A DNA stretch of 64,000 nt. It comes from Frankia sp. R82. GTDB taxonomy: Bacteria > Actinomycetota > Actinomycetes > Frankiales > Frankiaceae. The notes beneath the pieces were generated by a model. The model did no database searches, had not been told where the DNA came from, and was given only the letters and a program-made list of their open reading frames with translations. The translations under genes were made by a program, and so were the position numbers. Shown here one piece after another: positions 1 through 64,000 of the stretch (position 1 is the stretch's first letter; every line of letters begins with the position of its first letter). The stretch lies in contig NZ_JAMQQG010000008.1 of the NCBI RefSeq assembly GCF_023716925.1, positions 1 through 64,000 on the forward strand, in the 5' to 3' direction.

Positions 1-1440
1 CAGCAGGGCCCGGGCGGCGCTGTCGCGGTCGGCGAGCACCGTGGCGGCGGCTCCCTCGGCGTCGGTGACAAGCCGGGTCAGCCGGCCGGCCTCCGCGGTG
101 GCCGCACCCAGTCGCAGCACATCCCCGACGGCCCGCCAGGCGTCGATCTCGGCGCCGGCGTCAGCGGCTGCCGCGGCGAGCCGGTCACGCTCCCGAACCG
201 CCTCGTCCACCCGTAGTTCGACGACCCGTCGGCGTAGCGCGAGGACCTCGCCGTGCGCCCGGGCGCGGGCCTGGTGGGCGTCCCGCTCCGCGCTGCGGGA
301 CGCTTCGAGCTGGGCGTCCAGGCCCGCCCGGGCAGCTTCGTCGCGGCGCAGCCGGGCCCGCAGCCGGTCGTGCAGCCGGGTTGCCCGGGCGGTGGTGGCG
401 GCGTGGGCGGTCGCGGCGGCGGTGCGCTGGTCCACCGCGGTGACCAGCGGCGCGAGCCGTTCCAACGCGCCCTGGACGAAGTCGCGTTCGGCGCCGAGCA
501 CGGCCCGTTGCGCCAGCCGTGCCGCGTAGCCGTCCACGACGTCGGCGAGACCGTCCGGATCCTCCGCGGCGGTGACCGCGCGCAGCAGGAACTCGACGAA
601 CTGTTCGTCGCTGCCGAAGGAGAACGCCTCGGCGGCCTCACCCTCGCCGGCGTTCATCGCCCGCTGGTAGCGGAAGAGCTCCGGGTCGAGCCCGAGTGCG
701 TCGAGCTGCTCGCTCCAGGCGCCCTGCTGGGTCAGCCAGGCAAGTGCCAACGCCGGCTCGGCGGTGTGCGCGTCCTGCAGACGGGTGCGAAACCCCGACA
801 GTGTGACCTGGCGCCCCTGCTCGGTGAACGGCAACCCGTCAATGCCCATCCCGCTCGCCTCAGCCGCCTCAGCCGCCCCGCTCGTCCCACCGGTGGGACG
901 CAGCGAGTACCACGCCTCGGTGAGCCGTCCGGCGTCTGTGCCCCGGCCGCGCCACTCGCTGACCTTGCCGGTCAGCAGGCGTTGACCGGTTCCGGCATGT
1001 TGCCATTCGCAGACGACATGGCCGGTGTCGCCCGGCAGGACGAAGTTGTCCAGGACCCGTCCGTTCGACGTGCCGACGACCTGGCGCCGCCCCGGCAGCA
1101 CCACCGAGAAGATCAACTTGATCAGGACGCTCTTGCCGCCCCCGTTCTCCAGGAACAGCACGGACGCGGGGGAGGGCCGCCGCGCACGCGTGTCCCCTGT
1201 CCCCGTGCCGTTCTTCGTCCCGCCCGGGACGGAACCCGAGGCGGTGGTCGACGACCGGGCTGATGCCGACGACCGGGTCGTGGCCGGCGCGGATCCGGCC
1301 GCCGGAGCGGGGGTGAACAGGGCATCCTGACGGGGTCCGGTGACCTCGCCGCCGACGCCGGAGAAGTCCAGCGTGACGTCGGCGAACCGGGCGCCGGGCG
1401 GCCCGACGGCATGCAGCCGCACCCGGGAGAGCTCATACAT
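1..1440 (-). CDS. SMC-like (MukB/JetC-type) ATPase, N-terminal part, runs off the window
   Basis: Only the first 480 codons are inside the window; the stop lies beyond base 1. Translation begins MYELSRVRLH. A P-loop ENGGGKS lies at about residues 98-104 (K103), which is the N-terminal half of an SMC/Rad50/MukB-type ABC ATPase. From about residue 280 onward the chain is Ala/Arg/Glu-rich with long runs free of Pro, as expected for the start of a coiled-coil arm. The ATG at 1440-1438 overlaps the stop of the upstream gene (ATGTATGA), so the two are translationally coupled. A disordered Ser/Thr/Gly insert sits before the P-loop. Condensin-type ATPases of this kind extrude DNA loops, and Wadjet relatives restrict plasmids. 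The assignment rests on the P-loop, the coiled-coil start and the operon. The ABC signature and Walker B are not visible, and the exact subfamily is uncertain. Confidence 0.75.
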   Translation of the reverse strand, partial: MYELSRVRLHAVGPPGARFADVTLDFSGVGGEVTGPRQDALFTPAPAAGSAPATTRSSASARSSTTASGSVPGGTKNGTGTGDTRARRPSPASVLFLENGGGKSVLIKLIFSVVLPGRRQVVGTSNGRVLDNFVLPGDTGHVVCEWQHAGTGQRLLTGKVSEWRGRGTDAGRLTEAWYSLRPTGGTSGAAEAAEASGMGIDGLPFTEQGRQVTLSGFRTRLQDAHTAEPALALAWLTQQGAWSEQLDALGLDPELFRYQRAMNAGEGEAAEAFSFGSDEQFVEFLLRAVTAAEDPDGLADVVDGYAARLAQRAVLGAERDFVQGALERLAPLVTAVDQRTAAATAHAATTARATRLHDRLRARLRRDEAARAGLDAQLEASRSAERDAHQARARAHGEVLALRRRVVELRVDEAVRERDRLAAAAADAGAEIDAWRAVGDVLRLGAATAEAGRLTRLVTDAEGAAATVLADRDSAARALL

Positions 1441-2284
1441 CGGCGGTCTCCGTCACCTCGGCGGCGTCGACCGCACCGGCAGTTGTCACCGGCAGCACCG
1501 GCTCGTCCGAGCGGACCTGCAGCGAGCCGGAGCCGTCGGTGACGGTGACGACGCCGAGTGCCAGCAGCTCCTCGAACGCGGCGTCCGCGGCCAGCTCACG
1601 GACCTGGATCTGGTAGCGCCCGGTGGTGCGGAACGTGCCGCCGGCCTGGTCGCCGACGGGGACCAGGCAGCCCGAGTCGACCAGGAAGTTCATCGCCCGG
1701 GCGATGATGCCGGTGGTGGAGCCGGCCAGGCGGCGGGCGTCCCGGGTGATGCCGGTGGACGCCCGCCGGGCGTAGAGCCGCCACGCCGCCTCCAGCCGCG
1801 GCGCGCCCAGCGGGGGGTCGAGGGTCAGGTCGTCCTCGGCGCAGCGTTCCGCGAGCAGCCGGCAGGACTCGCGCACGAACGCGTCCACACCGTGCACACT
1901 GACCCGCCCGACATAGGAGGCGTCGGCGAGGTCGGCCGGCCGGGGGTAGGCCAGGGCGGCCACGGCGAGCTGGGCGAGGGCGTGCAGGAGTCGGTCGGCG
2001 GCCCGGTGCTCCCCGCCGGCCCGCCGGGCGTAGTCGCCGATCCGCACGGCGAACGCCGACTCGGCCGCGCCCGCCGGCACCATCCCGGCCCGTTCGGACA
2101 CGTCCAGTACGACCAGCCCCAGGCCCGCGGCGATCGCCTGGGTGAGCGCGGCGAACTCGGTGTCCGCCAGGTAGCGGCGGACCAGGTCGCGGTAGTCGGG
2201 GTCGCGGGCCGGCACCAGTCGGGGCCGCAGCCCGAACGACAGCAGCCGGGCCGCGTCCTGCGCCCCCTCCAGCGGCCCGCTCAC
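1433..2284 (-). CDS. Small MukE/JetB-like subunit of a condensin-type system (putative)
   Basis: 283 residues starting at GTG 2284, chosen because GTGA overlaps the stop of the upstream gene by 4 bp and the alternative upstream frame is Arg/Pro-rich noise. The protein is helical. Its C-terminal half (ARAMNFLVDSGCL, then FRTTGRYQIQVRELA) reads like a winged-helix unit, which is how MukE/JetB proteins look. I recognise no family signature with certainty. The call comes from its size and from its position between a large kleisin-like gene and an SMC-like ATPase, as in MukFEB, MksFEB and JetABC operons. A JetD/TOPRIM partner, if present, would lie beyond base 1. It could instead be a lineage-specific adaptor. 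Confidence 0.5.
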   Translation of the reverse strand: MSGPLEGAQDAARLLSFGLRPRLVPARDPDYRDLVRRYLADTEFAALTQAIAAGLGLVVLDVSERAGMVPAGAAESAFAVRIGDYARRAGGEHRAADRLLHALAQLAVAALAYPRPADLADASYVGRVSVHGVDAFVRESCRLLAERCAEDDLTLDPPLGAPRLEAAWRLYARRASTGITRDARRLAGSTTGIIARAMNFLVDSGCLVPVGDQAGGTFRTTGRYQIQVRELAADAAFEELLALGVVTVTDGSGSLQVRSDEPVLPVTTAGAVDAAEVTETADV

Positions 2285-4047
2285 CGAGCCGTCTCCACGG
2301 TGTGCGTCGCCTGCTCGGAATCTGCCGCCTGCGCCGGATTCGCCGCCGGTTCCGGTGAGCCGAGGCGGGCGCGTCCGACGAGCAGGTCCGCTCCGCCGAA
2401 GTGCGGGTCGGCCAGGGGCGTGCCGTCGTCGACGGCGACCATCAGGGTCGGGTCCCCGGCCTGGCGGGCCGCCTCGATGCGTGGGCTCACCGCATGCAGC
2501 GCGAGCAGTGCCACCAGCTCGGCCACCTCGGCGCCACCGGCCACCGCGGCTCCGGTATCCCCGGCGGCCACGGTGGCGGTGGTGGTGCGCCGGGCGTCGG
2601 CGAGCAGCGCGGACAGTCGGCGCGGCCCGGCCGGGTCGAGGTCGAGCAGCTCCAGGGCCCGGGCCCACGTCTCGTCATCGAAGCGCGGCTGTTCGGTGAG
2701 CTCCACCAGGTCGGCCTCGACGATCTCGGCGCCGAGCACGTCGCGGTCCACCGGGGGACGCAGCAGCACATCGACCAGATCCAGCACCCGGGGCGCCCGC
2801 GGGGTGCGCACGCCGACCGCGCCGGGGAAGAACGCCACCGCGGGACGTTCCGCCTCGCCGGCCGGCAGGGCCAGGGTGGGCACCAGCAGCTCGGCGTGCA
2901 GGTCGATCCCGGCGCGGGCCGAGGCTGCGGCAAACTGCTGGCGATCCTGCTCGGCGCGGAACACCCCGCCGGCCTCCAGCAGCCGGGCCTGCAGCTGGGT
3001 GTGCCGGCGGATGCAGTCGCCGACGATCGTGACCAGATCGGCGGCCTGACGCTTGTGATCCGGGTCGTCGGTGGAGTCGCGGTAGCGGCGGATGTGGGTC
3101 AGGATCGCGTTCTCGTACCGGTAGCGCTGCTCGACATGCGCCAGCGCCTCATCGATGAGCGTGGGCATTGCCTCGAGCCAGTCGACGGCGAGCACGTTGC
3201 GCCTGGTCGCGTCGAGCCGGCCGCGCAGCTGCTCGGCGTACTGCACGGTGCGGTAGCGGGCGGCCTCGGCGGCGGCGCGGGCGTCGGCGAGCCGGCCGCG
3301 GCGGATCAGCGTGTCGAGGGCCACCTCGGCGGCGATCTGCGCCGAGGTGATGTCGGTGTCGAGCGCGCCGACGAGCACCGTCACCGCTTCGTCGGTGGCG
3401 CGCAGGTAGATGTCACCGGCCGGGTCGGCGAGCTCCACGAGCAGCTTGAAGTCGAACCGGCGCCGGACGTAGCGCCCGTCGGCATGCAGGGTGCCGTAGC
3501 CGGCGTCGAACCCGCGGTTGACGTTGCCGACGTTGATCAGGCTGTGTAGCACCCAGGACGCCACCCGCTCGTGCTCGGCCGGCGGCCGCCCCGGCGCCTG
3601 CGCCGCCGCCAGTGGCACCAGCCGCCGCAGCACCTGGTCGTGATCGGCCCCGCGGTCGAAATCCATCGACACGGTGACCTGGTCGATTGCATGCAGGCCG
3701 AGCTCGGCCATCGCGTACCCGGAGAAATCCGCGGCGCCCGGACCGCCGCCGTGTCCGTCCCCGTCGCCCTCGCTCGCGCCGGCCAGATGCGCCTTGCGGA
3801 CGTCGAGGTCGTGCAGCGGCTGGGTGAGCGCGAGCGCCTTGAGCCGGCGCACCATCCCGACATCCCCCACCAGCCCCAGCCCCATCGGCGACACCGTTGG
3901 CACCGGCGACGGGGCTGTCGCCCCTGACAGTGCGGTCACCTGGGTCGGTGCCGTTACCGGGGACGGCGCTGTCTGCTGGGACGGCGTCGTCTGCTGGGAC
4001 GGCGTCGTCTGCTGGGACGGCGGAGTGGACGGGGCGGGCTCGAACAT
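2281..4047 (-). CDS. Large kleisin-like (MukF/JetA-type) subunit, putative
   Basis: 588 residues from ATG 4047. The first 50 or so residues are a low-complexity Pro/Ser/Gln/Thr tract (PSQQT repeated), probably a disordered leader. A start near the later Met (SPMGLG, about residue 54) is possible. The body is mostly helical: VLHSLINVGNVNRGFDAGYG around residue 170, and a long Arg/Glu/Ala helical segment around residues 250-330 (VEQRYRYENAILTHIRRYRDS). It is the first gene of a three-gene operon with 4-bp and 8-bp overlaps. By analogy with MukF, MksF and JetA it should bridge the ATPase heads. The C-terminus is Ala-rich and acidic. I do not recognise a named Pfam family, so the function is inferred from gene order. 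Confidence 0.5.
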   Translation of the reverse strand: MFEPAPSTPPSQQTTPSQQTTPSQQTAPSPVTAPTQVTALSGATAPSPVPTVSPMGLGLVGDVGMVRRLKALALTQPLHDLDVRKAHLAGASEGDGDGHGGGPGAADFSGYAMAELGLHAIDQVTVSMDFDRGADHDQVLRRLVPLAAAQAPGRPPAEHERVASWVLHSLINVGNVNRGFDAGYGTLHADGRYVRRRFDFKLLVELADPAGDIYLRATDEAVTVLVGALDTDITSAQIAAEVALDTLIRRGRLADARAAAEAARYRTVQYAEQLRGRLDATRRNVLAVDWLEAMPTLIDEALAHVEQRYRYENAILTHIRRYRDSTDDPDHKRQAADLVTIVGDCIRRHTQLQARLLEAGGVFRAEQDRQQFAAASARAGIDLHAELLVPTLALPAGEAERPAVAFFPGAVGVRTPRAPRVLDLVDVLLRPPVDRDVLGAEIVEADLVELTEQPRFDDETWARALELLDLDPAGPRRLSALLADARRTTTATVAAGDTGAAVAGGAEVAELVALLALHAVSPRIEAARQAGDPTLMVAVDDGTPLADPHFGGADLLVGRARLGSPEPAANPAQAADSEQATHTVETAR

Positions 4048-4545
4048 CGGTCTGACATTAACGGTTGCGTCTGACAGTTCTGCCGGCCACCCGAACGGGG
4101 GTCCTGAGCCCCGTGGCCTCGGTGGTGGTCCGAGCGGGACGGCACCCTCGACCCGTCCGGGGCCTTTCGTGGATCAAGGTCTGGTCACGGTCGAGGAGCG
4201 CCTCCGAACACGGCGGCGGCAGGTTCGCAAGGTGCGCGGACGGCGGTTGGTCGGTGACGCTTTGCGGATGGCGGGCGTAGGTGAAGATCCGCGAGACGAC
4301 ATGCTCCTGCCCGGGCCCTCACCGACCTGCGCCGCGGCCCGCGAGTGGTCCTTTCGGCGCAATGGCCGCGCGTAAAACCGCAGCAAGTGAGCGGTTGTGT
4401 CCACCCCCACGGGCCGGCGGGGAGTCGCCCGGCCAGCGACGGCGGTGGACGTCCATACGCTCGGGACGGATCCGGTGCCGACGTCAGAGGTCGCCGTGCG
4501 GCCCGGCCGCCGTCGACTTCCCTGACCCGCTGGAGGCACGACGCG
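4048..4545. other. Intergenic region between divergent genes
   Basis: 498 bp separate the condensin-like operon (minus) from the MBL-fold hydrolase gene (plus), so both promoters should lie here. The AT-richest part is next to the minus-strand start (4050-4080, with TCTGACATTAACGG followed by TCTGACAG). No open frame in it has protein-like composition. Confidence 0.5.
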
Positions 4546-5661
4546 ATGACCACCACACCCGACGCACCCCCCGGCGCCACCCCGCCGCCCGGCGCACCAT
4601 CGGGCGCCACGACTCCGGGCGCCACGACTCCGGGCGCCGGGGGCGCGGCGGTCCCGGCGCAGCGCCGGCGGTTGCCGGCGGTGGAGCAGATCCGTCCGGG
4701 GCTGTGGAGTGTGCCCGTCCCACTGCCGGTGCGCCGGCCGGCCCACATGTACGTGTACGTGTTCGAGACCCCGGCCGGGCCGTACCTGGTCGATGCCGGC
4801 TGGGATCATGATGAGAGTTTCGCGGCCCTGGAGGCCGGTCTCGCCACGATCGGCACGTCGCCGGCCGAGGTGCGCGGCATCCTGGTCACCCACGCGCATC
4901 CCGATCACTACGGGTTGGCGCACCGGGTCCGCGCGGCCAGCGGCGCCTGGATCGCCCTGCACCGACTGGAGGCAGCCGCGCTGCAGCGCCAGACCGAGCT
5001 GCTCCAGGACGCCGAACTTGCCATGCTGCTTGCCGACGCGGGCGTCCCCGACGAGGTGACCGCCGAGCTGCTCGCCCGCGACCCGCTGGTCCTCGCCCCA
5101 CCGCAGCCGCCGGACCTGCTGATCTCCGACGGCGACCGCCTTGACGTCCCCGGCTGGTCCCTGCACGCCCTGTGGACGCCCGGCCACACACCCGGCCACC
5201 TGTGCTTCTGGGAGTCCGAGCACCGGCTGCTGCTGTCCGGCGACCATGTGCTGCCCGGCACCGTCGTCAGCACACCCCTGCCGGACCCGACCAACCCGGA
5301 CCCTGTCGGTGACCTCCTGCGCTCCCTGGCCCGGCTGCGTACGCTGGACGCCTCGCTGGTACTGCCCTCCCACGACCAGCGCTTCACGGGCCTCGGGGAC
5401 CGCCTGCTCGAGCTCGAGAGCTGCCACCGGGCCCGGATGACCCAGCTGGTCAACGGCCTGCGTGATGGTGTCGGCACCGTCTGGGACCTCGCCGCCCTGG
5501 TCACCTGGCACCGTCCGTTCGCCGACCTGCGCGCCATCGCGATCCAGATCGCCGTCCAGGACACCCGGTCCTACCTGACCGCCCTCGCCGCCACCGGCAT
5601 AGCCACCGCCACCGTCCCCGAGGACGGCAGCCCCACCCGCTGGCGCCTGGCCACCACCTGA
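4546..5661 (+). CDS. MBL-fold metallo-hydrolase
   Basis: 371 residues. The ATG at 4546 is chosen over longer in-frame starts because GGAGG lies about 9 bp upstream at 4532. A Pro/Ala/Thr-rich disordered leader covers residues 1-45. The metallo-beta-lactamase fold follows with the zinc motif HAHPDH (THAHPDHYG, about residue 118), then PGHTPGH, SGDHVLP and a late PSHD, which supply the dinuclear-metal ligands. The C-terminal 80 residues, rich in helices (VWDLAALVTWHRPF), resemble the winged-helix tail of LACTB2/RNase-like or glyoxalase-II-like hydrolases. It is probably a cytoplasmic thioester or phosphoester hydrolase; the substrate cannot be read from the sequence. It is monocistronic and divergent from the condensin-like operon. 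Confidence 0.9.
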   Translation: MTTTPDAPPGATPPPGAPSGATTPGATTPGAGGAAVPAQRRRLPAVEQIRPGLWSVPVPLPVRRPAHMYVYVFETPAGPYLVDAGWDHDESFAALEAGLATIGTSPAEVRGILVTHAHPDHYGLAHRVRAASGAWIALHRLEAAALQRQTELLQDAELAMLLADAGVPDEVTAELLARDPLVLAPPQPPDLLISDGDRLDVPGWSLHALWTPGHTPGHLCFWESEHRLLLSGDHVLPGTVVSTPLPDPTNPDPVGDLLRSLARLRTLDASLVLPSHDQRFTGLGDRLLELESCHRARMTQLVNGLRDGVGTVWDLAALVTWHRPFADLRAIAIQIAVQDTRSYLTALAATGIATATVPEDGSPTRWRLATT

Positions 5662-5813
5662 CGGCCACCCGGCCTGCCCTGGGACGTCCGGTGATCGATG
5701 TGGCCGGATGGTTCGGGTCTGTGGGGTTGGCGTTGGCTGGTGTCGGGTCGCTGACGTCGCGGGCGGCCGGGCGGGGGATGTCGGGGCGGATCCGTCGGTA
5801 CTAGGGTGTGGTC

Positions 5814-6395
5814 ATGACGTCGGTGTCGTTGTCCAAGGGCGGGAATGTCTCGCTGAGCAAGGTCGCGCCGAACCTCACGACGGTGACGGTCGGCCTCGGT
5901 TGGAAGATCCGCCAGACCAGCGGCGCCGACTATGATCTTGATGCGAGCGCCATCGTCGTCAACGAGGCAGGTCGGGTGCTCTCCGACAGCTACTTCGTCT
6001 TCTTCAACAACCTGGTGAGCCCGGACGGCGCGGTCCAGCACCTCGGCGACAACCTCGTCGGTGGCGGCGGTGGGGACGACGAGCAGATCAACGTCGAGCT
6101 GCGCACGCTCACCCCGCAGGCGTCCAAGGTCGTCTTCACCGTGTCGATCTACGACGCCGACCAGCGCCGCCAGACGTTCGGTCAGGTCCGCGACGCGTTC
6201 ATCCGGGTCACCGACGCCAACACCGGCGCCGAGGTCGCCCGCTACGACCTCACCGAGGACGCCTCCACCGAGACCGCCATGATCTTCGGTGAGCTCTACC
6301 GCTATGGCGGCGAGTGGAAGTTCCGCGCTGTCGGCCAAGGCTACTCCACCGGCCTGCGCGGCATCGCCCTCGACTTCGGTGTCAACGTCTCCTGA
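5814..6395 (+). CDS. TerD family protein (tellurium resistance / stress)
   Basis: 193 residues from ATG 5814; a GTG two codons upstream is an alternative. It has the whole TerD fold: an N-terminal VSLSKGGNVSLSK strand, the GLGW turn, YDLDASAIV with paired acidic residues that bind calcium in this family, SDSYFVFFNN, SIYDADQRRQTFGQVRDAFIRV, and the C-terminal GELYRYGGEWKFRAVGQGY. TerD proteins occur in stress and phage-resistance loci, often in several copies; here it is alone, with no TerB, TerC or TerY beside it. Its place between a condensin-like operon and a HerA-type operon fits an accessory or conflict role, but actinobacterial TerD genes are also ordinary chromosomal genes. Confidence 0.95.
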   Translation: MTSVSLSKGGNVSLSKVAPNLTTVTVGLGWKIRQTSGADYDLDASAIVVNEAGRVLSDSYFVFFNNLVSPDGAVQHLGDNLVGGGGGDDEQINVELRTLTPQASKVVFTVSIYDADQRRQTFGQVRDAFIRVTDANTGAEVARYDLTEDASTETAMIFGELYRYGGEWKFRAVGQGYSTGLRGIALDFGVNVS

Positions 6396-6477
6396 TCTGT
6401 GTGGTCTCCTGACCTGTGCCGTCTTCTGACCTGCGCGGTCTTCTGGCCTGTGCCGTCTGTCGGCCTGCGCGGTCGGG
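6390..6477. repeat. Degenerate 17-18-bp tandem repeats overlapping the terD stop
   Basis: About five imperfect units built on CTGACCTGTGCCGTCTT run from the stop codon of the TerD gene into the spacer, alternating TGTGCCGT and TGCGCGGT. The first unit contains the TGA stop itself. The CTGACCTG core is the same as in the 8-bp array at 41887-41966. Confidence 0.7.
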
Positions 6478-6530
6478 TGCGCTTCGCGGTTTTCTGACCT
6501 GGTGCGTCCCGGCGGGCGTCAGACCTCTCA

Positions 6531-7574
6531 GTGCGGAATATGGGAACTTGTCTTATGCGAAACGCAGCGGACGCCGGCCCGTTACCGTCTTTCCATCCTG
6601 ACCTGCGCGCGGCCCAGTTCCTCCCCCGGACCTCAGTGGGACCACGCAGCCTGCGCGTGGTCCGGGCGCTGACCCGGCTGTCCACCCGCCGCTCGAACTC
6701 CCAGACCTCGATGGAACAGATCGCCCCCGGAGTCACGGTCCGCGTGTACCGGCCGGCACCGCCCGACCCGACCAGACCAGACCAGATTCGGCCGTCCAAC
6801 CCGGGTCGTCCGGCGTTGCTGTGGATACACGGCGGCGGCCTCGTTCTCGGGGTCGCGGCCATCGACGACCCGTTCTGCCGCCAGATCGCCGACGACCTCG
6901 GCATCGTGGTGGCCTCGGTGGAGTACCGGCTCGCCCCCGAACACCCGTATCCGACCCCGCTGGAAGACTGCTACTGCGGGCTGCGCTGGCTCGCCGAACA
7001 ACCCGACGTCGACCCCGAGCGCATCGCGGTCGGCGGCAACAGCGCAGGTGGTGGCCTTGCCGTCGCACTCACCCTGCTCGCCCGGCAACGCGGTGAGATC
7101 CACCCCGTGTTCCAACTGCTGTCCTATCCGATGATCGACGACCGCAGCAGCGACCGCACTGACATCACCCCGCGGCAGTTGCGGATGTGGAACCAGAAAA
7201 GCAACCGGTACGCCTGGACCTCCTACCTCGGCCCCGCCGCGACCGACGCGTCCGGCCAGGTGTCATCGCTGGCCGTGCCGGCCCGCACCGACGACCTGAC
7301 CAACCTGCCCCCGGCCTGGATCGGCGTCGGCACCCGCGACCTCTTCCACGACGAGGACGTCACCTACGCCCAGCGCCTGCGCGCCGCCGGGGTGACCTGC
7401 ACGGTGCACGAGGTACCCGGCGCCTACCACGGTTTCGACCTCGTTGAGGCCACCGCCCCCGTCTCCCGCGAGTTCCGCCGCGCCCAGATCGCCGCCCTGA
7501 CCGCCGCTCTGGCGGACCCCATCCCCGCGAACGGGGAGAACAGCGCGCGGTCTGCGTATCCGGCGGCGGACTGA
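6531..7574 (+). CDS. Alpha/beta hydrolase, HSL-type esterase
   Basis: 347 residues if the GTG at 6531 is used; ATGs at 6540 and 6555 are equally possible, and none has a strong ribosome site. The hormone-sensitive-lipase signature is complete: oxyanion motif HGGG (about residue 99), EYRLAPEHPYP, nucleophile motif GNSAGGG (Ser about residue 169), then acid in FHDED and His in YHGFD. These enzymes hydrolyse short-chain esters in the cytoplasm. A short Arg/Pro/Asp-rich insert precedes the first beta strand of the fold. It has no operon partners, lying 136 bp after terD and 237 bp before the HerA-type gene. Confidence 0.92.
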   Translation: MRNMGTCLMRNAADAGPLPSFHPDLRAAQFLPRTSVGPRSLRVVRALTRLSTRRSNSQTSMEQIAPGVTVRVYRPAPPDPTRPDQIRPSNPGRPALLWIHGGGLVLGVAAIDDPFCRQIADDLGIVVASVEYRLAPEHPYPTPLEDCYCGLRWLAEQPDVDPERIAVGGNSAGGGLAVALTLLARQRGEIHPVFQLLSYPMIDDRSSDRTDITPRQLRMWNQKSNRYAWTSYLGPAATDASGQVSSLAVPARTDDLTNLPPAWIGVGTRDLFHDEDVTYAQRLRAAGVTCTVHEVPGAYHGFDLVEATAPVSREFRRAQIAALTAALADPIPANGENSARSAYPAAD

Positions 7575-7811
7575 GCAGGGAGTCTGTCCTTCGATAGCCC
7601 CCAACGGCGATGGCAAGCCTGGTCCAGGCGAGGTCCGTGGTGGAGTCGGTCGAGCCAGGGACGCACTCTGGTCGATTCGGCCGATGTTTGTGCATTGCAA
7701 GAGGGAGAATGTGTTTCTGGCATCATGGCGATGCCTGGACGCTGGGCCAGGATTACGGGGGCGTCATGATCGGTTGCTGGCAGTGGTGGCTGTCTCGGGC
7801 TCGGATCAGGT

Positions 7812-10800
7812 GTGCGGCTGTTGGACGGTTGTCTGCTGCTCAGGCCCGGCCGGCCAGCTGACGGCCGGCCGATGGCGAACCAGCGGATGGTTGACCAGGT
7901 GGCACAGGCTGCGCGGCTGGCGAGCGGGGTGCGGGCCTACCGGTTGGTCTCGGCTCCCCGCCCACCCGAGGATGCCCAGGCCCGAGACCCGGTACCCGCC
8001 CAGCTCTTCGCGGCTGTGTCGGCTGCCCATGCAGTTTTTCAAAGCCTGACAGCGGACGAGGACCGGACGGCGCCACTGCGGAACCTGACAATGCCGCAGG
8101 ATCAGCTTCCCGGTGCTGCCGGGAGCGGCCCCGGGCGTCCTGCCGATCCGGTGCTGCTCGCCGCCTGGCTGCGTCTGCCGATGGAGGCATCCCACACCCG
8201 GCGCGCAGGTACTTCACACGATCAGGAACGGTTTGTCTTTGTGCTGGGCGGGCGGCCCAGCTTTCCCGGCGCAGCACCCGGCCAGGTCCGCTCCGATGGT
8301 ACCCATGGGCTGCTCTTCCCACCGGGCACGAGCGGCGTCGAACTCGCCGACGAAGAACTTGATCAGCTGCTCGCTCATTATCCCGTGTGGCTGCCCTGCC
8401 TGGGAGCTCCGGATGCGCTGTGGACGTTGCCGGACGAAGAGGTCTGGCAGCAGCGTCGCGGCTCGTTCGACGATCATGCAGCCCATCTCGGGTATCCCTT
8501 CGCCTGGCTGGTACTGGCCGAGCCCCGGCGCCCCGAGCAGGTCCAGGCGGACCGTGACCGGCTCGAGGTTGGCATACCAATGCTGCGTGAGGCAGCGCGG
8601 GGGTCCCGGTGGGCCGAGCTCGAACGCGCCGAATCTCGTTTTCGCGAGCTTGCCCGCTACGGCGGCGCTGGCATGTGGAATGTCCGGGTCCTCGTCGGCT
8701 CGCAGACGCCCACCGCGGCACGGGCTGCGGCGTCGCTGCTGTGTGGCGCCGCAGAGCTTGGTGGACTGCCGTACACCCTGGTCCCGTCGGCAAGGCACGG
8801 CAGTTTTGCCGAAGCCTGCGCAACGCCATCTCCGTCCGGGCAGGCAAGCCCGTTCGAGCTTGCGGACGTGTTCCTGCCGTCGTCGCCGTTCGCCGCGTCC
8901 AGCGAGCTCGTGGCCGCGCTCGCCCGCCCGCCGGGCCGGGAACTGCCCGGCATCCGGCTGTTGGCGCCGCACCGGTTCGACGTCACCCGTGACCGCACCG
9001 ACGGCGACGGTTTCCCGATCGGCACCGTGCTCGATCCGGCCTATGCCGACGCCGGCATGTTCGTCATCACCCGGCCCACCCTGAACCGGCATGCGTTCTT
9101 CTGCGGAGCGACTGGTTCCGGTAAATCCCAGACCACCCGCACACTGCTCGCCGCGCTGTCCGCACCGGCCGATCCCGCCGACCGGGTGCCGTGGCTTGTC
9201 ATCGAGCCGGCGAAGTCCGAGTACGCCCGGATGGCCGGCCGGGTGCGTCCCGGCGACACAGTGACCGTGCTACGCCCCGGCGTCCCCGGAGATCCACCCG
9301 CCTGCCTGAACCCGCTGGAACCCGAACCTGGCTATCCACTGCAGAGTCACGCCGACCTGGTCCGCGAGTTGTTCCTGGCCGCGTTCGACGCGGACAATCC
9401 GGTGCCGCAGATCCTTTCGATCGCGCTGTCCGAGGTCTACGCCAGCGCCGGGTGGGACATGGTCACCGGCGTGCCGCGGCCGTCCAGGCGCCCCCGGCTG
9501 TTCGTCGACGAGGACCCGGTCGATGTCCGCCCCCGCTACCCGACGCTCGGCGAGTTGCGGATCGTCGCGCAACGGGTCGTCGACGACATCGGCTACGGCC
9601 ATGAGGTCCGGGACAACGTCCGCGGCCTGGTTGACGTACGTATCCGCGGCCTGCGCGAAGGCACACCCGGCCGGTTCTTCGAGGGCGGCCATCCTCTCGA
9701 CGTCGCCGCCCTGATGAGGCAGAACGTCGTGCTGGAACTGGACCGGGTCACCAGCGACCAGGACAAGGCGTTCCTGATGGGGATCGTGCTGATCCGGATC
9801 GTCGAGCACCTGCGGACGAACCCGCCGAGGCCCGGCGACGACCGGCTGCGCCACGTGCTCGTCCTCGAGGAGGCACACCGGCTGCTACGCCGAGACGCTG
9901 ACGGGCCCGCCGGCAATGCGGTCGAGCTGTTCGCCGGCCTGCTCGCCGAGATCCGCGCCTACGGCGAGGGCGTGGTCGTCGTCGAACAGATCCCCGCGAA
10001 GATCATCCCAGACGTCCTGAAGAACACCGCACTGAAGGTGATGCACCGTCTGCCGGCCGCCGACGACCGGGCCAGCGTCGGCGCCACCATCAACCTGCGT
10101 GAGGAGCAGTCCGAGCACGTCGTTGCGCTGCCACCTGGTCAGGCCGCGGTTGCCCTCGACGGTATGGACCGGCCGGTACTCGTCCAGATGCACCACGACG
10201 AGGATTCCGAGTCAGCCGAGCGGGCCAGCCATCGCCCGCCGGTGCGGGACCCTCGCAGCCGTCTGTGCCCACCGGACTGCCGGGATACGCCGTGCACTCT
10301 GCTCGCGATGAGCGACGCCCGTCACGATGCCGCCTCGGCCCTGCTCGTCCTGTGGGTTGAGGCCGTCATCGCCGCGACCATCGCTGGACTGCGCCCGCCC
10401 ACTCCGTCCGCCGAGGTTTCGGATCTGGTGCTGGCCTGGCCATCCCGGCGTCGTGACTGCGCCTTGGCGCACGCGGTGGAGCGGTCGGTGGACGCCCGTC
10501 GTCCCCTGCTGCGGCGCTGGCTCGACCCCGCCGACCTGGCCGATCACCTGACGGCGACGCTCATGGCGCACCTGGGCCTACACCCGGCGCCCACTGAGGA
10601 CGCCCGCCGCTATCAGGCCGGGGTCTTCCGCTGGCAGGACGTGCGGGCCCAGCTGCTGCGCGACACCGCACGCCACCGGCCCGATTCCGTCGGCCATCCG
10701 CATCCGCTCACGGAGCAGTGGGCCCGCCGCGGCCTGATCCTCGAGGGTGCCGATATTCTGGCGCAGCTGCAGTCCTTCCGAGAGAATCCGGCGCACGCGG

Positions 10801-11030
10801 AAGGATCTGAGCGGGTCGCGGTCGGCGACCCGGACGCGAGTGGGCTCACCACCGCGCAGATGGAAGTGACCGGTTCGGCCGGGGAGCCGTATCTGCGCCG
10901 GGCCTTCGCCCGAGCCTGCGCCGACGACATCACCAGGATCGCCCGCCTGTTCGCGAAGCCCTCGCAGCGGACCTCGGCTCCCAACGTCGGGCCTGCTGGC
11001 ACTGGCACTGGCTCGGGGACAGGGCCATGA
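7812..11030 (+). CDS. HerA/DUF87-family ATPase, first gene of an uncharacterised operon
   Basis: Up to 1,072 residues from GTG 7812; an in-frame ATG at 7872 may be the true start. The first 400 residues match nothing I know. The motor core follows: Walker A GATGSGKS at residues 432-439, Walker B LVLEEAH at about 683-689, an arginine-rich stretch after it, and VVVVEQIPAKI as the sensor-like strand. This is the layout of HerA/FtsK-superfamily hexameric translocases of the DUF87 type. A Cys cluster CPPDCRDTPC (C819, C823, C828) follows the core, then a 230-residue helical C-terminus. The stop overlaps the next start (ATGA at 11027). HerA-type ATPases pump DNA or proteins and recur in conflict systems with nuclease or effector partners; no nuclease motif is evident here. 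Confidence 0.85.
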   Translation: MRLLDGCLLLRPGRPADGRPMANQRMVDQVAQAARLASGVRAYRLVSAPRPPEDAQARDPVPAQLFAAVSAAHAVFQSLTADEDRTAPLRNLTMPQDQLPGAAGSGPGRPADPVLLAAWLRLPMEASHTRRAGTSHDQERFVFVLGGRPSFPGAAPGQVRSDGTHGLLFPPGTSGVELADEELDQLLAHYPVWLPCLGAPDALWTLPDEEVWQQRRGSFDDHAAHLGYPFAWLVLAEPRRPEQVQADRDRLEVGIPMLREAARGSRWAELERAESRFRELARYGGAGMWNVRVLVGSQTPTAARAAASLLCGAAELGGLPYTLVPSARHGSFAEACATPSPSGQASPFELADVFLPSSPFAASSELVAALARPPGRELPGIRLLAPHRFDVTRDRTDGDGFPIGTVLDPAYADAGMFVITRPTLNRHAFFCGATGSGKSQTTRTLLAALSAPADPADRVPWLVIEPAKSEYARMAGRVRPGDTVTVLRPGVPGDPPACLNPLEPEPGYPLQSHADLVRELFLAAFDADNPVPQILSIALSEVYASAGWDMVTGVPRPSRRPRLFVDEDPVDVRPRYPTLGELRIVAQRVVDDIGYGHEVRDNVRGLVDVRIRGLREGTPGRFFEGGHPLDVAALMRQNVVLELDRVTSDQDKAFLMGIVLIRIVEHLRTNPPRPGDDRLRHVLVLEEAHRLLRRDADGPAGNAVELFAGLLAEIRAYGEGVVVVEQIPAKIIPDVLKNTALKVMHRLPAADDRASVGATINLREEQSEHVVALPPGQAAVALDGMDRPVLVQMHHDEDSESAERASHRPPVRDPRSRLCPPDCRDTPCTLLAMSDARHDAASALLVLWVEAVIAATIAGLRPPTPSAEVSDLVLAWPSRRRDCALAHAVERSVDARRPLLRRWLDPADLADHLTATLMAHLGLHPAPTEDARRYQAGVFRWQDVRAQLLRDTARHRPDSVGHPHPLTEQWARRGLILEGADILAQLQSFRENPAHAEGSERVAVGDPDASGLTTAQMEVTGSAGEPYLRRAFARACADDITRIARLFAKPSQRTSAPNVGPAGTGTGSGTGP

Positions 11031-12520
11031 GCGGTGAAAGCGGCGGCACTTCAGGCGGCGAAAGCGGTGGCGGCCCGGGTGGTTTCGGCGGTCCCAGTGG
11101 CTTCGGCGGCGAGAGCGGTGGGCGTTCCACCGCTGGCGGAGAGACGGGGACGACGGCGACAGCCGAGGGGTCCGGTACACCCGAGGCAACGGGTGGCCTG
11201 GAAGGTGCGACGCCTTCGGAGACAGTCGAGGGGCCGGCTGACAGTGACGCGCAGGCCCTAGCGGAATCGCTTGTCGCTGAAGCGGAAACAATCATCGCCG
11301 ACGCCCGCGCCGCAAGCGTCGCAGCGGCGGAGGCGGACGCGCTGGTCGCCGAGGCCGAAACGGTCGTGGCGGAGGGCCGCGCGGAGAGCATCGCTGCCGC
11401 GGAGGCGGAATCCCTGGTCGCCCAGGCGGAGGCGGTGATAGCGGAGGCTCGGGACAGCGACAGTACCGAGGCACCTGCCACGGTGAGCGGGGCCGAGGCT
11501 CTGGCCGAGTCGCTCGTCACGGATTCGCCGGACGAAACCACCACCGCCGCTCCTGGGATCGGCGCGCTCGAAGCTCCCGCGGAGAATCCCACCGACATCG
11601 CGGCAGAGCTCGGTGATCCCGAGACCACCGCGGAAACCCTCGCGGCGGAGGACAACCAGGCCCCCGTGAGCCTTGTCGAGGTACCCGCGCCGGCGGCCGA
11701 GCAGGAGGTCGCTCCTCCATCTGCCGAACCTGAGATCTCCCCTCCCTCGCCCGAGCCGGAGGCCCCCGAGCCGCGCACCGAACCCGAAATCCAGACCCCG
11801 GACCCGGGAACCGAGGTACTTCAGCCAGACTTGATACCTGAGGAAGCCGCTCCAGAGTCGGAGCCAGAGGCTCCTGAGCCAGCCACGGATCCCGAGATCA
11901 CGCCGTCGCCGGGCAAAGAGCCAGCGGAACCGGCTACCGGGCCGGAACTTGCCCCGACACCATCGGGGACCGAAAACCCGGAGATTGTTCCGCAGGAATC
12001 CCTGGTGATGCCGGATATCATCAGGGATGCCGGCCCACATGATCCGGACGTGGTTTCGGAAGTATCGGACGACGAGGAGGAGGATTCCGGTTCCGATGCA
12101 TCGGAACAGAGGCCGCCGACGCGTGCAGATCCGAAAAGGCCGGCGGAACGTGCGGCCGCTGGCGATGTGCGAAGAGCGGTCAACTCGATCGAAGATGATC
12201 TCGATCCGGAGTCCGACGAGGACTGGGACCTGGGTGAGATCGAGTCGAACCCCGAGGCGAGAAGGCCCGATTTTACAAAGCATGGAGATTATCGCTGGCG
12301 TCAAAAATCTGTGAATGTGGACCACGTTACGGAAGTAGGGCAAAAATTTATCCAGGAAGAAGATGGTGCGGAAGTGTACGTAGCGCCATCCGAGGTGAAG
12401 CCATGGGAATTTGATGTTGTTATTGTTGGGCGGGGAGGTCATGTGACCAGCATCCCAGGAGTCGATCAGAGGGGTCTGCTTAGAATGGAGGAAAAGAGAA
12501 AATGGGAGCGGGTGTATTAG
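11027..12520 (+). CDS. Long repetitive acidic protein with a foreign-composition C-terminal domain (putative effector carrier)
   Basis: 497 residues, unrecognised. Order: a Gly/Ser-rich head (residues 1-45); three 24-residue Ala/Glu repeats (about 79-150; AESLVAEAE type, likely helical coiled coil); a long Pro/Glu tract with PEPE-like periodicity (about 225-350); an acidic SDDEEEDS patch; and a compact C-terminal domain of about 85 residues from RPDFTKHGDY to the end, containing WRQKSV, VYVAPSEVKPWEF and VVIVGRGG. DNA encoding the last domain drops to roughly 40-58% GC per 60-bp line by hand count, against 70% or more around it. The start overlaps the HerA gene stop and the stop abuts the next ATG. 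A long disordered stalk with a swappable foreign tip is the layout of polymorphic toxins; activity is not shown. Confidence 0.75.
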   Translation: MSGESGGTSGGESGGGPGGFGGPSGFGGESGGRSTAGGETGTTATAEGSGTPEATGGLEGATPSETVEGPADSDAQALAESLVAEAETIIADARAASVAAAEADALVAEAETVVAEGRAESIAAAEAESLVAQAEAVIAEARDSDSTEAPATVSGAEALAESLVTDSPDETTTAAPGIGALEAPAENPTDIAAELGDPETTAETLAAEDNQAPVSLVEVPAPAAEQEVAPPSAEPEISPPSPEPEAPEPRTEPEIQTPDPGTEVLQPDLIPEEAAPESEPEAPEPATDPEITPSPGKEPAEPATGPELAPTPSGTENPEIVPQESLVMPDIIRDAGPHDPDVVSEVSDDEEEDSGSDASEQRPPTRADPKRPAERAAAGDVRRAVNSIEDDLDPESDEDWDLGEIESNPEARRPDFTKHGDYRWRQKSVNVDHVTEVGQKFIQEEDGAEVYVAPSEVKPWEFDVVIVGRGGHVTSIPGVDQRGLLRMEEKRKWERVY

Positions 12521-12780
12521 ATGAGAAGTACCTACGATCCTGATCGCGATTCTCTTATGATCGATCTTTCTGATGGTTACGTTGAAGAAGCCGTCAGCAC
12601 AAGAATATGTGACGTTGACTTTGGAAGTGGCGTGGTGGCGCTCTTTCTTGATCGAGACGAGAAGCTCCTCGGCATAAGCATCATGGGTCTTAGTGGCGTG
12701 GTTCCTTCTGTGGTTATGGATAGTCTTCGTGAATAATTTCGATTCCGACTAATCGTGCTTTGGTATTGATTTCGGGGGTG
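12281..12780 (+). other. Low-GC island spanning the 3' end of one gene and the DUF2283 gene
   Basis: Hand counting gives about 47-48% GC over 12301-12780, with AT-ending codons common, while flanking genes are near 70%. The shift begins inside the 11027 gene at its last domain, covers the DUF2283 gene and ends at the start of the gene at 12786. This suggests that the tip domain and DUF2283 gene arrived together as one cassette. Confidence 0.8.
12521..12736 (+). CDS. DUF2283 family small protein (possible immunity/antitoxin-like partner)
   Basis: 71 residues starting at an ATG that directly follows the TAG of the preceding gene, with no spacer. It has the DUF2283 form: YDPDRDSLMIDLSDG at the N-terminus, then a DVDFGSGVVALFLDRDEKLLGISIMG beta-meander. 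DUF2283 proteins are small beta folds of unknown function. Tight coupling to the foreign-composition domain just upstream, and the same low GC, suggest the two travel as a pair, as toxin-immunity pairs do. The immunity role is inference. Codon use (AGA, ATA, TCT) is unlike the rest of the window. Confidence 0.85.
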   Translation: MRSTYDPDRDSLMIDLSDGYVEEAVSTRICDVDFGSGVVALFLDRDEKLLGISIMGLSGVVPSVVMDSLRE

Positions 12781-12785
12781 ATAGT

Positions 12786-14687
12786 GTGGCGTCGGTGATG
12801 CCGTCGGAGCAGGATTCTGACGAGCTTGAGCAGGTGGAGCGGCGGGAACTGGCTGAGCGGCTGTTATCGCAGCGGATGGACCGGTTCCGGTGGGGTTGGC
12901 AGTTCGTGCCTGGGCAGCAGCGGGCGCTGGACCCATTGAGCCGGCCGGTGCTGCTGGCCACGGAGTTCGGAGCGGCGGCCAGTGCCGCCCAGCTCGGGGT
13001 GTTGAGCCGGGCATGCGCGTTCGGCGGAACGGTTCTTGGTGGCGCGGCGCTGGCGCTTGGTGCCGTGACTGGCACGCCATTGGTTCTTCCCGGGCTCGCC
13101 ATCGCTGGTGTGTCAGTAGTTGGCGGTGGCTTGGCCACGGCGTATGCCAGGTGGCGCGAGGGGGCGGAACGCGCCCGGGAGGGCGCCCGGGTCGACGAGC
13201 ACGACCGCCAGCGGGGCGCTACCGCTGCCGCGGTCCCCCGAGACGCGTGGCAACCTGTGCAAGCCCCACCTGATGTCAACCGGACCGATGTCGTCTGCGG
13301 AACCTGGGACGGCTGGGCCGCGATGATCGCGTCGACCGCCGGCTCACTGATGGCCACCGACCGCAGTGTGGTGGTGCTTGACCTGACCAGCCACGATGTC
13401 GCCGAGGACCTGATGCGGCTGGTGAGTAGCACCGGCCAGCAAGTGCCCTGTTTCCGGTTCCCGACCCTGCTCAGCATCGTTGATCTGTTCCACGAGCTGG
13501 AGCCGGAAGCTGTCGGGCGGGTGATCGCCGACGCGTTTGCTGTGCTGCCTGGTCGCAGCGGATCAGCCGAGATCCGCCGCCGCGACGAGGCGATTGTCCG
13601 AACCGTCGCCCGTCTAATCGGCGGACCGCTGACGTTTCGCCGCCTTGCCGCGGGCGTACGAGTCCTGCAACGCCTCAGCGAGAGTGGCGCCGGCAGCGCC
13701 CAGATCGACGGCGCATTGAGCCTTGAGCAGCAGTTGGCGCTCAGTCGCGTCAGCCACGAGTTCGGCCGCACGCCGCAGGAGATCGACGAGCTGACCTTTC
13801 TTGTCGACACGTTCGAGATGCTGGCTGGTAACGACGGCCGACGGCACTTCGACGCCCCGCCACCGGCCGACGAAGAGCCCACCGTGCGTCCGGCCGGCGG
13901 GCAGTGGCGCCTTGGGCTGACCGTGTTCACCGCGCCGATATACAACAATGACAGTGGTGCGTCGGCGCGTATTCTGCTGTACCGCTTCATGGAGGACCTT
14001 CGTTATGGAAAGCCACATGAAACCGATGACCTGATCATCGTCGCCGGAGTCGACCGGCTTGGCCGAGACGTGCTCGACGAGTTCAGTCAGCACGCCCACA
14101 ACGCCAAGGTCCGCACCATGTTTCTGCACCAGCATGTGCCTCCGCTCGAGGACGCACAGCGGATGCTGAACACCGCGGGCAGCGTCACCCTGCTCATGGG
14201 GACCTCCAATGCTCTGCAGGCAAGGGCCGCGGTCGATCTGATCGGGGCTGAGTACCGCTTTGTTCTTAGCCAGGAGACTCAGAACACCAGCGAGTCGCTC
14301 GGCTCGAGCCAGGACGAGACGATCGGCCAGGCGCACACCGAATCGACAGATCAGCAGCGCGGGCGCAGTTTCCAGTTCGGGCTGCGGCACGGCGAGCGGC
14401 TACCGATTTTCACCCGCAACTCGGGTTCCTCTCGTGGCACCGCCCGGACATCCCAGTGGGCGCGCACGCGTGGGACGTCCGAGACGACTGAGCATGGCAC
14501 GTCCATAACCACCTCCCGGGTGTTTGAGCCCGGCGTGGAACCGGTCGAGATCGAGACCCTCCCGAGGACCGCGTTCATCGCCCTGAACAAGGTCCATTTC
14601 CGGGAGGCGGTTATGGGCGACTGCGACCCCGGTATCTGCCGGGACCCGCGGGCCGTTGACCCGCAGCCCGAGCGCCCCCGGCGGTAG
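12786..14687 (+). CDS. Membrane-anchored VirD4/HerA-like protein lacking a recognisable Walker A
   Basis: 633 residues from GTG 12786 (GGGGGTG just upstream); the ATG at 12798 is an alternative. An acidic N-terminus leads into paired hydrophobic segments at about residues 65-122 (GGTVLGGAALALGAVTG, LVLPGLAIAGVSVVGGG), a hairpin of two membrane helices. The soluble part has strands typical of a RecA/VirD4-like core (SVVVLDLTSHD, DLIIVAGVDRLG, VRTMFLHQ, SVTLLMG). It ends with a Thr/Arg/Ser-rich stretch and VFEPGVEPVEIETLPRTAFIAL, which resembles the C-terminal end of TraG/VirD4-like conjugation ATPases. No GxxGxGK[ST] is present; the equivalent place reads CGTWDGWAAMIAST. It looks like an inactive membrane partner for the HerA ATPase of this operon. 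Homology is tentative. Confidence 0.65.
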   Translation: MASVMPSEQDSDELEQVERRELAERLLSQRMDRFRWGWQFVPGQQRALDPLSRPVLLATEFGAAASAAQLGVLSRACAFGGTVLGGAALALGAVTGTPLVLPGLAIAGVSVVGGGLATAYARWREGAERAREGARVDEHDRQRGATAAAVPRDAWQPVQAPPDVNRTDVVCGTWDGWAAMIASTAGSLMATDRSVVVLDLTSHDVAEDLMRLVSSTGQQVPCFRFPTLLSIVDLFHELEPEAVGRVIADAFAVLPGRSGSAEIRRRDEAIVRTVARLIGGPLTFRRLAAGVRVLQRLSESGAGSAQIDGALSLEQQLALSRVSHEFGRTPQEIDELTFLVDTFEMLAGNDGRRHFDAPPPADEEPTVRPAGGQWRLGLTVFTAPIYNNDSGASARILLYRFMEDLRYGKPHETDDLIIVAGVDRLGRDVLDEFSQHAHNAKVRTMFLHQHVPPLEDAQRMLNTAGSVTLLMGTSNALQARAAVDLIGAEYRFVLSQETQNTSESLGSSQDETIGQAHTESTDQQRGRSFQFGLRHGERLPIFTRNSGSSRGTARTSQWARTRGTSETTEHGTSITTSRVFEPGVEPVEIETLPRTAFIALNKVHFREAVMGDCDPGICRDPRAVDPQPERPRR

Positions 14688-14732
14688 GTGCGCGGTTGCT
14701 GGAAATCTGCTTTCAGGACGCTGAAGGTACCT

Positions 14733-14864
14733 TCACAACAGGATGAGCAGTACCACCGGGGTGCAGGGCACCGCGACGATGACAAGGACCGCCAGAACAT
14801 AGAACGCCAGTAGTACCCGGCGCTGCCGGCGGACATGACCGGGCATCGAAGTCGGGGGTTCCAT
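14733..14864 (-). CDS. 43-residue single-pass membrane protein coupled to the GAP1/GTPase gene
   Basis: Very small gene, reading MEPPTSMPGHVRRQRR and then a hydrophobic stretch of about 25 residues to the C-terminus (VLLAFYVLAVLVIVAVP...). The ATG shares its A with the TGA of the upstream gene (TGATG), so it is positioned for termination-reinitiation. The Arg-rich segment before the helix predicts an N-inside orientation with the C-terminus at or across the membrane. The function is unknown. Its coupling suggests it acts with the 989-residue protein, which has its own membrane segment. Confidence 0.6.
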   Translation of the reverse strand: MEPPTSMPGHVRRQRRVLLAFYVLAVLVIVAVPCTPVVLLILL

Positions 14865-17833
14865 CACTGGCCTGTGCCCCGCGTGCCGGTCGGATAGGGC
14901 AGGGCGTTCGCCGCCGGGCGCGGTCCGGTCGGTCGTTGGTTCTGTTGTCGGGTTACCAGATGGCGGAACCGACGAGAGTGCGCCGAGAGCATCCACAGCA
15001 CCGGCTCGGTAGCGGCGATTCGGGCGGCCGGGTTGAGCTGGCCGTCCGGCGGATCCGATTGCCCGTCCGGCTGTACGCCGTCGTGCGTTCGGCGTTGGAA
15101 ACTGTGCTCCACGCCCATCCCCTGCCCTGATCTGGTCGGGGCGTGGGGGTGGGGGTGGGGGTGGAGGTGGAAGCAGTCCACTGAGCTCAGCGCCCAGTAG
15201 CGGGTGTCGGTGAACTCCTGCGCCGGTTGCAATGCCAGCTCCCGCAGGTGCGCCGGGCCGGACAACCACTGGCGTACGGCGGCATCCTGGTACTCGGGGG
15301 CGAACGGGGGCAGCTGTAGACCCGGTGGCAACTGGCGCAACCAGTCGGTCTTGCTGATCACCACGGCCAGCCGCAGGGAGATCCGACCGCCGCGCCGAGG
15401 CAGTGTCCGATCGGCTTCAAGCACCCTGATCAGCCGCCGCATGGTGTCAAAGGTCGGCTCCGCAGCTGGACGAGCGACCTCGAGTGCCGTGTCGAGCTGG
15501 GCCGGGGAGAGCCGCTCGAGGAGCGCCGGCTGCGCGGCCGGGTCGACAACGAGCAGCGCGTTGTGCGTCCGCTCCAGGTACCGGTGAGTGGTGCGCAGCG
15601 TCTCCTGATCGGTGTAGAGCCTTCCGTCGGGGTCGAAGAAAAAGACGATTCGACGCGGGCCGCGACGAACACCGACCGTGACGACAAGGGCCCGCGGGTT
15701 CGGAGTTGGCGTCGACTCCAGTTGGCCCCCGTTGGCCAGAATCCGCATGCTGCGCTGATACCACTCCTCATCCGTGCGGAACGCGAAGGACATGGCAAGA
15801 TCGCCCGCAGAGGCGAGGTCGCGCAGACCGGCGAGAGCGGCGACCAGATAGGTCGTTTTGCCGGAAGCAGGCGGCCCGACCAGGGCGATATGGACGATCG
15901 GCACATGGCCGACACCATCAGGCAGCCGACCGGAGCATGATCCGCAGAAACTGGCGAGATGGCCGCCTCGGCCGGACGCCCAGGTGCGCAGGCGTGTCTC
16001 GCAGGCGCACACGCGGTACAGCAGGCCTCCTTGCCCGGGCCACAGATCGTCATGGCGCCGTCCGCAGGACGGATTGGAGCACTGGTAGAACGGCCGGCGC
16101 AGCGGGCGGGCGCAGTCGGGATACGGACAGTCGACACCTCGCTCCGCCGCCAGCCGCAGGGTGGCCAACGTCAGCTGCGGGCGGGTCTCCCGCAGAAACC
16201 AGCGCACCGACTCCAGGAGGCGCAGGCCCGTACCCGCGGCCGTGAACAGCGCGACCGTGGTGAGGACGAAGGCTGCATACACGGCAAGAACGACCCGGCC
16301 GAGGCCAGTAGCCATGGTGACGCCGGCCGACGTGCCGGCCTGCCACATCCGGGTGTCGCGGCCAACTGGTCCGGTGGGCCTGACCAGCGTCTCCGGCCTG
16401 CCTGGCCCAATGCCTCCCCGGAGCGGGCCGGGCCAGCGAGTCGGGCCGGCCAGGGGGAAGGTCGCCCGGGCGGTGAGCACCGTGTCCTGAGTAGCTGCCC
16501 TGACGGCGGAAAGGTCCGCTGCCGCCTGGCCGTTGTGACCGTAGTAGGCAGGATATGCAACCTCGTTCTCCGCGGGCCGTAGCACCGGTGGCCCGGCAGC
16601 CAGCGTGCGCGGCGGCAGGACGAGAAGGCGACCGCCCAGCCGGCTGAACGCACTCACCATGCCGAACACGAACAACAGGGCACCGCGGGCATGGCTACTG
16701 GTCGTGGCACCAGCAGACTGGAGCCGGCCGGTCCAGGGCTGCCATGATCCCGACAGCGACCACCTGGGCCGCCGTGGCTGTGGACCTGCCCGTCGCGCCG
16801 ACGCGTCCGCCCGCGGGGCGGCCGGTGTGAGGAGGTCGACCTCACCGGGCGGCCCGGAATGCCGTGTGGGCCGGTTCAGGGGAATGCCCGCCCTGGCAGC
16901 CACCTCGACCAGGTGCCGGGCGGCATCGGCATCTGCCGCGCGGAACGAGGCGCTGACTGATGCCAGGACCTCCACCCTTCCGACCTGCCACACCTGCGCG
17001 GCCACCACTCCCCAGGGGCCGGCAGGTAGCTCGCTGCGGGCACTCGCATGCAGATCATGCGTCTCGAAGCGGACGCCGAACGGGACGGCGTGCGCATCGA
17101 TGCCGGCACTGTGCGGTACCACGTTCAGCACATGACGGGACTGCTCCGGTTGCCCCACCTGCACGGCGAAGGTCATCGCCAGGGCACGTTCCCGCGGTAG
17201 CGAGCCGGTGGCCAACCGGATCAGGTCGATCATGGCTGCCGGGTCGGGCTCCACGAGCACGACCCGGACGGCGCCTTGGCCGAGCGCCGCCCGGCGGACG
17301 CCGTCCAACAGCGGCGCCAGCCGGCCCTCGCGATGCAGGTCGCGGGCGCGGTTGATCGCTGCTGCCCGTGGACGCGACAGGTCAAGGGCCAACCTGTTGA
17401 CGACTGGAAGAACGCCATGGGACGGTCGGTCCGCCCAGCCTGGCCACCAGGCCAGGTCGGCGGGGAGATGCCGGCCGAGATCCTGCTCAGGCTCGGTGAG
17501 CAGCAATGCGTGCTGCAGCACATTTCCTGGACGGCCGGCGAATTCGTCGCCGATGTCGACGGTCCGGCAGATGACGGCGGCCCCGTTCTCCAGACGTGAG
17601 TAGCTCAGGACGACGCCAGGTGTGTTCTGGGGCGCAGAGCGGCGCTGCACCCGACTGGTCTCGGCTGTCTGCCGTTGTGGTCCCGTCCGACGTGCGCTTG
17701 TGGCGAGCTCGGCGGCAAGCAGCGCGGTGACCTGCTCGCGTGTGCTGTCGTCCAGGCCGGGCGTGGACGCTGTGACGCGCCAGCCCGGCCGATTCGACGA
17801 CGCCGCTGACGTGTGATGCAGCTGATAGATCAT
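14864..17833 (-). CDS. GAP1-N2-like / zinc-ribbon / double-GTPase-type multidomain protein
   Basis: 989 residues from ATG 17833. The N-terminus (MIYQLHHTSAASS, then STPGLDDSTREQVT) matches the pattern I know from GTPase-associated protein 1 N2 domains, extending to about residue 330. A basic Pro/Arg linker follows, then a weak hydrophobic segment near 380-400 and a clear membrane segment at about 505-540. Next are Cys pairs forming zinc ribbons (CPYPDC, CSNPSC, CAC, CGSC; about 570-645). Last comes a P-loop GPPASGKT at 653-660 (K659) with a later SKTDW, matching the NKxD-like GTPase specificity motif. Such DO-GTPase/GAP1 proteins belong to NTP-dependent bacterial conflict systems. Normally the parts are separate genes; here they are one chain. 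The gene faces the HerA-type operon tail to tail. Confidence 0.8.
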   Translation of the reverse strand: MIYQLHHTSAASSNRPGWRVTASTPGLDDSTREQVTALLAAELATSARRTGPQRQTAETSRVQRRSAPQNTPGVVLSYSRLENGAAVICRTVDIGDEFAGRPGNVLQHALLLTEPEQDLGRHLPADLAWWPGWADRPSHGVLPVVNRLALDLSRPRAAAINRARDLHREGRLAPLLDGVRRAALGQGAVRVVLVEPDPAAMIDLIRLATGSLPRERALAMTFAVQVGQPEQSRHVLNVVPHSAGIDAHAVPFGVRFETHDLHASARSELPAGPWGVVAAQVWQVGRVEVLASVSASFRAADADAARHLVEVAARAGIPLNRPTRHSGPPGEVDLLTPAAPRADASARRAGPQPRRPRWSLSGSWQPWTGRLQSAGATTSSHARGALLFVFGMVSAFSRLGGRLLVLPPRTLAAGPPVLRPAENEVAYPAYYGHNGQAAADLSAVRAATQDTVLTARATFPLAGPTRWPGPLRGGIGPGRPETLVRPTGPVGRDTRMWQAGTSAGVTMATGLGRVVLAVYAAFVLTTVALFTAAGTGLRLLESVRWFLRETRPQLTLATLRLAAERGVDCPYPDCARPLRRPFYQCSNPSCGRRHDDLWPGQGGLLYRVCACETRLRTWASGRGGHLASFCGSCSGRLPDGVGHVPIVHIALVGPPASGKTTYLVAALAGLRDLASAGDLAMSFAFRTDEEWYQRSMRILANGGQLESTPTPNPRALVVTVGVRRGPRRIVFFFDPDGRLYTDQETLRTTHRYLERTHNALLVVDPAAQPALLERLSPAQLDTALEVARPAAEPTFDTMRRLIRVLEADRTLPRRGGRISLRLAVVISKTDWLRQLPPGLQLPPFAPEYQDAAVRQWLSGPAHLRELALQPAQEFTDTRYWALSSVDCFHLHPHPHPHAPTRSGQGMGVEHSFQRRTHDGVQPDGQSDPPDGQLNPAARIAATEPVLWMLSAHSRRFRHLVTRQQNQRPTGPRPAANALPYPTGTRGTGQ

Positions 17834-18247
17834 CGAATGTCACCGGACACGGAAGTGACCGCAGGGTCCCCTGTCTCTTGCCAACCCGGATTCACTTGAT
17901 GTCGTATTCACCGTTCGCGCGCCTCCGCCCCCGTGCAAAGCCTGCCCATCCAGCATGGCAGTGCCACGCGTGTGGTGGCTACCAAACACGGACAGAAACA
18001 TCGCCCTCGTCCTGTCCTGTCCGGGGGTCGTCTCTGCTCGGGCACCGGGCGGCCGTGGTGGCATGCCGGTGCCGTGCGATCGGTGGCTGGATCTGTGGGC
18101 CGTCTAGCCGATCGCGTGCGCTCCCCGCCGGCGACTGTGTCGTCGAGGCTCGTAATCGGTTCCAACAACCTGCCGGGTTGGAACGGCCTGGTCGGATCAA
18201 TGGCCGGACGGACAAGCGGCCGGACGGATAAATCGAGGGAGTGCGCC
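17834..18247. other. Divergent intergenic region
   Basis: 414 bp between the GAP1/GTPase gene (minus) and the oxidoreductase gene (plus). It should contain both promoters. GAGGGA at 18235-18240 is the ribosome site for the plus-strand gene. No further gene or repeat is evident. Confidence 0.5.
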
Positions 18248-19317
18248 ATGATGGCCATCTCGGTGGGTGGGGCTGGCGATGCCGGCACGGACGAGGCCCT
18301 GCGCGGCAATGACGCGGCGATGACGACGGCGCTGGTACCGGCGGCTTTCGGTGGTGGGCTGGAGCATCGTGAGGTGCCCAGAGCCGAGCCGGGGATGGGC
18401 GAGGTGCTGGTGGAGGTGGCGGCGAGCGGGGTGAATCCGCTGGATCTGAAGATCCGGGACGGGGGAGCGGCCCATGCCCGGGTGAACGTGCTAGCGGTGC
18501 TGGGGATCGATCTGGCCGGGACCGTGGTGGCCGTCGGGGCGGGGGCGGGCGGGTTTGCGGTGGGTGACGAGGTCTACGGGATGGCGGGTGGGGTCGGCGG
18601 GCTGCCGGGGACGCTGGCGCGCCAGGTGGTGGTGGATATCGATCTGCTTGCGCGCAAGCCGGCGAGGCTGACCATGGTGCAGGCCGCTGCGCTGCCGTTG
18701 GCGCTGGTCACGGCCTGGGAGGGGCTGGTCGACCGGGCGGAGGTGGGCCCGGGGCAGACCGTGCTCGTCCACGGAGGTGCCGGCGGGGTGGGGCACATCG
18801 CCGTCCAGCTGGCCGTCGCCCGGGGCGCTCGGGTGTTCGCGATGGGGACCGGGGCCAGCCTTGAAGTGATCCGCGGGCTCGGCGCCGAGCCGATCGATTA
18901 CCGTGCGACTTCGGTCACGGACTATGTGGCGTCGGCGACCGGGGGTGCGGGTTCGACGTCGTGTTCGACACGGTCGGCGGGCCCACGCTGGACGCATCGT
19001 TCGAGGCGGTCCGGCGGTACACCGGGCGGGTCGTGAGCATCCTCGGCTGGGGGACGCACAGCCTGGCACCGCTGAGCTTCCGCGGCGCCACCTACTCGGG
19101 CGTGTTCACCCTGCAACCCCTGCTGGACGGCATCGGCCGGGCCCACCACGGCCAGGTGCTCGCCCGCGCCGCCGAGCTGGTTGACGCCGGGGCGATCACG
19201 CCGATCCTGCACCCGGAGGTGTTCGACCTGGCCACCGTCGAGCAGGCGCACGAGGTGCCGCGAAGCGGCCGGGCCCGCGGCAGGGTCGTCATCGACCTAC
19301 GGGCAGACACGGCCTGA
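18248..19317 (+). pseudogene. Zinc-type (MDR) NADP-dependent quinone oxidoreductase, split by a frameshift
   Basis: The start is ATG 18248 with GAGGGA 7 bp upstream. Frame one carries the GroES-like domain (EVAASGVNPLDLKIRDG, then GIDLAGTVVAVG) and the Rossmann motif VHGGAGGVGHIAVQLA. At about 18950-18953 the reading moves by one base: the canonical GFDVVFDTVGG continues only in the next frame, which runs intact to the TGA at 19317. One missing T in GGTTTCGAC restores the full protein of about 356 residues. Without it, translation stops at 19036 with a scrambled tail (262 residues). The family catalyses NADPH-dependent reduction of quinones or enones and lacks catalytic zinc. Both halves are well conserved, so this is a recent mutation or a sequencing error. 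Confidence 0.85.
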
Positions 19318-19400
19318 TCAGCCACCGGTGTTGGCAGCGCCAGGCGTGCGGGACCGGCCAGGCGTGACGGACCGGCCGGTCGTCACGGTGCAGCCGGAGG

Positions 19401-20357
19401 TCACGGCGCGGGCAGACCGGTGCGGGCGCGTTCGAGGTAGACGGTGGGGCTCATGCCGAGGCGGGTGACGAACACCCGGCACAGAGTCTCGGGGCTGCCG
19501 AAGCCGCTGAGCTCGGCGGCGGTCGCGACCGTCCGGCCGGCCTGCAGATGTGTCTGTGCGGCCTCGATCCGGATGTTCTCGACGTGACGGCTGGGCGTTG
19601 TGTCGAGCTCGTCGTGGAACAGCCGGCCGAGCTGGCGCACGCTCACCCCGGCAAGTCCGGCCATGTCGGCGACGGTGAACCGCTGGGCCGGGTCAGCGGC
19701 GATGGCATCCAGCAGGGCGCGCAGCGGCGGGTCGGTGGTGACCGTCGAGCGCGACGGCGCCGAGAACTGGGACAGCCCACCCGGGCGCTGCATGAAGATC
19801 ACCATCTGCCGGGCGACGTCCCGGGCGCCCTGCGGGCCGAGATCGTCCTCGACGAGAGTGAGCGCGAGGTCCATTCCCGAGCCAATCCCGGCCGCAGTGA
19901 CGATCGGCCCGTCCCGGACGAACAGCACGTCGTGCACCACCCGAACGGACGGGTACGCCGCCGCGAACCGGCGGCTCTGCGTCCAGTGCGTTGTTGCCCG
20001 CCGCCCGTCGAGCAGCCCGGCCTGGGCAAGCAGGAACGACCCGGTGCAGACCGAGGCTGTGCGCCGTGCCAACCCGCTTAGCCGGACCACTGCGCCCATC
20101 AGCTCCGGTGCGAACGGCCTGGTCACCATCCCGTAGGCGCCTGGGACGACCAGCGTGTCGACCTTGGCCAGGTCGGCGGCGGCAACGTCGGCGTGCAGCA
20201 CAAGCCCGTTGGACGCCCGGGCGTGCGCGCCATCCACCGAGGCGAGCATCGTGCGGTAGTCGCCGCCGAAAGCGTTGGCGTGATGGAACACGTCTGCCGG
20301 CCCGGCAACATCGATCATCGTGGCGTTGTCGTGGACCAGAACCACCACCGTCCGCAT
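19401..20357 (-). CDS. GlxA-type AraC-family transcriptional regulator with DJ-1/PfpI domain
   Basis: 318 residues from ATG 20357. The N-terminal 180 residues form the DJ-1/PfpI-like class-I glutamine-amidotransferase fold (MRTVVVLVHDNATMIDVAGPADVF), with the nucleophile-elbow Cys in ASVCTGSFLLAQAGLL. The C-terminal 90 or so residues carry the two AraC helix-turn-helix motifs (VADMAGLAGVSVRQLGRLF and AAELSGFGSPETLCRVF). These GlxA proteins sense small amino or amide compounds and activate neighbouring genes. It is convergent with the frameshifted oxidoreductase, which may be its target in intact relatives; that is inference. Confidence 0.93.
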   Translation of the reverse strand: MRTVVVLVHDNATMIDVAGPADVFHHANAFGGDYRTMLASVDGAHARASNGLVLHADVAAADLAKVDTLVVPGAYGMVTRPFAPELMGAVVRLSGLARRTASVCTGSFLLAQAGLLDGRRATTHWTQSRRFAAAYPSVRVVHDVLFVRDGPIVTAAGIGSGMDLALTLVEDDLGPQGARDVARQMVIFMQRPGGLSQFSAPSRSTVTTDPPLRALLDAIAADPAQRFTVADMAGLAGVSVRQLGRLFHDELDTTPSRHVENIRIEAAQTHLQAGRTVATAAELSGFGSPETLCRVFVTRLGMSPTVYLERARTGLPAP

Positions 20358-20422
20358 CTGACCATCATGGCGGGCGGCCCGCTTCTGCGGCGTATGTCAA
20401 CCGGCCTACGACGGGCGGACGG

Positions 20423-20740
20423 TCAGATGCGGCGCCAGCCGGCGGCGGTGCCGGAGCGCCCGACCGTCGGGACGACCCGGGTGCGGGCGCCGCGGGGACC
20501 GATCACCATGACCCGCACGGTCAGCGTGTTCGCATCCACCCGGTAGAGCACCCGCCAGGTGCGGGTCACTGCCTCGAACATGCCGACCTGTTCGCCGGGG
20601 ATGGGCGTGCCGGCCTTGCGCGGGTCGTCGCGCAGCTTGCCGTCGAGGAAACTGCGGACCTCGGCGCGGGTGAGCTCGGCCAGTTTGGCCAGATCCCGTT
20701 CGGCCGAGGCGGACAGGGTCACCTCGTGCTTGTCGCTCAC
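20423..20740 (-). CDS. RelE/ParE-superfamily toxin-like protein, no antitoxin evident
   Basis: 105 residues starting at GTG 20740 (VSDKHEVTLS). The fold is clear: LSASAERDLAKLAELTRAEVRSFLDGKL helices, then MFEAVTRTWRVLYRVDANTLTVRVMVIGPR, the beta-strand core of RelE-like ribosome-dependent mRNA interferases. The conserved W-R-V-x-Y-R element is present. Longer in-frame starts upstream add only Pro/Arg-rich sequence. Neither flank encodes a Phd, RHH or HTH antitoxin on either strand: 254 bp upstream is empty and downstream lies the GlxA-type gene. It may be an orphan toxin, an inactive relic or a non-toxic RelE homologue. Confidence 0.75.
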   Translation of the reverse strand: MSDKHEVTLSASAERDLAKLAELTRAEVRSFLDGKLRDDPRKAGTPIPGEQVGMFEAVTRTWRVLYRVDANTLTVRVMVIGPRGARTRVVPTVGRSGTAAGWRRI

Positions 20741-20994
20741 CGCCGGCCGCCCGCGTTCGTCACCAGATGATCCTATGCGTCCCGCCGCGGAGAAGACGGA
20801 CGTTCGCCGCAGCCGGGCAGCCGGGCAGCCGGGTCCGGCCACCGGAGGCCCGCACCCCTTGCTCGTTACGCCCTGGAGCGAGCCGCGGAGCAGGGTCGGG
20901 CTTGCCCGGGTCGCCGTAGTCGGCAAAACGACCACGACCACGACGACCCTTCAGCCCCGGACTCCCTGTACTCCCCGTGATCCCCGCGGTGTTG

Positions 20995-21717
20995 TCACGG
21001 GCTGCGACTCTCGCGATTCGATGATCTACTGGCTGCGGCTGCGGCGGTGTGGATGACGTCGGCGGTGAGCTCGGCGGTGGAGGCAACCGTGGCGGAGGCG
21101 AGGTCGAGGGCGTCCGCGGCTGGTGGGAAGTGCGCGTTCGGGACGGCGACCACGGCCATCCCGGCCGCCGCGGCGGCGCGCAGCCCGTTGCTGGAGTCCT
21201 CGACCGCCACACACGCCGACCCCGGCACCCCGAGGCGCCGGGCGGCCTCGAGGTACACGTCGGGCGCTGGCTTGCCCCGCGACACCTCCTCCGAGGACAC
21301 CACCACCGCGAACGACGAGGCGAGCCCGGAGCGCTCCAGCACCAGCTCGATCAGTGCCCGCGGGGACGAACTGGCCAGCCCCAGCCGATACCGCGTCGCG
21401 ATCGCCCGCACCGCGTCCACCGCGCCGGGCAGCAGCGGTGGCGCCGCGCCGTACCGCTGGGCCACGAGGTCGATCACCTCGGCGGAGACGGCCTCCGCCG
21501 GGCCCGCAATCCCGAGAGTGGTGAGATACGCCGACCATTCGGCGGTGCTCATGCCCATCATGCGAGCGGTGCTGTCGGCCGCCCAGCGTCCGCCCCGCTC
21601 GGCGACGTACGCCCGGCGCACCTCGTCCCACACCTGCTCGGAATCGATCAACACCCCGTCGAGGTCGAACACCACCACCGCGATCGCGCCGCTCCCAGCC
21701 CCGCTCCCGCCGTCCAT
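20995..21717 (-). CDS. HAD-superfamily hydrolase (beta-phosphoglucomutase-like)
   Basis: 240 residues from ATG 21717. HAD motif I is VFDLDGVLIDSE (nucleophile and acid/base Asp). A cap domain follows (RRAYVAERGGRWAADSTARMMGMS), then motif II ASSSPRALIE, motif III lysine in SRGKPAPDVYLEAARRLG, and motif IV VAVEDSSNGLRAAAAAGM. This is the subfamily that includes sugar-phosphate phosphatases and beta-phosphoglucomutase. The substrate is unknown. It stands alone on the minus strand; the last 20 residues are Ala/Ser-rich and probably disordered. Confidence 0.93.
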   Translation of the reverse strand: MDGGSGAGSGAIAVVVFDLDGVLIDSEQVWDEVRRAYVAERGGRWAADSTARMMGMSTAEWSAYLTTLGIAGPAEAVSAEVIDLVAQRYGAAPPLLPGAVDAVRAIATRYRLGLASSSPRALIELVLERSGLASSFAVVVSSEEVSRGKPAPDVYLEAARRLGVPGSACVAVEDSSNGLRAAAAAGMAVVAVPNAHFPPAADALDLASATVASTAELTADVIHTAAAAASRSSNRESRSP

Positions 21718-21919
21718 CCCGTTTCTCCAGGTCCTCGGCCAGGCGTCAGCTCCGGCGCTTGTCGGTCGGCGTCAGCGTCGCCGGGCATCCGAGCCGGACG
21801 ATACGCCTGGCCCATCCGGGCCATCCGGGCCAGATCTCCCACGGCCGTGGACGTCCCTGGAGAGCGTGGCCCGCCCGAAGCGTGGATGACCCGAGCGCCT
21901 GCCGGTGTTGGTCGTGGTC

Positions 21920-22345
21920 ATGCGCCACGGAGACGACGAGACGATTAGGCACCTGCTGACCGACACCGAGGTGTGGGCGGTGGTCGGCCTGTCCACCAAC
22001 ACCGCCCGGACGGCCTACTCGATTGCCGAATACCTGCGCCGCGGCGGCAAGCGGGTCATCCCGGTCCATCCGACGGCGCCGACGATCGCGGGGGAGCAGG
22101 GGTATGCCACGCTCGGTGAGATTCCCTTTCCGGTGGACGTCGTCGACGTGTTCGTCCGCTCGGAGCTCGCTGGTCCGGTCGTGGACGAGGCCGTCAAGAT
22201 CGGTGCGAAGGCGGTCTGGCTGCAGCTCGGGGTCCGCGACGACGCGGCCGCCCGTCGGGCCGAGGAGGCCGGCCTCCCGATCGTGATGGACACCTGCCCC
22301 GCGATCGAGGCACCCCGCCTCAGCGTGGCCTGGCCGCCGCGCTGA
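21920..22345 (+). CDS. CoA-binding (YccU/CoA_binding_2) domain protein
   Basis: 141 residues from ATG 21920; a GTG at 21905 would add five hydrophobic residues. It is a Rossmann-fold CoA-binding domain: TEVWAVVGLSTNTARTAYSIAEYL with the nucleotide-binding loop, KRVIPVHPTA, DVVDVFVRSELAG, then AVWLQLGV and IVMDTCPAIE at the C-terminus. Stand-alone proteins of this family bind CoA or succinyl-CoA-like ligands, and their physiological role is poorly known. No operon partner is present; the TIR-WD40 gene starts 133 bp downstream. Confidence 0.9.
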   Translation: MRHGDDETIRHLLTDTEVWAVVGLSTNTARTAYSIAEYLRRGGKRVIPVHPTAPTIAGEQGYATLGEIPFPVDVVDVFVRSELAGPVVDEAVKIGAKAVWLQLGVRDDAAARRAEEAGLPIVMDTCPAIEAPRLSVAWPPR

Positions 22346-22478
22346 CCGTCCCCGCGTCCCCGCGAACCTCGCTCCCCGGCCGGACGGACTCTGCTCGTGG
22401 CGACGTGGACGCTGTCGCCACGCGGACATCACGGCCATCGCTATGGCGCGGGACGTTCGGGGGCCAAAATGATGCGTC

Positions 22479-24512
22479 ATGTCGGGGGATCGTGACGCAA
22501 CGCCAGGGTGGGACTTCTTTGTCTCCTACACCAGGGCGGACCAGCCATGGTCGGAGTGGATCGCCTGGCAGCTGGAGGAGAGCGGTTACCAGGTGCTGAT
22601 CCAGGCCTGGGACTTCGTGCCTGGCGTGGACTGGCGAGTCAAGATGGATCAGGGCGTCGTCCACGCCACCCGCACCATCGCGGTGGTGTCCACGGCCTAT
22701 CTGGGTTCCGTCTATGGCGGCGAGGAGTGGCGCGCCGCCCGGACCGCCGACCCGGACGGCCTGCAGCGCCGCCTGCTGCCCATGCGCATCGAGGACTGCG
22801 AGCTGCCCGACGAGCTGCACACCGTGGTGTCGGTCGACCTGTTCGGCCTGGATGCGCTGGCGGCCCAGGATCGTCTGCTCACCGCGGTGCGGGCCGCCCT
22901 GCTGGGCCGGACGAAGCCGATCGTCAAGCCGGAATTCCCCGTTCACCCCGACCGCCCGCACCCCGACCGCCCGCACCCCGCCGCTGACTCCGCGACCACC
23001 GCTGACAGCGACGACACCACCCAGCCCCCCTCGAACGGACGTCCCCCGTCTCTCCCGCCGCCTCCGGACTTCCCGGGCTCTCCGCAGGACTCCACCGTTC
23101 CGGTGGCCCCGACCGTTCCGGTGGCCCCGACCGTTCCGGTGGCCCCGACCGTTCCGATCGGCCTCACCGCTGCGGCGGAGTCCCCGCCGCTGATGTCCCC
23201 ACCACCCGTGGCGGTCCTGCGGCGCAGCCCGTGGGCGGTCGGCGGACGTCTCACCGGCCACACCAGCTGGGTGCGGTCGGTCGCGTTCTCGCCGGATGGA
23301 CGCCTGCTTGCCAGCGGCAGTCACGACCGGACCGTCCGACTGTGGGACGTCACCCATCCAAGGCGTGCCCGGCCGGCCGCTGCCCCCCTGACCGGACCAA
23401 CCGACCGGGTACTCTCCGTCGCCTTTTCCCCGGACGGACGTCTGCTCGCCGCCGGCGGCGCCGATGGGACGGTCCGTCTCTGGGAGATCGCCCATCGGGG
23501 TCGGGCCACCCTGCTCGCCACCCTGCGTACCGGCTCTACCGACGCACCCTCGCTGGTGTGGTCGCTGGCCTTCGCCCCGGACGGTCGGACACTCGCCGCC
23601 GGCTGTCATGACGGCCAGATCCGCCGCTGGGACATCCCCGGCACGCGACCCGTCGGCGCCGGGCGCGCCGCTCGCAACAGTGTCCCCGCCGCCGGCACCA
23701 CTCTCCCCGGCCACACCGACCGGGTACTCTCCGTCGCCTTCTCCCCGGACGGACGCCTGCTCGTCGCCGGCGGCGCCGACGAGACGGTCCGCCTGTGGGA
23801 CATCACCGATGAGGCCCACGCCCAGTCCCACACCATCCTGCGCACCACCGGCATCTCCGACGCCCACGGCGCCGGCAACGCCCATGCCCCCGCCACCAGC
23901 GCTCCCGCCGCCGCCAATGCCACCACCGCGGCCCGGGCTGGTGCCGGCGGTACAACCGGGACCAGCGGCCTCACGGGAGCCGGCGGGACCACGGGGACCG
24001 GTCGAGTCTGGTCCGTCGCTTTCGCCCCGGACGGACGCACTCTCGTGGCCAGCGGCGACGGCATCCTGCGACGGTGGGCGCCAGGCCGGACGGCCGCCCA
24101 GACCGTGTCTCTGACCAGCCTCGCCACCGGCAGCACCACCCGTGTGCTCTCGGTCGCCTTCGCCCCGGACAGCTGCACGCTGGCCGCCACCAGCGCCGAC
24201 GGAACGCTACGGCTGTGGGACCTCCCCCCTCCGTTCCATGCCCGTCCGTCCGAGGCAAGCCCATCCGGCGCTCGTCCGTCCGGCCTTGGCTCGTTCGGCG
24301 CCCGTCCGTCCGATGCCCGTCCGATCGGTGCCCGTGCGTCCGAGGCCCGTCCATACGAGGCCCGTCCATACGAGGCCCGTCCGATCGGTGGGCCCCTCGC
24401 CGGGCACACCAATCTCCTCGTCTTCGCAGTCGCCTTCGCGCCGGACGGTCACACCCTCGCTACCGGCAGCGCCGACGGCACGATCCGTCTCTGGGACCGG
24501 TCCGAACTCTGA
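22479..24512 (+). CDS. TIR domain-WD40 propeller protein (putative TIR NADase defence effector)
   Basis: 677 residues from ATG 22479. The TIR domain (about 11-145) begins WDFFVSYTRADQPWSEW, with helix QLEESGYQV, the IQAWDF loop, STAYLGSVYGGEEW containing the likely catalytic Glu (E82 or E83), and a final LFGLDAL region. A disordered Pro/Thr/Ser linker contains VAPTVP repeated. Seven WD40 repeats follow from about residue 257, each with VAFSPDG or VAFAPDG and xLWD, enough for one closed propeller. There is no NB-ARC/STAND NTPase between sensor and TIR. An Arg/Pro/Ser/Glu repeat (EARPYEARP) is inserted before the last blade. TIR domains of this kind cleave NAD+ on activation; the propeller would be the sensor. 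No partner gene is coupled. Confidence 0.93.
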   Translation: MSGDRDATPGWDFFVSYTRADQPWSEWIAWQLEESGYQVLIQAWDFVPGVDWRVKMDQGVVHATRTIAVVSTAYLGSVYGGEEWRAARTADPDGLQRRLLPMRIEDCELPDELHTVVSVDLFGLDALAAQDRLLTAVRAALLGRTKPIVKPEFPVHPDRPHPDRPHPAADSATTADSDDTTQPPSNGRPPSLPPPPDFPGSPQDSTVPVAPTVPVAPTVPVAPTVPIGLTAAAESPPLMSPPPVAVLRRSPWAVGGRLTGHTSWVRSVAFSPDGRLLASGSHDRTVRLWDVTHPRRARPAAAPLTGPTDRVLSVAFSPDGRLLAAGGADGTVRLWEIAHRGRATLLATLRTGSTDAPSLVWSLAFAPDGRTLAAGCHDGQIRRWDIPGTRPVGAGRAARNSVPAAGTTLPGHTDRVLSVAFSPDGRLLVAGGADETVRLWDITDEAHAQSHTILRTTGISDAHGAGNAHAPATSAPAAANATTAARAGAGGTTGTSGLTGAGGTTGTGRVWSVAFAPDGRTLVASGDGILRRWAPGRTAAQTVSLTSLATGSTTRVLSVAFAPDSCTLAATSADGTLRLWDLPPPFHARPSEASPSGARPSGLGSFGARPSDARPIGARASEARPYEARPYEARPIGGPLAGHTNLLVFAVAFAPDGHTLATGSADGTIRLWDRSEL

Positions 24513-24588
24513 CCGCATCGCGGTGGACCGATGCCAGCGGACGTGCCCCGCGCGCATCTGAAGATCGTTTGCTGCTCGACAGGCGTCC

Positions 24589-24641
24589 TGCCGAGGCGTA
24601 GTGAAGAAGATCGGGCCCCAATCCTTCACTAGGCCTCGGCA
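24589..24641. terminator. Long hairpin between convergent genes (likely bidirectional terminator)
   Basis: An 18-bp inverted repeat with one mismatch (TGCCGAGGCGTAGTGAAG at 24589-24606, CTTCACTAGGCCTCGGCA at 24624-24641) has a 17-nt loop. It lies 77 bp past the TIR-WD40 stop and 75 bp past the end of the convergent membrane-protein gene. No U-tract is present, as is common in actinobacteria. Confidence 0.7.
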
Positions 24642-24715
24642 AGATCCGATCATGGTGTCGAGCTCGAGGAAATGGTCCTTCGTCGGCCGCCGCGCAGGCC
24701 CGGGACGAGTGACTG

Positions 24716-26842
24716 TCAGCGGCGACGGTGGCCTGGGCGAGGGTCATCGTGATGGTCGCCGAGGCGGATTGGCTCGGCAGCGCTGTCGGCGGAGTCACCG
24801 GCCCTGGCATCGCCCTGGTCGTCGGCATCGCCCTGGTCATCGGCATCGCCCTGGTCGTCGGCATCGGCATCGGCATCGGCGTCGGGGGCGGGGTCGGTTC
24901 CAGGGCTGGTCTCGGCGGTGGTCCTGGTTGTGTCATCGGCGTCGAGGTTGCCGGGGGCGGAGAGCGGCCCGGGAGCAGTGCTGCCGTCGGTGCCGTCGGT
25001 GTTGGTGCGCGTGTGGAAGGGGACGCCGGTGCCCCTGGTCTGGAGGCCTTCGGCCCTGGGCTCAGACCCGGCGCTGGCCTCGGACCCGGCGCTGGCCTCG
25101 GACCCGGGTCCGGACCCGGACCCGGCCTCGGACCCGGACCCGGCCTCGGACCCGGACCCGGCGTTGGCACTGGTCCGGACGGGGATGGGGTCGGAGGCCC
25201 ACAGATCGGTGCTGGTGATCTCGTCGGGGGCGCGACGGGAGCGGTGGACGAGGGTGAGTCGGCGGGTGCCCAGTGCGGCGGCCGGGGGGAACAGGACGAG
25301 CACCGGCAGCATGTACCGGTAGTCGAAGCAGACCGTGGCGGCGGGCACGATGAGGAAGGCGAGGCCGACGGCGGCGAGCAGGCCGATGTCGGCCCGCAGG
25401 CGAGCCTGCTCCACCGTCCGGACGCGGAAGCGGCGCCGGGCGGAGGCGCCGCGCAGCCCCAGACGGGGGGCATGTCGTCGTCCGGGCAGGATGATCGCGA
25501 CCGCGGCCAGCGCCAGCAGGCCGGCGAGTACCGGGCCGGGGGTGTAGCCGTACCGGCCGTAGCTGCGCAGGTGGCCGGCGACGGGTTCGCGGATGATCCG
25601 AGCCGGGCTCTGCCCGTGGAAGGCCAGCAGCGGCTCGTTGTTGTGCAGGTAGCGGGGTTCGTTCGCGGTGGGGAAGCGCCAGGTGTCGATGGGCCAGTCG
25701 CGGTGGCCGATCGGATGGCCGGGGCGGAGGTAGTGCACGACCTCGCCGGCGACCATCCGGGCGTAGTCGGTGAACTGGTAGCGGATCACCTGGTGGGTGA
25801 ACTCGCGCATCAGCGCCTCCTGCTCGTCCGGCGTGCCGGGCAGGCGCCAGTGCGGGCTGTGGCCGCTCCACACGTAGAAGCTCGGGTCCGGGCGTTCGGC
25901 GACGGGATGCGGAGAACACAGCACGAGCGCCTGGACCGGCAGGTGCAGTCGGTCGCATTCGGCGATCGGGGCGACCCGTCCGTACATCCAGAGGGCATCC
26001 CCGCCGGTCAGCGCGTAGCTGCCGTGGGCGGAGTGGAACCAGCTGGCGTAGCCGACGAGCGGGACGGCGAGGGCCGCCGCGAAGGTGCCCAGGCGCAGCC
26101 AGCCGACCCGGCGCAGCAGTAGCCAGCCGAGGACCAGTACGGCGACCCCGACCCCGACCGTGCGCACCAGGCCGGCCCCGGCCAGCAGCAGCCCGGCCAG
26201 GGCGCATGTCCACACCGCCGGGCGCGGCGACCACAGCAGTGCGACGAGCGCGCCGACCAGCAGCGTCAGGCACAGGCTCTCGGCCATCACAAAGTGCTCG
26301 AGGACGAGCTCGTACGCGTCGAGCAGGACGGGCGCGGCGGCCAGCGCGGCGATCGGTGCCGCCACCCGCCGGTGGACGAGCAGTGCGTACAGCGCCACGC
26401 CGATGGCAAGCCCGGCGCCATGCTGGACGACGGTGACCCACCACAGGTCGCCGGTGTGCGACATCAGCCGCAGAAAGGCGGGATAACCTGCCGGACGCAT
26501 CGGGTCGGGGGACTGCAGCGTCGACAGGCGCAGGTAGGAATACGAGTCGCCGTTGAACTCGAAGGCGGGCCGGTAGGCGTAGGCCGTCAGGGCCCGCAGC
26601 ACCAGACCCGCGGCGAACACGACCGCGAACGGCAGATGCCGCACTACCCGGCGGACAGTCCGTGGACGTCCGTAGCCGCTGCCTGCGTCGATGGAGCCCA
26701 GCCGTACCGGTGCGTCCGCGGCGGGACCAAGGGGGGCAGGTTCGAGGTCGGGTCGGGTCGGGTCGGGATCCGACGGGGCAGGTTCGAGGTCGGGTCGGGG
26801 CGGTTCGAAGCCGGGGGCCGGGCGGCCTGGCGAGGTGACCAT
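24716..26842 (-). CDS. Polytopic membrane glycosyltransferase-like protein (GT39/mannosyltransferase type)
   Basis: 708 residues from ATG 26842. A Pro/Asp-rich cytoplasmic leader of about 65 residues precedes roughly ten hydrophobic segments. The first loop reads RPAFEFNGDSYSYLRLSTLQSPDPMRPAGYPAFLRL, which fits the acidic catalytic loop of GT-C dolichol-phosphate-mannose-type transferases. A large external loop (about 270-410) follows mid-chain. The C-terminal 190 residues are disordered repeats: SGSEAG units, then DADADADADDQG units. The GT2 gene lies upstream with 39 bp between, in the same direction, so the pair resembles a lipid-phosphate sugar synthase plus membrane transferase acting on polymer or protein at the membrane. 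The acceptor is unknown. Confidence 0.75.
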   Translation of the reverse strand: MVTSPGRPAPGFEPPRPDLEPAPSDPDPTRPDLEPAPLGPAADAPVRLGSIDAGSGYGRPRTVRRVVRHLPFAVVFAAGLVLRALTAYAYRPAFEFNGDSYSYLRLSTLQSPDPMRPAGYPAFLRLMSHTGDLWWVTVVQHGAGLAIGVALYALLVHRRVAAPIAALAAAPVLLDAYELVLEHFVMAESLCLTLLVGALVALLWSPRPAVWTCALAGLLLAGAGLVRTVGVGVAVLVLGWLLLRRVGWLRLGTFAAALAVPLVGYASWFHSAHGSYALTGGDALWMYGRVAPIAECDRLHLPVQALVLCSPHPVAERPDPSFYVWSGHSPHWRLPGTPDEQEALMREFTHQVIRYQFTDYARMVAGEVVHYLRPGHPIGHRDWPIDTWRFPTANEPRYLHNNEPLLAFHGQSPARIIREPVAGHLRSYGRYGYTPGPVLAGLLALAAVAIILPGRRHAPRLGLRGASARRRFRVRTVEQARLRADIGLLAAVGLAFLIVPAATVCFDYRYMLPVLVLFPPAAALGTRRLTLVHRSRRAPDEITSTDLWASDPIPVRTSANAGSGSEAGSGSEAGSGSGPGSEASAGSEASAGSEPRAEGLQTRGTGVPFHTRTNTDGTDGSTAPGPLSAPGNLDADDTTRTTAETSPGTDPAPDADADADADDQGDADDQGDADDQGDARAGDSADSAAEPIRLGDHHDDPRPGHRRR

Positions 26843-26881
26843 GGTGGGGGAGCCGTCCGGGGTGACGTCGGTGGGGAGCGG

Positions 26882-28285
26882 TCAGAAGCCGACGGCCTCG
26901 GGCGCGGACTGGGCTGTCTCCAGGACCCGACCGTCGAGGCCGGGTGCTCCGGCCGGTGACTGTGCTCCGGCTGGTGACTGTGCTCCGGCCGGTGACTGGG
27001 GACCTGCCGGTGACTGTGCGCCTGCCGGTGGCCGGGGGGCGTCGGAGGGGCCGCCGCGGGAGCTGTCGGACGGAGGTGATGCCGGGCGGGCGGTGGCGCG
27101 CTGATGTTCGCCGCTGGGCCCGGCGGTGAGCAGGCGCAGGAAGAACGAGCCGAAGGCGGTCTGGGCGCCGAGCACCATCAGCGTCATGGCCAGCAGCGCG
27201 GGTCGGATCTCGTCGAGCGGGCCGAGATCGTTCGCGAGCCAACGGGCGAGGACCACGATGTCGACGACGAAGCCGATGCCGAACAGCAACCCGCCGAGCG
27301 CCAGGCCCCGTTCCAGGGTGAACCGCCGGTGGATCTGCGGCAGCGGCCAGCGGCGCCGTTCGGGCCAGCCGGCGGTGTGGTTGTGCACGTCCGCGCAGAC
27401 GCCGAGCAGCACCACCTGCCAGCCCAGCAGCGCCATCAGGGCGAACAGGATCGAAAAGTGCAGGTCGAGTCGGTGAAAGCCGACGTCCAGCGCACCGGGC
27501 AGCAGCACCGCCTGGCCAAGCAGACCGAGCGCCAGCAGGACGAGCCCGGGCAGGACGAACAGGTGCCGCGGCGCGAGCAGCAGCATGAACCGCAGGTGGC
27601 GCCAGCCGTCGCGCAGCGAGTGCAGCTTCGAGTCGCCCACCCGCGGGTGGTAGGTGATCGGCACCTCCTCGATGCGCAGCTCGGCCCGCCCGGCGGCGAT
27701 CACCAGCTCGCTGGCCAGCTCCATCCCCTCGCAGCGCAGCCGCATGCGCAGGTACGCCTCCCGGCTGAACGCCCGCATCCCCGAATGGGCGTCGGACGAA
27801 CGGACGTCGAACAGCCGGTTCAGGACGCCGGTGAGCGCCGGGTTGCCGACATAGCGATGCAGCCAGGGCATCGCCCCGGGCAGGATCCGCCCGGCGAACC
27901 GGGAGCCGAGCACGTAGTCGGCCCGGCCGGCCCGCAGTGGAGCGAGCAGCGCGGACAGGTCGGAGAAGTCGTACGAGTCGTCGGAGTCGCCCATCACGAT
28001 CAGCCGGCCGTGGGCGGCGGCGAACCCGGCCAGATAGGCGTTGCCGTAGCCGCGCCGGGACTCGGCCACCACCCGGGCGCCGGCCGCGCGGGCGACCTCG
28101 GCGGAGTTGTCCGTCGACCCGTTGTCGACGACGACCACCTCGCCGGACGCGTCTGCCGCGGCGAGACCGGCCATGGCCTTGCGTACACACACGCCGACCG
28201 AATCCTGCTCGTTGAGGCACGGCATCACCACCGACACCTCGATCGGCCGTGCGGGCGCCAGCACATCGGCCTGTGCACCCTCCAT
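26882..28285 (-). CDS. Family 2 glycosyltransferase (DPM1/GtrB-like) with membrane tail
   Basis: 467 residues from ATG 28285, preferred over ATG 28303 because GGAGGGGG lies about 8 bp before it. The GT2 domain is complete: VSVVMPCLNEQDSVG, VVVDNGSTDNSAEVA, GDSDDSYDF (the metal-binding D-x-D-like site), then GMELASELVIAAGRAELRIEEVPITYHPR. About four hydrophobic segments follow (LFVLPGLVLLALGLLGQAVL and others). The C-terminus after residue 390 is a Pro/Ala/Gly/Ser-rich tail with SPAGAQ repeats. Enzymes of this group load sugar onto polyprenyl phosphate at the inner membrane face, and the downstream membrane protein would use that lipid donor. Confidence 0.92.
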   Translation of the reverse strand: MEGAQADVLAPARPIEVSVVMPCLNEQDSVGVCVRKAMAGLAAADASGEVVVVDNGSTDNSAEVARAAGARVVAESRRGYGNAYLAGFAAAHGRLIVMGDSDDSYDFSDLSALLAPLRAGRADYVLGSRFAGRILPGAMPWLHRYVGNPALTGVLNRLFDVRSSDAHSGMRAFSREAYLRMRLRCEGMELASELVIAAGRAELRIEEVPITYHPRVGDSKLHSLRDGWRHLRFMLLLAPRHLFVLPGLVLLALGLLGQAVLLPGALDVGFHRLDLHFSILFALMALLGWQVVLLGVCADVHNHTAGWPERRRWPLPQIHRRFTLERGLALGGLLFGIGFVVDIVVLARWLANDLGPLDEIRPALLAMTLMVLGAQTAFGSFFLRLLTAGPSGEHQRATARPASPPSDSSRGGPSDAPRPPAGAQSPAGPQSPAGAQSPAGAQSPAGAPGLDGRVLETAQSAPEAVGF

Positions 28286-28616
28286 CGTGCGTACCCCCTC
28301 CATGGCTGGGCGGGCCGCGGAACACGGCGGAACCGACGTGGCCATTCTGACGGCCGGTGCCAGCGTGCGCGCGACCGCAGCCCCGTAACCTACCGATCTG
28401 CCCAGCACGTTCTGATACCGGTATCGGAATGCGGACATGCCGTGACCCGCACACCAACGGCCAGGCGTGGGCCGCTCTACGTCGTTGCAGGTCAGGTCAG
28501 GTCAACGCGGGCGTCTGTCGTCGACGGCACACGGATCGACAGGGCAGCGGGCGGACACGCCAGACCCTTCACGTGCGCCTCGGTGTGACGCTTCTTACGA
28601 GGAGGCGTAACGTCTG

Positions 28617-29057
28617 GTGCTCGTGCAAGGTGTTCGTGTTTCAGACGAGTCGCAGGCACCCCAGGTGCCCGGCGACGACCCGGAGCCCTCCTCAATCGCC
28701 ACGGGCGCGATGGCCACCTCGGCCAGCGCTGTGGCCGTCTCGGCCGGTACCACGGCCGCCTCGGTCCGAGCCGGTGGCCCGATCTCGCACGGAGCCAGTC
28801 CACCGCCGTGTGACTGCCCGCATTCACCACCCTGCCCGGCCGCCGACAGTGTCGACCGCGATGCCGCCCGGCTCGCCAGCGAGCACTGGGACCAGGGCTG
28901 GTGCCTGCTGTGCAACGGCGTGATCCGCTTCGACGACACCGGGGAGATCCTCCCGACCGGCCGGACGGTCGAGCCGCGGCGCACCCTGCCCCGGCCAGCC
29001 GGAGTCCCGTTCGCCCCGGCACCCCGCCGGGCCAACCACACCGCCATCCACGCCTGA
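28617..29057 (+). CDS. DUF5999 family protein
   Basis: 146 residues from GTG 28617 with AGGAGG about 11 bp upstream. After a disordered Ala/Ser/Thr leader of 60 residues comes the conserved actinobacterial domain: CDCPHSPPCPAADSVDRDAARLASEHWDQGW, then LLCNGVIRFDDTGEILP and GRTVEPRR. The His/Cys pattern (C-x-C-x2-H-x3-C) suggests metal binding. The function is unknown; the family is widespread and small in Streptomyces and relatives. The leader is longer than usual, so a later start near the CDCPHS motif cannot be excluded, but no good alternative start codon is visible. Confidence 0.8.
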   Translation: MLVQGVRVSDESQAPQVPGDDPEPSSIATGAMATSASAVAVSAGTTAASVRAGGPISHGASPPPCDCPHSPPCPAADSVDRDAARLASEHWDQGWCLLCNGVIRFDDTGEILPTGRTVEPRRTLPRPAGVPFAPAPRRANHTAIHA

Positions 29058-29201
29058 CCCGGTCCGGGCCATCCGGCCTTCCCGGGCGTCCGGTGCCTCT
29101 CGGCGTCCGGGCGTCCGGCTCGCCTGGACGGCTGACCCGGTCGGACGTGTGATGTTCGTCCCCGATGATCGGATGGCGGCCCAGGTGGGTACGGTGCGGT
29201 C

Positions 29202-30845
29202 GTGGCGGTGAGATCGGTGGACGAGCGCATGGCGACGGCGGTGTCCCGGGCAGGGTGGGTGTTCCAGACCCGGCCGGTGTGGCCGGGTGGGTCGGGGCGG
29301 GGCGGTGGGCGTGCGCTGCGGCGGGCTCGGGTGCTCATGCGCCGCGACATCGCTGCCGGCCAGACGTTCGCCGCCGCGTTCGTGCGCGCCGACCGGTCGC
29401 TGTTCGCCGCACTCGCCGGCGGGCGGCCTCTGATCGACCCGGTGCTGCCCAGGCTGTCGCACGCGGCCGACCATGGCCTGCTGTGGTGGGGCGTGGCCGG
29501 TGCGCTGGGCGCCACCAAGGGGCGGCGCCGGCCGGCGGCGGCCCGGGGCCTGATCGGCCTGGGCGTGGCCAGCCTGATCGCGAACGGCCCGGCCAAGTTC
29601 GTCTTTCGCCGGGACCGACCGCCGACCCACGGCATCCCGCCGCTGCGTCGGCTCTCCCGGGACCTGTCGACCTTCTCGTTCCCGTCCGGGCATGCGGCGT
29701 CGGCGGCTGCGTTCGCGACCGGAGTCGCCCTGGACGCCCCCGCCGCCGCGGTGCCGGTGGCCGCACTCGCCGCTGCGGTCGCCTTCTCCCGGGTCTACGT
29801 CGGCGTCCACTATCCCGGAGACGTGCTGGCCGGCGTGGCGCTCGGCGTCGGCGCGGGCCTGTTGACGACCAAGGTGATGCCGCGCCGGCCCTGGGCGCCG
29901 GCGCGGGCGAGTCCGGCGTCGGCCTGGGCCCCGGCCCTGCCCGACGGCGAGGGCCTCACCGTCGTGGTCAACTCGCGTTCGGGCCAGGGCCATCACGACG
30001 ACCTGGTCGCGGTGCTGCGTGCCGACCTGCCGCGGGCCCGTGTCATCGAGGTCGGTCCGTCCGACGACATGAACGACGTGCTGGCCAAGGCGGCGGCATC
30101 CGCCCGGGTGCTCGGCATCGCCGGCGGCGACGGCAGCATCAACTCGGCCGCGCAGGTGGCGATCGCCCGAGGCACTCCACTGGCCGTCTTCCCGGCCGGC
30201 ACGCTCAACCACTTCGCCGCCGATCTCGGTCTTGCCGGAGCCGGTGACACCGTGCAGGCCATCCGGGCAGGGACGGCGGTCGCGGTCGATCTGGGTCGCG
30301 CCGACGGGATTTCGGCGAAGTTCGACCGGATCTCGCGCATCTTCGTCAACACGGCGAGTCTCGGTGGCTATCCCGACATGGTCGCCCTGCGTGAACGCCA
30401 TGAGCGCCGGCTCGGCAAGTGGCCGTCGATGGTCATCGCGCTGAGCTGGGTGCTGCGCCATGAGTCACCCTTCGACGTCGAGATCGACGGCGAACAGCGC
30501 CGGGTCTGGCTGATCTTCGTCGGGAACGGTGTCTACCATCCCGACGGTTTCGCGCCGACCTACCGCAGCCGGCTCGACGAAAGCCAGCTCGACCTTCGGG
30601 TCGTCGACGCCGCCGCCCCCTTGGCCCGGGCACGCCTGATCGGCGCCGTGCTGACCGGACGGCTCGGCCGCAGCCGGGTCTACGAGCAGCGCACCGTCGA
30701 ACGGGTCCTGATCGCCTCCCGCCAGCCCGGTGCCCTGCCGTTCGCCTGCGACGGCGAGGTCACCGAGGGCGTCGACCGGATCGTGATCGCCCCCAGCGCC
30801 GCCCGGCTGATCGTCTACCGCCCCCGCCGCGCCGGGGAGGTCTGA
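29202..30845 (+). CDS. Bifunctional PAP2 phosphatase / diacylglycerol kinase-family protein
   Basis: 547 residues. The N-terminal PAP2 domain (to about 225) has the three phosphatase motifs: KFVFRRDRPP, FPSGHAASAAAF and SRVYVGVHYPGD, and is mostly membrane embedded. The C-terminal lipid-kinase domain has VVVNSRSGQG, the ATP-binding GIAGGDGSINSAAQVA and PAGTLNHFA, ending in the usual beta-sandwich (FACDGEVTEGVDRIVI). This fusion occurs in actinobacteria and would interconvert phosphatidic or lysophosphatidic acid and diacylglycerol-like lipids at the membrane. It is monocistronic. The first 50 residues (MAVRSVDERMATAVSR) may be partly untranslated, since GTG 29202 and ATG 29229 are both possible. 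Confidence 0.93.
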   Translation: MAVRSVDERMATAVSRAGWVFQTRPVWPGGSGRGGGRALRRARVLMRRDIAAGQTFAAAFVRADRSLFAALAGGRPLIDPVLPRLSHAADHGLLWWGVAGALGATKGRRRPAAARGLIGLGVASLIANGPAKFVFRRDRPPTHGIPPLRRLSRDLSTFSFPSGHAASAAAFATGVALDAPAAAVPVAALAAAVAFSRVYVGVHYPGDVLAGVALGVGAGLLTTKVMPRRPWAPARASPASAWAPALPDGEGLTVVVNSRSGQGHHDDLVAVLRADLPRARVIEVGPSDDMNDVLAKAAASARVLGIAGGDGSINSAAQVAIARGTPLAVFPAGTLNHFAADLGLAGAGDTVQAIRAGTAVAVDLGRADGISAKFDRISRIFVNTASLGGYPDMVALRERHERRLGKWPSMVIALSWVLRHESPFDVEIDGEQRRVWLIFVGNGVYHPDGFAPTYRSRLDESQLDLRVVDAAAPLARARLIGAVLTGRLGRSRVYEQRTVERVLIASRQPGALPFACDGEVTEGVDRIVIAPSAARLIVYRPRRAGEV

Positions 30846-30947
30846 CCGTTTCCCGTCCACCCGGACGATCGGCCGCCCGAACAGCCAGGGACCGCTGGCT
30901 GGCGGGGCCGGACGAGACGGCGTCGGGCCCCGCCGAACGGCGGTTGG

Positions 30948-31784
30948 TCAGCTGCCGCGGTGCTGCAGTGGGACGAGGGTGTGTAGCGGCCTGGTGAGCT
31001 GGGAGAACTGGTCGGCGTCGAGCAGATCCTCGACGAGCAGGGCGCAGGCGAGGTCCGCGCACAGTTCCATCACCCGGTGATCCTCACCGGAGTCGAGCCC
31101 GAGCCGCCGCCCGCGGCAGTCCGGACACAGCCGCCAGAACCCCTCGGCGGCGCTGCGGCGTACCAGCGTCCATACCCGTCGCCGACCGGTCACCACGGCG
31201 CTGGCGAAGGCCGCGTCCATGGCCTGCTGATGGGCCGTGTCGTCCCGGGTCAGCGCGCTGACCAGCAGGCCGTCGTACACCTGGAGGCTGTCCGGGTTAT
31301 GGCAGCGACCAGCCAGTACCGGCAGGGCCGCCAGCACCCGTTTGACGTCCGCCGCGGCCGGCCCGAGATCAGGCTCGTGCGAGCGGGCCCGCGGATACAC
31401 CGTGCGCCACGGCCGCATCAGCGCCGCGTACTCGGCCCGGCCCAGGATCGGCCGGGAGTAGGAGGCGGCGACCGCATCGCGCATCGCTCGCAGCGCCGTG
31501 GCCGCCACCGACGGCTCGACCGTCACGTACTGCGCGCCGGCCAGATCGTCGGCGTAGATCGCGCTGAGGGCGTCAAAGGCAGCCAGCACCTCGACGATCA
31601 GCGGCGAATCCGGGGACAGTGCCTTGTCCCGCGCCGCGGCCAGGTAGCCCGAGTTGCGCCAGGCGCCGGCCAGCGCGCCCAGTTCGGTGTCGGTGGTGTG
31701 CACGAGCTGGGCGAGGATGCCGAGAATGCCCCGCAGGTTCGGATGCTCCTCCAGCCGCTCGATGCGACGCGCCCGCAGGATCAT
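30948..31784 (-). CDS. Hypothetical helical protein with a C-terminal CPDC pair
   Basis: 278 residues from ATG 31784. The longer in-frame extension upstream is Arg/Gly-rich and not protein-like. The protein is largely helical (RIERLEEHPNLRGILGILAQLVHTTDTELGALAG). Towards the C-terminus are RCHNPDS and LCPDCRGRRLGLDSGEDHR, which may form one zinc site, followed by an acidic helical tail. I do not recognise the family. It converges on the PAP2-kinase gene 102 bp away, with the gene-poor region at its back. Confidence 0.65.
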   Translation of the reverse strand: MILRARRIERLEEHPNLRGILGILAQLVHTTDTELGALAGAWRNSGYLAAARDKALSPDSPLIVEVLAAFDALSAIYADDLAGAQYVTVEPSVAATALRAMRDAVAASYSRPILGRAEYAALMRPWRTVYPRARSHEPDLGPAAADVKRVLAALPVLAGRCHNPDSLQVYDGLLVSALTRDDTAHQQAMDAAFASAVVTGRRRVWTLVRRSAAEGFWRLCPDCRGRRLGLDSGEDHRVMELCADLACALLVEDLLDADQFSQLTRPLHTLVPLQHRGS

Positions 31785-31822
31785 GCCGCCCACCTGGTAG
31801 CTGTCGGGACCCCGTTCAACTT

Positions 31823-31870
31823 GTCCTCCTCGACCGTCACGGCGTGGTCCTCCTCGACCGTCACGGCGTG
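31823..31870. repeat. Two perfect 24-bp tandem copies
   Basis: The unit begins GTCCTCCTCGACCGTCACGG; copies lie at 31823-31846 and 31847-31870, just upstream of the hypothetical gene that starts at 31784 on the minus strand. It may be part of that gene's promoter region. Confidence 0.85.
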
Positions 31871-32834
31871 CACCGGGCAGCCGTCGTCCACATCCTTGCG
31901 CGCCCTGCCGGCGAGCCGGGGACCGGCGCTGCGCCGGCCGGACCGGATCTCCGCGTGGTCCGCGATGTCGCGAAGACCACGCGCCGTTGTTCTCGGACAC
32001 CGTAGCGGCGTGCGGCGGCGAATGAGGGTAGTGCCGCACACAGCCGGTACGCGGCGAGCTACACCGCGTTTCCGATCTCCGGATGTCACCCTCGTGAGAC
32101 TAATGTTTGGCGACCCGATGTGGAACTCGTCGTGCCATTCGGTGGGGCATGGCGGTGCTGCTCCGGGGGTATCTCGACGCCGGACGACGGGGTCTGTGCA
32201 GCTGGCCGGCGCCGCCCGCCCGGCAGACTTCACTGCGGTGTTCGTCACTGAGTGCGACCACGGTGCCAGCGTGCGTCGGACCATCCGCACCGCGGCCCAC
32301 CTGCACTACCTGTCGTGTCCGAGTGGATGCCCAGCCCTCTCGCCGGCTCGATGCGCACCGCATCGGACGCCTGGCAAAGAAAAATCTGCGCGATCTGCCT
32401 CGCGCCACCGACCGCACCGTCCGGGTGCGCGCCTTCCCCCGACCGTGCCGGCCCGAACGGGCTCCCCCCGCACCCCTCCCGCACGTCTTCCGCGCTCCTC
32501 CGCCGCCCCTCCCGGACGTCCTGTGCCTGCCTTCCCCGTGCGCCCTGCGCACCATCCCGGGTCGGGACCTGTCCTGTCCGTGCGGGAGGGACCGCATGGC
32601 CGGGTCGCTCGCTCGCACGGGCCGCCCGCCCGTCGGACTCGGACGGGGTGATCGCTTGGCCCTGGTCCGGCACGCCCTCGCGTCCCTCGTTCCGGGCGCT
32701 CACCTTCAGCACTTTTGGTAGCCGCATCGTGCCTAGCTGCTCACGCGTCCTACCCTTACTGCGCCGCAAAATGTAAATATCATCCAATATCGGTCAGGTG
32801 TGTATGGCGTCGTCTCGCCACCTTCGACTCTGCC

Positions 32835-32887
32835 GGCCAGGTGGGCGGCGACAGAAGCCAGCCGGTTCCGTCGCCGCCCACCTGGCC
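32835..32887. repeat. Perfect 18-bp inverted repeat, 17-nt loop
   Basis: GGCCAGGTGGGCGGCGAC (32835-32852) pairs exactly with GTCGCCGCCCACCTGGCC (32870-32887). The pairing extends to 21 of 22 positions with one mismatch. It would form a very stable hairpin in DNA or RNA. It is not at a gene end. Confidence 0.9.
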
Positions 32888-33017
32888 CACCGGTCCGTCC
32901 ACTCTCCGCAACCAAACCGCCCCGCGCCTACACGGACAGTCGCCTGTTCTTTGCCGTCGCCACGCCTCGCAACGGGCCCCGAAGCAAGATCCGCCTACAT
33001 GGATCGTCGTGGGGGAA

Positions 33018-33070
33018 TGTGGAGGGTTGTTCGGGGAATCCGGGCCTGAATCCTTGAACAACCCTCCACA
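33018..33070. repeat. Perfect 15-bp inverted repeat, 23-nt loop
   Basis: TGTGGAGGGTTGTTC (33018-33032) pairs exactly with GAACAACCCTCCACA (33056-33070). It lies about 290 bp beyond the aceE stop on the minus strand and 130 bp from the other hairpin. It lacks a U-tract on either strand. A late aceE terminator is possible but distant. Confidence 0.9.
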
Positions 33071-33249
33071 TGCGGCTCGACCAGCAAGGTCTTTGGCCTT
33101 GTGGACGTGGGCCGGACGCGTGGGGCGGGCGTGTGGATCGGGGACATGGATCGGGGACATGGATCGGGCCCGCAACGGCGGCCGGAAGGGCGGTCGCTGC
33201 GGGCCCGAGGTGGTGCGGGGAGAGTCGGCCGGTGGTTGCCCGGTCAGCC

Positions 33250-33294
33250 GGTGGTGCCGGTGGTGCCGGTGGTGCCGGTGGTGCCGGTGGTGCG
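33250..33294. repeat. GGTGGTGCC 9-bp microsatellite after aceE
   Basis: Four perfect GGTGGTGCC units and one variant lie 60-110 bp past the aceE stop, followed by looser GGTGGTGC/GGTGTCTGTC repeats up to the gene end. It is not coding in the aceE frame. Confidence 0.85.
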
Positions 33295-33357
33295 GTGTCT
33301 GTCGGTGGTGCCGGTGCGGTCGACCGGTGGTGCGGTGTCTGTCGGTGGTGCGGTCGG

Positions 33358-36129
33358 TCAGTCGGTGGTGCTGGTCGCGTCGGTGTCGCGCAGGGCGAAG
33401 CGGCGGATCGCGTCCTCGACCGTGCTGGCCTTCACCTCGCCAGCGCGGACCAGTGACTCGAGGGTGGCGACGACGACCGACTCGGCGTCGACCTTGAAGT
33501 GACGGCGCAGGGCCGCCCGGGTGTCGGAGCGGCCGTACCCGTCGGTGCCCAGCGAGGTGAACGGCTGCGGCACCCAGCGGGAGATCTGGTCGGGGACCGC
33601 GCGCATCCAGTCGGAGACGGCGATGACCGGGCCGGGGGCGCCGTCGAGGATGCGGGTGATGTACGGCGCGGGGCCGTCGGCCTCGGGGTTGAGCAGGTTG
33701 TCCTGCTCGCGCTCGAGGGCCTCACGGCGCAGCTCGTTCCACGAGGTCGCCGACCAGACGTCGGCGGCGACGCCGTAGTCGGCGGCGAGCAGCTCCTGCG
33801 CGGCCAGCGCCCAGTGGATGGACGTGCCACTGGCCAGCAGCTGCGCCCGCGGTGCGGAGCCACCGTCGTCCTGGCCGTTGGGCCCACCGCCGGGAAGCGA
33901 CGTGGCCGGACGGAAGCGGTACAGGCCGGCGAGCAGCTGGGCCGGGTCGAGGCCCTCGGGCTCGGCCGGCTGGGGCACCGGCTCGTTGTAGACGGTGAGG
34001 TAGTAGAAGACGTTCTCGTCGCGCTCGCCGTACATCCGGTCGAGGGCGTCGCGCACGATGTGCGACACCTCGAAGGCGAACGCCGGGTCGTAGGAGATGC
34101 AGGCCGGGTTGGTGCTGGCCAGCAGCAGCGAGTGGCCGTCCTGGTGCTGCAGTCCCTCGCCGTTGAGCGTGGTGCGCCCGGCGGTGGCGCCGAGCAGGAA
34201 GCCCCGGCCGAGCTGGTCGCCCAGTGCCCACATCTGGTCACCGGTGCGCTGGAACCCGAACATCGAGTAGAAGACGTAGACCGGGATCATGTACTGCGCG
34301 TGGGTGGCGTAGGACGTGGCCGCGGCGATCACCGAGCCCATGCTGCCGGCCTCGCTGATGCCCTCGTGCAGCATCTGCCCGGACTCGGACTCCTGGTAGG
34401 ACAGCAGCAGCTCGCGGTCCACGGCCTCGTAGCGCTGCCCGTGCGGCGAGTAGATCTTCGCCGTGGGGAACATCGCGTCCATGCCGAAGGTGCGGGCCTC
34501 GTCCGGGATGACGGGGACGAACCGCGGCCCGAGATCCTTGGTCTTCATGAGGTCCTTGAGGAGCCGGACGAACGCCATCGTCGTCGCCACCGGCTGCTTG
34601 CCGGAACCGCGGCGCAGCTCGTCGAAGATCTTCGCCGGCGGCTGGGGGAGCGGTTTGGCCCGCACGACCCGCTTGGGCATCGAACCGCCGAGCCCGGCCC
34701 GACGCTCCCGCATGTACTGGATCTCCTCCGAGTCCGGACCCGGGTGGTAGTAGGGCGGCAGGTCGCCGGCCAGCGCGGAGTCGGGGATTTCCAGGTAGAG
34801 CCGGTCCCGGAACTCCCTGAGTTCCGTCTTGGTCAGCTTCTTCATCTGGTGGGTGGCATTGCGGGCCTCGAAGTCCTTGCCCAGCGTCCAGCCCTTGATG
34901 GTGTGCGCGAGGATGACGGTGGGCTGACCGGTGTGCTCGGTGGCCGCCTTGTACGCCGCGTACAGCTTGCGGTAGTCGTGCCCGCCCCGGGAGAGCTTGC
35001 GCAGCTCGTCGTCGGAGAGATCGCCGACCATCCGGCGCAGCCGCGCGTCCGAGCCGAAGAAGTGCTCGCGGATGTACTCGCCGGACGATGTCGAGTACGT
35101 CTGGAACTGCCCGTCCGGGGTGGTGTTCATCCGGTTGACCAGAACGCCGTCGGTGTCCTTGGCCAGCAGCGGGTCCCAGTCGCGGCCCCAGACGACCTTG
35201 ATGACGTTCCAGCCGGCGCCGCGGAACAGCGACTCCAGCTCCTGCATGATCTTGCCGTTGCCGCGGACCGGTCCGTCGAGGCGCTGCAGGTTGCAGTTCA
35301 CCACGAAGATGAGGTTGTCGAGCTCCTCGCGGGCCGCGACGCCGAGCGCACCGATCGACTCCGGCTCGTCCATCTCGCCGTCACCGAGGAACGCCCAGAC
35401 CTTGCTGCCCGAAGTGTCCTTGATCTGCCGGTTGAGCAGGTAACGGTTGAACCGGGCCTGGTAGATGGCGTCGATCGGGCCGAGGCCCATCGACACGGTG
35501 GGGAACTCCCAGAAGTCCGGCATCAGACGCGGGTGCGGATAGGACGACAGGCCGCCCGACTCGCTCTCGCGGCGGAACGCGTCGAGCTGGTGCTCGGTGA
35601 GCCGGCCTTCCAGATAGGCCCGTGCGTACATGCCCGGCGAGGCGTGACCCTGAATGAAGATCTGGTCGCCGGAGTCGCTGCCGGGAGAGTGAGAAAGATG
35701 GTCCTTGCCCCGGAAGAAGTGGTTGAATCCCACTTCGTACAGACTCGCGCTCGACGCGTAGGTGGCGATGTGACCGCCGACGTTGTACTCCGGCCGGTTC
35801 GCCCGGCTGACCATGATGGCCGCGTTCCACCGGATGTAGGCGCGAATACGGCGCTCGATGTGTTCGTCCCCGGGGAACCAGGGTTCCCGTTCCGGCGGAA
35901 TGGTGTTGATGTAGTCCGTGCTGGTCAGGCCGGGAACCCCGACCGCCTTCTCCCGGGCCCGCTCGAGCAGTTTCAGCATGAGGAACCGGGCCCGGCCGCG
36001 GCCGGACTCCTCGATGACCGCGTCGAGGGACTCCAGCCACTCGCCGGTCTCCGCGGGGTCGATGTCGGGCAGCTGGCTCGGCAGACCATCGGTGATGATC
36101 GAGAAACTCCGGTTCGTGTCCTGCGCCAC
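33358..36129 (-). CDS. aceE: Pyruvate dehydrogenase E1 component, homodimeric type
   Basis: 923 residues from GTG 36129, with AGGAGAAGG ideally spaced upstream. Full-length homodimeric E1: [24 protein letters not shown] near the N-terminus, the thiamine diphosphate motif [10 protein letters not shown] through [16 protein letters not shown], the [11 protein letters not shown] region, and the Pyr domain with [11 protein letters not shown] and [12 protein letters not shown]. It decarboxylates pyruvate and feeds the acetyl group to the E2 lipoyl domains of the pyruvate dehydrogenase complex. E2 and E3 are not in the window, as is usual for actinobacterial aceE. A Gly/Asp/Ser insert ([17 protein letters not shown]) sits in the C-terminal third. 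Three 15-bp repeats lie upstream (36210-36254). Confidence 0.98.
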
Positions 36130-36535
36130 GCCTTCTCCTGCTCCTCAAGCTTCCGGGGCCGTCGGACCCACGCGAGGAGATCCTCCTCGTGTGGGCGCCG
36201 GCCCATGTGTCACGTCTCGTGGTCTCACGTCTCGTGGTGTCACATCTCGTGCACGCGGATGCGGGACTCCGCATGATCGATGCATCGCCGCGTCCTGGCT
36301 GCGGTCTGGTACGGCTCGGCGGATGACCCGTGCGGGCCGACGGATCCCCGGGTGCGGGGGTGGCCGGCGCCAGTCGGGGCACACGCCTTGGTTCCATCGT
36401 GCTCCGTCGTCGGGGCGTCGTCACGCACGCCTCGGTTACTTTTGAGTAGTGAATCGGACGATGGGCGTGGCGTTGTTGACATGTCGTCCGCGTCGATGCC
36501 GCGTCCACGGCACTTTCTGCGGCACAATCACCGTG
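36130..36535. other. Divergent intergenic region between aceE and yjbQ-like gene
   Basis: 406 bp that must hold the aceE promoter (minus) and that of the YjbQ-like gene (plus). It contains three 15-bp direct repeats close to aceE. A relatively AT-rich stretch around 36430-36450 (GGTTACTTTTGAGTAG) is a possible promoter zone. No gene is seen. Confidence 0.55.
36210..36254 (-). promoter_or_regulatory. Three 15-bp tandem repeats upstream of aceE (candidate operator array)
   Basis: Plus-strand units TCACGTCTCGTGGTC, TCACGTCTCGTGGTG and TCACATCTCGTGCAC are head to tail at 36210, 36225 and 36240, ending 81 bp before the aceE start codon. Each unit contains the near-palindrome CACGTCTCGTG. Tandem operator-like spacing of 15 bp suggests cooperative regulator binding; no regulator is known here. 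Confidence 0.55.
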
Positions 36536-36952
36536 ATGGACACCCGAATGAAGACCACCACGGTGACCGTGAACACTGGGCGCCGAGAATGTGTGGTGGA
36601 CCTCACGGCGGACGTGTCGCGCTTCGTCGCCGGTTCCGGTGATGGCCTGTTGTCGGTGTTCGTGCCACACGCGACTGCCGGTCTCGCCATCCTGGAGCTC
36701 GGCTCCGGCAGTGACGATGACCTGCTGGCCGCCCTGGCCGAGCTGCTGCCCGCCGACGACCGCTGGCGCCATGCGCACGGTTCGCGGGGCCATGGCCGGT
36801 CCCACGTGCTGCCTGCGCTCGTTCCCCCGTCGCTGACCATCCCCGTCCTGGCCGGGCGGCCGGCGCTGGGCACCTGGCAGTCCATCGCCCTGGTCGATCT
36901 CAACGTGGACAATCCCGACCGTACGGTCCGGCTGTCCTTCCTCCCGGGGTGA
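36536..36952 (+). CDS. YjbQ / UPF0047 family protein
   Basis: 138 residues from ATG 36536. The fold is recognised by TTTVTVNTGRRECVVDLTADVSRFVAGSGDGLLSVFVPHATAGLAIL, with the conserved H-A-T element, then HAHGSRGHGRSHVLPALVPPSLTIPV and LGTWQSIALVDLN, the family's His-rich active-site and C-terminal motifs. YjbQ proteins have thiamin-phosphate-synthase-like side activity in E. coli, but the physiological role is unclear. Position next to aceE, a thiamine-diphosphate enzyme, is suggestive only. Confidence 0.92.
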   Translation: MDTRMKTTTVTVNTGRRECVVDLTADVSRFVAGSGDGLLSVFVPHATAGLAILELGSGSDDDLLAALAELLPADDRWRHAHGSRGHGRSHVLPALVPPSLTIPVLAGRPALGTWQSIALVDLNVDNPDRTVRLSFLPG

Positions 36953-37234
36953 GGCGGCTTCCCGGGGTGAGGTGGACGAGGCGAGGATGAAGTGTCCACG
37001 TCGGCGGGATGAACCGGCTCCCGACCGGGTACCTGCCCCACGCGTTCCAGGTCGAGGATGCCCCGGCCGATCCACAACCGACGGCGTGGCACTTGCGCAG
37101 CCACCGGCAGGTCCGGTGGACTAGGTCGAGACGCGTCGCGTGATGGACCCCATCGCGGACTGTGTCGACGTACGAACCGGACGTCTCCGCGCCCACCGCG
37201 GGACGTCAACACAGGGAACAGGAGGTAGCGCAGG

Positions 37235-37672
37235 GTGAGTCCGACCGCGGCGAACGCCGAGGGTCAGCGCCGGGCGGAACGGCTGGGAGTCTCCGCCGGG
37301 ACGCAGGTGCAGTCGCTCAACGAGGACGATGACATCGCCCAGGATCTGCTGGACGCGGTGACCAGCGCCAGTGGTACCGAGCTGGTCCCCGAGGATTCCG
37401 ACGACGTCGTCGACATCGTGCTGCTCTGGTGGCGCGACGATGACGGTGATCTGGCGAACGCGCTCATCGACGCACGGCGGCAGCTCTCCGACGACGGTGT
37501 GATCTGGCTGCTGACCCCCAAGGCGGGACGGGACGGTCACGTTGCTCCCAGCGACGTGCTGGACGCGGTTCCCACCGCCGGCCTGGTGCAGACCAGCACG
37601 CTCAGTGCTGCTCAGGAGTGGTCCGGTCAGCGGCTTGCGGCGCCGAAGTCACAGCGGGCCCGCCACCGCTGA
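37235..37672 (+). CDS. DUF3052 family protein
   Basis: 145 residues from GTG 37235 with GGAGGT 8 bp upstream. It matches the actinobacterial DUF3052 pattern: RRAERLGVSAGTQVQSLNEDDD, then DDVVDIVLLWWRDDDGDLANALIDARRQLSDDGVIWLLTPKAGRDGHVAPSDVLDAVPTAGLVQTST. It is cytoplasmic, acidic and of unknown function. It is typically found between aceE and a peroxiredoxin, as here, which ties it to central metabolism or redox control by neighbourhood only. Confidence 0.93.
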   Translation: MSPTAANAEGQRRAERLGVSAGTQVQSLNEDDDIAQDLLDAVTSASGTELVPEDSDDVVDIVLLWWRDDDGDLANALIDARRQLSDDGVIWLLTPKAGRDGHVAPSDVLDAVPTAGLVQTSTLSAAQEWSGQRLAAPKSQRARHR

Positions 37673-37842
37673 GTAGCGCACCGGCGTGCCGTCCCGGGGT
37701 GCCTGTGCCGGCCGCCGGCACACCGGGGTGTTCGGCTCGCTCGGTGATGTCGGCCGGCGGGGCAGGGTGCCACGCCGGCCTGGAACGACGTCCATGGGCA
37801 TGTTCGCCTGCCCGAAAACGGTTATCCGAGGATGTGCCTCGT

Positions 37843-38571
37843 TCAGCGGTACAGCGGAACCTGCTGGCCCTCGACGGCCCCGGGGTAGCGGGCCCAGAGG
37901 CGGTTCAGCTCCAGCTGCAGGAACAGTGGCCCAAAGCCGATCAGGAACAGCACGAAGGCGAGCACCGGGTTCGTCTCGGGCACACCTGCGGCGTGCTGGG
38001 CGGCGCGGGTGCGGGTGCCGAGGCGCCAGGCGGCGACGAACGGCGGCACGATCACCAGCCAGCCGACCAGGAAGGCCAGCAGGGACAGGGTCGGGTTGAC
38101 CTGGATACGCCGGTCGTACTCGCCGAGCTCCCGGTTCGTCTTGTAGATCCACACGAACGGATAGACGCCGAGGGTGATCAGGGGCAGGCCGAGCCAGGCC
38201 GCCAGCGGATTGCGGTGCTTGCCCAGCATGCCCGCGCCGCCGAGGTCACGCACCGGGCCAGCGGGGCCGTCCGGGCCCGGGAGGCCGTAGTCGGGGGTCG
38301 CGGGGTACCCCTGCTCCGGTTCCGGCCCGGACAGCGCCTCGCGGAACGCGTAGATCGGGAAGCCCCCGGTGGACGTGCCCGGCCCGTCGATCGGATGCGG
38401 CGCCCGGCCGGCCTCGCCGGGATAGGGCTGATCGGGGGAAAGGCTCGGCTGACGGGTGCGCTCGGACCGGCCGGGGTGGTTGTGGACATCTGGTTGGCCA
38501 GGCGGCTCTGGAAAGCCGTGGGGGGTGGCGCTCTGGTTGGTCAACGTCGTCCTGCCCTCATCGGTGTCCAT
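37843..38571 (-). CDS. DUF4234 membrane protein
   Basis: 242 residues from ATG 38571 (MDTDEGRTT); longer in-frame starts overlap the next gene's upstream region and read as noise. A disordered Pro/Gly/Ser/Asp N-terminus of about 120 residues precedes the DUF4234 unit: KHRNPLAAWLGLPLITLGVYPFVWIYKTNRELGEYDRRIQVNP. Two more hydrophobic segments (SLLAFLVGWLVIVPPFVAAW and NPVLAFVLFLIGFGPLFLQLELNRLW) complete three transmembrane helices. The function is unknown. It interrupts the DUF3052-AhpE pair on the opposite strand. Confidence 0.9.
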   Translation of the reverse strand: MDTDEGRTTLTNQSATPHGFPEPPGQPDVHNHPGRSERTRQPSLSPDQPYPGEAGRAPHPIDGPGTSTGGFPIYAFREALSGPEPEQGYPATPDYGLPGPDGPAGPVRDLGGAGMLGKHRNPLAAWLGLPLITLGVYPFVWIYKTNRELGEYDRRIQVNPTLSLLAFLVGWLVIVPPFVAAWRLGTRTRAAQHAAGVPETNPVLAFVLFLIGFGPLFLQLELNRLWARYPGAVEGQQVPLYR

Positions 38572-38912
38572 GCCGGTGGCGTACGCGGATCGTGCTCCGA
38601 GGTACCGCACGTCTGGTCGATGGCTCCCGCGTCGATCGGCCAGACTAGGCCAGTCTGGCCGATGACACCTCGACACTCGCCGCCTGTGTGTCTCAGGAGC
38701 GTGAAACTTGCCGGCGACGCGGGTCCCGAAACATCCGCGCCACCCGTTGTGGGCCACACCGCGCCGCACCGATCGGTTCCCGGCCGGCGGAAACTGGCAT
38801 GCTGGCAGCAGGGGACGGCGGGCCCGGTCGTGGCGGTGTCCTGAACGGACGTCGGCCTGATCGGCGTCGGCGTCACCGTGATCATCCCCATCGTTGTGGA
38901 GAGGAAGCGCTC

Positions 38913-39371
38913 GTGACCGTCGAAGTTGGCTCCGTCGCCCCGGACTTCTCGTTGAAGGATCAGAACAACGAGGTTGTCACCCTGTCTGACTTCCGCGGCA
39001 AGCGGAACGTTGTCCTGCTGTTCTACCCGCTTACCTTCACCGGCGTCTGCCAGGGCGAGCTGTGCTCGGTGCGGGACGACCTCGGTTCCTTCCAGAACGA
39101 CAACGTGCAGGTCCTCGCCGTTTCCGTCGACTCGCCGTTCGCCCACAAGGTCTGGGCCGACCAGCAGGGCTACGAATTCCCGCTGCTGGCCGACTTCTGG
39201 CCGCACGGCGCCGTCGCGTCCTCCTACGGTGTTTTCAACGAGGAGCGGGGCATCTCCGTGCGTGGCACCTTCGTGATCGACAAGGAGGGTGTCGTGCGCT
39301 GGAAGGTCGTCAACAACATCCCCGACGCGCGTGACCAGGCCGAGTACCTCAAGGCCCTCGCCGCCCTCTAG
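38913..39371 (+). CDS. ahpE: Peroxiredoxin, AhpE-like 1-Cys
   Basis: 152 residues from GTG 38913 with GGAGAGGA upstream. Thioredoxin-fold peroxiredoxin: VGSVAPDFSLKDQNNEVVTLSDFRGKRNVVLLFYP, then the peroxidatic site PLTFTGVCQGELCSVRDD (P-x3-T-x2-C), with a second Cys close by (C-x4-C), and the active-site Arg in ISVRGTFVIDKEGVVRW. It reduces peroxides in the cytosol using mycothiol or mycoredoxin as partner in actinobacteria. It lies with DUF3052 and aceE in the usual actinobacterial neighbourhood. Confidence 0.95.
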   Translation: MTVEVGSVAPDFSLKDQNNEVVTLSDFRGKRNVVLLFYPLTFTGVCQGELCSVRDDLGSFQNDNVQVLAVSVDSPFAHKVWADQQGYEFPLLADFWPHGAVASSYGVFNEERGISVRGTFVIDKEGVVRWKVVNNIPDARDQAEYLKALAAL

Positions 39372-39545
39372 ACTTGGTTGGCGGGAGCCGGTGCGCGTTG
39401 CCGGGTCCTCTGGGCCCATGTACCGCCATCAGCGAGTACGTGCCGCCGCCGGTTCCCGCCCTGCCGTGCCGCTCGCTCCGTTGCCGCCTGAGGCGTCGCC
39501 CTGGCGTCGCTGACGTAGGCTTGGCGGGCTGCACCGACGTCTCCC

Positions 39546-39617
39546 GGGCGCGTAGCTCAGCGGGAGAGCGCTCGCCTTACAAGCGAGTGGTCGCAGGTTC
39601 GATCCCTGCCGCGCCCA
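39546..39617 (+). tRNA. tRNA-Val (anticodon TAC)
   Basis: 72 nt folding fully: acceptor GGGCGCG/CGCGCCC with discriminator A, D-stem GCTC/GAGC, anticodon stem CTCGC/GCGAG around CTTACAA (anticodon TAC), variable TGGTC, T-stem GCAGG/CCTGC with TTCGATC loop. No CCA is encoded. No integrase or attachment repeat is seen beside it. Confidence 0.98.
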
Positions 39618-39905
39618 CGCGCTGGTTCCGCGTGCTTGCCGATCTTCGATCTGCTGTGGCGTGGCCATGATGCTGGCCGGGGTGCCGATCCCCCGGACCC
39701 CCTTCGGGCGAGGTCTCTCGAAACCTCCTGGGGGTGAGCGCCCGAAACCCTCGGGGGCCGCTGGGGGGTCCGCGTTGTGGGGGACGTGGCTGGGTCTGGG
39801 GACCGTTAGGGTCGGGGGAGCCGGGCGGCGGGCCGGGGTCTGTGGGCGGGTGTCGTCCGGCGGCCGGTCTGCTTCCCTCCACCGAGGTAGGAGAGGGCAT
39901 TTCGC

Positions 39906-40232
39906 ATGGGTGTTTCGATCGAGACTCTGTCGCCGGGGGATGGCACGACGTTCCCGAAGAAGGGCGACACGGTGACGATCCACTACGTCGGCACCTTGCG
40001 CAGTGGCAAGGTCTTCGACTCGTCCCGGGACCGTGGTACGCCGTTCACGACCGAGATCGGGGTCGGCCGGGTCATTCAGGGCTGGGACGAGGGCGTGCCC
40101 CAGCTGTCCCTCGGCCAGAAGGCGGTCCTCACCATCACCTGGGACTACGCCTACGGTGAGGCCGGCTTCCCGCCGGTCATCCCGCCGAAGTCCGATCTTC
40201 TCTTCGAGGTCGAGCTGCTCGGGATCTCCTAG
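39906..40232 (+). CDS. FKBP-type peptidyl-prolyl isomerase, FKBP12-like
   Basis: 108 residues from ATG 39906 (a ribosome site AGGTAGGAGAGGG lies upstream). It is a single FKBP domain with no signal peptide or extension: [75 protein letters not shown]. The FK506-pocket residues Tyr, Phe, Asp, Val-Ile, Trp and Tyr are all there. It has the same length as eukaryotic FKBP12 and keeps the MGV...ET.SPGDG..FPK start. It catalyses prolyl cis-trans isomerisation in the cytoplasm. A strong terminator follows directly. Confidence 0.97.
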
Positions 40233-40238
40233 CCCGCG

Positions 40239-40283
40239 AGCGGTCTGCCCGGCCGGGGGCTTTGCCTCGCCGGGCAGACCGCT
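40239..40283 (+). terminator. Strong hairpin terminator after the FKBP gene
   Basis: Perfect 15-bp stem AGCGGTCTGCCCGGC (40239-40253) with GCCGGGCAGACCGCT (40269-40283) and a 15-nt loop, starting 6 bp past the TAG stop. No U-run follows. Confidence 0.88.
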
Positions 40284-40454
40284 GTGGCAGGGCCGGTGGC
40301 AGTAATGCCGCGGGGTGGCTGCGCTGAGTGGTCATCCGTGCTGCCCGTGGTGTTGGCGGCGCGTTCAGCAGGTCGTCGCCGGTGCACGAAAGGCTCGCCA
40401 CGGCAGGGAGCGGGATTTCCCTCCTGCCTGGTCCGTGGAAGAGGAGTCCGCTCC

Positions 40455-41897
40455 GTGCACCGATGGTCAGGTGGTTCCAGACACCCCCGGCAGGCGTGGT
40501 CGTGGTGGCGGTCGCGCCGCCGGTTCGGCTCCGCCGCTGCGGGGACCGCGCTCGTGCTCGGCCTGGCGAGCGTGGCCGGCCTGGTCGTGCCACCGGGGAC
40601 GGCGCAGGCGGCGACGACCGTGCGGATCAACGAGATCGAGTCGAGCGGCGGCAGCCCGGGGGACTGGGTCGAGCTCACGAACATCGGGTCCGCCGCGGTG
40701 GACGTGTCCGGCTGGAGTGTCCGGGACAACGACGACACGCACGTGTTCACGATCGCGGCCGGCACGTCCCTGGCCGCGGGCGGGCACCTGGTCCTCGACG
40801 TCGACCCGGTGTTCGGTCTGGGCAGCGCCGACTCGGTGCGCCTCTACCAGGCCGGCGTCACCACCCCGGTCGACTCCTACACCTGGACGTCGCACGCGTC
40901 GACGACCTACGGGCGCTGCCCGGACGGCACCGGGTCGTTCACCACGACCGCGGCGTCCACCCGCGGGGCGGTGAACTCCTGCCCGCCGGCCACCTGGCCC
41001 GGCGGCAGCTCGGTCGCCGTCGCCGACGCCGCGAACGTGTTCGGTGCGAACCTCAGCGGGCTGTCCTTCGACGGCGCCAGCGTGCTGTGGGCGGTGAAGA
41101 ACGGTCCGGGCACGCTCTACCGCCTGGTGCCCAGCGGCGCGAACTGGACGCCGGACACCACCGGTGGGTGGACGGCCGGCAAGGCACTGCACTATCCCGG
41201 CGGCACCGGTGACCCGGACGCCGAAGGGGTGGTCACCACGCCGGACGGCCTGTTCGTCTCCACCGAACGCAACAACGATGCCAGCAGCGTGAGCCGACCG
41301 GAGGTTCTCCGCTTCGATGGCGCCTCCACCGCCTCGTCGCTGACCGCCACCGCCGAATGGAACCTCACCTCGGACCTGCCCGCGGTGGCCGCGAACAGCG
41401 GGCTTGAGGGCATCTCGTGGATTCCCGACTCATATCTGACCGCGCATGGATTTCACGACGACCACACCGGCGGCACCTACGACCCGGCGTCCTACGCCGG
41501 GCACGGCAGCGGTCTGTACTTCGTCGGGCTGGAGGCGAACGGCGCCGTCTACGCCTACGCTCTCAACCAGACCGGCACCACCTACACCCGGGTCGCCACG
41601 TTCGCCAGCGGGTTCTCCGCCGTCATGGACCTGGAATTCGATCCGAGTACCGGTCACCTGTGGGCGGAATGCGACGACACCTGCCAGGGTCGCACGGCGG
41701 TGCTCGACCTCAACGCGTCGGGAGCCTTCGCCGGCACCGCCGTGTACGCGCGTCCCGGGGGAATGAGCAACTACAACAACGAGGGCTTCGCGATCGCCCC
41801 GTCGGCGAGCTGCTCCGGTGGGTCCCGTCAGGTCGTCTGGTCCGACGACAGCAACGACAGCAGCCACGCCCTGCGCCGTGGAACCCTGACCTGCTGA
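40455..41897 (+). CDS. Secreted lamin-tail domain protein with a beta-propeller-like C-terminal region
   Basis: 480 residues from GTG 40455, chosen for AAGAGGAG 8 bp upstream and a signal peptide: basic RQAWSWWRSRRRFGSAAAG, hydrophobic TALVLGLASVAGLVV, cleavage at GTAQA-A. A lamin tail domain follows (TVRINEIESSGGSPGDWVELTNIGSAAVDVSGWSVRDNDD to about residue 180). The remaining 300 residues have repeated blade-like units (LSFDGASVLWAVKNGPGTLYRLV, GLEGISWIPDSYL, DLEFDPSTGHLWAECDDTC), probably a propeller of the esterase-like phytase type. Several Cys pairs suit an exported protein. Lamin tail domains often accompany extracellular nucleases, but no nuclease motif is present. The stop lies inside a tandem repeat. 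Confidence 0.85.
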   Translation: MHRWSGGSRHPRQAWSWWRSRRRFGSAAAGTALVLGLASVAGLVVPPGTAQAATTVRINEIESSGGSPGDWVELTNIGSAAVDVSGWSVRDNDDTHVFTIAAGTSLAAGGHLVLDVDPVFGLGSADSVRLYQAGVTTPVDSYTWTSHASTTYGRCPDGTGSFTTTAASTRGAVNSCPPATWPGGSSVAVADAANVFGANLSGLSFDGASVLWAVKNGPGTLYRLVPSGANWTPDTTGGWTAGKALHYPGGTGDPDAEGVVTTPDGLFVSTERNNDASSVSRPEVLRFDGASTASSLTATAEWNLTSDLPAVAANSGLEGISWIPDSYLTAHGFHDDHTGGTYDPASYAGHGSGLYFVGLEANGAVYAYALNQTGTTYTRVATFASGFSAVMDLEFDPSTGHLWAECDDTCQGRTAVLDLNASGAFAGTAVYARPGGMSNYNNEGFAIAPSASCSGGSRQVVWSDDSNDSSHALRRGTLTC

Positions 41898-41966
41898 CCT
41901 GCTGACCTGCTGACCTGCTGACCTGCTGACCTGCTGACCTGCTGACCTGCTGACCTGCTGACCTGC
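41887..41966. repeat. Ten perfect 8-bp tandem copies of TGACCTGC
   Basis: 80 bp of exact head-to-tail TGACCTGC spanning the last codons and stop of the lamin-tail gene. The TGA stop at 41895-41897 opens copy two. Because 8 is not a multiple of 3, TGA recurs in all three frames of the array, so any read-through would stop at once. Confidence 0.97.
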
Positions 41967-42169
41967 GTGCGGGCGCCGGCATCAGCCCGGCCGGTGCCCG
42001 CACGCAGGAGGACTCGTCCGGCCACACCGCCGACGCCACACCGCCGGGGGCCGACGTCAAGCCGGATGACCCGCAGCCGGTGCACACTTCACCCGATCAC
42101 CGTGGGGAGCGGGGTCCGGGCCGCGGGGGCTGGCACGGCCGGTGGCGCGACGACGGAGAAGGGCCGCAC

Positions 42170-42607
42170 ATGGACCAGAACCAGGACCAGAGCGGTACGG
42201 GGCTGGCCGGTGCGGCGCGGTGTGCGCGCTGCGGGGTGCCGCTCCCGCCCACGCCGGCGGGCGGGGGCGGGTGTGTGATCTGTCTGGCGGGGCCGGTGTG
42301 GCCGGGCGACGGCTGGTCGGAGCGGGACGAGGAGATCCCGCCGGTCTGCCAGGACTGCGGGGACCTGCTGATCCCCGAGGTGACCGCGCTGCCCGCGGGA
42401 GTCCCGGGGCGGCGGGAGCGTTGCCGGGTGTGCGCGGCGATCGGCCCGTGCCGGGACTGCGGGGACGCGATCATCTGCGGGTACAACGACGTGCCCGGTG
42501 CGGTGGTCGGGCGGCGGCTGTGCCGTGACTGCGCCCCCGACCCGACCGGCGGCGGCGACGATCTCCTGGTCGTCGTCGACACGACTGTCGACGACCCCGT
42601 CCTCTGA
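42170..42607 (+). CDS. Cysteine-rich zinc-ribbon protein
   Basis: 145 residues from ATG 42170 (GGAGAAGGG upstream). It carries six CxxC-type pairs in order: CARC, CVIC, CQDC, CRVC, CRDC and a final LCRDC, with one extra Cys in IICGYND. This spacing gives three zinc sites. The N-terminus is Gln/Asp-rich and the tail acidic. I do not recognise the family. It may be a small DNA- or protein-binding adaptor. No operon partner; the downstream gene is on the other strand. Confidence 0.8.
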   Translation: MDQNQDQSGTGLAGAARCARCGVPLPPTPAGGGGCVICLAGPVWPGDGWSERDEEIPPVCQDCGDLLIPEVTALPAGVPGRRERCRVCAAIGPCRDCGDAIICGYNDVPGAVVGRRLCRDCAPDPTGGGDDLLVVVDTTVDDPVL

Positions 42608-42686
42608 CGGTCGTCACGCGTGACGACCGTGGGTCGCGTGGCGTCCGCGGCCAGGCGGCGGGCGGGCGGTCCGGTGCGGGTGTGGA

Positions 42687-43466
42687 TCAGTGGGCCTGCC
42701 AGGTGGGTGGGCGGCGTTCGAAGAACGCGTCGATGCCCTCGCGGAAGTCGGCGGTCTTCGTCAGCCCGTCATGGGTGGCGTCGCTGACGGCCCAGATCTC
42801 CGTCTCGTCGGGGGCGATCTCGCGGCGGGCGATGCCCAGGGCGGCGCGCACGGCGAGCGGCGCGTTGGCGTTCACCCGCTCGGCCAGCGCGAGTGCACCC
42901 TCGAGGGCCCGGCCGGGCTCGGTGAGGATGTTGACGAGACCGAGGCGCTCGGCCCGCTCGGCGGACAGGTCGTCCCCGGTGGCCAGCAGCTCGAACGCGA
43001 CGTTGCGCGGCAGCACCCGGGTGATCCGGAAGGCGCCCCCGAAGTCGGGCATGAGACCCCGCTTGACCTCGGGCAGGCCGAACCGGGCATCGCGGGCGGC
43101 GACGACCAGGTCGCAGCACAGCACGAGCTCGACCCCGCCGCCGAGCGCGAATCCCTCCACCGCGGCGATCAGCGGCTTGGTCCGCTGTCGGTGGATGAGG
43201 CCCACCAGACCACCGCGTTCGGTCGGTTCGCCGGCGCCGGTCTTCAGGTCGGCGCCGGCGGAGAACATCCTCGGCCCGCCGGTGAGAACGCCGCACCACA
43301 GCTCGGGATCGTCCTCGAGGGCGTTCATCGCCTGGTCGATCCCGGCGGCGATGACGGGGTTGAGCGCGTTGCGTTTGGCCTCCCGGTTGATCCGGATCAC
43401 CAGGGTCCGGCCGTGCCGGGCCGTCATGACGAGATCATCGTCGGCGTCCCGGGCGGGTGCTGTCAT
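42687..43466 (-). CDS. Enoyl-CoA hydratase/isomerase family protein
   Basis: 259 residues from ATG 43466, whose ATGA overlaps the upstream stop. Crotonase fold: VIRINREAKRNALNPV, oxyanion-hole motifs MFSAGADLKTGAGEP and EGFALGGGVELVLCCDLVVAARDARFGLPEVKRGLMPDFGG (catalytic-region Glu/Asp). The C-terminus REGIDAFFERRPPTW is typical of hydratases. It hydrates or isomerises an enoyl-CoA in a degradation pathway and is co-transcribed with the flavin/F420-type oxidoreductase gene. Confidence 0.95.
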   Translation of the reverse strand: MTAPARDADDDLVMTARHGRTLVIRINREAKRNALNPVIAAGIDQAMNALEDDPELWCGVLTGGPRMFSAGADLKTGAGEPTERGGLVGLIHRQRTKPLIAAVEGFALGGGVELVLCCDLVVAARDARFGLPEVKRGLMPDFGGAFRITRVLPRNVAFELLATGDDLSAERAERLGLVNILTEPGRALEGALALAERVNANAPLAVRAALGIARREIAPDETEIWAVSDATHDGLTKTADFREGIDAFFERRPPTWQAH

Positions 43467-43948
43467 CGGCCGATCTTCCGGTGATCCCAGGAGGCGACCT
43501 TCTCGGGAGTCAGGCGAAGCCAGGCATGCCGGCCGTCATGGAACATCGAGCCGTCGGGACGACCGCCGTACTTGGCGGCGAACAGCCGCTCGGGGTCGGC
43601 GAGCTCCGGCGCGTCCTGGGCGTCGGTGCGGGGTGCGGGACCGACGGCCTCGAACCGGCCGCGCAGCTCCACCCCGTGCAGCTCGTGGAACGCGGTGCCA
43701 CCATCGACGACCACCGCGGTGCGCGGGTCGCGGGCCAGATCCGTCCACCGTTGGCTGCGCACGACCGAGTACAGCCACACGGACGTACCGTCCCAGACGA
43801 AGTACAGGGGGCTCAGGTGCGGGGCCCCCGAGGAGGTCAGCGTCGCGACCCGGCAGAGACGCTCCTCGGTGAGCAGCGTGTCGAGTTCCTCGGGGGTCAG
43901 CGCGATCTTCCGTCCGCGGCGCTGGGTCTCGATCAGGTCCGGCTTCAT
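43463..43948 (-). CDS. Pyridoxamine-5'-phosphate-oxidase-like (PPOX class) flavin/F420 protein
   Basis: 161 residues from ATG 43948. Split-barrel fold: TPEELDTLLTEERLCRVATLTSSGAPHLSPLYFVWDGTSVWLYSVVRSQRWTDLARDPRTAVVVDGG, ending in FHDGRHAWLRLTPEKVASWDHRKI. This is the class of FMN- or F420-dependent reductases and binding proteins common in actinobacteria. It is coupled by a 4-bp overlap to the enoyl-CoA hydratase and may reduce a pathway intermediate. Confidence 0.9.
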   Translation of the reverse strand: MKPDLIETQRRGRKIALTPEELDTLLTEERLCRVATLTSSGAPHLSPLYFVWDGTSVWLYSVVRSQRWTDLARDPRTAVVVDGGTAFHELHGVELRGRFEAVGPAPRTDAQDAPELADPERLFAAKYGGRPDGSMFHDGRHAWLRLTPEKVASWDHRKIGR

Positions 43949-44025
43949 GCGCTCTCTCCCTGTGCGGCGGGCCCGGACACCGTCGTTTGCGTGCTCGGAC
44001 CGCTGCCTACTAGCGTGAACTCATC

Positions 44026-45258
44026 ATGATCGAAAACAGTAGTGACGTGGTGGGTGCCGGCGTCGCCTCCGAGCGACCTGCCCGGCGGGACAACACCGTG
44101 ACCCCCGGCCGGACGGCGGGGCCGCTGGCCGGGCTTCGGGTGGTGGAACTGGCCGGTATCGGGCCGTCGCCGCACGCTGCGATGGTCCTGGCCGATCTCG
44201 GTGCGGACGTGGTGCGCCTCGCCCGGCCAGGGCCGGTCGGTCGGCCCGACCACACCCTGCGCGCCCGCCGGCTCGTCGGTGTCGACCTGAAGGATCCCGC
44301 CGGGCGCGACGTCGCGCTTGCGCTGACGGATCGCGCCGACGTGCTCCTCGAGGGATTCCGGCCCGGGGTCGTCGAGCGTCTCGGGGTCGGCCCGGAGATC
44401 TGCCTGGCGCGTAATCCGCGGCTGGTCTACGGGCGGATGACCGGCTGGGGGCAGTCCGGCCCGCTGTCGGCACGTGCCGGGCATGACATCAACTATCTCG
44501 CGCTGACCGGTCTGCTGCACGCGGTCGGTCCCGCCGACCGTCCTCCGGTGCCCCCGGTCAACCTGGTGGGCGATTTCGGCGGCGGATCGCTGTTTCTCGT
44601 GGCCGGGGTGCTGGCCGCGCTGTGGGAGCGATCCGTGTCCGGTCGGGGGCAGGTCGTCGACGCGGCGATGGTCGACGGCGCGAGTGTGCTCGGCCAGATG
44701 ATCTGGGCGTTTCGCGGGGCGGGGCTGTGGTCGGACGAGCGTGCGTCGAACACCTTGGACGGAGCCGCGCCGTTCTACTGCACCTATGCCTGTTCCGACG
44801 GCCGGTACGTGGCTGTCGGCGCGTTGGAGCCGCAGTTCTACGCCCAACTGCTGGCCGGTCTCGGCCTTGCCGGCGAGGACCTGCCCGGCCAGTACGACCG
44901 GGCCGGCTGGCCGGTGCTGCGGGCCCGCATCGGCGGGGTGCTCGCCACCCGGTCGCGGGATGGCTGGGCCGAGGCGTTCGCCGGTACGGACGCCTGCGTG
45001 ACGCCGGTACTGACCTTCGCCGAGGCCGCCGCTCATCCCCACCTGGCCGCCCGCGGGACGATCGTCGAGGTCGACGGGGTCGAGCAGCCGGCCCCCGCAC
45101 CGCGCTTCTCCCGCACGCCGAACGGTCCGCCGGCGGGACCGAGCATCGAGCTCACCCCGGTCGACGACGTCCTCGCCGCCTGGGGCGCGCGTCGCGCCGA
45201 GCCCGGGAGCGGGATCACTGGGACCGGGATGGGAACTCGGGCTGGGCGCGCAGGGTGA
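44026..45258 (+). CDS. CaiB/BaiF-type CoA transferase (alpha-methylacyl-CoA racemase-like)
   Basis: 410 residues from ATG 44026. Family III CoA-transferase signature: [33 protein letters not shown], the [13 protein letters not shown] loop, and the active-site Asp in [52 protein letters not shown] follows. The GxxSxxG pattern around GWGQSGPL and the C-terminal TPNGPPAGP resemble alpha-methylacyl-CoA racemase, which epimerises branched acyl-CoAs (steroid side chain, pristane) before beta-oxidation. It is divergent from the PPOX gene. Its last 44 bp overlap the convergent GDSL gene. Confidence 0.93.
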
Positions 45259-46633
45259 GCACCGCGTCCGCGGCCACCCGGCCCATGACCTGGTAGGCCG
45301 CCCGGTTGGGATGCAGGTAGTCACCCGCGCTGCCGGCGCTGCTCGGCACGAACGGCGCCCGCAGTGTCCCGGTGGCCGGGTCGGTCACGGCGCCGGCCAG
45401 GTCCGCGGTGGCATCGAAGACGCCGCTGGTGAGGATGAACTCGTTCAGTTCCCGGCGGTGCCGGTCCAGCTGCGGGCCGCCGATGTGGGCGATCAGCTCC
45501 GGGCCGACCGACCACAGCGGACTGTCCGCCGGGGGCGTGCCACCGGGGGTCAGCGCAGGCGGGATCGTCGCGCCGACCACCTGCACCCCGGCGTCGTGCA
45601 GCACGTCGACCACCTGCCGGTAGCCGTCGCGGACGGGACCCGGGGTGCCGCGGCCGATGCCCAGGTCGTTGATCCCCTCGAGCCAGACCACGACGTCGAG
45701 CCCGGACAGGCCGAGCACGTCCCGGTGGACCCGCGCCGTCGCCGGCGGCCCGATCATCGCCGCGGCCACCGCGTTGCCGCCGATGCCCTGGTTGACCACG
45801 CTCACCCGGTCGCCGAGCGCGGCGTGCAGCCGGCGTGACATCGCGTTTGACCAACGGTCGTACCCGCCAGGGGTGGAGAACGTGCCGTCGGTCAGGGAGT
45901 CCCCGAACGCGCAGACCACCAGGGTGTCGTCCGCCGGGCGCACGTCGACGGCGTCGACGAACAGCACCGAGTTGATCGTGTGGGGAAAGGCGTGATCGTC
46001 CGGTGCGCCGGTCTGGTCACCCGAGCCCGGAGAACTCAGATAGCCGGTGACGAGCCCGTCGTGATGGGCGCTGATCGGTCCGGACGCGCCGCGCACCGCA
46101 AGGCTGACCGCGAGGTTGCGACCCGCCAGCCATCGTGGGGTGATCCGGCCGACGAACGGCAGGGTCACGGGGTCACTGAAGATCCGTTCGCCGGGCGGGA
46201 TCGTCACCTCCGGCCGCCCGCCGAAGGTCAGGGCGACCGACGTGCCGTCGACCAGGTTCGCCTGGTACTCCTGCAACGCCACGGACACGGCGGAGAAGGT
46301 CACGCCGACCGTGCCGAACACGTTGGACAACCGCACCCGGGCGACGGTGCCCCACACGTCCGGCTTGACGATCATGCGGATGGTCTGATCCCGCGCGCCG
46401 TCGGTGACGTGCCCGGGAAGAGCGAAGGACAGATCGGGCTGCGGCATGTATGCCGGCACCGAGCTGCCGGGCGCGGCGACCGGGCCGAACGGCCCGGCGA
46501 TCGACGTCGACCACGACGCCACCCAGCCCACGCCGCCGTCGGCAGCCGGTGGTGGGGCCGTGGCTGCCGTCACGGACTGTCGGTCGGCCGGGATCGACCC
46601 GGTCGTGGCATCCCCCTGGCCGACATCACTCAT
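45215..46633 (-). CDS. SGNH/GDSL-family hydrolase
   Basis: 472 residues from ATG 46633 with GGAGGTG upstream. The active-site blocks are block I FGDSLTDG (Ser), block II GIGGNAV (Gly), block III EGINDLG (Asn), and the C-terminal DYLHPN (Asp/His). A jelly-roll-like N-terminal domain ([25 protein letters not shown]) resembles the carbohydrate-esterase-associated domain of SGNH proteins. No clear signal peptide is present. It lies 8 bp overlapped behind the TetR gene, so regulator and hydrolase form one operon. It is probably an esterase for the compound this cluster degrades. Confidence 0.92.
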
Positions 46634-47297
46634 GGGCGCGGGCACCTCCTGACACCTGCTCTGCCACTGCCGGGCCGTCGAGCTGTGCGACCTGGCCCGG
46701 CGCGGCGAGAAAACGGACGGTTCCCGTGATCGCGGCATGGGCCAGAGCGCTGGCGGTCTGCCAGTCACGGCCGGCGTCGATGATGACGGCGGCGGTGAAA
46801 TGGGAGCTCAGATGGGCTCCCACCGCGGTGAGCAGCACACCGGGTGGACTCCCGCGGTGGCCGTGCTCATGCCACAGGGTCACGGTGATCTCGGTGATCC
46901 GATCGTTCCAGTCGCGCCGGGTGGACAGCTGTAGCGCGGCAAGGTCCGCGGGCAGATCCGTGCGTGCGGCCATCTCCCAGTAGCCGGGGCCGATGGAGGC
47001 GTTCATCCGGTGGGCCGCCTCGCAGGTTGCCCGCAGCCACTGGTCGATATCGCCGCGAAAGGGCGGCAGTGAACGCAGGTAGTGCGCCATCGCGGCCTGG
47101 AAGGCGCTGGCGATGAGCTTCTCACGCGTGCCGAAGAGCCGAAACAGCGTGCGCCGGCTCACCCCGGACGCCTCGGCGAGCTGGTCCATGGTCGCATCGA
47201 CACTGTTCTCGATCACATACCGGCGAGCAGCGGTGAGCACATGCTCGAGCGCTGCCTGTCGCTTCGCCTCCGCGAGAGGTCGAGTGGTCACCGGCAT
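46626..47297 (-). CDS. TetR-family transcriptional regulator
   Basis: 223 residues from ATG 47297. The DNA-binding helix-turn-helix is near the N-terminus (MDQLAEASGVSRRTLFRLFGTREKLIASAFQ), with a ligand-binding helical C-terminus. It is divergently placed from the monooxygenase gene and ahead of the GDSL hydrolase, so it likely represses both from the 98-bp spacer at 47298-47395. That is inference from arrangement. Confidence 0.93.
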   Translation of the reverse strand: MPVTTRPLAEAKRQAALEHVLTAARRYVIENSVDATMDQLAEASGVSRRTLFRLFGTREKLIASAFQAAMAHYLRSLPPFRGDIDQWLRATCEAAHRMNASIGPGYWEMAARTDLPADLAALQLSTRRDWNDRITEITVTLWHEHGHRGSPPGVLLTAVGAHLSSHFTAAVIIDAGRDWQTASALAHAAITGTVRFLAAPGQVAQLDGPAVAEQVSGGARAHE

Positions 47298-47395
47298 GGG
47301 ATCACGGTAGCCGTTGACACCCAATAGTGCCACGTACGACGCTATGCAGTGCATGGGCGGGGGGAGATCGGCGCGTGGGTCAGAGGAGTGTTTTC

Positions 47396-49327
47396 ATGGC
47401 AGGCGATCACCTGCGTACCGAACCTGTCACCGAGGGGGACGCCGAGATCTCGGCGGCACTCGCGGATCTCTCGGTTTCGGCGCTCACCGCGGTCGCCGTC
47501 GGGCTCACCGGCGACCCCTCGTACGTGCGAGGGCCGATCCGCCCCCGGGAGTGGGTGCACAACGAGTTCCAGGGCGGGCTCACCGAGGACGAGAAGGCGC
47601 AGCTGCGCCACAGCGCGCTGGAGGTCATTCGGTCCTGGCGGGACGCGGGCTGCCCGCCGGCAAAGGAGCTCGACCCGGCCCTGGTACGCGAGATCATGGA
47701 CTGGATCGCCTGCGAACCGGTGCCGGACGAGTACGCGGCGATGTACTCCGACGAGATGGATCTCGAGGGGCGTAACCCCCGGGCCATCAGGCTGCCCGAT
47801 CCCGAGCAGGTCCCGCTCGACCCCGACTTCTGCGTGCTGGTCATCGGCTGCGGCGAGTCCGGCCTGCTCGCCGGGATCCGGCTGAAGGAGGCCGGTATCC
47901 CGTTCACGATCATTGAGAAGAACTCCGACGTCGGTGGAACCTGGTACGAGAACCGTTACCCGGGTGCCCGGGTCGACGTCGCCAGCCACTACTACAGCTA
48001 CTCGTTCGGCCCGAACGACAGCTTCAGCGAGTACTACGCCCGCCAGCCCGAGCTGTACCGGTACTTCCGGGACAGGCTCGACGAGTACGGCATCGGTGAC
48101 CACGTCCGCTGGCAGTGCGAGGTCGAGCGGGCCGTCTGGAACGATGACACCGCGCGCTGGCAGGTCACCTACCGCACCACGGACGGCGCCACGCACACGG
48201 CGTCCGCGAGCGCGCTGATCAGCGGAGTCGGTCTGCTGAGCCGGCCGCTGATCCCCGACATCCCCGGGCTGGCCGACTTCGCCGGCCCGGCGTTTCACGC
48301 GGCGCGCTGGGAGGAGCAGGTCGACCTGCGTGGGCGGCGGGTGGCCCTGATCGGCGCCGGGGCCAGCGGGTTCCAGATCGGGCCGGCGATCGTCGATGAC
48401 GTCGAGCGGCTGACCGTCTTCCAGCGGACTCCGCAGTGGATGTCGCCGAACCTGCGCTACCATGACGCGGTCCGGCCCGGGGAGCGGTGGGCGATGCGCC
48501 ACCTGCCCGGCTACGGCCGGTGGTATCGGTTCATGCTCATGTGGCAGTCCAGCGACCGGCTGCTCGAGATGGTCCGGGTGGATCCCGAGTGGCCCGACTT
48601 CCCGCGCACCGCCAACGCGTTCAGTGCCACCCGTCGCGAGGCCTTCGTCCGCTGGATCGACCAGCAGATCGGCGACGACCCCGAGCTCGTCGAGAAGGTC
48701 ACGCCCACCTATCCGCCGATGGCCAAACGCATGCTGCAGGACAACGGCAGCTGGCTGCGGTGCCTGCGGCAGGACCACGTCGATCTCGTCAACGACCGGA
48801 TCCTTCGCATCGAGCCGGATGCCGTCGTCACCGAGTCGGGGCGACACGAGGTCGATGTGATCGTCATGGCGACCGGGTTCCGGGCCAGTGAGGTCCTCTG
48901 GCCGATGGAGATCATCGGTCGTGGCGGGGTGTCACTGACGACGGCCTGGCAGGGGCGGCCCACGGGCTACCTCAACATCACGGTCCCGGACTTCCCGAAC
49001 CTGTTCATCCTCGGTGGCCCGGCCAGCAGCCTGGCCCATGCCGGCAGCGTCGTCTTCCTCACCGAGTGCCAGCTGCGCTACGTCGGAGACGCCCTCGCGG
49101 TGCTGGCCGGCGGGCGGCGCTCGATCGAACCGACACCGCAGGCCTACGCGCGTTACGCCACGGAGCTTCAGGCCGAGATCGGCACGCTGATGTGGGGCCA
49201 CCCCTCGATCGAGCACTCCTGGTACAAGGCCGCCGACGGTCACGTGTACGTCCTGTGTCCATGGCGACTCGTCGACTACTGGTCGATGACCGCCCGGGTG
49301 AAGCCGGAGGACCACGTCGTGCACTGA
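47396..49327 (+). CDS. Flavin-dependent Baeyer-Villiger-type monooxygenase
   Basis: 643 residues from ATG 47396 with AGAGGAG just upstream. An N-terminal helical extension of about 130 residues comes first. The FAD Rossmann motif is VIGCGESGLLAGIRLKEAG (GxGxxG), the second NADPH motif LIGAGASGFQ, with the fingerprint FAGPAFHAARW between them (FxGxxxHxxxW). GGTWYENRYPGARVDVASHYYSYSF is characteristic of Baeyer-Villiger and flavin-containing monooxygenases. The C-terminal ITVPDFPNLFILGGPASS is also typical. It oxidises a ketone to an ester or lactone using NADPH and O2, an opening step for cyclic-ketone or steroid degradation. It is the first gene of the plus-strand run. Confidence 0.95.
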   Translation: MAGDHLRTEPVTEGDAEISAALADLSVSALTAVAVGLTGDPSYVRGPIRPREWVHNEFQGGLTEDEKAQLRHSALEVIRSWRDAGCPPAKELDPALVREIMDWIACEPVPDEYAAMYSDEMDLEGRNPRAIRLPDPEQVPLDPDFCVLVIGCGESGLLAGIRLKEAGIPFTIIEKNSDVGGTWYENRYPGARVDVASHYYSYSFGPNDSFSEYYARQPELYRYFRDRLDEYGIGDHVRWQCEVERAVWNDDTARWQVTYRTTDGATHTASASALISGVGLLSRPLIPDIPGLADFAGPAFHAARWEEQVDLRGRRVALIGAGASGFQIGPAIVDDVERLTVFQRTPQWMSPNLRYHDAVRPGERWAMRHLPGYGRWYRFMLMWQSSDRLLEMVRVDPEWPDFPRTANAFSATRREAFVRWIDQQIGDDPELVEKVTPTYPPMAKRMLQDNGSWLRCLRQDHVDLVNDRILRIEPDAVVTESGRHEVDVIVMATGFRASEVLWPMEIIGRGGVSLTTAWQGRPTGYLNITVPDFPNLFILGGPASSLAHAGSVVFLTECQLRYVGDALAVLAGGRRSIEPTPQAYARYATELQAEIGTLMWGHPSIEHSWYKAADGHVYVLCPWRLVDYWSMTARVKPEDHVVH

Positions 49328-49601
49328 CCGGCGTGGCCAGCCAGGAACCGGCACCGCACGCAGGGCGCTGCAGAGCCGAAATTCCTGCGGTTCTCGAATG
49401 TTTTTCCGGCGGGTTTATCCGCTTTTTTTGTCGACCTCGCCGGGTATTCTTCCTCGCCATTGAACCGATCCCGAGTGTGTTCGGAAGTGTGCATTTACGT
49501 GATCCTTCGAACTCCCTTGACGGAGTGATTTTCGGGAGTCACCATCAAGTCGATATACATGGTGAGACCGGGGTCGCAGCGGCCAGTGGGAGGGTCATCT
49601 G

Positions 49602-51326
49602 ATGGCAATTTATGATCTGGTCATCAAGGGCGGAACCGTCATTGACGGGTTACAGACGCCACGGTATCGGGCGGATGTCGCAATCGCCGACGGGAAGATC
49701 GTCCACATCGGGAAGGTGCGGGCCTCCGACGGCGCCGAGGTCGTCGACGCGACGGGCCGGGTCGTCGCGCCCGGTGTGGTGGACCTGCACACGCACTACG
49801 ACAGCCAGCTGTTCTGGGACCCGTGGTGCACCATGTCGGGCTGGCACGGCGTCACCAGCGTCGTCATCGGCAACTGTGGGTTCGGCTTCGCCCCGTGTAA
49901 GCCGGTCGACCGCGAGCGGGCGATGCTGAGCCTGTCGCGCAACGAGGCCGTCCCGATGGAGACGATGCGCCAGGGCATGCCGTGGGACTGGGAGACCTTC
50001 CCCGAGTTCCTCGACAGCGTCGAGCGCACGCCCAAGGGCGTGAACGTGATGTCCTTCGTGCCGCTGGCCCCGCTCTACGGCTATGTCGTCGGCCTGGACG
50101 TGGCCAAGGGGCGGCCGGTGAGCGACGAGGAGCTGCAGCTCATGTGCAAGCTCCTGATCGAGGGGATGGAGGTCGGCGGCTGCGGCCTGTCGGCGCAGAT
50201 CCTCGGGGACGTCGGCAACGTGCAGCTCGACTACGACGGCACTCCCATGGTGACCGACCTGATGAGCGAGCGTGACCTGCGGGCGTTCAGCCGGGCGCTG
50301 GGGGCGCTCGGTCGCGGGGTGGCGCAGGTGACCGCGCCGTTGGAGACCGCGGCGTTCATGGCCCGCGAAAGCGGTCGGCCGATCATCTGGAACGCCCTGC
50401 TCGCCGACGGTGCGCTCAACCAGCACGGCGGCCAGCAGATGTCGCACCGCGACGCCCTCGTCCGCCTCGCCGAGCTCAACGAAAGCGAGGGCGTTCGGGT
50501 CTTCGCCCAGGCGTTGACGACGAACTTCGCCTCCGAGTTCACCCTCGAGGAGTACAACCTCGCCGACGCGATCCCCTGTTGGAAGGAGGCGCTGCTGGGC
50601 ACGGTCCCCGAGAAGCGGGTGAAGCTCGCCGACCCACAGCGTCGGGCGACGATGAAGCAGGTGCACGCCGAGCGTGGCGGCCTGTTCGGCGCCGGCTACG
50701 TGCTCACCGACATCAAGTGTCACTGGATCTCCAGCGACGTGGCGAACGCCCGCGAGCTCAAGGAGACCTACGAGGGCTACACCATCGGCGAGATCGCCGC
50801 CCGGGAACACAAGCACCCGATCGACGCGATGCTCGATCTGGCCGTTGCGGGCGAGTTGCGGGTCGGCTTCGCCACGCCGCTGCTGGAGACGCCGCCGCAG
50901 GCCATGAAGGAGATCGCCACCGGGCCGGTGTCCCTGCCCGGGGTCAGCGACGGTGGCGCACACACCAAGTTCGTCACCACCGCCCGCTACCCGAGCGAAC
51001 TTCTCGGGCTGTGGGTGCGCGAGCACGAGATCATGTCGCTGGAGCAGGCGCACTGGCGCCTGTCGGCCTACCCGGCGCAGGCCGCGGGCCTGCGGGGGCG
51101 TGGCTTCCTGGCCGAGAACGCACCGGCCGACGTCATCGTGTACGACCCGGACACGGTCGACAGCCTTCCCGCCGAGCGGGTCTGGGACTATCCGGCGGGC
51201 GAATGGCGCCTTATCCAGAAGGCCACCGGATATGACCGGATCATCGTGAACGGCACGACCACCTTCGTCGACGGGGAATGCACACAGGAAACCCCCGGCC
51301 AGCTGCTGCGCCACGGCGCCGAATAA
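49602..51326 (+). CDS. Amidohydrolase-superfamily protein (D-aminoacylase-like)
   Basis: 574 residues from ATG 49602. The metal-dependent hydrolase start is complete: DLVIKGGTVIDG, ADVAIADGKIVHIGKV, then APGVVDLHTHYDSQLFWDP (HxH). Further elements are GVTSVVIGNCGFGFAP, the late DGGAHTKFVTT (Asp), and ADVIVYDPDTV at the C-terminus, the pattern of N-acyl-D-amino-acid deacylases. It may hydrolyse a lactone or amide intermediate. The 274-bp spacer before it is AT-richer (49385-49560) and probably carries its promoter. Confidence 0.93.
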   Translation: MAIYDLVIKGGTVIDGLQTPRYRADVAIADGKIVHIGKVRASDGAEVVDATGRVVAPGVVDLHTHYDSQLFWDPWCTMSGWHGVTSVVIGNCGFGFAPCKPVDRERAMLSLSRNEAVPMETMRQGMPWDWETFPEFLDSVERTPKGVNVMSFVPLAPLYGYVVGLDVAKGRPVSDEELQLMCKLLIEGMEVGGCGLSAQILGDVGNVQLDYDGTPMVTDLMSERDLRAFSRALGALGRGVAQVTAPLETAAFMARESGRPIIWNALLADGALNQHGGQQMSHRDALVRLAELNESEGVRVFAQALTTNFASEFTLEEYNLADAIPCWKEALLGTVPEKRVKLADPQRRATMKQVHAERGGLFGAGYVLTDIKCHWISSDVANARELKETYEGYTIGEIAAREHKHPIDAMLDLAVAGELRVGFATPLLETPPQAMKEIATGPVSLPGVSDGGAHTKFVTTARYPSELLGLWVREHEIMSLEQAHWRLSAYPAQAAGLRGRGFLAENAPADVIVYDPDTVDSLPAERVWDYPAGEWRLIQKATGYDRIIVNGTTTFVDGECTQETPGQLLRHGAE

Positions 51327-51380
51327 TCCGACCAGGCTGACACCACCCCACGACTCGACCAGAGGACAGAGGTGTTCGAC

Positions 51381-52604
51381 ATGACCGAAATTCCCGCATT
51401 AGCCACTGTTTTTGACGCGGACAACCACTACTGGGAGTCCAGCGACGCCTTCACTCGGCATCGTGACCCGGCCTTTCTCGATCGCGGCCTGCGGGTCGTC
51501 GAGCGGGCCGGCGAGATTCGCTACTTCATCGGCGACCAGGCGCATCCGATCCTGCCCGGACCGGGCGACGCGCACCCCCGCCCCCGCCCCGGTGCGCTCT
51601 ACGACTACTTCGGTGGGCGCGGTGACAAGGGGTCGGTCGGCGCGGAGCTTGCCTGCGAGGCTCCGGCGGACCACCCGGACTGGTTCCAGCGGGATGCGCG
51701 GCTACGCCGCATGGACGAACAGGGCCTGGAAGCCGTCTGGATGTTCCCGTCCCACGCGGTGTGCGTGGAGGGCCCGATGCAGCCCGACCTCGAGGCGTCC
51801 ATCGAGGTGCTGCGGGCGTTCAACCGGTGGCTCGAGGAGGACTGGGGCTTCGCCTACCAGAACCGGATCTTCGGTGTTCCGTTCCTGACCCTGTCCGACC
51901 TGGACCGGGCGATCGCGGAGCTGGAGTGGTGCATCGGGCGTGGTGCGCGGGTGGTGAGCATCCGCAACGGTCCCGTGTTCACCCCTGAGGGGTACCGGTC
52001 GCCCGCCGATCCGCGGTTCGACCCGTTCTGGGCTCGGGTCCAGGAGGCCGGGGTCGTCGTCGCCCCGCATGCCGGGTTCGACGACGGTTACCGGGAGGTC
52101 GAGGCCGCGATCGCACAGAGCTGGGGATACCGCGGGGCGAACCGCGGCGGCGACACGAACGCGATCACGCGGGAGGAGCCGTTCCTCAAGATGCTGATGA
52201 AGCACCGGCTCGTGCACGACTTCGCCGCCGCCCTGGTCGCCCACGGCCTGTTCGAACGGTTCGCCGGCCTGCGGATCGCGTTCATCGAGAACGGTGGCAC
52301 CTGGGTCGGCTCGTTGCTGCACGGTCTGCAGGTGCTGCGCGGACAGAATCCCGGGATGTTCGCCAGTTCGCCGGTCGACCAGTTCATCGAGCACTGCTGG
52401 GTCGCGCCGTTCGTCGAGGACGACGTCGCGGAGCTCGCCGTGCACCTGCCGGTCGAGCGGATCCTGTTCGGCTCCGACTGGCCGCACGCCGAGGGGCTTG
52501 CCGAACCGAAGGACTTCCTCGGCGGGCTCGGCTCCTTCTCGGCGCACGACCAGCAGCGCATCATGCACGACAACGCCAGCGAGCTGACCCGGCCCGCGGG
52601 ATAA
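51381..52604 (+). CDS. Amidohydrolase family 2 (ACMSD-like) protein
   Basis: 407 residues from ATG 51381; GTG 51372 is an alternative. Metal-dependent TIM-barrel of the amidohydrolase 2 type: a DADNHYWESSDAF start (His/Glu ligand region), then HPDWFQRDARLRRMDEQGLEAVWMFPSHAV, VVAPHAGFDDG, and the conserved C-terminal FGSDWPHAEGL. Members decarboxylate or hydrolyse aromatic and cyclic acids. It lies 54 bp after the previous gene in the same direction, so the two are probably co-expressed. Confidence 0.93.
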   Translation: MTEIPALATVFDADNHYWESSDAFTRHRDPAFLDRGLRVVERAGEIRYFIGDQAHPILPGPGDAHPRPRPGALYDYFGGRGDKGSVGAELACEAPADHPDWFQRDARLRRMDEQGLEAVWMFPSHAVCVEGPMQPDLEASIEVLRAFNRWLEEDWGFAYQNRIFGVPFLTLSDLDRAIAELEWCIGRGARVVSIRNGPVFTPEGYRSPADPRFDPFWARVQEAGVVVAPHAGFDDGYREVEAAIAQSWGYRGANRGGDTNAITREEPFLKMLMKHRLVHDFAAALVAHGLFERFAGLRIAFIENGGTWVGSLLHGLQVLRGQNPGMFASSPVDQFIEHCWVAPFVEDDVAELAVHLPVERILFGSDWPHAEGLAEPKDFLGGLGSFSAHDQQRIMHDNASELTRPAG

Positions 52605-52663
52605 CAAACCCAGCAGCCGGCCGGAGCGCTCCCGGTGGTCAGGCGCTCCGGCCGGTCAGAGGC

Positions 52664-53476
52664 CTACTGCTGGTCGGGCAAGGTGAGGACGACTCCCGCG
52701 GTCTGGCCACCGTCGATGGCGATCTCGGCGCCGGCGATGAAGGCGGCGTTGTCGGAGAGCAGGAAGACGACGAGCTCGGCGATGTCGGCGGGCAGCCCGG
52801 CGCGGCCCAGCGGTGTGGCGGCCAGCCGCTTCTCCGCCACGGGGTCACCGTCGCCGATGACCATCGGGGTCAGCACCGGCCCGGGGAGCACGGCGTTGAC
52901 CCGGATACCGTACGGGGCGAGCTCGAGCGCCGCGACCTTGGTGAGGCCGCGCAGCGCCCACTTCGACGACGAATAGGCGCTGTGCAGCGTCCAGGCGGTG
53001 GCCGCCGCGGCCGACACGGTGTTCACGATCGCACCGGCGCCCGCGGCCCGCAGGTGTGGGACGACCGCCTGCAGGCCGAGGAACGGTCCGAGGCAGTTGA
53101 TCCGCCACACCCGCTCGAAGTCGGCCGGGTTCTCCCGCTCCAGGGACTCGCGGCGCAGCACACCGGCGTTGTTCACCAGGCCGTCGAGACGTCCGAAGCG
53201 GTCCAGCCCCGCCTGCACCGCTCGCGCCCATGCCGCCGCGTCGGTGACGTCGAGGGACACGGCGTGGACCGCATCCGGTCGGGCGTCGGCAAGCTCGTGC
53301 ACGTCGGGCAGGACGTCACCGGCGATCACACGACCCCCGGCCGCCACCACCCGTTCGCTGATCGCCCGGCCCTGCCCGCGGGCGGCACCGGTGACCAGCA
53401 CGACCCGGCCGCCGAGAGCCACGGCGGGCGTGCTGCTGGCGGGGGGCATGCTGTCGGCGGACGACGGTGTGGTCAC
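52664..53476 (-). CDS. Short-chain dehydrogenase/reductase
   Basis: 270 residues from GTG 53476 (ATG 53449 is an alternative). Classical SDR motifs: GRVVLVTGAARGQGRAI (TGxxxGxG), NNAG (LVNNAGVLR), catalytic Ser in NTVSAAAAT, and YSSSK (YxxxK), with PLGRAGLPADIAELVVFLLSDNAAFIAGAEIAIDGGQT at the end. It uses NAD(P) to interconvert an alcohol and ketone. It lies 11 bp after the mycofactocin-type SDR in the same operon. Confidence 0.95.
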   Translation of the reverse strand: MTTPSSADSMPPASSTPAVALGGRVVLVTGAARGQGRAISERVVAAGGRVIAGDVLPDVHELADARPDAVHAVSLDVTDAAAWARAVQAGLDRFGRLDGLVNNAGVLRRESLERENPADFERVWRINCLGPFLGLQAVVPHLRAAGAGAIVNTVSAAAATAWTLHSAYSSSKWALRGLTKVAALELAPYGIRVNAVLPGPVLTPMVIGDGDPVAEKRLAATPLGRAGLPADIAELVVFLLSDNAAFIAGAEIAIDGGQTAGVVLTLPDQQ

Positions 53477-53487
53477 GGCTGGTCCGA

Positions 53488-54339
53488 TCAGATCGCCGAC
53501 TCGCCCTTGAGCATGGCGCCGGCATCGATGCGGAAGTTCTGGCCGGTGATGTACTTCGACTCGTCGGAGACGAGGAAGAGCACCAGGTCGCTGACGTCGC
53601 TCGGCTCGATGTAGGGGATCGGCATCGCCTGCATGGCCGGGAACGCCAGCTCCGCGTCCTCGCGGGTCGGGTTCTCCAGGTCGGGCCGGAAGGCCTTGTA
53701 GATGTCGTCGTTCTGCAGCAGGTGGGTGTTGGTGTTGGTGGGGTGCACGGCGTTGAGCCGGATGCTGCTGCCCGCAAGCTGCAGCGCGAGGGTCTGGGTG
53801 TACTGGAAGATGACCCGCTTGGCCCACGCGTACCCGACGCCACCGCTGTTGCCCAGGTTCTCCGTGGTCCCCTTCATCATCCCGGCGGTGGAGCCGGTGA
53901 TGACGATCGACGCGCCGGCCTTCAGGTGCGGCAGGCTGACCGCGACGGTGTTCATCGCACCGATCAGGTCGACGTCGGTGCCGTCGACGAACCCGCTGAC
54001 CAGGGTGATGTCCTTCCACGGGCAGATGCCGGCGTTCGCGAGGACGATGTCGAGCCGGCCGAAGCGGGCGATCCCCTCGGCCAGGGCCGCGTGCAGCTGC
54101 GAGCGCTCGCGGACGTCGGCCTTGACCGCGACGATGCTGCGCCCGAGCGCCTCGACCTCCTTGACGGTCTGGGCGAGGTCCTCCGGCGTGGCCAGCGGGT
54201 AGGTGACGGTCTCGATCTGCTCGCAGATGTCGACCGCGACGATGTCCGCGCCCTCCTGGGCGAGGCGCACCGCGTGGCTGCGGCCCTGGCCGCGAGCGGC
54301 TCCGGTGATGAATGCGACCCTGCCATCAAGCTTGCCCAT
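53488..54339 (-). CDS. Mycofactocin-coupled-type SDR oxidoreductase
   Basis: 283 residues from ATG 54339. The SDR core is KLDGRVAFITGAARGQGRSHAVRLAQEGADIVAVDICEQIETVTYPLATPEDLAQTV; the insert after the second strand (YPLATPEDLAQTV) marks the subfamily whose non-exchangeable NAD is recycled through mycofactocin. The catalytic Ser (GSTAG) and YAWAK are present, and NGAMNTVAVSLPHL-like helices follow. It oxidises a secondary or cyclic alcohol such as carveol or a steroid alcohol in characterised relatives. The mycofactocin biosynthesis genes are not in the window. Confidence 0.9.
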   Translation of the reverse strand: MGKLDGRVAFITGAARGQGRSHAVRLAQEGADIVAVDICEQIETVTYPLATPEDLAQTVKEVEALGRSIVAVKADVRERSQLHAALAEGIARFGRLDIVLANAGICPWKDITLVSGFVDGTDVDLIGAMNTVAVSLPHLKAGASIVITGSTAGMMKGTTENLGNSGGVGYAWAKRVIFQYTQTLALQLAGSSIRLNAVHPTNTNTHLLQNDDIYKAFRPDLENPTREDAELAFPAMQAMPIPYIEPSDVSDLVLFLVSDESKYITGQNFRIDAGAMLKGESAI

Positions 54340-55158
54340 GGGAGACCCTCCAGTTCGTTCGACGCCCGCTGCGACCGTCGGTCGTCACAGCGACCGGCGC
54401 GGCCCGGCCGCGCGTCGGCCGGCTCGTCAGTCAGATCGGATGCGGCGACGTCCGGATGACACCTGACATTAGGTGCCAGTGACACCGGGTGCCAGTGACA
54501 CCAGGCGCCAGCGACACCAGGTGTCGTTGATGCCGGATGCCGGTGACAACCGTTCCGGCGATATCCGGTTCGTCGCAATTTGGGCGGTGCGGCCTGTCCG
54601 CGGACCATCGCTGACAGGGGGTCTCCGACGCCGAAAAGGCACGGGTGGCAACCGCTGCTGCGGCAGGTTCTGGACGGTGTCGCGCCGGTCGAATCATGAT
54701 CCCCGGCCGTCGGGCCTATGACATCGCACCGCGACGAGCGATGTCAACGTCGACGAGGAGGTCGGCCGATCCCGCGCGATGAACTGGCCGATCCGGCGTG
54801 ATGGTCGGGTGTGCCGGACGGCATCGATCCGGCGGCCGATCCGGCGGGCTGGCCCGGTACGACGACCCTGTCGCCCGGTGGTCGTGAGAATTCCCCGCTC
54901 CGGTGCCGGGTAACCACGGGCCGCCACCCGGCCGGGTCTCGCCGCAGACGGCAAACTCGACATCGACCTCATCGCTGACCTTAGAGTCGAACGGGTTCGG
55001 GCCCGTCGGATCAGCCTGGCGTACGCCAGCGCCGCGCGCACCCGGCGACAACCCGACGAGGACGACACGGCGGCGACCGGGCGGCGGGGACCGGGCTGGC
55101 GACGGCCGAGCGGCGGCGACATGGCGATGACGGGACGGCTGACAGTGACGACACAGCG
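54340..55158. other. Divergent intergenic region
   Basis: About 820 bp between the mycofactocin-type SDR (minus) and the hotdog thioesterase (plus), without a convincing gene. Five imperfect 16-bp repeats sit near the SDR start (54470-54549), and several GCCGATCCGGCG repeats at 54760-54850. The open frames are Arg/Pro/Ser-rich with no domain I recognise. Confidence 0.6.
54470..54549. promoter_or_regulatory. Five imperfect 16-bp tandem repeats upstream of the SDR operon
   Basis: Units TAGGTGCCAGTGACAC, CGGGTGCCAGTGACAC, CAGGCGCCAGCGACAC, CAGGTGTCGTTGATGC and CGGATGCCGGTGACAA lie head to tail, 130-210 bp before the SDR start. GACACCAGGTGTC inside is a 13-bp near-palindrome. This is a candidate multi-site operator. 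Confidence 0.55.
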
Positions 55159-56199
55159 GTGAGTGCGATGGTGAGTCGGGGCACGGCCGGCGCCGGCCCG
55201 GAGACCTCGAACGTCATCGGCGAGCTCGCCCTGACGGTCGAGGAGGTCGGCGACGAGCTGCACGGCCTGCTACCCGCCGTCCCCGAGCTCGCCGTGCCGG
55301 GCACGCCGTGGCTGCGGGCTTCGGCGCTGGCCGCCCTCGCGGACGTGGTGCTCGGCCTGCTGGGGGTACGCGAGATCGCCCCACAGGTTCCCGTCACCCT
55401 CGCGCTCGACGTGCACCTGTTCCAGGAGATCCCGGCGGGCGGCCAGCCGGTGCGGGGAATCGGCCGGACCGTCAAGTCGGGCCGGACGGTCCTGGTGTCC
55501 GCGATCGACTTCGTCGGCGAGGACGGCCGCCTGCTCGGCATCGGCAGCAGCATCTTCGTCCCGGCGCCCGACCCGGCACTGCGGATGCCGCCCGGCGGGT
55601 GGGCCCTGGACTCGATGCGTCACATCCGGGGCCGGCTGCGCGAGCCGATCGCCACCCGGCTGCGCTGTGAGCCGGTCGCGCCCGGTGTGGTGTCGATGCG
55701 GGTGGGGCCGGACATGTCCAACGCCGCTGGCACGCTCAACGGCGGGCTGGTGCCGGTGGTCATGGAGGAGGCGCTGCTCTCGTTGCCGCCCCAGGTGTCC
55801 CCGCCGGGCACGACGCTGGCGTCGTTGGGGATCCGGTACCTGCGCCCGGTCCGCCGCGGCCCCGCAGTCGCGACGGCCAGTACGGCCGGGGGACAGGCGG
55901 CGGGGGGACAGGCGGCCGGGGGAGAAACCGAAGGAACCGGCGGGAGCAGGCCGGCCGTGGCGCGGGGTGTGGTCGCCACGATCGAGGTGCGGGACGCGGC
56001 CACCGACGTCCTGGCCATCCTCGCGACGGCCCGCACGTTCCCGGCCCGCCCGCAGCTGCCGGCCGGCCGGGGCGTCTCCGATCCTTCGTCCGAGTCCAGT
56101 CCGTCCCTTCCTGCCGGCCCGGCCGTCCACGCAGGTCCGGCCGTCCACGCAGGTCCATCTGTCCACGCAGGTCCATCTGTCCATGTCGACGGAGAGTGA
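55159..56199 (+). CDS. Hotdog-fold (PaaI/4HBT-like) thioesterase-type protein
   Basis: 346 residues from GTG 55159 or ATG 55168. Two hotdog halves appear: WLRASALAALADVVLGLLGVREIAPQVPVTLALDVHLFQEIPAG and GRTVKSGRTVLVSAIDFVGEDGRLLGIGSSIFVPAPD, then the active-site-like GPDMSNAAGTLNGGLVPVVMEEALL (N-G-G...E-E). A Gly/Gln insert (AAGGQAAGGQ) splits the second half. The C-terminus is a repeat (AVHAG, SVHAG) that is low complexity. It probably hydrolyses an acyl-CoA. The DUF427-TesB-type gene starts 4 bp after its stop. Confidence 0.8.
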   Translation: MSAMVSRGTAGAGPETSNVIGELALTVEEVGDELHGLLPAVPELAVPGTPWLRASALAALADVVLGLLGVREIAPQVPVTLALDVHLFQEIPAGGQPVRGIGRTVKSGRTVLVSAIDFVGEDGRLLGIGSSIFVPAPDPALRMPPGGWALDSMRHIRGRLREPIATRLRCEPVAPGVVSMRVGPDMSNAAGTLNGGLVPVVMEEALLSLPPQVSPPGTTLASLGIRYLRPVRRGPAVATASTAGGQAAGGQAAGGETEGTGGSRPAVARGVVATIEVRDAATDVLAILATARTFPARPQLPAGRGVSDPSSESSPSLPAGPAVHAGPAVHAGPSVHAGPSVHVDGE

Positions 56200-56203
56200 C
56201 ATC

Positions 56204-57541
56204 ATGACAGCTCCAGAGCACACAGCCGCCGAACCGGCCGAGGTCGAGGCATCGGCCCTCCTCGCCGTCCCCATCCCGTTGCGGGCCCGGGCCTGGTGGG
56301 GGGACCAGCTGATCGCCGAGTCGACCGCGACGGTGTGGGGGCGGAAGCCGGACGGAACGTCCGCGCTGTACTTTCCGCGTGAGGATGTGCGGCTCGACCT
56401 GTTCACCCCGACGTCGACGCCGGTTACCTGCCCGGTCCGGGGCGGCGCGCAGACCTGGTCGATCGACGGCAAGGTGCCGCCGGCGCTGCGCGGCTGGGGT
56501 GCGCCGCCGGTGCCGGGTGCGGTCGTCGACGGGCAGGACGTGGCGTGGCTGTCCACCGAGCCGGCCGCCGGCCTGGAGTGGCTCGCGGGGCTGGTCACGT
56601 TCGACCACGACCGGGCGCTCGTCGAGATCGTCGACGGCGTCGACGGGGACGACCCGCGCGACGTCACCGTGAAGCAGTTCCCGATCTGGGGTGACGTCGC
56701 GGATCTGGTCGACATTCTGGACGTGCGCCCGGACGGCGAGCGCCGCTACGTCAGCGGCTTCCTGGCGAGCCCGGGGCGGCCCGTGGTCGAGGCCAGCCAG
56801 ATGCTCGGCCAGGCGATCGTCGCCGCCAGCCGGCACGTGCCGGGCCGCCGCGTCGTGTCGGCGCACATGGTGTTCTACCGGCCCGCCGACGCCCGCGAGC
56901 CGTTGGCGTTCGAGCTCGAGGAGCTCAACAACGGCCGCAGCTTCACCTCCGTCATCGCGCACGTCAGCCAGGGTGGCCGGCGGCGCGCGTCCGGGACGCT
57001 GCTGCTCGACGTCACCGGAGAGGACGTGTTCCGCCACGCGGCGCCGGCGCCGCCGGCCCCGGGGCCCTACGAGTCCGAGCCGTACGACATGGCGGTCACC
57101 GGCCGGGATCTGCGCATCCCGGCGGGGGAGTACGACGACGATCCGGCGGCGCCGGTCGGGCCGCCGACCATCGACACCTGGGTGCGCTTTCGCGCGGTGC
57201 CGGCCGACCAGCCGCTGCATGCGGCACTGCTCGCCCAGTTCACCGGGCACATCTCGATCTCGGCGGCGATGCGCCCGCACGCGGGTGTCGGACAGTGGCA
57301 GGCCCACCGCAGCCTGTCCACCGGCATCAACGCGATCGCCCTGTCGCTGCACGCCGACATCCGCGCCGACCAGTGGCTGCGCTACCACCATCACTCGACC
57401 GTCGCGAGCGGAGGCATGACCCACAGCGAGTGCCGGGTGTACACCGAGGCCGGCGAGCTGGTCGCGTCGTTCACGGTGGACGCGATGGTCCGGCCGATGC
57501 CCGTGCGCCCCGGCACCGGGGACCATCGGACGGCGATGTGA
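56204..57541 (+). CDS. DUF427 domain-TesB-like acyl-CoA thioesterase fusion
   Basis: 445 residues from ATG 56204 with GGAGAGTG upstream; an earlier ATG at 56183 would overlap the upstream gene. The N-terminal 150 or so residues look like DUF427 (VPIPLRARAWWGDQLIAESTATVWGRKPDGTSALYFPREDVRLDLF). The C-terminal part is the two-hotdog TesB/acyl-CoA thioesterase II fold: RRYVSGFLASPGRPVVEASQMLGQAIVAASRHVPGRRVVSAHMVFYRPAD, LNNGRSFTSVIAHVSQGGR, then GMTHSECRVYTEAGELVASFTVDAMVR. It is cytoplasmic and likely releases CoA from intermediates. It forms a two-gene thioesterase unit. Confidence 0.85.
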   Translation: MTAPEHTAAEPAEVEASALLAVPIPLRARAWWGDQLIAESTATVWGRKPDGTSALYFPREDVRLDLFTPTSTPVTCPVRGGAQTWSIDGKVPPALRGWGAPPVPGAVVDGQDVAWLSTEPAAGLEWLAGLVTFDHDRALVEIVDGVDGDDPRDVTVKQFPIWGDVADLVDILDVRPDGERRYVSGFLASPGRPVVEASQMLGQAIVAASRHVPGRRVVSAHMVFYRPADAREPLAFELEELNNGRSFTSVIAHVSQGGRRRASGTLLLDVTGEDVFRHAAPAPPAPGPYESEPYDMAVTGRDLRIPAGEYDDDPAAPVGPPTIDTWVRFRAVPADQPLHAALLAQFTGHISISAAMRPHAGVGQWQAHRSLSTGINAIALSLHADIRADQWLRYHHHSTVASGGMTHSECRVYTEAGELVASFTVDAMVRPMPVRPGTGDHRTAM

Positions 57542-57680
57542 GCGGGCGGCCAGCCTGATCGTCGGCGGCGAGCGGGATGTTCGACGTCACAACGTCATCG
57601 TGCGATCACGTATAGCAGGGTTTTGATGTGCGCCGGCCGTTGTGCCAGGCGATGCTGGGCGGGAAGGGAGGACGCCGCCC

Positions 57681-59447
57681 ATGCGTCGTTCTGGTGTTCC
57701 GCGTGCGACCGACCCGGAGGCATCGCCCGGCGCGACGTCCACGTCGAGGGCCGTCCCGGTTCGGCCGTCCGCGGCGCCACTGGGTGCTCGGGCCTTCGGT
57801 CTGGTCGCGTGCACCACCGCGGTGCTGGTCGCAGCCGTCCTCATTCCGCAGGCCGCGCTCGGTGGCGGGAACCGGAGTCCCTTCGAGGTCTTCGGGCCGT
57901 TGGTCCTGAGCGGATGGTCGCTGCTGCTGGGTCTGTTCTCGGTGCTGCGCACGCGCCGGGAGGAGCTGCTCTGGCGGGCGTTGTTGACCGGTGTGCTGGT
58001 CTTCCTCGTGGCCGGGGCGATCCAGTGGGTCGTGATCTTCGGCGTGGACCGTGACCGGCAGGTGCACTACAGCGACCTGAACGCGGTGCACCTGGTGCCG
58101 GTCGGGCTGGCATTCCTCGCGGTGCTGGCGGTGCCGGGCGAGTCCCGGCGCGATGCGGCCGACCCGCCTCGGGCGAAACCCGACGGGGGTCGCTACCTGC
58201 TGATGCTCATCGACGGCCTGCTCATCGCCGGGTCCGTCCTTGTGCTGCTGTGGGTGATACTGCTCGGTGACCTGCGCGGTGCCGGGCTGTCCGCCGTCCA
58301 GTACTGGCTGGCGCTCGCGGACATCCTCGGCAGCGCCGCCGTGCTGTTCGCTCTGCTGCTGCTGCTCACCTTCGGCCATCCCCGTAACTCCCGGGCGGTC
58401 GTGCTGTATGCGGCCGGTGCGCTGTGCACCACCCTTGCCACGGGCGCGACCGTCCAGTGGGCGCTGATCCATCGGGTGGAGATCAACCAGACCGCGAGCG
58501 CCTGGGTGGGGCTGGCCCTCGGGCCGCCGCTGCTCGCGCTCGCCCTGCTGGTCCCGCCCGCCCGCCGCAGGCGGCCCGGCTCAGGGGTGACATCCGCGCC
58601 GGGCGTGCCCGGCCTGTCATGGGGCGACCAGATCTCGGTGTGGGCGCACGTCTACCTGCCGTACCTGCCGCTGAGTGCCGTCGCCGGGCTGGTGGTGGCG
58701 ACCGCGGCGCGCGGCGGCGCCCTGCGTGGAGTCACCCTGACGCTGTTCATCGCGCTGGTGGCGCTCGTTCTGGTCCGGCAGATGGTGACCGTCGCCCAGA
58801 ACACCCGGCTCCTGGTCAGCGTGCGGGTCGCCCAGCAGGAGCTGCGCCACCAGGCGCTGCACGATCCGTTGACGGGACTGGGGAACCGGATGCTGTTCGA
58901 CGCGGAGGTCGCCGAGGCGGTTCAGGACCACCAGGCACACGGCACACCGGTGGCGTTGTTGTTCTGCGACCTGGACGAGTTCAAGGCGGTCAACGACACT
59001 CTCGGCCATGCGGCCGGTGACGAGCTGCTGCGCGCGGTGGCCGGCCGGATGCGCGGTGCGGTGCGTCGGGCGGATCTCGCCGCCCGCATCGGTGGGGACG
59101 AGTTCGCCGTGCTGTTGCGCGATCTCGGGAACGACCCACAGGCGATCGGGGAGCTCACGGCCCAGCGGGTCCGCGAGGCCCTGCACAGTCCGATCCGGGT
59201 CCGTGGACACGACCGTCAGGTGTCGGTGAGCGTCGGGCTCGCGGTGGTGGTCGCGAACAGTCCACTGGAGGGTCCGGAGGAGCTGCTGCGGCGCGCCGAC
59301 GAGGCGATGTATGCGGCGAAGGCCTGCCGGCGCCGCGGCCGACCAGCAGACCCACCCGCAGCCCAGGCCCAGGTGGGGGCGCCCGTGACCGCGGCGGGGA
59401 CCGCGCTGCGGCCCCCGCTGTCGACCGGTCATGGTGCCGCCCCGTGA
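57681..59447 (+). CDS. Membrane GGDEF diguanylate cyclase
   Basis: 588 residues from ATG 57681 with GGGAGGA 10 bp upstream. A disordered leader is followed by about eight to nine hydrophobic segments (residues 38-370), a coiled region, and a GGDEF domain at about 390-560: HDPLTGLGNRMLFDAEV, FCDLDEFKAVNDTLGHAAGDELL, and the active site IGGDEFAVLLRD. The signature is intact, so synthesis of cyclic di-GMP is expected. No EAL domain is present. It sits inside the catabolic cluster but has no coupling to either neighbour. The N-terminal membrane region may sense an envelope signal. Confidence 0.92.
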   Translation: MRRSGVPRATDPEASPGATSTSRAVPVRPSAAPLGARAFGLVACTTAVLVAAVLIPQAALGGGNRSPFEVFGPLVLSGWSLLLGLFSVLRTRREELLWRALLTGVLVFLVAGAIQWVVIFGVDRDRQVHYSDLNAVHLVPVGLAFLAVLAVPGESRRDAADPPRAKPDGGRYLLMLIDGLLIAGSVLVLLWVILLGDLRGAGLSAVQYWLALADILGSAAVLFALLLLLTFGHPRNSRAVVLYAAGALCTTLATGATVQWALIHRVEINQTASAWVGLALGPPLLALALLVPPARRRRPGSGVTSAPGVPGLSWGDQISVWAHVYLPYLPLSAVAGLVVATAARGGALRGVTLTLFIALVALVLVRQMVTVAQNTRLLVSVRVAQQELRHQALHDPLTGLGNRMLFDAEVAEAVQDHQAHGTPVALLFCDLDEFKAVNDTLGHAAGDELLRAVAGRMRGAVRRADLAARIGGDEFAVLLRDLGNDPQAIGELTAQRVREALHSPIRVRGHDRQVSVSVGLAVVVANSPLEGPEELLRRADEAMYAAKACRRRGRPADPPAAQAQVGAPVTAAGTALRPPLSTGHGAAP

Positions 59448-59487
59448 CCCCGTGACCGGGCCCCGGCTGGGTCGCGTCCCGCGCAGG

Positions 59488-61143
59488 TCAGGCGTCGCGC
59501 AGGCGGTCGGCCAGGTCGCTGTCCATCGCCGGGGCGTCCATCACCAGTCGGGAACGGACGATCTTGCCCGACGCGGTGCGGGGGAGCGGGCCCTTCCAGC
59601 GGACCAGCTGCTCGGGCAGCTTGCGCTTGGCGATGCCCAGCTCCAGCAGATACGAGATCGCGTCCTGCAGGGTGACGTTCGCACCGTCGGCCACCGCGAC
59701 GGCGACCACGAGGCGTTCGCCGGTGGCCGGGTCCGGCAGGCCGAACGTGGCGTGTTCGATCGAACCCGGCAGGCCGAGCAGCGCCTCGTCGAGTTCACTC
59801 AGCGAGATCTTCAGTCCGTTGCGGTTGACGATCTCCTTGAGCCGCCCGACGACGGTCAGCCGACCGTCGGTGACGTCGATCTGGTCGCCGGTGCGGTACC
59901 AGTCGTCCTCGAAGGCGCCCTTGTCGTCGGCCGGGTCGAGATAGCCCAGGAACAGGTTCGGGCCGCGCAGCAGGCCCTCCTGCGGATGCTCCGACGAGCC
60001 GATGCGCACCTCGCCGCCCCGGATGGGCACGCCGTCATCGGCCAGCCGCCGCGCGCGTGGGTCGTCGGGCAGACTGCCGGAGAACACCGGTGCCTCGGAC
60101 GAGCCGTACATCCGCACGATCTCGATGCCGTAGCGGTCGGTGGCGAGCTCGAGCAGCGGCCGGGGCAGCATCGAACCGCCGAGGGTGAGCCGGCGCAGCC
60201 GCACCGGCACGTCCGGCCCGGCCTCGGCCGCGGCGGTCAGCAGCCGCTGCGGGATGACCGGGGCGCCGCCGAGCAGCGTCGGCTCCTCGGCGTTGATCCG
60301 CGCCAGCGTGGCCGCCGCGTCGAAGTGGTCCTCGAGCAGCAGCGTGCCGTGCCGATCGGCCGCGAGCTGCAGCTGCATCAGGCCGGTGATGCTGGTCAGC
60401 GGGCTGACCAGGAACGTCGCCACGTGGTCGTGGGCGACGGAGCGCTCGAGGTTGAACAGGCCCGCGGTGAGGGTGTTCAACGAGTGGACGACGCCCTTGG
60501 GCCGGCCGGTGGTGCCCGAGCTGAACATGATGATCGCGGCACGGTCGCGGTTCGGCTCGGTCCAGGTGGCTGCCGGCACCGACGGGTCGACCTCGGCGCC
60601 GAACAGCTCCAGGGCCAGCACCCGGTCCCCGGCCAGGGCCAACGCCTCACCGAGCCGCTCGGCCTCCCGGTCGGGCACGATGATCCACGGATCGGTCGGC
60701 AGTGCCTCCAGGGCGAAGCGCACCTCCGCCGCACCGCTGCGCCGGTCCAGCCCGACCACGGTCGTCCCGGCCCGCAGCAGGGCCTGGTAGGCGATCACGC
60801 CGTGGTGGGTGTTGCCGGTGACGAGAATCGCGGCGTCGCCGGGTTGGACGCCGCGGGCGGCCAGCGTGGACACCCCGCCGGCGACCGCGGCGGCGAGCTG
60901 CGCGTAGGTCAGGCGCACCTCGTTGTCGATGACGGCGAGCGCGTCCGGGCTGCCGGCCGCCGCAGCCTCGATGCCATCGGCGAGGCGGCGCTCGTCCCAC
61001 TGGCCCTCGGCCCGGTACCGCTCACCGAGCTCGGCCCGCACCCCCGACAGCTGTGGGTAGCGCGCGGTGCGGGCGCCCCCCAGGCTCGCGCTGCCACCGC
61101 TGCCGGCACCCGTTCCAGCGCCGTTGTCGTTCCCGTCCGCCAC
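59488..61143 (-). CDS. Acyl-CoA synthetase (AMP-forming, ANL family)
   Basis: 551 residues from ATG 61143. The P-loop-like A3 motif is MFSSGTTGRPKG, followed by MYGSSEAPVFSG, YRTGDQIDVTDGRLTVVGR (A7-A8), and the catalytic Lys in PRTASGKIVRSRLV (A10). It activates a carboxylic acid to its acyl-CoA with ATP. Its start is 3 bp behind the enoyl-CoA hydratase stop, so the two form an operon. A Gly/Ala-rich N-terminus of 25 residues is unusual. Confidence 0.94.
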   Translation of the reverse strand: MADGNDNGAGTGAGSGGSASLGGARTARYPQLSGVRAELGERYRAEGQWDERRLADGIEAAAAGSPDALAVIDNEVRLTYAQLAAAVAGGVSTLAARGVQPGDAAILVTGNTHHGVIAYQALLRAGTTVVGLDRRSGAAEVRFALEALPTDPWIIVPDREAERLGEALALAGDRVLALELFGAEVDPSVPAATWTEPNRDRAAIIMFSSGTTGRPKGVVHSLNTLTAGLFNLERSVAHDHVATFLVSPLTSITGLMQLQLAADRHGTLLLEDHFDAAATLARINAEEPTLLGGAPVIPQRLLTAAAEAGPDVPVRLRRLTLGGSMLPRPLLELATDRYGIEIVRMYGSSEAPVFSGSLPDDPRARRLADDGVPIRGGEVRIGSSEHPQEGLLRGPNLFLGYLDPADDKGAFEDDWYRTGDQIDVTDGRLTVVGRLKEIVNRNGLKISLSELDEALLGLPGSIEHATFGLPDPATGERLVVAVAVADGANVTLQDAISYLLELGIAKRKLPEQLVRWKGPLPRTASGKIVRSRLVMDAPAMDSDLADRLRDA

Positions 61144-61145
61144 GA

Positions 61146-61937
61146 TCAGGCTGCTCCCGTCCTGCTCAGCATCCGGGCCAGGTTCTGCTGGAACGCCGGC
61201 TCGTCGAAGGACCGCGACTCACTGTCGAGCCCGCCGGACAACAAGGATGCCACTGCCTGGCGCAAGCCGCTGTTAATGAGTTTTTTCGACTCGACGACCG
61301 CCTGCGGCGGCAGGGCGGCGAGGCGGGTGGCGAGCTCGACCGCGGTGTTCACCGACTCGCCGCGAGGCACCACCCGGTTGACCAGGCCCAGGTTCAGCGC
61401 CTCGGCCGCGGGGATCCGGTCGCCGAGCAGGATGTACTCCTTGGCCCGCTGCAGGCTGATCAGCAGCGGCCAGACCAGCGCGCCGCCGTCGGCCGCGGTG
61501 AGCCCGAGCAGGACGTGCGGGTCGGCGAGGAAGGCCTGCTCCTCGATCACGACCAGGTCGCTCATCGCGGCCAGGCTGCAGCCCAGGCCCACGGCGGGAC
61601 CGTTGACCGCAGCGATGATCGGCACCCGCACCGAGGTCATCCCGCGCACGATCGCCCCGGCCTCGGCCATCACCTTGGCGCGCAGCTGCGGGTCGGCGAC
61701 CATCCGGTCGAGCAGGGCGAGGTCACCGCCGGCGGAGAACGCCTTGCCGGCGCCGGTGAGGACGACGGCCCGCACCTCGCTGGCCGCGTCGATGGCCGGC
61801 CATACCTCGGCGAGGGCGGTGTGCAGCCCCTCGTCGGAGGCGTTGAGGGTGGCGGGACGGTTCAGGGTGACAACCCGGACCGGGCCGCGATCCTCGATGA
61901 GTACCGGGTTGCCGTCCGGCTCCTCGTGCTCGACCAC
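61146..61937 (-). CDS. Enoyl-CoA hydratase/isomerase
   Basis: 263 residues from GTG 61937 with AAGGAG upstream. Crotonase motifs: VVTLNRPATLNASDEGL, AFSAGGDLALLD, NGPAVGLGCSLAAMSDLVVIEEQAFLADPHVLLGL and a C-terminal VESKKLINSGLRQA. It is the first gene of a two-gene operon with the acyl-CoA synthetase, divergent from the acyl-CoA dehydrogenase gene 71 bp away, with which it shares a control region. It hydrates an enoyl-CoA formed by the neighbouring dehydrogenases. Confidence 0.95.
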   Translation of the reverse strand: MVEHEEPDGNPVLIEDRGPVRVVTLNRPATLNASDEGLHTALAEVWPAIDAASEVRAVVLTGAGKAFSAGGDLALLDRMVADPQLRAKVMAEAGAIVRGMTSVRVPIIAAVNGPAVGLGCSLAAMSDLVVIEEQAFLADPHVLLGLTAADGGALVWPLLISLQRAKEYILLGDRIPAAEALNLGLVNRVVPRGESVNTAVELATRLAALPPQAVVESKKLINSGLRQAVASLLSGGLDSESRSFDEPAFQQNLARMLSRTGAA

Positions 61938-61998
61938 GTCACTCCTTGAGAGACGGCCCGCGAACGTCCCCGTTGCTTCGAGGTTCGCGGGTTCCTAT

Positions 61999-62010
61999 AT
62001 TGACGTCAAT
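61999..62010. promoter_or_regulatory. ATTGACGTCAAT palindrome at the acyl-CoA dehydrogenase start
   Basis: A perfect 12-bp palindrome in an AT-rich patch of the 71-bp divergent spacer. Its last two bases are the first two of the ATG (62009). A repressor bound here would block transcription or translation of the dehydrogenase and sits near the hydratase promoter. Confidence 0.5.
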
Positions 62011-63166
62011 GTTGCATATAACTGCCAGCAGTGGAAGCGGTCCGCTTCGTGACGATGCGTGCTCGTACGCCGCTGCCCTCGACGACTGGCTGGCCACCCG
62101 GCCGGCGGCGTTGGAGGCTGCCTCGCGTCCGATCGCCGCGTACGACCAGCGGGTGGCCGCCACCTCCACGCTCATGGGTGTCCTGTACGACGAGGGTTGG
62201 GCCCGCTACGGGTGGCCCGAACAGCTGGGCGGGTTGGGCGGTGACATCGTGCACCGCGCCGTGATGTGGGACGCCCTGGCCCGCCACGGGCTGCCGGCGA
62301 TGGCGCTCTACGAGCATCTCGAGGTGCTCGCCCCCACGCTCGTGGCGCTGGGCGACCCGGACTTCATGGCCGAGGCGCTGCCCCGGTTCCTGCGCGGCGA
62401 GCAGGTCTGGTCACAGGGCTTCTCCGAACCCGAGGCGGGTTCGGACCTGGCCAGCGCCCGCACCCGGGCGGTCGAACGCGACGGCGGGTACGTCATCACC
62501 GGGCGCAAGATCTGGACGAGCTGGGCCCGCTACGCCCGGTGGTGTCTGGTGCTCGCCCGGACCGGGACCACCGAGTCGCGCCACCGGGGGCTCTCCGCGT
62601 TCGTCGTCGACCTGCAGGATCCCGGTGTCGAGGTACGGGCGATCGAGCAGGCCAACGGCACCGACGAACTCGCCGAGGTGACTTTCGACGAGGTGCCGGT
62701 CGGCCCGGAGCGCCTGGTCGGGGAGATCGGCGGCGGCTGGCGAGTGGCCATGCACATCCTCGCCCACGAGCGCGGGACGTTCGGCTGGTTCCGGCACAAC
62801 TTCCTTACGCGGGAGGTGCTTGACAATCTCTCGCTGGGCGGACCGGCGGGCGATACGCTGCTGGGCAACGCTCTGCTTGACCTGGCCGCCGTCCGCGCCA
62901 GCAGCTTCGCGGGAGTGCAGGCGCATGCGGCGGACACGGTGCTCGGTCCCAGAGCGGCGTTCGTGAAGCTGATGCTGGCCGCCAGCGAACAGGCGGTGAA
63001 CGACTGGGTGCTGGCCAGCGATCCGGATCTCGCCGTCGGCGTGCAGGACGACCACGTGGCGGTGAACCGGCAGGACTACCTGTTCTCGCGCATCGTCACC
63101 GTCTACGGAGGGTCGCAGCAGATGCAGCTCGACACCATCGCCAAGCAGATTCTGCGGCTGCCATGA
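62009..63166 (+). CDS. Acyl-CoA dehydrogenase
   Basis: 385 residues from ATG 62009. Typical dehydrogenase order: WARYGWPEQLGGLGGDIVHRAVMWDALARHGLP, the FAD-binding QGFSEPEAGSDLASARTRAVERDGGYVITGRKIWTSWARYARWCLVL, then RLVGEIGGGWRVAMHILAHERG. The C-terminal YLFSRIVTVYGGSQQMQLDTIAKQILRLP carries the flavin-contacting GGSQQMQ. It introduces the alpha-beta double bond. The ATGA overlap to the next dehydrogenase gene suggests the two make a heteromeric enzyme, as in steroid and cholesterol ACADs of actinobacteria. Confidence 0.94.
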   Translation: MLHITASSGSGPLRDDACSYAAALDDWLATRPAALEAASRPIAAYDQRVAATSTLMGVLYDEGWARYGWPEQLGGLGGDIVHRAVMWDALARHGLPAMALYEHLEVLAPTLVALGDPDFMAEALPRFLRGEQVWSQGFSEPEAGSDLASARTRAVERDGGYVITGRKIWTSWARYARWCLVLARTGTTESRHRGLSAFVVDLQDPGVEVRAIEQANGTDELAEVTFDEVPVGPERLVGEIGGGWRVAMHILAHERGTFGWFRHNFLTREVLDNLSLGGPAGDTLLGNALLDLAAVRASSFAGVQAHAADTVLGPRAAFVKLMLAASEQAVNDWVLASDPDLAVGVQDDHVAVNRQDYLFSRIVTVYGGSQQMQLDTIAKQILRLP

Positions 63167-64000
63167 CGTCGGTCGTGGAGTCGCCGGACCGCGAGTTCCT
63201 CGACGCGGCCGGTGCGGTGCTGCGTGCGGCCACTCCCGGCGAGGATCCGCTCGAGGCGCTCGGCTGGTGGGACCTGCTGGCCGAGTTCGACGACACGGAC
63301 GCCCGCGGAGCGGCCCTGGCGCTGTTTCGGGCTCAGGGCCGGGAGCTCGCGGACACCGCCGCGCTCGGTGCCCTGCTCGCCCAGCCGTACCTCGCCGCGA
63401 CCGGGTCCGAGCCCGGCACGCTTGTCGCGGTGATCGCCCGCCGATCGGCCCGTGGCGAGCGGTTCGTCGCTGTCGGTGATGTCGCTGGGCGCGCGTTGCT
63501 CGTCGACCGGCCCGGTCAGGGCGCGTCGGTCATTCCTGCCGAGAAGGCGGAGCTGGTGCCGGTGACGGTGCCCGGGCGCCTCACGCTGCACGAGGTCCGG
63601 GTGGACGACACCGCGCTCACCCCCGTGGTGACCGAGGCGGACGCCGTGCCCGCGCGGGCCCGCGGGCTGTTCCTCGGCCGGATCGCCGCGTCGTTGGAGA
63701 TTCTCGGGGCCGCCGAGCAGACGGCGGCGCTTGCGGTGGCGTACGCCGGCTCCCGCGAGCAGTTCGGCCGGCCGATCGGCACGTTCCAGGCGGTTCGTCA
63801 CCTGCTGGCCTGGGCGCAGACCGACTGCGTGGCGCTGGAGAGCGTCGTCACGACCGCGGTGGCGCTCGACGACGCGGCGCCGGAGCGGCATGACGAGGTA
63901 GTCAAGGCCCTGGCGGGGCGCAACGGCCGGCGAATCTGCGAGCGGACCATGCAGGTCCTGGGCGGCATCGGGTTCACCGCCGAGCACGACCATCATCTTT
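63163..64000 (+). CDS. Second acyl-CoA dehydrogenase subunit, truncated by the window end
   Basis: Starts at ATG 63163, overlapping the previous stop (ATGA), and is open to the last base; 279 codons are visible. It begins MTSVVESPDREFLDAAGAVLRAA, with a poorly conserved middle, then YAGSREQFGRPIGTFQAVRHLLA and RRICERTMQVLGGIGFTAEHDHHL, the C-terminal acyl-CoA dehydrogenase signature. The N-terminal half lacks the usual flavin motifs, in keeping with the partner subunit of a heterotetrameric ACAD. The remaining C-terminus lies beyond the window. Confidence 0.88.
   Translation, partial: MTSVVESPDREFLDAAGAVLRAATPGEDPLEALGWWDLLAEFDDTDARGAALALFRAQGRELADTAALGALLAQPYLAATGSEPGTLVAVIARRSARGERFVAVGDVAGRALLVDRPGQGASVIPAEKAELVPVTVPGRLTLHEVRVDDTALTPVVTEADAVPARARGLFLGRIAASLEILGAAEQTAALAVAYAGSREQFGRPIGTFQAVRHLLAWAQTDCVALESVVTTAVALDDAAPERHDEVVKALAGRNGRRICERTMQVLGGIGFTAEHDHHL

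Follow-up and report, generated by a model that had tools for sequence, protein, structure and literature searches.

The window (the whole stretch of DNA analysed, 64,000 nucleotides) carries at 14864-17833, on the minus strand, a gene encoding a protein of 989 residues in which GAP1 and DO-GTPase domains are fused, as recognised from Pfam, hydropathy and orthologues in four further genomes. It is followed by a gene for a 43-residue micro-membrane protein (14733-14864, minus strand) and converges on a HerA-type operon (7812-14687, plus strand).

The fused GAP1/DO-GTPase protein

The preliminary description had placed GAP1-N2, a zinc ribbon, a membrane segment and a GTPase P-loop in a single chain, and all of these are present. 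The N-terminus matches the GAP1-N2 profile (PF20013; residues 1-146, E 1.8e-19, 70.6 bits against a cut-off of 24) and is followed by GAP1-M (PF20014; residues 168-242, E 1.2e-9); the GAP1 part has no match past residue 242, and Pfam may hold no GAP1-C model. Residues 649-837, in the P-loop domain, match DO-GTPase2 (E 3.4e-8, 33.9 bits against a cut-off of 27), which makes this domain a relative of the DO-GTPases and not an unrelated ATPase. The DO-GTPase1 model also matches (E 2.8e-7), and the TRAFAC/DO-GTPase-like domain spans about residues 645-890, with the P-loop GPPASGKT at 653-660. Each match of the window protein lies above its own cut-off and all four families are matched by the orthologues as well (5/5). 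Hydropathy indicates a single strong membrane segment at residues 503-540 and a weaker hydrophobic stretch near 386-406. Moreover, the Cys pairs 569/574, 585/590, 609/611 and 630/633 are invariant across the five orthologues, and judging from the sequence the clusters at 569-590 and 609-633 resemble two zinc ribbons.

Full-length orthologues were found in four Frankiaceae genomes (G311, G313, G315 and G316), all of one other genus; the five fused loci fall into two lineages, and one of these is made up of a single genus. As the orthologues share 61-62% identity with the window protein, and this across two genera, the 989-residue frame is real and not a chance open reading frame. AlphaFold models of the fused protein and of protein D (see below), built from two-row alignments, gave pLDDT values of 31-32, too low for either model to be used. 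The coupling of the fused gene by TGATG to a 43-residue membrane protein was confirmed, the stop codon of the fused gene and the start codon of the micro-gene sharing nucleotides. The micro-gene is kept in 5/5 genomes, its products having 43-74 residues with an invariant RRQRR and then a hydrophobic helix, and in the other four genomes the overlap is ATGA instead of TGATG.

The usual layout in the class is DO-GTPase, GAP1 and DO-GTPase as three genes. That GAP1 and the double GTPases normally lie apart, as had been stated, agrees with the 35 unfused GAP1-N2 genes that were read (30 + 5); fusions occurred only in the five loci, and neither HerA nor D was near any of the unfused genes (0/35). 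A profile search with the fusion in another actinobacterial family, at family rank, returned matches to the GTPase part only, and in five of the loci from that search, including the two longest frames, GAP1 and GTPase were in separate genes. Occasional GAP1-GTPase fusions, as well as zinc ribbons and membrane segments, are already mentioned in Kaur et al. 2020 (PMC7159879), and therefore the fusion alone is not new.

A tree was built from 49 GTPase domains, the five fused ones and 44 for comparison. The fused domains form one clade nested in the downstream, TM/zinc-ribbon type of DO-GTPase (support 98/93 and 97/91), which indicates that GAP1 was joined to its usual downstream neighbour. The upstream DO-GTPase is missing from the fused locus. 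In Kaur et al. 2020 (PMC7159879) it is a conserved glutamate in Walker B that defines the DO-GTPases. G1 (GPPASGKT), the G3 core (DPDG) and G4 (SKTD) are invariant in the five fused orthologues. However, the DxxGE glutamate (Walker B/G3), present in 44/44 comparison domains of the alignment, is lost in 5/5 fused ones, four of which read DPDGD and that of the window DPDGR. Because this defining residue is lost, the fused GTPase is, as far as its sequence tells, a derived relative of the DO-GTPases and not a typical member. The glutamate site is the position of Ras Gln61, and since it holds Asp or Arg in the fused GTPases their GTP hydrolysis may be slow or dependent on a helper.

The HerA operon and its exchangeable cassette

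The operon begins with a gene encoding a HerA/FtsK-superfamily pumping ATPase of 1072 residues (7812-11030, plus strand; HerA_C E 5.3e-7, motifs GATGSGKS and EEAH), which is 75-76% identical to those of the four other genomes with the block. Its best solved relatives are HerA-like helicases, and the PADLOC HerA models gave only distant, partial C-terminal matches. At the other end is protein D (12786-14687, plus strand; 633 residues), a membrane protein with a hydrophobic region at about 55-121 and a conserved C-terminal region, for which no known family was matched. The proposal of D as a decayed ATPase of the HerA/VirD4 type found no support, the hhalign probability from profile comparison being 0.35% and 14 of 500 shuffled alignments being as good.

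Between HerA and D lies a cassette whose content differs among the five loci. In the window it encodes a polymorphic-toxin-like protein of 497 residues (11027-12520, plus strand) with an acidic, Ala-rich repeated N-terminus carrying ALAES motifs, and a replaceable C-terminus of about 80 residues that has no confident family match. This gene is followed by one encoding a DUF2283 protein of 71 residues (12521-12736, plus strand; PF10049, E 8.5e-6, over the cut-off), which by its position after the toxin is the putative immunity protein. The same two elements occur in G315, where the C-terminus is 53% and the DUF2283 protein 60% identical to those of the window. In G313 the last 100 residues of the toxin match an RNase family (PF00545, 25.2 bits against a cut-off of 24; PDB barnases at E 0.003) and the immunity gene that follows encodes Barstar (E 3.4e-18). 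In G311 and G316 a YwqJ-deaminase is followed by MORN_2 (YwqK-like) and endonuclease V, which brings the toxin C-terminal types to three among the five loci, and G311 keeps a leftover DUF2283-like fragment.

Between G313 and G315, HerA, D and the fusion are 97% identical whereas the toxins share 61% of their N-terminus and about 30% of their C-termini, which are unrelated. With such a backbone carrying unrelated C-termini, and with the C-terminus of the window and G315 shared at the level given above, the cassette bears the signature of polymorphic toxins, namely a constant N-terminus, exchanged C-termini and an adjoining immunity gene. The deaminase cassette has a known parallel in the Bacillus subtilis order ywqJ-ywqK-ywqL, which it resembles: there ywqJ-ywqK, in the operon ywqH-ywqL, encodes a toxin and its antitoxin that act between cells (PMC8321402) and YwqL is endonuclease V (PMC6364969). 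Pfam found no WXG or LXG domain in the toxins of the window, G311, G313, G315 and G316, hydropathy no membrane segment in the toxin, and nothing recognisable as an export signal, a pore or a delivery device was seen. NADAR-domain genes were also located (L049, 11529-12176, minus strand; L051, 10491-11123, plus strand); in G313 (E 1.5e-51) and, by sequence, in G315 such a gene lies between the immunity gene and endonuclease V.

HerA and D are also found together elsewhere. D was close to HerA in 18/18 loci picked by HerA alone, and in the 31 HerA loci outside the block, all with D, GAP1 or a DO-GTPase was never nearby (0/31). Toxins are carried by the GAP1-less loci L098 and L103 (YwqJ-deaminase) and L170 (ADP-ribosyltransferase, E 3.5e-28), while further HerA-D loci (class A) have housekeeping genes alongside and no toxin was seen in them. 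Swapping of toxin and immunity genes was found in both of the HerA-D classes that bear cargo. On gene content, HerA-D is the core, the toxins are its cargo and the GTPase fusion is an addition in one branch.

Linkage and mobility of the block

The convergence on the HerA-type operon had been correctly described, and a census placed this operon beside the fused gene in 5/5 genomes with the same layout; no genome searched had the fusion without HerA-D beside it. A reading of 20-32 kb around the four orthologous blocks revealed no synteny with the flanks of the window block, bar a TIR-only match in G315. The suggestion that the fused gene and the operon are one larger system is therefore supported, since the block stands in different flanks in two genera and converges in all five genomes, but the association holds in one direction only, the 31 other HerA loci being free of GAP1 and DO-GTPase.

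The block lies in a segment of about 14 kb (6396-20420) which is absent at the same place in five genomes of the same genus; in these, the counterparts of window positions 6395 and 20421 are 27 to about 1600 bp apart. The module genes have a low GC content at third codon positions (0.76-0.81, compared with mostly 0.86-0.94 in genes close by), which favours a gain here rather than a loss in the relatives. Unrelated lipase and dehydrogenase genes are found within the segment, and its ends yielded no tRNA, Rfam RNA or attachment repeat. Tandem 17-bp repeats (CGTCTCCTGATCTGTG-like) are present at the left limit (6386-6470). Just outside the island a gene (22479-24512, plus strand) encodes a protein of 677 residues in which a TIR domain (TIR_2, E 5.4e-32) is fused to WD40 repeats (E 9.8e-76), and this is likely another conflict gene.

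Possible function and competing explanations

The conserved content (HerA-type ATPase, membrane protein D, a toxin with exchangeable C-terminus and its immunity gene, and the convergent membrane-anchored fusion with its micro-membrane partner) suggests a reading to which we would give a little under an even chance, that the fusion is a derived GAP1/DO-GTPase module controlling the HerA-D toxin system and would be the regulatory half of a conserved mobile module. HerA would serve as motor for D, the component in the membrane, and the two would either export the toxin or position it at the membrane; the immunity protein would shield the producer and its kin. The fusion would act at the membrane as a GTP-binding switch whose GAP1 part senses a cue, and could license or restrain the machine. 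With GTP bound and hydrolysis slow or assisted, it may be a latched switch and may have become independent of the second, upstream DO-GTPase, which the locus lacks. The five loci, being two lineages, represent few independent events, and HerA-D-toxin loci occur without the fusion in most genomes; both facts count against this control. As most of these loci do without the fusion it is not needed by the core machine, and being on the opposite strand the fused gene is not co-transcribed with the HerA operon.

More tentatively, HerA and D could be an undescribed actinobacterial machine for the export of polymorphic toxins, to which, in one branch, a GAP1/DO-GTPase switch was added as one membrane protein that has lost the catalytic glutamate and would latch the machine on or off. 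The HerA-D-toxin locus is also a candidate actinobacterial route of toxin delivery, of which no description was found among the papers retrieved. Against export stands the statement of Kaur et al. (PMC7159879) that related systems give no sign of secretion.

Known systems share some of these features. Like the GAP1-N2 GTPase-centric systems, as far as the available text of PMC7159879 describes them, the locus has GAP1-N2 and GAP1-M, a TRAFAC GTPase with Cys clusters and a membrane segment, and constant regulators next to variable effectors. Unlike them it has GAP1 first and fused to the downstream GTPase, lacks the upstream GTPase and the signature glutamate, and has partners, namely HerA, D and a toxin/immunity pair, that this text does not mention for such systems. 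Genes of the FNIII-repeat or tubulin/HSP70/kinase themes were not found by Pfam in the window neighbours or among the cassette genes of the four orthologous loci. With the T7SS/LXG toxin systems (PMC3482391, PMC8321402) the locus shares an FtsK/HerA-superfamily ATPase, a constant N-terminus, swapped C-terminal toxins and an adjoining immunity gene; however, the toxin has an acidic repeat N-terminus with no LXG/WXG seen, a single P-loop was recognised in HerA and D is the second gene of the core. The HerA anti-phage systems of PADLOC have a HerA ATPase of distant sequence similarity, but no nuclease or SIR2/DUF4297 partner was recognised here, D and the toxin/immunity cassette being found instead.

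Rather doubtful, in our opinion, is intracellular suicide (abortive infection), in which a toxin held by its immunity protein would be freed inside the cell by the GAP1/GTPase switch; HerA-D would belong to the sensor or help to process the toxin and would not be an exporter. Kaur et al. argue (PMC7159879) that GAP1/DO-GTPase systems act intracellularly and have no secretion features, defence inside cells is also driven by ATPases of the HerA type (PADLOC HerA matches), and the toxin has no visible membrane segment. Nevertheless, swapped C-termini on a repeat-rich N-terminus, cognate immunity and the DUF2283-like remnant of G311 form the pattern of exported polymorphic toxins, and Bacillus subtilis cells compete with one another by means of the YwqJ toxin and its ywqJ-ywqK operon (PMC8321402).

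The block could also be an island of two independent conflict systems inherited side by side by chance, in which the fused GAP1/GTPase gene would serve defence on its own and have no functional contact with the HerA-D toxin locus next to it. The opposite strands, the absence of the fusion from the other HerA-D loci (0/31), the sampling of two lineages only and the unrelated lipase and dehydrogenase genes sharing the segment are consistent with it. We consider it unlikely, since two genera have retained the gene content and the convergent order, with 61-76% identity, while flanks and toxin were replaced, and the fusion was not found apart from HerA-D. It is very improbable that HerA-D is a conjugation- or packaging-like machine moving DNA, with the toxin locus as a stabilising addiction cassette and GAP1/GTPase as a defence passenger: HerA superfamily ATPases usually move DNA, the nearest solved structures are HerA helicases, there is a weak phage terminase-type match and several class A loci are without toxin, but no relaxase, integrase or transfer gene was recognised among the annotated genes of the window segment and toxin and immunity genes are exchanged in both classes with cargo.

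Beyond the preliminary description, the analysis adds the polymorphic toxin/immunity cassette of the HerA operon and the loss of the family glutamate in the fused GTPase. The literature found gives no tested function for GAP1/DO-GTPase systems. In these loci such a switch is linked physically to effectors that can be recognised, namely a barnase-like RNase with Barstar or a deaminase with YwqK-like immunity, and to one motor, which makes what the GTPase controls experimentally addressable.

The genome of the window has a further HerA-D locus at L102 (G000:C133:22630-25437), and L103 (G000:C310:32188-34209), where the deaminase toxin is accompanied by YwqK-like and endonuclease V-like frames, belongs to it as well. 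In another actinobacterial family the loci L160-L168 have HerA-D and no toxin was seen. The neighbouring genes are presumably MurT/GatD, and the arrangement suggests a housekeeping form of HerA-D. Toxin-like proteins with no Pfam match are encoded after HerA in L159 (2894-4144 and 2664-2897, both minus strand) and in L104 (6120-7916, minus strand), and these may possibly represent new toxin and immunity families.

Follow-up and report, generated by a model that had tools for sequence, protein, structure and literature searches.

Abutting copies of two dispersed intergenic repeats, one of them REPIN-like, downstream of a putative aceE gene in Frankia sp. R82

The intergenic region downstream of a gene that we take, from a reading of its protein, to be aceE contains two strong hairpins that belong to different element families rather than to one paired structure. 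The region lies in the window, i.e., the whole stretch of 64,000 nucleotides analysed here, from the genome of Frankia sp. R82 (G000, a 6.9-Mb draft of 370 contigs), a member of a genus of nitrogen-fixing soil bacteria. On balance, we favour the reading that the hairpins are two abutting copies of two Frankia non-coding repeat families, the right one being REPIN-like and having the mode of spread and the role at gene 3' ends proposed below. The repeats are dispersed and intergenic, the hairpin covaries between copies, its arms are spelled differently in different species, a number of sites are shared between species, and the block that carries both hairpins in the window is absent from the sister species, Candidatus Frankia nodulisporulans AgTrS (G006).

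Two repeats at one junction

Genes were called by our own script, and the gap between the called genes at 30948-31793 and aceE at 33358-36129 (minus strand) measures 1565 bp, in agreement with the 1.57-kb gene-poor stretch described in the initial annotation. The two long inverted repeats reported there are likewise present, with stems of 18 and 16 bp (the latter given as 15) and a spacing of 129 bp (given as 130). In the left repeat (32835-32856/32866-32887) the outer 18 bp are perfect and the 22-nt arms are 95% complementary, and in the right repeat (33017-33043/33045-33071) the outer 16 bp are perfect. RNA folding against shuffled sequences gave z-scores of -6.9/-8.5 for the left hairpin and -5.8/-6.0 for the right one, and none of 200 shuffles of either folded as well. 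A third strong hairpin (33164-33208, z-scores -4.8/-5.8), absent from the initial annotation, is probably the aceE 3'-end hairpin and separate from the repeats. The features of the region are the following:

32825-32985, plus strand: body of the second repeat, termed C (about 190 bp in all), with the left hairpin, from the repeat search
32835-32887, no strand assigned: left hairpin with an 18-bp perfect stem, from inverted-repeat detection and folding
32986-33016, plus strand: left half only of the palindrome, termed B (GCAAGATCC...CGTGGGGG), that ends C-type elements
33017-33071, no strand assigned: REPIN-like palindrome of family A, with arms ATGTGGAGGGTTGTTC and GAACAACCCTCCACAT and a variable centre
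33072-33107, plus strand: outer flank of family A, carrying TTGGCCTTGTGG about 20 nt out, from a flank comparison of 45 copies
32830-33100 (ends approximate, about 10 bp), no strand assigned: block of about 270 bp that the sister species lacks at its orthologous site
33164-33208, minus strand: hairpin directly after aceE, kept in the sister species

The C element (about 190 bp) has 17 matches in the window genome and seven in the sister species. Its end segment is common to a further genome, G004, where it has at least 40 matches and forms a complete palindrome of about 76 bp, intact at loci L009, L015, L017, L019, and L021. In the window, this palindrome lacks its right half, and family A takes over at the expected position of the loop; positions 33013-33017 are the rearrangement junction between the two repeats. 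The left hairpin belongs to a C-type element that is truncated at its junction with family A. Five further aligned C copies extend as far as this hairpin and have an imperfect stem there; the window copy is therefore unusually perfect. Different hairpin families dominate different Frankia genomes. Matches to the palindrome GCAAGATCC...GGTCGTCGTGGGGG number at least 40 in G004 (e.g., L009:1519-1600), yet this genome has few copies of family A.

A comparison with sibling genomes for insertion boundaries had been proposed in the initial annotation. The orthologous region of the sister species, with an aceE gene 97% identical, aligns on both sides and lacks the block of about 270 bp with both hairpins; a second alignment setting placed the flanks of this region less well. 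No similar block was found in the nine orthologous regions of other species that offer about 1.5 kb for comparison, the sister species included, three further regions being too short to judge its presence. The absence at the sister site therefore points to a gain here or, less simply, to a loss elsewhere; the best reading is that the elements are lineage-specific at the window site, and their absence in the sister species could be a deletion there.

Curated Rfam families gave a single match across the whole window, a tRNA, and none at the hairpins, and the only terminator-like site found (32405-32388) lies away from them. Two tandem repeats also occur in this region, namely a 24-bp exact duplication (GTCCTCCTCGACCGTCACGGCGTG) at 31823-31870, with like repeats in the orthologous regions of G006 and G004 (L133 and L134), and GGTGGTGCC in tandem at 33241-33300, immediately after the aceE stop.

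Family A in the window genome and across Frankia

Family A is a dispersed intergenic repeat with most copies close to gene 3' ends. A DNA search with positions 32700-33250 gave 68 matches in the own genome, and 68 matches were also obtained with a 17-nt arm pattern at up to two mismatches, compared with none for the reversed-pattern control. Most arms form inverted pairs at a spacing of 35-37 nt, and some loci have a third arm about 22 nt outside the pair. In this architecture, two inverted arms of about 17 nt are conserved and a centre of 20-24 nt is variable; the TTGGCCTTGTGG motif in the outer flank is common to other family A copies. A covariance model built on 31 family A copies (R1) gave at least 88 strand matches in the window genome, reduced by hand to at least 45 places, and all 45 listed places lie outside called genes. 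Their neighbouring genes are minus-minus in 14 cases, plus-plus in 12, convergent in 13, and divergent in five, and one place is at a contig end; 23 of the 26 tandem copies are nearer to the 3' end of the upstream gene, and divergent gaps are under-used compared with intergenic gaps that have no element. A second subfamily with arms TGCCGAGGCCTGGTGAAG occurs in the same genome (L216:2001-2061 and L217:2001-2061).

The search for other copies in the own genome, suggested in the initial annotation, thus revealed both hairpins as dispersed repeats, and several of the interpretations offered there can be judged accordingly. A replication or partition site is rejected because the copies are many and scattered (45 over many contigs, all intergenic). 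The placement of the hairpins too far from gene ends was only partly right, since about 285 bp separate the aceE stop from the right hairpin downstream of it, a distance inside the span seen for other family copies. The remnant of a small mobile element was the closest guess: it agrees with dispersed repeats and with a block missing in the sister species.

Relatives of family A extend beyond the window genome, and all counts that follow from the covariance models are lower bounds, with 150 candidates scored per genome. R1 revealed the sister species as a second copy-rich genome. A broader model built from 34 sequences (R2) detected relatives in 11 of the 13 Frankia genomes and had matches in 16 of the 35 genomes that represent the taxonomic family, two of them from another genus (at least 37 and at least 9 matches). 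Strand matches to R2 number at least 133 in the window genome, 102 in G002, 66 in the sister species, 47 in G005, 42 in each of G001 and G011, 39 in G009, 16 in G010, 15 in G012, 11 in G004, and 3 in G008; G003 and G007 have none among the scored candidates. We take G005, G002, and G010 to be strains ACN14a, QA3, and CcI3, respectively. A pattern scan of GTDB contigs, which possibly excludes the window's own genome, returned 10 stretches, five from Candidatus Frankia nodulisporulans and five from single unrelated genomes, the latter taken as chance matches.

The genomic context was examined for 60 further copies, a part of those found: 21 are in convergent gaps, one is in a divergent gap, 24 of 28 in tandem gaps are nearer to the 3' end, eight have a neighbour missing, and two overlap the 3' end of an ORF in G010. 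These two copies (L192:2001-2061 and L193:2001-2061) overlap the final few codons of the called ORFs, and the hairpin may therefore supply the stop region. The unit of the G005/G002 type is larger and asymmetric, with about 25 nt on the left and 19 nt on the right conserved around a 61-bp palindrome.

Arm dialects and the origin of the hairpins

The arm spelling is species-specific, with ATGTGGAGGG in the window genome versus ATGCCGAGGG in the sister species, orthologous sites included. By genome, the arms read ATGTGGAGGGTTGTTC in G000, ATGCCGAGGGTTGTTC in G006, ATGTGGAGGGTTGAGC in G010, and RTGCCGAGG-N-TT...ACGGTTT in G005, G002, G011, G009, and G001. At the two positions that separate the window genome from its sister, 33 of the 45 window-genome copies have TG/TG, eight have CC/CC, and four are mixed, whereas all 20 fetched sister copies, a part of the places listed for that genome, have CC/CC. 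The outer third arms of the window genome keep CC or a near spelling (eight CC, two CG, and one TC). The foot of the arm is GTGG on both arms in 33/45 copies of the window genome and GCCG in 20/20 copies of the sister species.

Covariation among 34 sequences from eight genomes supports the hairpin: 84.7% of the cells are paired, compared with 73.7% after shuffling and 36-46% after sliding, and two-sided changes number 100 versus 43 in shuffles, none of 500 being as high, the related copies being non-independent and the sequences having been retrieved with a hairpin model. We identified 17 element pairs (15 locus pairs) in which two species carry an element at one and the same intergenic position, the flanks matching on either side, and one intergenic site is filled in G002, G005, G011, and the window genome. 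Among the six locus pairs of the window genome and its sister, five contrast TG/TG with CC/CC, the sixth being mixed. TG versus CC on both arms at shared sites indicates that the arms changed together and the sites stayed put; relatives at orthologous sites look mostly vertically inherited. Thus, the family is real, repeated, and evolutionarily structured, and the in-place respelling of the arms of a whole lineage is its most interesting point. The conservation observed sets the hairpins apart from the random ones that the initial annotation would have accepted if transcription and conservation were lacking, and the RNA element proposed there may hold, as covariation supports the hairpin and its symmetry would suit DNA or RNA alike.

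In the REPIN-like reading that we favour, the elements would spread rarely, probably as single-stranded hairpins whose arms are read by a nuclease or transposase acting in trans, much as RAYTs are believed to recognize REPINs. After insertion they would be inherited vertically, and the arms of each lineage would follow the specificity of the recognizing factor, giving rise to the dialects. Copies at gene ends probably serve as bidirectional 3'-end hairpins of neutral to slightly beneficial effect, marking the transcript end or forming a barrier to read-through. The mobility of the family is a point that we infer from sequence comparison. No gene family recurs in the neighbourhood of the elements as a candidate mobiliser (the most widespread is present at 4 of 41 loci). 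Counting against this reading, the Y1_Tnp/RAYT domain (PF01797) gave no match in the window genome, in the sister species, or in the one-contig, copy-rich genome G005, and no target duplication was found; the domain is present in 8 of the 13 Frankia genomes. REP-bearing genomes without RAYT are mentioned in the available text of PMC6006769, and gene loss is therefore possible. Tentatively, the hairpins may be ancient, vertically inherited REPIN-like elements without RAYT, in which a specificity change of a different factor led, within a single lineage, to the in-place respelling of both arms in dozens of copies whose sites the sister species still shares.

Alternatively, and with a distinctly lower probability than the REPIN-like reading, the hairpins are immobile bidirectional terminators or mRNA 3'-end stabilisers that are kept by selection and whose arm sequence is dictated by a factor that acts in termination or binds RNA. 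Such a role would account for the strong 3'-end bias of the copies, the sharing of sites among several species, the compensatory changes, and the high stability of the hairpins, and the vertical look at orthologous sites also suits a selected terminator. However, a run of at least four T within 15 nt is found in 0/90 cases in the window genome and 0/56 in G005/G002, leaving the hairpins without a U-tract; a simple terminator requires neither a common 17-nt sequence nor a conserved flank of 25 and 19 nt; a separate, conserved hairpin of aceE stands between that gene and the window copy; and the 3' bias may partly reflect selection against insertion near promoters. A terminator function of the hairpins, which suits their position, is possible.

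We consider it unlikely that the elements are classical MITEs, i.e., deletion derivatives of insertion sequences that a DDE transposase moves via terminal inverted repeats. They are indeed short, non-coding, dispersed inverted repeats, and Frankia genomes are described as transposase-rich in the available part of PMC2770080; however, no recurrent k-mer duplication flanks the 45 copies of the window genome at offsets of 0-39 on each side, the lone weak signal in G005/G002 (a 4-mer in 6/28 copies) falls in the conserved flank, and the neighbourhood has no recurrent gene family. Still less probable is a role as target sites for a system that reads sequence, such as DNA uptake of the Neisseria DUS type, a chromosome-organising protein, or a regulator. 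The per-species dialects and the additional third arm found about 22 bp from some pairs fit such sites, and inverted DUS pairs and dialects are known in Neisseriaceae (PMC3630211, as far as available), but the copies number tens rather than thousands, are absent from genes (0/45), and are nearly always paired as one hairpin. Chance hairpins, for which high GC is the sole argument, are ruled out by the shuffles (0/200) and by the control (0 versus 68 arm matches).

Comparison with known systems

No published description of this Frankia family was found in our literature search. Palindromic repeats were counted in Frankia genomes in PMC4447401, where the available text names no families; PMC3188489 and PMC11323853, in their available parts, deal with CRISPRs and other matters; and neither Frankia nor Actinobacteria is mentioned in the available text of PMC2817692 (by term counts) or PMC6006769. 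The REPIN-like family, being absent from the sources searched, seems to be undescribed. It marks candidate transcript ends beside many genes. Research on REPINs treats them as minute replicators linked to RAYT genes; if our reading is true, the family would be a genus-wide actinobacterial counterpart with dialects at orthologous sites and several RAYT-less hosts, which would test the need for RAYT, and it would offer many intergenic sites usable as markers in Frankia.

The dialects of the DNA uptake sequences of Neisseriaceae, as presented in the available text of PMC3630211, may serve as an analogy, given the species-specific spelling of a repeated short word and the inverted pairs at gene ends; family A differs in copy number, constant pairing, and absence from genes. 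The 'double foot' REP sequences, with GT[AG]G at the 5' end and C[TC]AC at the 3' end (PMC6006769, available part), resemble the palindrome of the window genome with its GTGG foot on one arm and CCAC on the other; however, this foot is a local dialect, as G006, G005, and G002 have GCCG/CGGC.

The closest likeness in anatomy is to REPINs, which are REP doublets that form hairpins, are associated with RAYT transposases, and occur in Pseudomonas, E. coli, and other bacteria (PMC3116915, as far as available). Two inverted conserved arms of 16-18 nt, a less conserved spacer, a long hairpin with compensatory changes, intergenic location, copy numbers in the tens to hundreds, several families in one genome, and single-arm remnants are features of REPINs in the same source that are shared with family A, whose copies are dispersed and extragenic (45/45). 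The anatomy is thus REPIN-like, but we do not grant the family membership among REPINs, since no RAYT/Y1 gene was found in the window genome, the sister draft, or the one-contig, copy-rich relative. The arms are self-palindromic (stem of at least 5 bp) in some genomes only (17/24 in G005, 6/32 in G002, 4/40 in G006, and 1/90 in the window genome). Family A also differs from REPINs in its shorter length (55-61 bp) and in having sites that are common to several species despite different arm spelling.
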